IMG/VR virus record: IMGVR_UViG_3300022752_003061 | Location: 1-23,346 of that record | Length of the DNA stretch: 23,346 bases | Reading direction: 5' to 3' (one strand) | Source of the DNA: a virus | Part shown: in pieces, positions 1-23,346 of the stretch | Layout of the letters: each line of letters opens with the position of its first letter | Position numbering within the stretch: the stretch's first letter is position 1 | Translations under genes and position numbers: made by a program | Notes under the pieces: model-generated | Databases searched by the model: none | Seen by the model: the letters and a program-made list of their open reading frames with translations, nothing else | Told to the model about the DNA's origin: nothing

Positions 1-49
1 TAAAATGTTGTAAAAAAAAAAATAAACTAAAAACAAAAAACCAATAAAA
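1..49 (+). promoter_or_regulatory. A-rich untranslated leader of the capsid gene
   Basis: The 49 bases before the capsid ATG are nearly all A and T, with an A11 run and AATAAAA directly before the start. No Shine-Dalgarno sequence is visible. A-rich leaders without Shine-Dalgarno are typical of strongly expressed Bacteroidota genes, so this probably acts as the translation-initiation region. The promoter may lie left of the window. Confidence 0.4.
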
Positions 50-1828
50 ATGGGAGCATTATTAGAATCAGGTCTCGTTGGTAACATCGGTCTTAAGCAC
101 CTTAAAGTTATCAAAGAAGATACTATTAACAAATGGGACAAATTAGGGTTCCTTGAAGGTCTTAAAGGCCACCTAAAAGAAAATGTTGCACAGTTATACG
201 AAAACCAAGCATCATTCTTGATAAACGAAGCATCATCAACATCTGAAACAGGTTCATTTGAGACTGTTGTTTTCCCAATCGTACGTAGAGTATTCTCTAA
301 GTTATTGGCTAACGACATCGTTTCAGTACAAGCTATGAACTTACCAATTGGTAAATTGTTCTACTTTGTACCTAACATTCAGGGATACGATACTGCAAAT
401 GCACACTATTCACCAATAGGAGCACCTAATGGACCTTCAGGTGGTCCTGGTACAGGTTACAACTGGAACACAGATAAGGATTTGTATGACAGATTCTATG
501 AAGGTAATGAACCTGCTTTAGACCCTCCAGGTTTATTTGACTACTCTAAAGGTCAATTTTCAGCAATTAGTGCAACATTGAATACTGTAGTATGGACAGG
601 CGGTACTTTAGCGGTTTCAGGTTACGGTGCGGGTGAATACAGAAAAGTATTAATCGCAATGTCAGGTTTCGCTTCAGGTGGTGCAGGTAAATTGATTGGA
701 CCAGATGGTCAACCAATGGACAACGAATCATTCTTGGCAGATTTGACAATTACTCCTAGTGCTACAGGTGCTTTCTCAGGTTTGGGAAGTAGCAATAACA
801 TATTATTTAGAGTTGTTACTCAAAAATATGGTAAAGGTATCGTTCAATATGGTACTCAAACAACTTCTACATTCCCTAATGATAAAACAGGTGGTGGTGT
901 TTATGATAATCTTTGTTCTGCTGAGGGTATAATTTATCTTGAGGCTGATGTACAAGTTCCTTGTTCTGTTGGGTCTAACTCACTTGATGGTTATTCAGGT
1001 ACAACAACTACTATAAGTGGTACTTCTTCTGGAGCGTTTAACGCAACTTACAGAATTTACAAGAATTTGGAATTTGAAGATAAAATCGGTGAGGTTTCTT
1101 TTGACCTTCAATCTGTTACAGTTTCTGTAACTGAAAGAAAGTTAAGAGCTCAATGGTCTCCTGAAATGGCTCAAGACGTTGCGGCATTCCACAACATTGA
1201 CGCTGAGGCCGAATTAACCGCTTTATTGTCAGAACAAGTTGCTGCGGAAATCGACCGTGAAATCCTTCGTGATTTACGTAAAGGTGCTGCTTGGAACTTA
1301 CGTTGGGATTACAACGGATGGAAGAGATTAGGTGGTAACGCAGTTCCATACACTCAAAAAGATTGGAACCAAACTTTGATTACCGCAATCAACCAAATTT
1401 CAGCTCAAATCCACAAATCAACTTTGAGGGGTGGTGCAAACTGGATAGTTGTTTCTTCTGAAATCAGTGCAATTTTTGATGATTTGGAATATTTCCACGT
1501 ATCAAACGCAGCTCCTGAGCAAGACCAATACAACATGGGTATTGAAAGAGTAGGTACTTTAGCAGGTCGTTACCAAGTTTATCGTGACCCTTACTTCCCA
1601 CCAAACACAGTGTTAATGGGACACAAAGGAACGTCATTGTTAGATACAGGTTACATCTACGCACCGTACGTACCATTACAATTAACTCCAACTATGTACA
1701 ATCCGTTTAATTTTACTCCAATTAAAGGTATCATGACTAGATACGCAAAAAAAATGGTAAATAATCGCTTTTACGGAAGAATTACTGTTGATGGTGTTAG
1801 AACATTTGATTTAAGAGAATTGAGATAA
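50..1828 (+). CDS. 23: Major capsid protein, T4 gp23-like
   Basis: This 592-residue protein forms the hexameric lattice of the head. It follows T4 gp23 (521 aa) in order: a short N-terminal region with an ENQ motif (51-53), an MNLPIGKLF segment matching gp23 MNSPTGQVF, a Gly/Ser/Thr-rich middle, then a long conserved block reading TERKLRAQWSPEMAQDVAAF with AEAELTALLSEQVAAEIDRE after it, and a C-terminal YIYAPYVPL motif. Residues 58-60 (INE, followed by Ala) fit the L/I-x-E cleavage rule of the gp21 prohead protease and sit close to the T4 cleavage point after Glu65, so the mature protein probably starts at Ala61. The extra length lies mainly in the middle, which suggests an enlarged insertion domain. 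The gene has its own downstream terminator. The protease and scaffold genes expected upstream are outside the window. Confidence 0.95.
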   Translation: MGALLESGLVGNIGLKHLKVIKEDTINKWDKLGFLEGLKGHLKENVAQLYENQASFLINEASSTSETGSFETVVFPIVRRVFSKLLANDIVSVQAMNLPIGKLFYFVPNIQGYDTANAHYSPIGAPNGPSGGPGTGYNWNTDKDLYDRFYEGNEPALDPPGLFDYSKGQFSAISATLNTVVWTGGTLAVSGYGAGEYRKVLIAMSGFASGGAGKLIGPDGQPMDNESFLADLTITPSATGAFSGLGSSNNILFRVVTQKYGKGIVQYGTQTTSTFPNDKTGGGVYDNLCSAEGIIYLEADVQVPCSVGSNSLDGYSGTTTTISGTSSGAFNATYRIYKNLEFEDKIGEVSFDLQSVTVSVTERKLRAQWSPEMAQDVAAFHNIDAEAELTALLSEQVAAEIDREILRDLRKGAAWNLRWDYNGWKRLGGNAVPYTQKDWNQTLITAINQISAQIHKSTLRGGANWIVVSSEISAIFDDLEYFHVSNAAPEQDQYNMGIERVGTLAGRYQVYRDPYFPPNTVLMGHKGTSLLDTGYIYAPYVPLQLTPTMYNPFNFTPIKGIMTRYAKKMVNNRFYGRITVDGVRTFDLRELR

Positions 1829-1850
1829 TCAAACTCTTACAAATACACTT

Positions 1851-1879
1851 AAGGAGACAAGAAATTGTCTCCTTTTTTT
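1851..1879 (+). terminator. Rho-independent terminator after the capsid gene
   Basis: A perfect 10-bp stem (AAGGAGACAA paired with TTGTCTCCTT) closes a GAAA tetraloop and is followed by a T run. It starts 22 bases after the capsid stop codon and would end the capsid transcript before the homing endonuclease gene. Confidence 0.92.
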
Positions 1880-1918
1880 ATTTATTATAATAATAATAGA
1901 TTTTTTGGATAAATGTTG

Positions 1919-1931
1919 TATATTTATAATT
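1919..1931 (+). promoter_or_regulatory. TATATTTAT element next to the start codon (site 1)
   Basis: TATATTTATAATT lies directly before the ATG at 1932. The same element abuts the starts at 2897, 5457 (minus) and, with one change, 12102 (minus). It resembles the reverse of the T4 late box TATAAATA and also the Bacteroidota -7 box TAnnTTTG with a final A. It may be a promoter giving a nearly leaderless mRNA, or a translation element. Confidence 0.45.
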
Positions 1932-2615
1932 ATGAAAAAATTAATTTTAACCGAAGAACAAACTAAAGAGATTTTAAGATTATATAATGAAGAATTATTA
2001 GGTTCCCCCACAATAAGTAAAAAACTGAAAATACATAAAACAATCGTATTAAATACTTTAAGAGATAATGGCGTTAATTTGGGACCTTCGGGTAGACGAT
2101 TTATTGGCGGTAAAAAGATTGCAGACAAAAAATGGAGAGAAAAAAATAAGGATTATATGTCAGAAAAATCCAAAAATTGGTACGAACAAAACAAAGACCA
2201 CAGAAAAAAATATATGGATGAATACCGAGAGAAGAATATTGATAAAATCCGGGAAGTTAAACGTAACTACGAAAGAACTCGGAAAGCGAATGACCCCCTC
2301 TATAAACTAATCGCCAATTTCAGGACGGCAATATATCAGGTATTAAAAGAAAATAACATAAATAAAAACGGACATTATTTTGAAATTTTGGGATATACTC
2401 CTTACGACTTAATCGAACACATTGAAAGTAAGTTTACAGAGGGGATGACATGGGAAAATTACGGAGAATTCCATATAGACCATATAACTCCCATATCTTC
2501 CTTCAACATCCAAGAAATCGGGGATAATGAGTTTATGAGGTGTTGGAGTTTAGATAATCTTCAACCTATGTGGGCGGACGAAAATATTAGGAAATCAAAT
2601 AAGATTTTATTATAA
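1932..2615 (+). CDS. HNH homing endonuclease
   Basis: This 227-residue protein is a probable free-standing homing endonuclease. Residues 5-48 look like a helix-turn-helix DNA-binding domain. Residues 60-125 form a very basic, Lys/Arg/Tyr-rich linker. The C-terminal third carries the HNH core: HIDHI (181-185) with the catalytic His, the LDNLQP stretch with Asn209, and ENIRKSNK (217-224), which fit the known HNH (betabetaalpha-metal) pattern. The start chosen is the ATG at 1932, because the upstream in-frame TTG adds only nine residues of no recognisable homology. It sits immediately after the capsid gene terminator, a common place for such elements, and would spread its own gene by cutting phages that lack it. 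It has its own TATATTTAT element. Confidence 0.88.
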   Translation: MKKLILTEEQTKEILRLYNEELLGSPTISKKLKIHKTIVLNTLRDNGVNLGPSGRRFIGGKKIADKKWREKNKDYMSEKSKNWYEQNKDHRKKYMDEYREKNIDKIREVKRNYERTRKANDPLYKLIANFRTAIYQVLKENNINKNGHYFEILGYTPYDLIEHIESKFTEGMTWENYGEFHIDHITPISSFNIQEIGDNEFMRCWSLDNLQPMWADENIRKSNKILL

Positions 2616-2623
2616 ATTTACAC

Positions 2624-2657
2624 CCCCCAACACATTACTCAGTGGGGGTTTCTTTTT
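2624..2657 (+). terminator. Possible weak terminator after the HNH gene
   Basis: CCCCCA (2624-2629) can pair with TGGGGG (2643-2648) around a 13-base loop, followed by a T-rich tail. It lies just past the endonuclease stop codon and overlaps the 3' end of the convergent minus-strand gene. The stem is short and the loop large, so the call is tentative. Confidence 0.4.
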
Positions 2658-2871
2658 GTTCTTCAGTTAATACTCTTAATGATTTTGATAATACTTCACT
2701 TTCTTGCATTGAAAATATATTTTTAGTATATGCCATATGTAATGCTTGTGTTATAACGTAAAACGCCTGTTCCGGTGTCATTTTATCAATGAATTTTGAA
2801 ATTGCGGATGGTTCATATATTGCAATACTTTCAAAAAGATATCCAATTGGTTCTGTTGTTCCTGTTGTCAT
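2635..2871 (-). CDS. Small hypothetical protein (78 aa)
   Basis: I do not recognise this family. The product is a 78-residue, acidic, probably helical protein with a MTPEQAFYVITQALHMAY helix in the middle and an acidic tail rich in Glu and Thr. No signal peptide, membrane segment or metal motif is visible. It is a single-gene unit on the minus strand, placed between an endonuclease gene and a head-protein candidate on the plus strand. Its ATG lies only 25 bases from the ATG of the divergent gene at 2897, so the two must share or overlap promoter sequence. The amino-acid composition looks like a real protein, not a shadow frame. Confidence 0.7.
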   Translation of the reverse strand: MTTGTTEPIGYLFESIAIYEPSAISKFIDKMTPEQAFYVITQALHMAYTKNIFSMQESEVLSKSLRVLTEEQKETPTE

Positions 2872-2884
2872 AATTTATTTTCTG

Positions 2885-2896
2885 TATATTTATTAT
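2885..2896 (+). promoter_or_regulatory. TATATTTAT element next to the start codon (site 2)
   Basis: TATATTTATTAT ends at the base before the ATG at 2897. It lies within the 25-base gap between two divergent start codons and is preceded by TG, as at site 1. Promoter and translation roles are both possible. Confidence 0.45.
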
Positions 2897-3607
2897 ATGA
2901 TGAAATATATAACAAAAAAATCATTAAGGGAAGCAACCGGTTCAGGGAGTTCCGGAACTTTTAAGAATCCAATAAGCTTCGCACCTCTTGATTGGGGTAA
3001 AGAACCTTTGGAACCATTTAATATTAGAGTCTCCGACTATTTAAATCCAACTTTAGCATATGATAGTTATGACGGTTCTTTAGATATTTCAAAAGAGAAG
3101 GTGGATAAAATAGAAAGATTAACAAAAAAACTTTCAAGAAAAGCCTCGGAAACATTCGGACAAAATGATGATGACGGAAATCCGTTAAATGGTTTTATTC
3201 CTATGGGAGATACCACACCAGGAACGCCCGGACATAAATCTGATTTAGTTAAGGAAGATTTGGGTGTTTGGTTTGGAACAAAAAAGAAACCAAAAGGTAG
3301 TAGTCAACCAAAAGGTCCTTGGGTTAATATATGTCGCAAAAAAGAGGGTGGAGGTCATCCCCCGTGTGGTAGACCGGATGCCTCAGATAAAGGATACCCT
3401 AAATGTAGGGCTGCCGGTGTTGCGTCAAAAATGACAGATTCACAAAAAAGAAGTGCGTGTCAACAAAAAAGAACTGCAGAAAAGACACATAATAAGTCAG
3501 GTACGGGGAACAAACCAAAAATGACCTCATATAAACCGAAATCCAAGAAAAATGAATCTATTAGAGATATAGTTATAAAGGTATTAAACGAACAATTCAA
3601 GAAGTAA
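2897..3607 (+). CDS. Candidate capsid-targeted basic protein with DUF5872-like domain
   Basis: This protein has 235-236 residues (ATG at 2897 or 2900) and no known function. Numbered from 2900, its N terminus is short and ends SLRE followed by Ala (8-12), like the T4 capsid-targeting sequence that ends in IAE|A and is cut by the prohead protease. A Gly/Ser linker and an acidic middle follow. Residues 115-195 form a basic, Cys-containing domain with WFGTKKKPKG, GPWVNIC, PPCGRP and YPKCRAAG motifs, which I recall as DUF5872-like, a domain of unknown function seen in viral proteins. The C terminus (219-235) carries IRDIVIKVLNEQ, almost the same tag found at the N terminus of the gene at 5503-5973. 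The stop overlaps the convergent gene by 11 bases. A virion internal protein is inferred, not shown. Confidence 0.85.
   Translation: MMKYITKKSLREATGSGSSGTFKNPISFAPLDWGKEPLEPFNIRVSDYLNPTLAYDSYDGSLDISKEKVDKIERLTKKLSRKASETFGQNDDDGNPLNGFIPMGDTTPGTPGHKSDLVKEDLGVWFGTKKKPKGSSQPKGPWVNICRKKEGGGHPPCGRPDASDKGYPKCRAAGVASKMTDSQKRSACQQKRTAEKTHNKSGTGNKPKMTSYKPKSKKNESIRDIVIKVLNEQFKK
3581..3595 (+). repeat. 15-nt sequence shared with the tag of a second gene
   Basis: GTATTAAACGAACAA encodes the VLNEQ end of this protein. The identical 15 bases occur in sense orientation on the minus strand at 5908-5922, inside the N-terminal tag of another gene. Identity at DNA level suggests recent copying of the tag, not only protein-level convergence. 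Confidence 0.7.
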
Positions 3608-4013
3608 CTTTTGTTAAGATATTTTTTAAAGAGTGTTTAATATTATTTTTTATTTCATTCTCCAAATCTTGTCGTTTTTCTTCCACCACTTTATCAAAAC
3701 CATTGACAATTTTATTGTATAATGAATCGCTTTCAATAAAAACGTTATAACTATATACGTGATTTATTATGCTGATTTGTCTATTGTGTATTACGATAAA
3801 CATATCTTTTTCATCATTTTTTATAAATCTTTTATTGGATATTGGGGCTATCGTTAATTTTGAATTTGTATTTTCTATCAGTTTTTCACAAATTTCAACA
3901 CAAAATATTTCTTCTTCCTTTGGTGGAGGGTTTGGGTCAAATTTTTCTTTTAGGTTTAAATAAACCCTAAATAATAATTTTGGTATGTATCCAACAACTT
4001 TATTTTCTTTCAT
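3597..4013 (-). CDS. Hypothetical protein (138 aa)
   Basis: The family is not recognised. The start chosen is the ATG at 4013, which gives a soluble 138-residue protein. Longer frames begin with GTG and add a hydrophobic stretch translated from the AT-rich divergent intergenic region, so I discard them. The middle (about 35-95) looks like an alpha/beta domain with Cys at FCVEIC and a TIAPISNKRF segment. The last 40 residues are a charged helix, probably coiled coil. The gene is convergent with 2897-3607 (11-base overlap at the stops) and divergent from the prolyl isomerase gene. On the minus strand TATATTTG occurs about 60 bases upstream and matches the Bacteroidota -7 consensus TAnnTTTG. Confidence 0.75.
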   Translation of the reverse strand: MKENKVVGYIPKLLFRVYLNLKEKFDPNPPPKEEEIFCVEICEKLIENTNSKLTIAPISNKRFIKNDEKDMFIVIHNRQISIINHVYSYNVFIESDSLYNKIVNGFDKVVEEKRQDLENEIKNNIKHSLKNILTKVTS

Positions 4014-4083
4014 AACACAAATGTAAGGTTTTTTATTGATTAAAAAAATAATTTCAACTACCTTTATAACAAATATATAAAAA

Positions 4084-4518
4084 ATGAGTAAAATTAAAAA
4101 TGGTGACACCGTAACCGTAAATTATGTCGGTAAATTAGATGACGGAACAATTTTCGATTCATCTTTAAATGAGGGTAGAGAACCCCTTGTATGTAGTTTA
4201 GGACAGAAACAACTAATTCCTGGTTTTGAAAATGGTTTAATTGATATGTCAGTTGGCGATAAAAAAACTGTTGAGATTGTTCCGGAAGATGGATATGGTC
4301 CATATAGAGAAGAAATGATTTTCGACATTCCAAAAGAGCAATTTCCTGAGGGTGTTAAAGCTGGCGATGTTTTAAACGCTCAAAGTGCAATGGGTCCGGT
4401 TAATGTTACCGTTGTTGATGTTGCGGAAGAAACAATTAAAATTGATGCAAATCATCCTTTGGCCGGTAAAAAATTAATTTTTGAACTAGAGGTTTTGGAT
4501 ATTATGGAAGCAGAGTAA
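4084..4518 (+). CDS. FKBP-type peptidyl-prolyl isomerase, SlyD-like
   Basis: This 144-residue protein should speed cis-trans isomerisation of Xaa-Pro bonds (EC 5.2.1.8) and may act as a folding chaperone. The split FKBP fold is clear: residues 1-71 include VNYVGKLDDGTIFDSS and LIPGFENGL followed by MSVGDKKTV, residues 72-125 form the SlyD-type insert-in-flap chaperone domain, and HPLAGKKLIFELEVLDI (124-140) closes the fold. The His/Cys-rich metal-binding tail of E. coli SlyD is absent; the protein ends soon after the last strand. It has no signal peptide, so it acts in the cytoplasm. It is a single-gene unit: an AT-rich divergent region lies upstream and a strong terminator directly downstream. 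Its place near the capsid gene suggests help in folding a virion protein, but this is inference. Confidence 0.93.
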   Translation: MSKIKNGDTVTVNYVGKLDDGTIFDSSLNEGREPLVCSLGQKQLIPGFENGLIDMSVGDKKTVEIVPEDGYGPYREEMIFDIPKEQFPEGVKAGDVLNAQSAMGPVNVTVVDVAEETIKIDANHPLAGKKLIFELEVLDIMEAE

Positions 4519-4524
4519 AAAAAC

Positions 4525-4550
4525 AAACCCCTCTTTTGGAGGGGTTTTTT
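4525..4550. terminator. Bidirectional rho-independent terminator
   Basis: AAACCCCTC pairs with GAGGGGTTT around a TTTTG loop. Runs of T follow on the plus strand, and the A-rich left flank gives T runs on the minus strand. It lies between the convergent prolyl isomerase gene and the minus-strand HNH gene (whose stop overlaps it), so it can end transcripts from both sides. Confidence 0.9.
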
Positions 4551-5457
4551 AATTTAACAATATTAATTGGTATTCGCATTTCCAACCTTTAAAATGTTTT
4601 AACTCTCCTTTTCCAACTCTATGTAATCCACTATCATTTAAATTGTTTTCAAGACAAAAATTTCTCAAAGATGGTAAAATATATTCATTACCATCAGGAG
4701 ATATTACTTTATAAATTCGTTTTTCAAGTTCTTCACCTTTAGTTCTATTTAAAATTATCATTCCTTTTTGTGGGGTTCTTTTTATTTTTTTTCTTGAAGA
4801 TTTTAATGTATTAAAACTTATGTTTTTTTCTCTACAATATTTGTTTAGATTTTTAACAACGGTCTTATTTAAATTTTCATCATATATTACATATTCGTCT
4901 CTATCATCAATATCATCTAATTTTTTTTCTAATACAGAAATTTCTGTATTATTTTTTTCTTCAGTTTTATTTGTTTTATTTATTAAAACGTCAACAAAGT
5001 TTATCCAAGTTTCAACATCTGTTTCATTTCTACCTATGTTAGCAGCATAACAACATAATACTATATTCTCTTTAGTATATCCTTTAAATCTATCAATCCT
5101 ATCTAATGAAGGTTGTTGAGGATGTTTTTTTGTTAGGGATGGAATTAGAGGAACTTTAAACCAATAACATAAACCTTCTTGATTTTTATATATTTCTATA
5201 ATATCATCAACGGTTAATGTATTTTCACAATCTCTTGATTTTGAGTAATTTAATAAAAAGTTAGCCCACAATCTAATTTTTCTTTCTTGGTATTTTAACT
5301 TTTCTTTCTCTTTATTTTTGGGGTCTTGTCTATATTTCTTTTTAGATTCTTTACCAAACAAATTGTGGTGGAATTTACACAATAGTGATTTTTGGGATTT
5401 GTGAAATTCACTAATGGGTTTATAATCACAACATTCTTTACAATATTTTGTTTCCAT
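4549..5457 (-). CDS. HNH homing endonuclease with Zn site and C-terminal repeats
   Basis: This 302-residue protein is a probable homing endonuclease. Residues 6-30 carry CxxC and CxxH, a probable zinc ribbon. The HNH-like core spans about 85-150, with Cys97, PSLDRIDRFKGYT (116-128), a CC pair at 135-136 and Asn140, as in phage HNH enzymes of the SLDRID type. The C-terminal half has two related modules (about 187-235 and 248-296) with the pattern of NUMOD-type DNA-recognition repeats; the second includes a SLRNFCLENNL helix and ends in GWKCEY. The gene follows the minus-strand operon after a 45-base gap with its own TATATTTAT element and ends at the two-way terminator. As a selfish element it could be inserted at the end of the late operon. 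Class assignment is firm, repeat naming less so. Confidence 0.85.
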   Translation of the reverse strand: METKYCKECCDYKPISEFHKSQKSLLCKFHHNLFGKESKKKYRQDPKNKEKEKLKYQERKIRLWANFLLNYSKSRDCENTLTVDDIIEIYKNQEGLCYWFKVPLIPSLTKKHPQQPSLDRIDRFKGYTKENIVLCCYAANIGRNETDVETWINFVDVLINKTNKTEEKNNTEISVLEKKLDDIDDRDEYVIYDENLNKTVVKNLNKYCREKNISFNTLKSSRKKIKRTPQKGMIILNRTKGEELEKRIYKVISPDGNEYILPSLRNFCLENNLNDSGLHRVGKGELKHFKGWKCEYQLILLN

Positions 5458-5470
5458 ATATATAAATATA
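5458..5470 (-). promoter_or_regulatory. TATATTTAT element next to the start codon (site 3)
   Basis: On the minus strand TATATTTATATAT directly precedes the ATG at 5457. It is the third close copy of this start-adjacent element and again heads a homing endonuclease gene. Confidence 0.45.
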
Positions 5471-5502
5471 TGGATTTTGGGTAAAGTGTCTAAATATGTA
5501 AA

Positions 5503-5973
5503 TTATTTTTTCTTCCATTTACCACCTAAACTTTTATAATGTTTTGCGGCGGCACCATTGCAATATGCACTAGGACAAACTTTGTATCTACTTTTAGCCC
5601 AAGATAATGATTTTTTCCACAGTGACGGATTTGTTGGTGTATTCTTTTTTTGTTTTTCAGTTATTTCAATTGATTCTTCCATCATACCCATTTCAATGCC
5701 CTCATTTCCTACTCGACTTTTTTCATTCATAAGGAAATCAAATACTTGGTCCATATTGTTTTTTGCTTCGGATATATGGTCAGCCGCCCAATCATGACCC
5801 CCAGACAGAATCTCGTCAATCATATGGGGTTCAAATTCATTAAGTAGTATATCACATTGCCTTCTCATTTGTTCTAAATTTGAGAAGAACATGTAGTTCT
5901 CGTGCTCTTGTTCGTTTAATACTTTTTTTACAAGAGAACTAATATCTCTTTCAGTTAATCTAATTGTTCTCAT
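5503..5973 (-). CDS. Tagged basic protein with PSAY motif, candidate internal head protein
   Basis: This 156-residue protein has three parts. Residues 1-21 form a tag (RLTERDISSLVKKVLNE then Gln) that is shared with the next gene upstream and ends in L-N-E, a fit to the T4 prohead-protease rule. Residues 25-110 are acidic and helical. Residues 115-156 are strongly basic and carry NPSLWKKSLSWAKSRYKVC, then PSAY (134-137 region), HYKSLGGKW and a poly-Lys end. The PSAY...YK..GG.W pattern is one I recall from many phage and large-virus proteins of unknown function. A basic C terminus with a cleavable N-terminal tag fits a DNA-bound protein packed in the head. The ATG is one base after the stop of the upstream gene, so the two are co-translated. 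Confidence 0.85.
   Translation of the reverse strand: MRTIRLTERDISSLVKKVLNEQEHENYMFFSNLEQMRRQCDILLNEFEPHMIDEILSGGHDWAADHISEAKNNMDQVFDFLMNEKSRVGNEGIEMGMMEESIEITEKQKKNTPTNPSLWKKSLSWAKSRYKVCPSAYCNGAAAKHYKSLGGKWKKK
5904..5973 (-). repeat. Tag-coding direct repeat, copy 1
   Basis: The first about 70 bases of this gene resemble, at DNA level, the first about 68 bases of the adjacent gene (6294-6361). The shared parts encode RLTE-D--LVKKV--EQ. The bodies of the two genes are not similar, so only the tag is duplicated. Confidence 0.7.
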
Positions 5974-5974
5974 A

Positions 5975-6361
5975 TTAATTTATTTTTTTTGAAATTGCAG
6001 ATTCAATAACATCAATGGCTTGTGAGTATTTGTTAAAATGTGTTTCAGCCATATCTATCGCCCTTATTATTCTTTGTTTTTTTGCACTATCCATCTTTGA
6101 TGACGTTATCTTATTTTTAAGGTCAGGAAATTTTGCAATAATATTATGATTTGGTTTATCCAATCTTTTTAATTCTTTCATATATCCCGATAAAGAACTT
6201 AAATATTTAAAATAGTCGTAACCATCCCCTCTCCAAACACCTTTTAATCCGGCGTATGCGTCTTTAATTGGGTCAAAAATACCTTCACTTTGTTCTTGTT
6301 CCCTAATAACTTTTTTTACAAGACGATTTATGTCTGTTTCTGTTAATCTAGTAGTTTTCAT
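5975..6361 (-). CDS. Tagged helical protein, candidate internal head protein
   Basis: This 128-residue protein begins with the same 21-residue tag as its neighbour (RLTETDINRLVKKVIRE then Gln), ending in I-R-E, which also fits the prohead-protease rule. The remainder is a charged, mostly helical domain rich in Lys with no motif I recognise (about residues 30-128, including WRGDGYDYF and an AIDMAETHFNKY helix). It is encoded between a large structural gene (three bases upstream) and the PSAY-motif protein (one base downstream), so it belongs to the late operon. The role as a packaged protein is inferred from tag and position only. Confidence 0.83.
   Translation of the reverse strand: MKTTRLTETDINRLVKKVIREQEQSEGIFDPIKDAYAGLKGVWRGDGYDYFKYLSSLSGYMKELKRLDKPNHNIIAKFPDLKNKITSSKMDSAKKQRIIRAIDMAETHFNKYSQAIDVIESAISKKIN
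6294..6361 (-). repeat. Tag-coding direct repeat, copy 2
   Basis: This is the second copy of the tag-coding DNA, at the 5' end of the upstream gene. See copy 1 for the comparison. Confidence 0.7.
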
Positions 6362-6364
6362 ACT

Positions 6365-7855
6365 TTATTTTTTATTTACAATTTGAAAAGATAATTGTTT
6401 TTTATAAGTATCCTTTTGTCCGCTAATATTCACTTTAATATCAACATAATATTGATTAGGAATTTTATCCGTTGTATCAAACATAAAATAATATTCATTC
6501 GGAGTTCTATTTATTTCAGTCCAATCTTGTACCTGAACTTCGGTTGTTCCCTCTCTTACATAAATTCTATAATATGCGTTAACATTTGATAATAATACTT
6601 GTGGTGAATATGCCTTTTTAATTATAACACCAACTTTTCTTATGTCTGTATTTAATATTTTTTCATCTTGTTTTATTCCATAAAAATCAAATCCAAATAT
6701 TTCTGGGTCATTTGATTTTGTGCCTATTTGTATTTTTGTTGATGTTCCTCTTAAAATTATTTCGTTTGTTACGTTTGGAAGAGTTTCTCCGTTATATTTT
6801 ATGTTACTCCACGTATCGTAAAATTGACAAGGTGCGGAATAACTATTAAAAATATTTGGTATTGTTACTTCATAAATACCTTTTGTTTTTAAACAAGTAG
6901 TCAAATTAGAAACCACATTGACACCTGAAGAATTTGCAACAGAAACTACCGGTTCATCATCTAAATTAACCAAATCACCATCAACATATGAGTAAAGATA
7001 AAGTTTATTTGTTTGATTTTTTACGAATGTATTTCTATCATCTTTTATTAAATCATCGTAGGTTGTTAATAGATATGGTTCATAAAATGTTTGAGTATGT
7101 CTTGTGAAAAAAGCAACGCAATATGCTTCGGTAAGACCTGTAATATTTTCAACATCCGGTTGATATGCAATTCCCCATCCTGAAACTTCGGTATCTCCGG
7201 TGAGAATGTCATTTATTTCAGTTGTCATGTCAAACTCAATATCTTCATTACCAAATTCAAAATATTGGGTATCGATAATATCTAAGTCATCGTATATAAC
7301 AACTCCTTGGCTGGTGTTACTGTATATTCCGGGCTCACTCCAATTTAAAATTGTTTGTCTTTTATACCAATTCGATGGTCTCGCAGAAAATGACCTATCG
7401 TCAACATAAGTTAATGGTGAACCTCCCCCTTGAGAATTGTTGACCGCCAAATTAAATTCGTTAAAATCATAACCAACACCCTCATCCCAGTATTGAATAT
7501 CTCCGTCATCGACAAGTGATAATGGTATTCTAAATAAAATTAAATTAAATGATGTTGCCCTTCTTCTACCATTTGTCATTTTGGTATTTAATAAATCCTC
7601 GAATGATGAGGTATTTGTCATTTGAAGTTTGTGAGTTAAATTACCGGTACACCCTGTAGATATAACGCCGGATGTAATATTTTCTCTTAAACCATTTAAA
7701 TCTAAATCGAAAATAAATCTTGAATATCCATAACTAGGTATTAGATAGTCTGACGCACCAAAACTTAATTCTGTAACAGGGTTTCTACCCGTATTGGTGG
7801 AAGAGTTTGAAATTATTGTATTATTTCTATTGAAATATGACCTGTATACTGACAT
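6365..7855 (-). CDS. Probable virion structural protein (496 aa)
   Basis: The function is not known. The 496-residue product is beta-rich, with many Asn, Thr, Ser and Tyr, few charged runs, and no signal peptide or membrane segment. Three parts can be seen: an N-terminal region (1-70) with RSYFNRNNTIISNSSTNTGR, a middle domain (about 70-270) with many aromatic residues and a HTQTFYEPYLLT segment near 255, and a C-terminal half (about 290-496) that looks like two or more Ig-like beta domains ending in a Lys-rich tail. This composition is typical of baseplate- or neck-attached and fibre-related phage proteins. It follows the gp5-like gene by 21 bases and precedes the tagged genes. A carbohydrate-binding or DNRLRE-like structural role is possible but unproven. 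Confidence 0.82.
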   Translation of the reverse strand: MSVYRSYFNRNNTIISNSSTNTGRNPVTELSFGASDYLIPSYGYSRFIFDLDLNGLRENITSGVISTGCTGNLTHKLQMTNTSSFEDLLNTKMTNGRRRATSFNLILFRIPLSLVDDGDIQYWDEGVGYDFNEFNLAVNNSQGGGSPLTYVDDRSFSARPSNWYKRQTILNWSEPGIYSNTSQGVVIYDDLDIIDTQYFEFGNEDIEFDMTTEINDILTGDTEVSGWGIAYQPDVENITGLTEAYCVAFFTRHTQTFYEPYLLTTYDDLIKDDRNTFVKNQTNKLYLYSYVDGDLVNLDDEPVVSVANSSGVNVVSNLTTCLKTKGIYEVTIPNIFNSYSAPCQFYDTWSNIKYNGETLPNVTNEIILRGTSTKIQIGTKSNDPEIFGFDFYGIKQDEKILNTDIRKVGVIIKKAYSPQVLLSNVNAYYRIYVREGTTEVQVQDWTEINRTPNEYYFMFDTTDKIPNQYYVDIKVNISGQKDTYKKQLSFQIVNKK

Positions 7856-7867
7856 TTATATCTTTTA

Positions 7868-7880
7868 ATATAAATATCAA
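7868..7880 (-). promoter_or_regulatory. ATATTTAT element upstream of the 496-aa structural gene
   Basis: On the minus strand GATATTTATATT occurs 13-15 bases before the ATG at 7855, partly inside the end of the upstream gene. It resembles the start-adjacent element but sits further from the ATG. It is the weakest of the set. Confidence 0.3.
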
Positions 7881-9397
7881 TTTATTCGAATATTGTCATT
7901 AAGAATTTTATTTACCGCATTTTGCATTTCGGTAAGTATTGATGTTACACTTGACCCGTCTTGAGTTACGGGTACCGGTGGTAATCCGGGGAATGCGTGA
8001 GTATGGGTAACTAAAAATCTAACAATTAAATCAAGTAATTCCAATAATTCTTCCCCTCTAACCATACTAGATGTGTTAGGTTCTATTTCATCGGTAAATA
8101 CGTCATTAGATATACCATATAATGTCCCATCAAAATTTATTTTGGATTTACCAGGTATTTCTGACTTGTGTGATATGAACGCCATTTTGTCAGCACCCAT
8201 AGACGCAAACGTAACCGGAATTGACCCGTATTTAAATATTGGTACGGTTCTTTTAACCGCATCAAAAGGTTCTCCGGTTAATCCCTTCGCATATACTAAA
8301 GAATATCCTTTTGTGGGTACCGAACCATTAACTTTAATATCCTTAAAAATTTGACTTAAATTGTTAATAACAATAGGAGAATTTAAAAGAGGCCCAACTC
8401 CTTGTGTTGGGGTTGAATTTAACTTTTCATACATTAAATTATTTGGTCTATAATAAAACGGAAACGGGGATTCACTAACAATTTTTTTACCGTTTAACAT
8501 ACCTTCGTCATTCAACGTTTTAATAAAATTATTTATAAAATCTACGGTTTCTTTTTTACTTAACGCATTAAAACCATATGACAAAACCAAAGATTTTAAA
8601 TCCTCTATGTTTGAATCCGGTTTAAGTTCTTTAGAATTTGTTCTTTTATTAGGTTTTAATTTATATAAATAAACCGTACCGGTAAATTTATCTTGAGTAT
8701 TTTCAGGGTTATTTATTACCCATTCAACAAGATATTTTACAAGAACAACTTTTTCATTTTCCTCATTGTACGTCTTAACATCTTCTAAATTTTTTATATT
8801 TGAAAATCTAGTTAATTGCATATACGCCCTTGCATTATTTGGTGCAGGTATTGTATTTGGTTGTATTGGTACTGTTGTTTTTCCCGCCCTTAATAAAACC
8901 TCATCTTCTTTAACAATTAAATCCGCACTACCCCTACCCAAAATAGCGTTATCACCAGGTTCAGGAAATACTCCTTTACTATCAGGATTTGAATATGTCC
9001 CATTTTTATTTTTTAAAGGTAATGGATTTTTGTATTGTATACCTATACCGTTATTTTTTTGAGCCCCAACATAAAATTCACCGGGTGAAAAGGTTGGTGA
9101 AGAAAAACTCGCCTGAATGTAAAACTGACTTTTAAATTTAGAATGTTTGTCGTAATAAAACGCATATATCAATTCTTCTTTTTTTGGTACTTGATATATG
9201 AAATAAGGTAATAATGGTAAAAATACAAATGGGTCTCTTTCAGTCCATATATCAACAGGTTCGTTCCAAACAGGGTCAGTAACTGATGATATAATATCAT
9301 TATAATTGTCTGTTAAAACTCTCGCTCTAATTCTTCCTAACATTAATGGGTCATTAACGTCTAAAACAACGCTTGGATAAAAAAACCTATTTGTCAT
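7877..9397 (-). CDS. Baseplate hub protein with gp5/VgrG-type OB-fold
   Basis: This 506-residue protein probably forms part of the central baseplate hub or spike. The N terminus carries DPLMLGRIRARV (about 16-27) and DPFVFLPLLP (about 55-64), the pattern of the gp5 OB-fold domain in T4-like phages, followed by EELIYAFYYD. The C-terminal part holds a VTHTHAFPGLPPVPV segment with THTH at 464-467, common near the end of hub/spike proteins. The region between (about 190-440) is long and unassigned. There is no recognisable lysozyme domain, unlike T4 gp5, so any cell-wall-degrading activity must come from another protein. Its ATG overlaps the stop of the preceding small gene (ATGA), indicating translational coupling. 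Confidence 0.85.
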   Translation of the reverse strand: MTNRFFYPSVVLDVNDPLMLGRIRARVLTDNYNDIISSVTDPVWNEPVDIWTERDPFVFLPLLPYFIYQVPKKEELIYAFYYDKHSKFKSQFYIQASFSSPTFSPGEFYVGAQKNNGIGIQYKNPLPLKNKNGTYSNPDSKGVFPEPGDNAILGRGSADLIVKEDEVLLRAGKTTVPIQPNTIPAPNNARAYMQLTRFSNIKNLEDVKTYNEENEKVVLVKYLVEWVINNPENTQDKFTGTVYLYKLKPNKRTNSKELKPDSNIEDLKSLVLSYGFNALSKKETVDFINNFIKTLNDEGMLNGKKIVSESPFPFYYRPNNLMYEKLNSTPTQGVGPLLNSPIVINNLSQIFKDIKVNGSVPTKGYSLVYAKGLTGEPFDAVKRTVPIFKYGSIPVTFASMGADKMAFISHKSEIPGKSKINFDGTLYGISNDVFTDEIEPNTSSMVRGEELLELLDLIVRFLVTHTHAFPGLPPVPVTQDGSSVTSILTEMQNAVNKILNDNIRIN

Positions 9398-9600
9398 TTC
9401 GTTCTATTTTCAAATTCTTTTATTATAGTATTATAATACTCCTCAACACTATCTAAATGATATGTTAATTCCAATAATTTTTTTTTCGTGTCTTCAAAGT
9501 CAGTGGTTAATAAATCCATGAAATTTATTAATACATTATTTGGTAAATTTTTTAAATTTGGTAATTGTGAAACAATTGTTTCTAATTCTAATTTTGTCAT
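9394..9600 (-). CDS. Small hypothetical protein (68 aa)
   Basis: This is an unrecognised acidic helical protein. I chose the ATG at 9600, one base after the stop of the upstream gene (TAA-T-ATG), the same spacing seen at 5973-5975. An ATG six codons upstream would overlap that gene. The residues form two or three helices with Leu/Asn-rich LPNLKNLPNNVLINFMDLL and a charged C-terminal helix. It is placed between two baseplate genes with 1- and 4-base junctions, so it may be a small baseplate or assembly factor. Confidence 0.72.
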   Translation of the reverse strand: MTKLELETIVSQLPNLKNLPNNVLINFMDLLTTDFEDTKKKLLELTYHLDSVEEYYNTIIKEFENRTK

Positions 9601-9601
9601 A

Positions 9602-11734
9602 TTATCTAGATTTTCCAAAAACTTTTAAAATTCCTCCCGTAATTGGGGGTACTAAAACCATTGCATCTATTGTACTATTTTCAGAATTTTCTTTATCCAT
9701 CCCTCTAACAATCGTATCGACTAATACATTAGTTATGTTGGGACTTCCGTCCGGCATTGGGCCTGTCGGGACACCTAACTCTTGTAACCCTTCTATAATA
9801 TTTAATCTCGCTCTTTCAGGAGATGTTCCGGGCAATAACGCGGTTAATGGTAATAAAAATTTTGGTATGCCATTATCGTTCCCAAAAGTACTATTTATCA
9901 ACTTTAAAAGATTCAAAATACCATCAACTAAACTTTTACATTTTTTATAATCAACAATTAATTGACCGACAATTAACCCTAATTGAACTAATCTAAGAAT
10001 TATAGTGTATTTTTTTGCTGCGGCCGATTTTGACATATCAGTTATCATTACATCTAATAAATTTAATATATCTTTTTTTAAAATTTCAAATAATTCTTCT
10101 AAAAATATTGCATTGATTTGTTGAATCATAGAAAAAACAAAATCTTTGAACTTTTTAATGAAATCAACTGCATCGTCAATTACATTACTAATTTCTTGAC
10201 CTATTGTTGTACCGGATTGTAATACATTGTTATACCCATTTGAAATAGTATTCGCTGATTGTATGGCAGTATTAGCACTTGATATTGCCCTATTAATCGT
10301 ATTTTTTGCGGTTATCTGTAGTGATTTTACCATCGTTATTATTGGTAAAATTATTTTGGGAGTTAAAATACCCGAAGCAACCGCTTTTGGTAAATCCTTT
10401 ATAAAATTTTTATTAATTTGAATATCTACTTTAACTCCATTAGGTATTAATGGAGCCCAAGAAGGGTTATCCGCATAATTATCTACAATATTTTCTATTG
10501 ATTTAACAATTTCTTGTTGAGACTGTCCCGATATTGCATCTCTAAATTCAACTAAATCATTTAATATTGAATCGGCATCAACTGGTAATTGAACGTCACC
10601 ACAACTTTCATATGTTACAATACCTAATTGAATATTAGATATTTTTTTTTCAATATTTCTTAATTCAACATCACTAAATTGAAAAAAACTATCATCAACA
10701 TTATCTAAATCCGACACCTTTGCAACACCCGAAACATCTATCTCTCTTCTTTTATCTTCACATAGACCAAGAATTCTTGTTAATATTCTTTCGAATTTTG
10801 CATCGTTTGAAAGTTTTTTATATGAAACCTTACCTTTAATACTTATCGCATTAGATGCGTAATTCATAACCGAACCAATAACGTTTACAGGGTCAATTAA
10901 TTTTATTGTACCAAAATAATCCGTTAAAAATTGACCCACAGAATTACCGGTAAAACTTAAATTTGCATTATTACCCGACCTGTCTAATAAAAAAACTCTA
11001 AAATAATCACCTGAAACACCAAACTCATTTGTCTTTGTGTATTTTATATCCAAAAGATTAGTTTGGGATTTTCCATTGTAAGGAGTACTGTACTCTAAAC
11101 CAAAAGTTTTATCAACCCAGTTATTATCCATTCTAAGATTAAGCATCTTATTAAATGGATATTTTACCGTACCACCATATGGAATGAATAATTGAGTATC
11201 TACAGGTTTTTGCTTTTCATAAAAAAACTTACCTATCGTACTATCCGGTCTGATTTTTAAATTACCCATAAAATCAACCCATTCGACAGGTATATATATC
11301 CCCCCTGTTGCTAGATTATTTATATAACCTATTTGTCCGGCAGCCGGTAATTTTAAAGTTGGATATGTTTGTTCTTGAGAACAACCTAAGGTTTTAATAG
11401 TTTCTTTAACTAAAATTTCTTTTACTCTAGGCTCCATTTTAAGTAAAACCTGAATAACTTTTTTTCTTAAGTATTTAAAAGTATCGCTACTTTCTCCTTT
11501 AGTTTTTGAAATTAAACCAATTAATTGGTCCATAGATGTTGGGACATCTCTTTGGAATCTTTTTTGTTGTTCCTTTATTTTATTTAACTGAGTAGAAGTA
11601 TCTCCTATAAGTCCCTCAAATGAATTTCCTTTATTTTTTTTTAATTGCTTAATATCTTGAGAAACTTGATTATTGGTACTTATTCCGTCAATTTTTTTGT
11701 TTGCTTCGTCCCAACTTGAATTTAAATCCGGCAT
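9602..11734 (-). CDS. Large probable baseplate or tail structural protein (710 aa)
   Basis: The function is not recognised. It is the longest protein in the window. Residues 1-75 are polar and probably coiled coil. Residues 110-290 form a mixed domain with LPAAGQIGYINN, IYIPVEWVDFMG and KPVDTQLFIPYGGTV. Residues 310-440 are helical and acidic. Residues 450-640 contain long hydrophobic and Ala/Ile-rich helices (SANTAIQSANTISNGYNNVL; LLDVMITDMSKSAAAKK), which look like trimer-forming or channel-lining helices. Near the C terminus ALLPGTSPERARLN and PMPDGSPN are distinctive Pro/Gly motifs. It is encoded two bases after the small helical gene and followed by the gp5-like gene, which favours a baseplate or tape-like role. 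I cannot name a T4 counterpart. Confidence 0.82.
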   Translation of the reverse strand: MPDLNSSWDEANKKIDGISTNNQVSQDIKQLKKNKGNSFEGLIGDTSTQLNKIKEQQKRFQRDVPTSMDQLIGLISKTKGESSDTFKYLRKKVIQVLLKMEPRVKEILVKETIKTLGCSQEQTYPTLKLPAAGQIGYINNLATGGIYIPVEWVDFMGNLKIRPDSTIGKFFYEKQKPVDTQLFIPYGGTVKYPFNKMLNLRMDNNWVDKTFGLEYSTPYNGKSQTNLLDIKYTKTNEFGVSGDYFRVFLLDRSGNNANLSFTGNSVGQFLTDYFGTIKLIDPVNVIGSVMNYASNAISIKGKVSYKKLSNDAKFERILTRILGLCEDKRREIDVSGVAKVSDLDNVDDSFFQFSDVELRNIEKKISNIQLGIVTYESCGDVQLPVDADSILNDLVEFRDAISGQSQQEIVKSIENIVDNYADNPSWAPLIPNGVKVDIQINKNFIKDLPKAVASGILTPKIILPIITMVKSLQITAKNTINRAISSANTAIQSANTISNGYNNVLQSGTTIGQEISNVIDDAVDFIKKFKDFVFSMIQQINAIFLEELFEILKKDILNLLDVMITDMSKSAAAKKYTIILRLVQLGLIVGQLIVDYKKCKSLVDGILNLLKLINSTFGNDNGIPKFLLPLTALLPGTSPERARLNIIEGLQELGVPTGPMPDGSPNITNVLVDTIVRGMDKENSENSTIDAMVLVPPITGGILKVFGKSR

Positions 11735-11736
11735 AA

Positions 11737-12102
11737 TTACTTTATTTTATAATTTTTCTCATCGGAGGAAATGTCTTTTTCTATTAAATTTTGTATTAAG
11801 TCATCATCCAAATCTGATAAAGAAAAACTTTCAGTTGAGTTATTAGTTTTTTCCCATATTGTGGATTGTAATTTTGAAAGATTAATCTTTTTTTCAACAC
11901 AATCATTAACAATTTTTTGTTGTTTTTCAATAACAGGACCAATAGTTATCATGTCCTCAGCCTCTTTCATCATCGTCAACATTTTATTTTGAATCCTAAT
12001 CGCAGTGTTTCGTTGTTCTACAAGCTCATTGTATATTTCTTGCATTAATGCAAGTATTGATTCTTTGGTAAAATTAATTTCTTTTCTTAGTGGTCTTGAC
12101 AT
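11737..12102 (-). CDS. Small helical protein downstream of the sigma factor (121 aa)
   Basis: The family is not recognised. The protein is almost entirely helical: a long amphipathic stretch (about 10-90) fits a coiled coil, followed by an acidic tail SLSDLDDDLIQNLIEKDI. It lies between the sigma factor gene (18-base gap) and the 710-aa structural gene (two-base gap). It could be a small baseplate or assembly factor. A T4 gp33-like late co-activator is also conceivable because of size, acidity and position, but I see no firm sequence match. The start-adjacent AATATTTATTTAT element suggests it may begin its own transcript. Confidence 0.75.
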   Translation of the reverse strand: MSRPLRKEINFTKESILALMQEIYNELVEQRNTAIRIQNKMLTMMKEAEDMITIGPVIEKQQKIVNDCVEKKINLSKLQSTIWEKTNNSTESFSLSDLDDDLIQNLIEKDISSDEKNYKIK

Positions 12103-12115
12103 ATAAATAAATATT
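12103..12115 (-). promoter_or_regulatory. AATATTTAT element next to the start codon (site 4)
   Basis: On the minus strand AATATTTATTTAT directly precedes the ATG at 12102, one base different from sites 1-3 in the core. It lies in an 18-base gap after the sigma factor gene and could start a baseplate transcript. Confidence 0.4.
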
Positions 12116-12120
12116 AAAGT

Positions 12121-12867
12121 TTAATTTTTCAATTTTGATTGTGTGAATAAATATAACTTTTTGAATTTTTTTATAGATGTTCTAATTTCTTTTGTATTCA
12201 TATTTGTCATCTCCCTAAGAGATAAAAGAATTATATTTTTGTTGAACTTATTATTATCCGAACCAAAAAAGATTTCATCATAATTCTCAAATAAATCAAC
12301 CAAAGCAATACCTAATTTCTTTTCATTATCCGTTAGTTCTTCATCTTCAAGAAATTCTCGTAATTCGTTTACATAATTATTTATTACAAACTCCATTTCA
12401 ACAACCTCATCATCAATTCTGTATGACATATCCGGTCTTTGTTCTATTGAACTTGAAATATCCTCATATGAAACTTTTCTATTTGTTTCTTTTTGGTCTT
12501 TAATAATTTGACCCATTAGATAATTTTTACATATGGTTCCAAAATAAGAATAGGCCTTCTTCTCTTTAGAAGGCTTAAATTTATCTACTTTCGTCATAAG
12601 AAAAGAATGAGTATCCGTATGGATTTCTTCAAAATTCATATCTTTTCTATATAATTTGTATCTTCTAATTATAGAAGAAATCATCTTATCTAACGGAGAC
12701 CTTAAAAAATTATTATATATTTTATTTTTCTCTTCCGATGAGTCACACAAAAGATATTCTCTTACCGCATTCTCTTCTCTAATATCAAAATAATTTTCTT
12801 TTTTCGTTTTTCGACCTCTTTTTTTTGATAAGACTTCCTCAGTATCTCCTGAAAAAGTTATTTCCAT
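12121..12867 (-). CDS. 55: Late-transcription sigma factor, gp55-like
   Basis: This 248-residue protein should direct host RNA polymerase to phage late promoters. After a basic N terminus (KKRGRKTKKENYF, 15-27) the sigma region 2 core spans about 45-135: NFLRSPLDKMISSIIRRYK, FEEIHTDTHSFLMTKVDKF, then AYSYFGTICKNYLMGQIIKD, which lines up with the core-binding and -10-recognition helices of T4 gp55 (for example [20 protein letters not shown]). An acidic linker (150-205) leads to a C-terminal helix-turn-helix-like segment (about 210-242, NIILLSLREMTNMNTKEI), resembling a reduced region 4 that T4 gp55 lacks. The short clamp-binding tail of T4 gp55 is not evident. Its start overlaps the stop of the glycosyltransferase gene (TAATG). 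It stands directly before the baseplate genes. Confidence 0.85.
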   Translation of the reverse strand: MEITFSGDTEEVLSKKRGRKTKKENYFDIREENAVREYLLCDSSEEKNKIYNNFLRSPLDKMISSIIRRYKLYRKDMNFEEIHTDTHSFLMTKVDKFKPSKEKKAYSYFGTICKNYLMGQIIKDQKETNRKVSYEDISSSIEQRPDMSYRIDDEVVEMEFVINNYVNELREFLEDEELTDNEKKLGIALVDLFENYDEIFFGSDNNKFNKNIILLSLREMTNMNTKEIRTSIKKFKKLYLFTQSKLKN

Positions 12868-13664
12868 TATGCGGATTGGGGTGTATATTTTATGGCTCTA
12901 TCATCAACAAAAAAATATTCTTTCTTTGCGGTTTCTAACCAAAATTTGACTTCATCGTCAGCGATTTTATTTTCTCCGAATTTATAGTTCCAAAAAATAG
13001 AACCTTCTCTCATGTTAGTATGTTTATAACCAATTTTAGGAATTGTCATAATTGATACTGAATTATAAGTCAATCTTAATAAGAACTCATAAATAAATGT
13101 TAATTTAATTGTTGGTTTAAATCCCCCGAAATCATTAATAACTTCTTTCTTCCATACCGCACCTGCAGTTTGGAAATTTTGATAATTATGTAATGTTTCA
13201 TTGGTTAAATAACCCATTTCCATGGTAAAGTTTGCTGCGAATGTTGCTTCGTTGGTAAACCCAGCAAAAGCATTTTTATCGTCAACATCAACAACAACCG
13301 GTAAGAACGCCTGAACCTCAGGATAAAATTCCATATATTTTTTTGCGTTTTTAAACCATATTGCGGAATATTCATCATCAAATTCAAAAATAGAGAACCA
13401 TGTACTTTTAGATTTTTCAATTCCAAAGTTTACTTGTTCCGCATAATTAGTTTCTTTAGTCCATGAGTATTTAGAAACAACTAAATCACCAAAATCGTAT
13501 TCATTTAAGAATTTCACTAATTGTTCTTCCGTTGAATGAACGATAACTAATTCGTCAGGTTTAACTAATTGATTTTGTATTGATTTTATTGCCTTATCAA
13601 AGAATTCTGCGAAATCTCTAGATAATGACGATTTAATAGGTAAAATTACAGATATTGTATTCAT
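12867..13664 (-). CDS. GT2-like (GT-A fold) glycosyltransferase
   Basis: This 265-residue protein looks like a family 2 glycosyltransferase. The N terminus ISVILPIKSSLSRDF (4-18) is the first Rossmann strand, PDELVIVHS (36-44) is the second, and FEFDDEY (93-99) is the DxD-type nucleotide-sugar and metal site. A QTAGAVWKKEVINDFGGF segment (about 165-185) fits the acceptor-side region of GT2 enzymes. The fold continues to YKHTNMREGS near 218. It probably transfers a sugar to a protein or polysaccharide acceptor in the cytoplasm; donor and acceptor cannot be deduced. It is paired with the GT4-like gene four bases upstream and abuts the sigma gene, so these enzymes appear to be part of the phage core region rather than the recently added sugar block. 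Confidence 0.82.
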   Translation of the reverse strand: MNTISVILPIKSSLSRDFAEFFDKAIKSIQNQLVKPDELVIVHSTEEQLVKFLNEYDFGDLVVSKYSWTKETNYAEQVNFGIEKSKSTWFSIFEFDDEYSAIWFKNAKKYMEFYPEVQAFLPVVVDVDDKNAFAGFTNEATFAANFTMEMGYLTNETLHNYQNFQTAGAVWKKEVINDFGGFKPTIKLTFIYEFLLRLTYNSVSIMTIPKIGYKHTNMREGSIFWNYKFGENKIADDEVKFWLETAKKEYFFVDDRAIKYTPQSA

Positions 13665-13668
13665 AATA

Positions 13669-14718
13669 TTAGTTAGTTTGTTTTATTTGTAGTTCAAATG
13701 AATCCGCTCTTTGAGTTATATAACTTTCAAAGTTAGAAACAACGTTCTGTTCGAATGAAGATTTATTTTTGAATTTATCAGCGGTTTTAACCCCCTCATC
13801 GCAAATTTCAGTATTAATGTTATCTTCCAACCAATTTTGAATAAAATCCGCTACGTAATCTGCCATAAGTGTTTTATCAGTAATCCAAACACCATTATTT
13901 TCATTCATCCATTCTGGTTGTAAATTAGGTACTTTACCAATCACCGGGATTCCACATGCCATAGACTCCAATGGAAATGTTCCAAATCCACTATCTTCAT
14001 CAATCCAAACACTCAAAAAACATTCTTTTAACGTTTCCGCAAATTCTTTCTCAGAAAGTCCTCTCATGTCTTTAAACGTGAACCATCTGTATTGTGGGAA
14101 CTTTAAGTAAAAAGTTTTAATCAAATTAATTGTATCACTTTGGTCTCTTGAATGAACCGCAACAATTGGCATTGCCGGTAATTTACGAGGTTCAAAATAC
14201 TCACTAATTATTGGTTCAATAATGTCAAACGTGGTTTGTTTCATTATTTTTTCAATATAATCTTTTTGTTTTAAAGATGTTGTAATACATTTCAAAAATC
14301 CAAACTGAGCCCAATTTTGACCCGGTTGCAATGTTTCCAATGTATATCTATAAGATTGTGCTAACACAATTCTTCCACATGGAATGTTTTTAATTTGGTC
14401 CATTGCATAACCAAATATCTCAGGTAAAACCAAAAAATCTTCAGGGGCAACTTCCAAATTTTGTCCTTCGATTGGTTGATGTGGTAGTTGTTCGTATTCA
14501 ACACCCAACCATTTACCAACACCAGTGTAATCCGGTTTTTCATGTAAAATAATGACATTAAACCCATTATTTTTAAGTACCATCGCCATTTCGTAAATGT
14601 ATTTAACTGATGCCTTTGCATTTCCTTTGGTATCTTGTACCATAAAATAAATCTTAGATTTTTTATTTCTAAGATTTGAAATTGAATTTTTAATTTTTTC
14701 TAAATTGTTATTATCCAT
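13669..14718 (-). CDS. GT4-like (GT-B fold) glycosyltransferase
   Basis: This 349-residue protein has the layout of a GT-B glycosyltransferase. The N-terminal domain starts SKIYFMVQDTKGNAKASVKY (21-40) with the glycine-poor acceptor loop, then a VIILHEKPD strand (55-63). The C-terminal donor domain begins near MPIVAVHSRDQSD (183-195) and contains GFGTFPLESMACGIPVIG (244-261), the EX7E-type signature of GT4 with Glu251 contacting the donor nucleotide. The retaining mechanism is inferred from family. It precedes the GT2-like gene by four bases and follows a small unknown gene by four. Substrates are unknown; DNA or virion glycosylation are possible. Confidence 0.83.
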   Translation of the reverse strand: MDNNNLEKIKNSISNLRNKKSKIYFMVQDTKGNAKASVKYIYEMAMVLKNNGFNVIILHEKPDYTGVGKWLGVEYEQLPHQPIEGQNLEVAPEDFLVLPEIFGYAMDQIKNIPCGRIVLAQSYRYTLETLQPGQNWAQFGFLKCITTSLKQKDYIEKIMKQTTFDIIEPIISEYFEPRKLPAMPIVAVHSRDQSDTINLIKTFYLKFPQYRWFTFKDMRGLSEKEFAETLKECFLSVWIDEDSGFGTFPLESMACGIPVIGKVPNLQPEWMNENNGVWITDKTLMADYVADFIQNWLEDNINTEICDEGVKTADKFKNKSSFEQNVVSNFESYITQRADSFELQIKQTN

Positions 14719-14722
14719 AATA

Positions 14723-15001
14723 TTAATAATGATTTATTATATTTTTATTTAAAAGACTATTGAATGCGATTTTGAACGGGACACTAATGTTGTTAGAATT
14801 TTTAATACCAAGTTTTTCGTCAACCTCAGCATCTTCAGAGATTATAACTTCAATCATAGTTTTTATCAATTCATATTTTACAATATTAATTCTCATATCA
14901 CTGCCACCGGATAGTATAATTTCTTCACCACCCGACATGTCAATGTATTCTTCAATCCTATCAAAATCAATGTAATAACTTTCACCAAGTACGTTAAGCA
15001 T
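14723..15001 (-). CDS. Small hypothetical protein (92 aa)
   Basis: I do not recognise this 92-residue acidic protein. It has a LGESYYIDFDRIEEYIDM helix at the start, an EEIILSGGSDMRINIVKYE segment in the middle and a second helix ending in NHY. No metal or catalytic motif is visible. It overlaps the HAD-like gene by eight bases at its start and lies four bases before the GT4-like gene, so it is part of the same coupled operon. Confidence 0.72.
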   Translation of the reverse strand: MLNVLGESYYIDFDRIEEYIDMSGGEEIILSGGSDMRINIVKYELIKTMIEVIISEDAEVDEKLGIKNSNNISVPFKIAFNSLLNKNIINHY

Positions 15002-15587
15002 ATATTTCTTTAATTTTATTTTTTAATTCCTTCATAGAAGAAATTTCATAATCAACTTTAACACTCGAATTGTATGTTGTATTAAATTTAATTACTTGTT
15101 TATTTGTTGGATGATTTAATAATAAGTTAGGATTTGCAGTAAGTAAAACGTCTATTGAATTCCACATCGAATTTATTGTGATTTCACTATAAAACTTGTA
15201 GTTTTCAACCAAACAACCAAATTTTGAAAGAAAAAACAAAGACGATGGTTTAGATTTACCAATCTCATCTGAAACAATAATTATATCATACTCATCTCTC
15301 ATCTCAGTATAAAACTCATTAAAATCTTGGAAAGTCGACATTTCAACCGAGCCGGAATGTCCGAAAATTTCCATCGTATGTTCGTTATATAAAAAATCAT
15401 ATAAGTCATCATCGGTAGGAAAAGAAAGATGTTCCCTTATATTAAGAGTTGTCAAATCACTTATAACTTCATATTTAAATTCAGTTTCCTCTTTAAATGG
15501 ATTATCAATGTACCATTTTTCGTACTCTTGTTGTATTTTTTTTAATGTATCCCTTAAAACACCATTAATTTCAATTCCTATCCTCAT
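14994..15587 (-). CDS. HAD-like protein with degenerate catalytic motif
   Basis: This 197-residue protein has the shape of a small HAD-superfamily phosphatase or 5'-nucleotidase-like domain. The N terminus GIEINGVLRDTL (4-15) aligns with motif I, DxDGT/V, but both aspartates are replaced (Glu6 and Asn8). A hydrophobic strand ending in Ser (DIIIVSDEIGKSK, near 100-112) fits motif II, with KPSSLFFLSKFG following, and IDVLLTANPNLL (about 145-156) fits motif IV with one Asp. With the nucleophile missing it is probably not an ordinary phosphatase and may be a binding or regulatory protein. It overlaps the end of phoH by 17 bases. Confidence 0.75.
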   Translation of the reverse strand: MRIGIEINGVLRDTLKKIQQEYEKWYIDNPFKEETEFKYEVISDLTTLNIREHLSFPTDDDLYDFLYNEHTMEIFGHSGSVEMSTFQDFNEFYTEMRDEYDIIIVSDEIGKSKPSSLFFLSKFGCLVENYKFYSEITINSMWNSIDVLLTANPNLLLNHPTNKQVIKFNTTYNSSVKVDYEISSMKELKNKIKEIYA

Positions 15588-16329
15588 TGTTTTCGTAATT
15601 CTTTAATAGTTTAGTTATTAGTGGATTTCTAACAATATCGTCTTGACCGAACTCAAAAACACCAATATCATCAGTTTTACTATGTCTACGCATCGCATCC
15701 CATAAACCTGTTTGTGTTTTATCCTTGTGTCTATCAAATTGTTCCAAATCACCGGAAATTAAAAACTTACTATTAAAACCAATTCTCGTTAACAATAATT
15801 TCATTTGATTAGGTGTTGAATTTTGTGCCTCTTCAAATATTAAAATTGAATTATCAATATTCATCCCTCTCATATATGCAAGTGCAAATACTTCAATAAC
15901 ATCCATATCTTTTAAGGTTTCTCTTGCCTCCTTACCAATGATTTTATTCATTAAATAATAAGATGGGAAAATATATGGGTCTAACTTTTCTTCAACATTA
16001 CCCGGGAGAGAACCTAATTTTTCTTCGGCTTCAACCGCAGGTCTAACAATGATAATTTTCTCGTAGGTATTTGAGGGGTCAGCCAATAAATCAAGAGCAG
16101 CTTTCATTGCAATATAACTTTTACCAACACCTGCAGGTCCAACACAAATAGTAATCTGATTGGTTTTCAATATATCGTAATATTGTCTCTGACTTTCAGA
16201 TAAAAATTTTTGTTTACTTGGTTTTTTTATTATTTGAAGAATTTGTTCTTTTTTAGAAAGTTGTGTTTTTTCTTCTGTTGGTTTTGGTGTTTGATTTGTA
16301 GGTTTTTTTCTTGATTTTTTTTCTGTCAT
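15571..16329 (-). CDS. phoH: PhoH-like P-loop ATPase
   Basis: This 252-residue protein belongs to the PhoH family, ATP-binding proteins widely carried by marine and other T4-like phages with an unsettled role (RNA metabolism and phosphate stress have both been proposed). Walker A is GPAGVGKS (64-71), IIIVRPAVEAEEKLG (92-106) is the family-typical segment, Walker B is ILIFEEAQN (162-170), and ISGDLEQFDR (191-200) is the following sensor-like motif. Residues 1-40 are a basic, low-complexity extension. I start at the ATG at 16329; the longer frame from a TTG at 16365 would overlap the upstream FkbM gene by 26 bases and adds only Lys/Asn. The gene marks the edge between the sugar block and the core phage genes. 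Confidence 0.93.
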   Translation of the reverse strand: MTEKKSRKKPTNQTPKPTEEKTQLSKKEQILQIIKKPSKQKFLSESQRQYYDILKTNQITICVGPAGVGKSYIAMKAALDLLADPSNTYEKIIIVRPAVEAEEKLGSLPGNVEEKLDPYIFPSYYLMNKIIGKEARETLKDMDVIEVFALAYMRGMNIDNSILIFEEAQNSTPNQMKLLLTRIGFNSKFLISGDLEQFDRHKDKTQTGLWDAMRRHSKTDDIGVFEFGQDDIVRNPLITKLLKNYENNEDRN

Positions 16330-16339
16330 TTTGTTTTTA

Positions 16340-16993
16340 TTATTTTTTAATTTGTTTTTCAACAAATAAACTATCCCAATAATTAAGTCCTTTACCCCAA
16401 GGAAACCCTGGATGATGTGTATTTTTGTGTGTTATAACATCAAACGTATCTTTTATTTTATCCAATAATTTTGTATAATATATTTCATTATTTGGATAAA
16501 AAGGATTCATACTCCTAAAATCGTGAAATTCAATTGAAAATTGTTTTGAAATACTCCAATCTATTTCTTCTAAGATTTTATATTCAGAACCTTCAATGTC
16601 AAATTTTATTAGTTCAAATTTATCAATATTATATTTTGACATTAATTTTTTAATTGTCGTTAAATAAACTTTTTGTTCCCCCTGTAAAAAACAGGTATCA
16701 TTAGATGGGTTTAATAAAGAATTACCACTTATATCATCATACATAAAATAAGACTGTTCTGTTAAATTTTCATCGTGAGTAATTGCCGAGTTTTCGTATA
16801 TTAAACCCTCAGGTACTTCTATAATATTTGGGTTTGGGTCAACACATATTACTTTATCACAATATCTTTTAATTTCTAAACTAAATGCGAAATTAATACA
16901 CCCTAAGTCTAACACCCATCCATTTTTATTTATAATTGATTCATCAATTGTGTGTTCTTTAATTGTTATCATTTTTTTATTTTGAGTATTCAT
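16340..16993 (-). CDS. FkbM-family SAM-dependent methyltransferase (first)
   Basis: This 217-residue protein is a probable S-adenosyl-methionine O-methyltransferase of the FkbM type. Motif I WVLDLGC (26-32) binds the cofactor, VICVDPNP (48-55) gives the acidic residue of strand 2, and KFDIEGSEYKILEE (130-143) is the family-typical FkbM block. A FSIEFHDFR segment (152-160) follows. Likely substrates are sugar hydroxyls on a nascent glycan. It overlaps the gmd stop by 17 bases, which ties it to the same operon, and is the last sugar-block gene before phoH. FkbM enzymes are frequent in phage and surface-glycan clusters. Confidence 0.88.
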   Translation of the reverse strand: MNTQNKKMITIKEHTIDESIINKNGWVLDLGCINFAFSLEIKRYCDKVICVDPNPNIIEVPEGLIYENSAITHDENLTEQSYFMYDDISGNSLLNPSNDTCFLQGEQKVYLTTIKKLMSKYNIDKFELIKFDIEGSEYKILEEIDWSISKQFSIEFHDFRSMNPFYPNNEIYYTKLLDKIKDTFDVITHKNTHHPGFPWGKGLNYWDSLFVEKQIKK

Positions 16994-17948
16994 TTATCCA
17001 ATATTCTGTCATTTCATCTAACATAGATTCAAATGTGTAATTTGGTTCCCATCCGGTTATATTTTTTAATTTTGAACAATCACCCTTTAAATCATGTAAC
17101 TCTTCAGGTCTTAAAAATTTTTCGTCTTGTTTAACATATTCTTTCCAATCGAGACCCAAATATGAAAAAACATAGTCACATAATTCACGAACTGAATGGG
17201 AAATTCCTGTAGAACAAACAAAATCATCAGGAGTGTCTTGTTGTAAAATCATCCACATCGCTTCAACATAGTCTTTGGCGTGACCCCAGTCTCTTGTTGC
17301 GTCAAGATTCCCTAATTTTAATTCATTACTTAACCCTAATTTTATTTTAACGGCCTCTTTACAAACTTTATTTGTTACGAAGTTTGTCCCTCTTCTTGGT
17401 GATTCGTGATTAAATAATATACCATTAGACACAAACATATTATATGAATTTCTATAATTCCTACAAATATTATAACTGAAGACTTTGGCACACCCATATG
17501 GTGACACCGGATTAAGTGGGGTAGATTCTCTTTGGAACCCATCAGAATCAATTGAATTTCCGAACATTTCTGATGAGGAAGCTTGATATATTTTAATACT
17601 TGGTTTTATTAATTTAACTGACTCCAATAAATTTAACGTTCCTAATCCGGTTACGTTTGCAGTATATATTGGTTGGTCGAATGAAATTCTTACATGTGAT
17701 TGAGCAGCTAAATTATATATTTCATCAGGCATTATCTTTTGAATTACACTGATTAATGACGATAAATCAGTCATGTCAGCATAGTGTAAAATAACTTTAC
17801 TGTATACGTTTTCTAATCTTGCGGTTTGATTTTCTGATACAGAATTTCGTTTTAAAGTTCCGTGGACTTCATAACCTTTGTTTAATAAAAATTCGGAAAG
17901 ATATGACCCGTCTTGACCATTAATACCCGTTATAATTGCTTTTTTCAT
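16977..17948 (-). CDS. gmd: GDP-mannose 4,6-dehydratase
   Basis: This 323-residue short-chain dehydrogenase converts GDP-D-mannose to GDP-4-keto-6-deoxy-D-mannose, the branch point to fucose, colitose, rhamnose and perosamine. The NADP-binding GINGQDG (8-14) is intact, LKRNS (32-36) and NLAAQSHV (79-86) fit the family, the catalytic SSSEMFG (124-130) and YxxxK (Tyr151, Lys155) are present, and HESPRRGTNFVT (181-192) and LDATRDWGHAKDYVEAMW (215-232) are GMD hallmarks. Length is slightly short of the 345-375 residues of many GMDs, mainly at the C terminus. The ATG overlaps the stop of the DegT-fold gene (ATGA). No genes for making GDP-mannose are seen, so the host would supply it. Confidence 0.95.
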   Translation of the reverse strand: MKKAIITGINGQDGSYLSEFLLNKGYEVHGTLKRNSVSENQTARLENVYSKVILHYADMTDLSSLISVIQKIMPDEIYNLAAQSHVRISFDQPIYTANVTGLGTLNLLESVKLIKPSIKIYQASSSEMFGNSIDSDGFQRESTPLNPVSPYGCAKVFSYNICRNYRNSYNMFVSNGILFNHESPRRGTNFVTNKVCKEAVKIKLGLSNELKLGNLDATRDWGHAKDYVEAMWMILQQDTPDDFVCSTGISHSVRELCDYVFSYLGLDWKEYVKQDEKFLRPEELHDLKGDCSKLKNITGWEPNYTFESMLDEMTEYWINEYSK

Positions 17949-19102
17949 ATATGTTTGTTGACTATGTTAATTACTTTACTGATTTCATCATCAGTCATTT
18001 GATGATTATTTGGAATATATAATCCAAATTCGTGAACTAACTTTGAATTTGGTAAATTTTGTTTCCCGTATCTTTCATACCAAAATGGATGTTCATTTAT
18101 AGAACCACAAATTAAAGGTCTACATTCAATATTATTTTTGATTAATTCTTCAGTTAAAGATTTAATATTTTTAGTTATAACTGGAAATGAAAAATTTGAT
18201 ATAAATGAGTTTTTAGGTGGCGAAATGTTCCAAAAATAACTTTTAATTTCATTTTTATATCTTTCATAATTCTTATTTCTATTAGTTACAATAGTACCCA
18301 ATTTTTCTAATTGACCTAACCCAATAAACGCCTGTAAATCTGTTGCTCTTAAATTAAACCCCGGATAATAAAAAGTGTAAAGAGACCTAAAATTATCTAC
18401 ATTATATTTCTTTCTCAAAAATTCTTGTTTTTCCTCAGGTAAATCTCTATCCCATCCGTGTGAACGTATCGATAATAGGATGTGATATAAATCTTCATTA
18501 TCTGTTGATACCATACCTCCCTCAATAGTTGACATATGATGTCCAAAATAAAATGAGAAAGTTGATAAATCACCAAGTGTACCTAGTTTATTTCCGTCAT
18601 ATTCTGAACCCATAGATTCACAAGTGTCCTCAATTAACATAATTTCATTTTCTTTACATAATTCAAGAATTTCGTTCATATGATTTGGGAAACCTAATAC
18701 ATGAACCAATATTATGGCACTTGGATTTTCATTTTTAATTATTTCTTTTAAATGATTAATATCTAACCCTAAATTATCTATATCGCATTCACACATAATA
18801 GGTTCTAACCCTAATTGTATTGCAGGTGTAACCGTCGTAACCCAAGACACTGCCGGAACAACAATTTTATTATTTTTTAATCTATTTGAAAGTATTAAAG
18901 AATATATTGCAGCTAAATTGGCCGACGACCCTGAGTTAACAAATACTGAGTATTTAACCCCCAACCATTCAGACCATTTTTTTTCAAATTCAATTGTTAA
19001 TTCACCTTTTGTTAATCTTGGATTAGTTTTTAACCAATCTATCAGTTTATTGATATCGTCAATATCGATAGTATCTTTTACCAATGTTATTTTTTCATTC
19101 AT
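17945..19102 (-). CDS. DegT-fold PLP enzyme with His188, ColD-like sugar 3-dehydratase
   Basis: This 385-residue protein has the DegT/DnrJ/EryC1/StrS fold (aminotransferases and dehydratases of nucleotide sugars). FVNSGSSANLAA (54-65) binds the PLP phosphate, IEDTCESMGSEYDG (157-170) holds the PLP-contacting Asp, and SFYFGHHMSTIEGG (183-196) is the catalytic loop. The Schiff-base lysine of aminotransferases is replaced by His188; the SF----K--T-EGG spacing is conserved, so the swap is real. In E. coli ColD the same replacement (His188) makes a GDP-4-keto-6-deoxymannose 3-dehydratase, and the substrate is the product of the adjacent gmd. I therefore predict a dehydratase, not an amino-sugar synthase. 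The start is the ATG at 19102, since an in-frame TTG at 19144 would overlap the FkbM gene. SHGWDRDL (217-224 region) is typical of the subgroup. Confidence 0.9.
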   Translation of the reverse strand: MNEKITLVKDTIDIDDINKLIDWLKTNPRLTKGELTIEFEKKWSEWLGVKYSVFVNSGSSANLAAIYSLILSNRLKNNKIVVPAVSWVTTVTPAIQLGLEPIMCECDIDNLGLDINHLKEIIKNENPSAIILVHVLGFPNHMNEILELCKENEIMLIEDTCESMGSEYDGNKLGTLGDLSTFSFYFGHHMSTIEGGMVSTDNEDLYHILLSIRSHGWDRDLPEEKQEFLRKKYNVDNFRSLYTFYYPGFNLRATDLQAFIGLGQLEKLGTIVTNRNKNYERYKNEIKSYFWNISPPKNSFISNFSFPVITKNIKSLTEELIKNNIECRPLICGSINEHPFWYERYGKQNLPNSKLVHEFGLYIPNNHQMTDDEISKVINIVNKHI

Positions 19103-19113
19103 AATTATATCAA

Positions 19114-19734
19114 TTAATTTTTTTTCTTTTCCCAATTTTCCCAAACAAAAGTATAGTCATATGTTAATATATGTGTTTTACTTAGTTTTTCACGTATAAT
19201 ATTTCTTCTTATTTCACAATCATCAAAAATTTTATGAAATTGTATTTGAAAATTATTTATTTGTATTTGTAGATTATTTTCTAAAATAAAATCTAAAAGG
19301 CAATACTCTCCACCTTCGATATTAATTTTAATTAAATCAATATTTTTAATTTCTTCGGATTTAATAAAGTCCACAAAATTTATTAATTTAATTTTTTCTT
19401 TTTCACCATCTGTTAAATATAAGGATGACGACGCCCCACCATGAATTATTTCGGTATCGTATGTTTTATCAGATAAACCAAAATTATAAATTTTAATGTT
19501 TTCTTTAAGTTCAAATGTTTTTTTTAACTCTGAAAAATATTTAAACACCGGTTCAAAAATATATACTTTGCTTCCGTATTTTATTTGAATTTTATCCGAC
19601 CATTCCCCAATATAACCACCTAAATCAAATACTATTGAATTTTGATTTAAATCGTAGTTAATTCTGTGTGTGTTATCACCGTTATCTTCAAACCATTTTT
19701 TTAGTGATTTTTCATCAAAATAATTAATACACAT
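19114..19734 (-). CDS. FkbM-family SAM-dependent methyltransferase (second)
   Basis: This 206-residue protein is a second FkbM-type methyltransferase. VFDLGGYIGEW (35-45) is motif I, YIFEPVFKYF (58-67) carries the strand-2 acidic residue that binds the cofactor ribose, NFGLSDK (84-90) follows, and IDLIKINIEGGEYCLLD (132-148) is the family block. It is clearly diverged from the first FkbM gene and closer in pattern to the usual FkbM layout (EPV...F). It overlaps the end of the GT2-like gene by 11 bases. An AAGGAG sequence lies 8 bases before the ATG, one of only two Shine-Dalgarno-like sites noticed in the window. It probably methylates a sugar in the glycan made by the neighbours. Confidence 0.88.
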   Translation of the reverse strand: MCINYFDEKSLKKWFEDNGDNTHRINYDLNQNSIVFDLGGYIGEWSDKIQIKYGSKVYIFEPVFKYFSELKKTFELKENIKIYNFGLSDKTYDTEIIHGGASSSLYLTDGEKEKIKLINFVDFIKSEEIKNIDLIKINIEGGEYCLLDFILENNLQIQINNFQIQFHKIFDDCEIRRNIIREKLSKTHILTYDYTFVWENWEKKKN

Positions 19735-20410
19735 CCTCTAATCTCCTTTTACTAATTTGTTTATTGTGAATTCTATAAAATAATAAAAATTCTTCTGTTA
19801 TACCAAACGAATACCCATTATTGATAGATTCTTTCCAAAGTTTAAAATCCTCTTCAGGTATTTCGTTTTTATCATATCTGTTTTTATTGTTATCCCAAAA
19901 TTTTTTACTAAAACAAACGGATGGATGAGCTATTATGTTATGACCATTTTGAAATTCTGAATTTATACTTTTAAATTCTGTCATGTTAAAAACTTTTGTT
20001 ATTGTATCTTCATACCCATTATTTGTAATTGTTTCTTCAATATAGTAAAAATTAGAACTTAATATATCGTATTTTTTTTCTAACATAATTTTAGTTTGTA
20101 TTAATACTCTATCTTCGTGATAAAAATCATCTAAGTTCATATTAAAAACATAATCACAATTATCTTCGAACGCTTTATTTAAAATAAAATTCATAGCATC
20201 GGCATAATTATCTAATTTCTTGGACCAAAACTTTTTTTCAAGTTTACAATCGTTTGGTATTACCGAATAATTATCACCATTATAATTCACTTCGTAAAAA
20301 ATAAAATTATTATCGCTTTGGTGTATCATTGATTGAATAGATTTTGAAATCCATCTATCGTAATAAAGATTTTTTATATTTGAATGAAATAATATAACTC
20401 CCTTTTTCAT
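19724..20410 (-). CDS. GT2-like glycosyltransferase
   Basis: This 228-residue protein fits a GT2-type glycosyltransferase of GT-A fold. It starts with a hydrophobic strand (KGVILFHSN), has YDRWISKSIQSMIHQ (17-31), the typical first-helix pattern of GT2, a DYADAMNF-like stretch near 69-74, and NMNLDDFYHEDR (90-101) holding the DxD-type metal site. Residues HPSVCFSKKFW (162-172) and EEDFKLWKE (186-194), then FYRIHNKQIS (211-220), match the acceptor region (the ED motif is the likely catalytic base). It is short compared with many GT2 enzymes (about 250-330). It follows the GT6 gene by seven bases. Donor and acceptor are unknown. Confidence 0.85.
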   Translation of the reverse strand: MKKGVILFHSNIKNLYYDRWISKSIQSMIHQSDNNFIFYEVNYNGDNYSVIPNDCKLEKKFWSKKLDNYADAMNFILNKAFEDNCDYVFNMNLDDFYHEDRVLIQTKIMLEKKYDILSSNFYYIEETITNNGYEDTITKVFNMTEFKSINSEFQNGHNIIAHPSVCFSKKFWDNNKNRYDKNEIPEEDFKLWKESINNGYSFGITEEFLLFYRIHNKQISKRRLEDVY

Positions 20411-20417
20411 AAAAAAT

Positions 20418-21098
20418 TTAATTTCTCATTTCATGATGATTTTTATCTAAAGCCAAAAGTTTCTTATCATAATTTAAATTCCAACTTTCAGGGTAACAGT
20501 ATGATGGGCTTAATACTACAGTTGGTTTATTTTTTGTAAAAAATTTATTTAAGTGACTTTCATCGTGCCAAATGGCAATTAATCCTGTTTTCAAATCAAT
20601 ATCAATATTTGTATCAATTTGTTCTGACATTTCTAAAAATTTAGATGAACTACCTCCATTAAATCCTCCAGCATAATAAATTAATTCATCTTCATTAGGT
20701 ATAAATGCAGTACTTTCAACTCGATGTTCTGGAGTACCTCTACCACCTAAAAATCCGGGATGTATTGTTGCCACCAAATCACCTAATATTTCATCACCAA
20801 CATCATTTACAAATCTCATATCAATATCACAATAAAAAAGATAATCCTCAACACTTAATATATCTTTGTGTTTTAAAAAAGTTTTATATCTATATAAAGT
20901 AATCATTGGCCAAGATAAATGTTCAATCTTATTTATTACAACATCATCACCTAAGTCATTAAATTCATCCGAATCTGTAAATAAATAGTAAGTAACTTTA
21001 TGGTTTTTTAATAAAAAATTTCTTGCAGAATCGATTAAAGGTCTTACAAAAGTTGTATATTTATTGGTTGCTATTAAAACTAAACCGATTTTTTTCAT
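20418..21098 (-). CDS. GT6 family glycosyltransferase (ABO blood-group type)
   Basis: This 226-residue protein is a family 6 retaining glycosyltransferase, the family of human A/B transferases and alpha-1,3-galactosyltransferase. The catalytic core is complete: WPMITLYRYKTF (63-74), DYLFYCDIDMRF (85-96) with the metal-binding DxD (Asp91, Asp93), ATIHPGF (110-116), STAFIP (129-134), YYAGGFNGG (141-149), WHDESHLNK (177-185), VLSPSY (195-200) and KNHHEMRN (219-226), each with a close match in human GTA. The vertebrate stem and membrane anchor are absent, as in bacterial members, so it is cytoplasmic. At the positions of GTA Leu266 and Gly268 it has Ala and Gly; the glycine would allow the larger UDP-GalNAc, as in the A enzyme, but this is inference. 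The start overlaps the GDP-fucose-synthase-like stop (ATGA). Confidence 0.93.
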   Translation of the reverse strand: MKKIGLVLIATNKYTTFVRPLIDSARNFLLKNHKVTYYLFTDSDEFNDLGDDVVINKIEHLSWPMITLYRYKTFLKHKDILSVEDYLFYCDIDMRFVNDVGDEILGDLVATIHPGFLGGRGTPEHRVESTAFIPNEDELIYYAGGFNGGSSSKFLEMSEQIDTNIDIDLKTGLIAIWHDESHLNKFFTKNKPTVVLSPSYCYPESWNLNYDKKLLALDKNHHEMRN

Positions 21099-22021
21099 TT
21101 TCTTATATTATTATAATTTTTTATAAACCAATCAATGGTGTTTTTTATACCAATTTCTAAATCAATAAATTCAAAATCAACTGGCGCGTTTGATATTGCA
21201 GGTTTTCTATATTGACCCATTGGTTTTTCTGAATCAAAAATAATATCATTATCTGAAATATGTAGGTTGTTACAAATTATTTTTGCAATATCCAATATAG
21301 AGTGTTCTATTGGATTAATTGCCATAAATGAATCATTTTTTTTCCAATTATCTAATGACCAAATAATTAATTTTGCCAAATCATCAGAATAAATAACTTG
21401 TCTAAGTGGACTTCCGTCACCCCAAACAACCATTTTTTCTGAGTTTTTTTTTGATAGATAAGCCCTATGTATCATCCCTGGAATCATATGTCCTTCTTCT
21501 AAGTGAAAATTATCGTTGATTCCGTAAACATTTGTTGGTATTACTGATATCCAATTAGCGTTTAAAACTTTTTTAATTACATTTGTTTGGTAACCCGCAA
21601 TTCTTTTTGCGTATGCATATCCGTGGTTTGAAAAATGAGGTGCTCCATTATCAATTTGATTTGGAGTTAATGGGAATGTTATATTTTTATCGGGAAAAAT
21701 ACAAGTAGAGAGTAAATTAACAAAATTCGGGATTTCATTTTTAAATGAAGATTCTATCACATTATTATTTATCATAAAGTTTTCAATAAAGAAACCTTTA
21801 TTGTTTTTCATGTTTGCTTGTACTCCCCCAACTTTTGCCGAGCAGTTGATAATAGTATCAACATTATTATTTTTAACGTGATAGGTGATATAATCTAAGG
21901 TTTTTTTAGAATCGGTTAAATCAACTTCATCTTTAGTATGGTAAATATGATTATCCCCCAAAATGTTCTTTAATGATGAACCGACTAAACCATTTGAACC
22001 AGTAATTAAATATTTTCTCAT
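21095..22021 (-). CDS. GDP-fucose synthase-like epimerase/reductase (Fcl or ColC type)
   Basis: This 308-residue SDR-family protein resembles E. coli Fcl (GDP-4-keto-6-deoxymannose 3,5-epimerase/4-reductase). GSNGLVG (8-14) is the NADP site, SAKVGGVQANM (61-71) matches AAKVGGIVANN, and the active-site set is conserved: Ser105, Cys107 (STCIFP), Tyr135, Lys139 (YAYAK) and His178 (NFHLEEGH). VVWGDGSPLRQVIYSDDLA (198-216) is the family C-terminal motif. It would turn the gmd product into GDP-L-fucose; if it acts after the ColD-like enzyme it could instead be a ColC-like enzyme making GDP-L-colitose, and sequence alone cannot separate these. I start at the ATG at 22021, which overlaps the upstream stop as ATGA; a TTG four codons earlier is discarded. 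Confidence 0.92.
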   Translation of the reverse strand: MRKYLITGSNGLVGSSLKNILGDNHIYHTKDEVDLTDSKKTLDYITYHVKNNNVDTIINCSAKVGGVQANMKNNKGFFIENFMINNNVIESSFKNEIPNFVNLLSTCIFPDKNITFPLTPNQIDNGAPHFSNHGYAYAKRIAGYQTNVIKKVLNANWISVIPTNVYGINDNFHLEEGHMIPGMIHRAYLSKKNSEKMVVWGDGSPLRQVIYSDDLAKLIIWSLDNWKKNDSFMAINPIEHSILDIAKIICNNLHISDNDIIFDSEKPMGQYRKPAISNAPVDFEFIDLEIGIKNTIDWFIKNYNNIRK

Positions 22022-22800
22022 ATTATAATCCAATTTTCACCCCCTACTTCACCACTATCAGGTCCATTAGTAAACCAATGTGACGGGTATATTACTTTTT
22101 TATTGTTATTGTTGTTTAACCAAGCTCCCCACCAACTAAAACTTGAATTCGCAATAATATTGTGGTTACACATTGACATTAAATATAAGTCCTGATAATC
22201 CAAATTTCCACTAATAAAAATTTTATTTTTTATAAAATCTAAATTAACTTTACACCATTCAATGTCGTCGGAAAAAATTAAAAATAATACATCCTCTCCA
22301 ATAATTGATATTGCGTTTTTATAGTAGTCTATAGTTTGTAATGGGTGAAAATGTTGTCTTTCAACATAATTCCCCCTTCTAACGTGTATTGAACAAGTAT
22401 TTTCAAACTTTAGTGGTTGGTATTTATTAGTTAAATAATTTTCTGTTTTATCATCTATTTTATATAAATTAAAAATTTCGTTTTGATATTCTTTAAAGTA
22501 TTTTTCATTTTGATAAAATCCGTCTAATTTTATATTACCCCCAATAACCGGTATATCAATAAATTTAATTGGTAGATGTTGTGTTTGATGAATAAATTCA
22601 AAATTATTAACATCCCCAAATTGGACATTTCTTAAAATGTTGTTTGTATATAACTCTAATGGACTATGAATTACTGAAATGTCTCTGGTATCAATTTTTA
22701 ATTCTTTATCATCTCTTTTTGATATTCCATATGCCGCCGAAATTTGAAATAGGTAATTTCCTAAACCTCCTTGTAAATGACTTGAGACATAGTTATTCAT
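22018..22800 (-). CDS. GT11 alpha-1,2-fucosyltransferase-like enzyme
   Basis: This 260-residue protein is a family 11 glycosyltransferase (alpha-1,2-fucosyltransferase; some relatives transfer colitose). HLQGGLGNYLFQISAAYG (8-25) is the N-terminal family motif, HVRRGNY (139-145) is the GDP-binding HxRRxDY-type motif, FSDDIEWCK (176-184) is the third conserved block, and ANSSFSWWGAWL (217-228) with VIYPSHWF (236-243) completes the family set. No membrane anchor is present. It should transfer a deoxysugar alpha-1,2 to galactose on a cytoplasmic lipid-linked or protein acceptor. I start at the ATG at 22800; a TTG upstream is discarded because it lies inside the preceding gene. An AAGGAG sequence sits six bases before the ATG, a rare Shine-Dalgarno-like site here. 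Confidence 0.94.
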   Translation of the reverse strand: MNNYVSSHLQGGLGNYLFQISAAYGISKRDDKELKIDTRDISVIHSPLELYTNNILRNVQFGDVNNFEFIHQTQHLPIKFIDIPVIGGNIKLDGFYQNEKYFKEYQNEIFNLYKIDDKTENYLTNKYQPLKFENTCSIHVRRGNYVERQHFHPLQTIDYYKNAISIIGEDVLFLIFSDDIEWCKVNLDFIKNKIFISGNLDYQDLYLMSMCNHNIIANSSFSWWGAWLNNNNNKKVIYPSHWFTNGPDSGEVGGENWIII

Positions 22801-23143
22801 TATTAACTCCTTTATAAATTTTAACAGAATCTTCAATTAAAGATTTTCCATTTATTATTGATGTTTCTAACATTCTATTGATTGCTTGAACATATTTTGG
22901 TCTTTTAATTTTAAAACAAATATCAATTTTTCTTTTTAATTCCGCAATTTCAGAATCATCTGTAGAAGTACTAATAGTATCTTCTAAATACCACATTCGA
23001 CAGTGCAATATTGATAATTTTTCAATAACTTCTCCAATGTTATCTGTTTCAATTAAATCATCGGGCAATTCAATATTTTTATTTAAAGATAAAATATGTT
23101 TTATTTTATCTTGTATTATTTGTTCTATTTTTTCTCCCACCAT
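22793..23143 (-). CDS. DUF4254-like helical protein
   Basis: This 116-residue helical protein has the pattern of DUF4254 family proteins: LSILHCRMWYLED (44-56 region), then an acidic spacer, then EIAELKRKIDICFKIKR, where family members have ...lKR-ID--N--R. It has no known catalytic activity. DUF4254 genes are often placed among surface-glycan or lipopolysaccharide genes, and here the gene heads the GT11/GT6 block, so it may belong to that pathway. Match to the family is from memory of the motif spacing and is not certain. It overlaps the GT11 gene by eight bases and follows the truncated gene at the window edge by two bases. Confidence 0.72.
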   Translation of the reverse strand: MVGEKIEQIIQDKIKHILSLNKNIELPDDLIETDNIGEVIEKLSILHCRMWYLEDTISTSTDDSEIAELKRKIDICFKIKRPKYVQAINRMLETSIINGKSLIEDSVKIYKGVNNE

Positions 23144-23145
23144 TT

Positions 23146-23346
23146 TTAAAAAATTTTTATAAAAGAATTTAGTCCAACACTATCTAAAAAATCATCATAA
23201 TTTCTTACATACCAGTGTAGATAGAATTTAGGTTTATTAAAAATAAAAGAATTTATTAAGTCTTTCATACCTGTTTGCATCATATGTACTTCTTCCGAGT
23301 TTTCAATTACCCCTAACATATCAAACATAAGAAATCTTTTGTCATT
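23146..23346 (-). CDS. 3' end of a truncated gene (unknown, possibly a glycosyltransferase)
   Basis: The frame is open to the window edge, so the 5' end is missing; about 66 codons are visible. An internal ATG at 23328 is not a convincing start because the frame continues cleanly upstream (NDKRFL...). The segment has ENSEEVHMMQTGMKDLINSF, loosely like the EvHv-dS-f--L motif at the C terminus of some glycosyltransferase (GT9-like) proteins, then FYLHWYVRNYDDF. The assignment is weak. It is two bases before the DUF4254-like start, so it is the upstream member of the same operon. Confidence 0.5.
   Translation of the reverse strand, partial: NDKRFLMFDMLGVIENSEEVHMMQTGMKDLINSFIFNKPKFYLHWYVRNYDDFLDSVGLNSFIKIF

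Follow-up and report, generated by a model that had tools for sequence, protein, structure and literature searches.

A short helical tag on unrelated proteins of a T4-like phage group is a probable capsid-targeting propeptide

Introduction

Phage proteins delivered alongside DNA are known for very few phages, and phage T4 chooses its internal proteins by a sequence of 10 residues whose origin is unclear. The T4 internal proteins carry a capsid-targeting sequence (CTS), follow an L/I-X-E cut rule and co-purify with the scaffold protein gp22, and the packaged ADP-ribosyltransferase Alt is processed at both N- and C-terminal propeptides (PMC9026906). Changing Glu to Asp stops processing in T4 while targeting persists (PMC9026906). 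Both IPII and IPIII start MKTYQEFIAE|A, while gp22 starts MLKEQLIAE|A. In the giant phages SPN3US and phiKZ, the head protease cleaves after Glu in a short motif and propeptides are found on inner head and ejection proteins; gp53 and gp54 are diverged paralogs with identical N termini (PMC5694885).

Here we analyzed a 23,346-nt stretch of viral DNA (hereafter the window; IMG/VR record IMGVR_UViG_3300022752_003061, positions 1 to 23,346), a fragment beginning at gp23, together with related contigs, and find that one short, detachable-looking helix is common to many unrelated proteins of a T4-like phage group. As with the gp21-cut CTS of IPI, IPII and IPIII, these tags are short, N-terminal, attached to otherwise unrelated proteins and end in L/I-x-E. 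They resemble a scaffold protein just as the T4 CTS resembles the start of gp22, and the gene order portal-protease-scaffold-capsid protein is common to both systems. PF07230 (T4 portal) had no match in the window, nor did the control give one. Unlike the T4 CTS, the tags described here are usually 21 residues long with a helical core, fall into several classes per phage, occur on tens of proteins and are also present as C-terminal and internal copies. The residue after the predicted cut (P1') is mostly Gln, whereas it is Ala in T4 gp23, IPII and IPIII. A profile of our class 1 tags reached a best score of only 0.9 bits in T4 and showed no homology to the T4 CTS (MKTYQEF), so the tags are without sequence kinship to those of T4. 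T4 gp68 (DDINTIVENMLDDE) looked alike by eye and was dropped because it gained no rank in the T4 profile search.

SPN3US and phiKZ share with this group the cleavage motif ending in Glu and the propeptides on inner head proteins, but most of their propeptides exceed 100 residues, no scaffold counterpart is confirmed, and the SPN3US motif is A-x-E and the phiKZ cut motifs include S-x-E rather than the L/I-x-E found here (PMC5694885). The phage polyvalent proteins are also comparable in being multi-domain effectors with ART domains and predicted packaging and injection; however, we did not find a shared targeting tag described for them, whereas here tag sequences join the modules (PMC5512222). 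In a literature search that covered few of the subscription journals, we met no prior account of such tags.

Results and Discussion

The tag is a module on unrelated proteins

The preliminary description of this DNA anticipated that the tag would locate more proteins in related genomes, and it did so many times over. A 26-residue tag profile identified 34 of 838 proteins from six related contigs at ≥10 bits, and in 31 of these 34 the tag begins at residue 1-6. No reversed or shuffled protein (0 of 4,190) scored above 8 bits. The bodies behind the tag form 42 groups without mutual similarity, and cargo types include ART-PolyVal, Acb1, M23, PG_binding with L,D-transpeptidase, PPK2 and GNAT. One cargo may bear a long, short or truncated tag, with the phi-x-E ending retained. 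The DNA pattern of the tag was found in 40 viral contigs and was absent from 257 Gb of prokaryote genomes, while a tblastn search of isolate phages returned no match. Class 2 (MKIIITExQ) is not claimed as a tag: it is short, and its pattern also matches the HTH of HNH proteins.

The sharing of N termini could in principle arise below the protein level, from a translation start signal or another DNA or RNA feature, or from recent gene-conversion tracts. The location of tags at start codons would fit such an origin, as would synonymous codon identity in G002, which is somewhat raised (0.72 versus an expected 0.52). In G005, however, synonymous codon identity matches expectation (0.52 and 0.52), and tags are also present at C termini and mid-protein at domain junctions, including polyproteins with one tag per domain junction. 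We therefore regard this explanation as highly improbable, and selection on the tags is seen at the level of the protein.

Capsid protein and tagged proteins of the window

The translations place the candidate protease sites where the preliminary description had read them. The full gene of a gp23-like major capsid protein (positions 50-1828, plus strand; Pfam Gp23, E = 1.3e-71) has INE|A at Glu60, giving a predicted propeptide of residues 1-60 that ends FLINE|A (50-229, plus strand). INE|A is present in 99 of 99 capsid proteins checked, all of them close relatives chosen partly by a pattern requiring x-E-A at that place. Likewise, SLRE|A falls at Glu11 of the protein encoded at 2897-3607, VLNE|Q at Glu21 of that at 5503-5973 (minus strand) and VIRE|Q at Glu21 of that at 5975-6361 (minus strand).

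The first of these, protein P1 (2897-3607, plus strand), is a basic protein of 236 aa (net +19) that has a short tag at its N terminus and a further tag at its C terminus. We place its start at 2897 rather than at the upstream in-frame ATG at 2789 because relatives start there too. The N-terminal tag, MKYITKKSLRE|A (2897-2929), is represented in homologs by a retained [IL]-x-E-[ATS] with variable residues upstream, and [IL]-x-E-A is conserved in 53 of 53 homologs having an x-A-[TS]-[GS] start. The repeat of the tag at the C terminus noted in the preliminary description proved real: translation gives IRDIVIKVLNE|QFKK (3560-3592, plus strand) with the predicted cut site at Glu232, and 88 of 112 homologs have a tag-like C terminus. 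Where protein P1 has its C-terminal tag, L069, L102 and L113 have a complete tag with a new domain behind it. T4 Alt is a precedent for this two-ended arrangement, and a tagged ART-PolyVal protein is located in G006; protein P1 itself differs from Alt in being small, basic, Cys-containing and not an ART.

Protein P2 (5503-5973, minus strand; 156 aa) consists of a tag, a helical YMFFSNL domain and a small C-terminal domain, as judged from a 45-member alignment and an AlphaFold model. Its N-terminal tag, MRTIRLTERDISSLVKKVLNE|Q (5911-5973, minus strand), is modeled as a basic helix standing alone at residues 8-21. Glu21 is the sole tag residue invariant across all 45 relatives in the alignment, and insertions in these relatives begin directly after it. 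Protein P3 (5975-6361, minus strand; 128 aa) joins a tag, MKTTRLTETDINRLVKKVIRE|Q (6299-6361, minus strand), which scores 48 bits with the tag profile, to an EGIFDPIKDAY domain. Cutting after Glu21 would leave protein P2 starting QEHENYMFF and protein P3 starting QEQSEGIFD. Neither Pfam nor PHROGs assigned a function to proteins P1, P2 or P3, and the protein P2 model had no match when compared with the PDB by Foldseek.

Two tag classes resemble two parts of the scaffold

A gene lying between the S77 protease and gp23 encodes an acidic, helical product that we assign as a gp22-type scaffold from its gene position and relatives only. By hhalign this window-group scaffold is linked to gp067 of the isolate Flavobacterium phage vB_FspM_immuto (immuto; host Flavobacterium sp. 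LMO8; 84%) and to Mel-JY01 (95%), while against T4 gp22 the probability is 0.4%, with no detectable homology. A structural model of low overall confidence has a helix at residues 2-53 and a terminal helix at 499-511.

When 838 proteins were searched with the class 1 profile (trained on tags alone), scaffolds ranked 35-37 and 39-41, after 34 tagged proteins; since the window-group scaffolds are one homologous family, this high rank counts as one event and not six. Their scores of 10.6-13.1 bits compare with a shuffle maximum of 6.3, and the matched segment is LVKESLSE|Q. A second tag, class 4, is unrelated to class 1 and matches the last 15 scaffold residues. Its profile gave 28.3 bits for the immuto scaffold and 18.8 bits for the Mel-JY01 scaffold (shuffle maximum 13.7), with 1 of 200 permuted profiles doing as well in each case. 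Among 1,909 proteins, the only non-N-terminal matches to the class 4 motif were three scaffold C termini. Mel-JY01 has the scaffold motif and, in the 150 of 190 kb covered, no class 1 or class 4 tagged proteins.

An amphipathic basic helix might also converge on a scaffold-like sequence while serving a partner outside the head, such as the membrane, host RNA polymerase or another phage protein. The modeled tag is indeed a basic helix, many tagged genes are small and without assigned function, and 2 of 300 column-permuted class 1 profiles (~1 in 150) place the scaffold equally high. Yet two independent tag classes match two different parts of one scaffold protein, and nearly all tags end in the head protease motif, which makes a partner outside the head improbable in our estimation.

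The cut-site motif and the head protease

The preliminary description took the tags as capsid-targeting sequences on the strength of their L/I-x-E match. That evidence is too weak by itself: across the six related contigs, 41.5% of proteins have [LI]xE at residues 7-30, and 7.6% have [LI]xE[AQ] there. The reading instead draws strong indirect support from the tag module on unrelated proteins, the scaffold match, the invariant Glu following L/I/V-x and the S77 protease. Position P1 of the cut site is Glu in 92 of 95 N-terminal tags; P3 is always L, I, V or M (L or I in 98 of 103 tags) and P2 is variable. For class 4, [LIV]xE lies ≤9 residues away in 14 of 15 tags, compared with 10% of control windows. 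In immuto, the predicted cuts would follow ITE in gp083 (YP_010114600.1) and gp230 (YP_010114453.1), and LKE or INE in gp077, gp076 and gp003. The S77 (gp21-type) protease is encoded in 19 of 27 tag-bearing contigs and gp23 in 22 of 27, both including all six large relatives.

A helix that merely docks on the scaffold or shell and stays uncut, with the terminal Glu as a helix end or contact residue, would also account for part of this pattern. C-terminal tag copies would stay on their cargo even after cutting, and the Glu is absent from the G014 scaffold (LVKESMKQ) and from two C-terminal tags, so that cutting cannot be the sole role of the tag. We nevertheless think docking alone unlikely, because several tag classes of different sequence share the phi-x-E ending, Glu21 is conserved above every other tag residue with insertions beginning directly after it, and a gp21-type protease is present in every large relative.

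A possible cargo-loading code

Given that the shared helix is like scaffold and ends in a head-protease motif, the tagged proteins are probably loaded as head cargo. On sequence grounds, we favor with good though incomplete confidence the view that these T4-like phages use the tags as capsid-targeting propeptides, which would mimic the scaffold and be removed by the prohead protease. The class 1 helix (RLTESDLxRLVKKVLxE) would imitate scaffold residues ~35-49, and the class 4 tag (EQxxRMQxLAG..L/I-x-E) the final 15. During prohead assembly, the tag would bind the growing core or shell as scaffold does and so carry its protein into the head. Cleavage after L/I-x-E by the gp21-type protease would then take the tag off and free the cargo; where internal tags link several cargo modules, it would also part these from one another. 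Such cargo would remain with the DNA and probably be ejected into the host bacterium.

Each genome has 15-25 tagged proteins, well above the four of T4, and to our knowledge neither PPK2 nor alpha/beta hydrolase is known as a virion protein; both points count against the propeptide reading, as do the missing kinship with T4 tags, the mostly Gln P1', the Glu-less C-terminal tags and G014 scaffold, and the lack of tagged proteins in the covered part of Mel-JY01.

The tags may further constitute a general cargo-loading code, a proposal that we hold to be evenly poised. It would comprise several removable helix families, at least two of them copying different scaffold parts, placed at either protein end or between modules, with 15-25 different proteins per virion and polyprotein cargo cut apart inside the head. 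If so, Acb1 (anti-CBASS), ADP-ribosyltransferase and cell-wall enzymes would be among the load, and counter-defence would be active from the first moment of infection. A sequence tag marking delivered proteins would make the injected set readable from metagenomes and would indicate which hypothetical genes may encode new proteins for counter-defence and host takeover. The tags would also supply packaging signals for non-T4 heads, and scaffold copying would offer a simple, testable rule for the choice of internal proteins.

Tagged genes cluster significantly in G014 and G015 only. Finally, cyanophage T4-GC_119, termed hypothetical in the text of PMC3037559, combines P1-type and P2-type domains.

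Tagged proteins in the window and in related contigs

The first gene in this 23,346-base fragment of the virus record (50-1828) encodes a major capsid protein of the gp23 type (Pfam Gp23 E 1.3e-71). The preliminary description had placed prohead-protease-type sites in this protein (INE|A, residue 60) and in three small proteins, P1 (2897-3607, plus strand; SLRE|A, residue 11), P2 (5503-5973, minus strand; VLNE|Q, residue 21) and P3 (5975-6361, minus strand; VIRE|Q, residue 21). Translation of the window bears out all four sites, and the tag copy at the P1 C terminus is real. The protease rule (L/I-x-E) is weak evidence on its own, because 41.5% of 838 proteins from six related contigs carry [LI]xE somewhere from residue 7 to residue 30, and 7.6% carry [LI]xE[AQ]. 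A model built from 25 class 1 tags scored at least 10 bits in 34 of these 838 proteins, 31 of which begin the match at residue 1-6, whereas no control in a set of 4,190 reversed or shuffled sequences scored above 8 bits; the tag does find more proteins in related genomes, as had been suggested. The matches include 12 in contig G002 (133 kb), 10 in G006 and 9 in G005, and tagged proteins from all loci fetched at that stage form 42 groups whose bodies lack BLAST similarity to one another. The tag observation is thus confirmed and reaches far outside the window. Synonymous codons in G005 tags differ as codon usage predicts (0.52 vs 0.52) and those in G002 and G006 are only partly alike, so the constraint acts on the protein.

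A search with the tag DNA pattern hit 40 viral contig stretches and no prokaryote genome contig (257 Gb searched). Among 27 tag-bearing contigs, 22 encode gp23 and 19 an S77 (gp21-type) prohead protease, and all six large window relatives encode both; the protease also occurs in Flavobacterium phage vB_FspM_immuto (immuto) and the comparison phage Mel-JY01. The carriers may all belong to one broad lineage, so the link between tag and protease is an association rather than proof.

Anatomy and placement of the class 1 tag

The consensus of 103 distinct tags is [KR]-L-T-E-S-D-[LI]-x-[RKN]-[LI]-[VI]-[KR]-[KR]-[VI]-[LI]-x-E-[Q/D/E/S]. The residue directly preceding the tag Glu is among the least conserved positions, the one before it is L or I in 98/103 tags (V or M in the remainder), and 92 of 95 N-terminal tags end in Glu. 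Glu21 is the sole invariant tag residue in 45 P2 relatives, and insertions start immediately past it; two P2 relatives lack the LTESDL half and retain IKKxxKE. In the AlphaFold model of P2, the tag is an isolated helix (residues 8-21) followed by a break and a folded domain from residue 27.

Tags also occupy domain junctions. Viral loci L063 and L120 have the order tag, domain, tag, YMFFSNL domain; a tag sits between two domains in L010, L024, G001 and G005; and L069, L102 and L113 encode a P1 homolog extended by a full tag plus a new domain, a junction of which the C-terminal tag of the window P1 is the short form. A tag-like C terminus is present in 88/112 P1 homologs. P1 homologs with the usual start carry N-terminal [IL]-x-E-A in 53/53 cases after variable residues, and related starts retain [IL]-x-E with Thr or Ser next.

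Further tag classes and putative cargo

De novo comparison of N termini inside each genome, with pattern counts, revealed a shorter class (MNLQESIRRILREE), class 4 (LNEQISRMQxxMGLNE; LSEQFRRMQKLAGIITES in immuto), class 5 (INEDERNRILNLHETATKNQYLTEQ) and, in immuto, class A (FDLKKFLVENKLTxNSKLLKE). In class 4, [LIV]xE lies at most 9 residues from the core in 14/15 tags vs 10% of control windows, and class 5 (4/4) and class A (4/4) tags likewise end in [LIV]xE. The same cargo can bear different tags: the P2 homolog of contig G014 has the short class (MRNIDNIIRKVIKEQSDRYMFF) and the L106/G015 P1 homolog starts MLKESIIKKVLKE. The short MKIIITExQ class (class 2) was excluded from the claim. Counting it, strict patterns give 15-25 tagged proteins each in G002, G006, G014 and G015 and 13 in G005; this far exceeds the number in T4, so part of the set may be unpackaged. 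Small tagged genes abound in two possible cargo islands, G002:C1 ~94000-125000 and G015:C1 ~168000-192000, and many of these genes begin with MKYIITExQ or MKIIITExQ; clustering is significant in G015 and G014 only.

Most tagged proteins lack a known domain. Class 1 members include PG_binding_1 with a Tlde1/YkuD L,D-transpeptidase, a second PG_binding_1 and an alpha/beta hydrolase, and other classes carry Peptidase_M23 (two), PPK2 and a GNAT acetyltransferase. A class 4 tag (MNLQENINRIKEVMGLNE|Q) precedes an ART-PolyVal ADP-ribosyltransferase domain in G006 (L145:4820-5347, minus strand; E 3.3e-05, below Pfam's cut-off), recalling T4 Alt, a known packaged ART. Another (MKTLNEQISKIKRIMGLNE|N) precedes an Acb1 anti-CBASS domain in G015 (L190:12195-12761, minus strand; above Pfam's cut-off), a candidate packaged counter-defence protein. 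Injection would be a plausible fate for Acb1 and the cell-wall enzymes, and PPK2 and the hydrolase speak neither for nor against it.

Resemblance to the scaffold and a probable T4-like scheme

The relatives share with T4 the gene order portal, protease, scaffold, gp23. With a tag-only profile, the scaffolds of all six contigs rank 35-37 and 39-41, directly after the 34 tagged proteins, at 10.6-13.1 bits vs 6.3 for the best shuffle. The segment that matches, KEEIxxLVKESLSEQ, belongs to a nearly invariant block and stands immediately before a hypervariable acidic linker. The class 4 profile matches another part of the same protein, its last 15 residues (immuto 28.3 bits, Mel-JY01 18.8; shuffle maximum 13.7), and among 1,909 proteins the only non-N-terminal matches to the class 4 motif are three scaffold C termini. 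Column-permuted profiles did as well in 2/300 (class 1) and 1/200 (class 4) cases, controls that are modest taken singly, and the window-group scaffolds count as a single family; the two classes are independent and both point to the scaffold. Some observations sit less well with capsid targeting: the tag-type Glu is absent from the G014 scaffold and likewise from two C-terminal tags, and Mel-JY01, which has the class 4-like scaffold C terminus, showed no proteins with class 1 or class 4 tags in the 150 kb examined. An hhalign comparison confirms kinship of the scaffold of the window group with immuto gp067 and with the Mel-JY01 gene at the same position, and detects no homology to T4 gp22.

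In T4, a 10-residue N-terminal sequence brings internal proteins into the core, they co-purify with the scaffold, gp21 cuts after L/I-X-E, and both ends of Alt are processed (PMC9026906). T4 follows the same logic of an internal-protein start resembling the scaffold start: IPII and IPIII begin MKTYQEFIAE|A and gp22 begins MLKEQLIAE|A. The class 1 profile found no match in T4, and by descent the tags fall outside the T4 capsid-targeting family; likeness in working is well supported. A T4-like scheme most likely accounts for all tag features, from which we infer binding, packaging, cutting and ejection. The tag helix would gain entry by copying a scaffold segment and be released by a cut at the terminal L/I-x-E; the scheme also fits the free placement of tags (N-terminal, C-terminal or between modules) and the exchange of tag types on the same cargo. 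The earlier proposal that the tags target proteins to the capsid thus gains independent comparative support, short of proof, and a new, expanded form of capsid-targeting propeptide is supported by these sequence comparisons.

Other genes of the window

An HNH endonuclease-like gene (4549-5457, minus strand) lies between P1 and P2. It looks like a mobile insertion, since L012 has a similar gene in the corresponding position (12808-13293) and L022 and L042 have none there. A helix-turn-helix and HNH-like protein (1929-2615, plus strand; homologs in G002 and G006) immediately follows gp23, as the homing endonuclease segD does in T4. An untagged FKBP-type peptidyl-prolyl isomerase gene (4084-4518, plus strand) also lies in the head region.

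The C-terminal domain of the window P2 (5503-5610, minus strand; CPSAYCNGAAAKHYKSLGGKWKKK) departs from the form seen in its relatives (VCKGxxxGxDGKKxCSxxYC). A domain swap is suggested by this difference together with its likeness to a module of the cyanophage protein T4-GC_119 (L200). T4-GC_119 of cyanophage S-BM3 (L200:1030-2043) joins P1-type CGR/YPKC-like, P2-type YPSAYANG and CWKGY domains in a single chain, with phi-x-E sequences preceding modules, and may be a cyanophage counterpart of polyprotein cargo.
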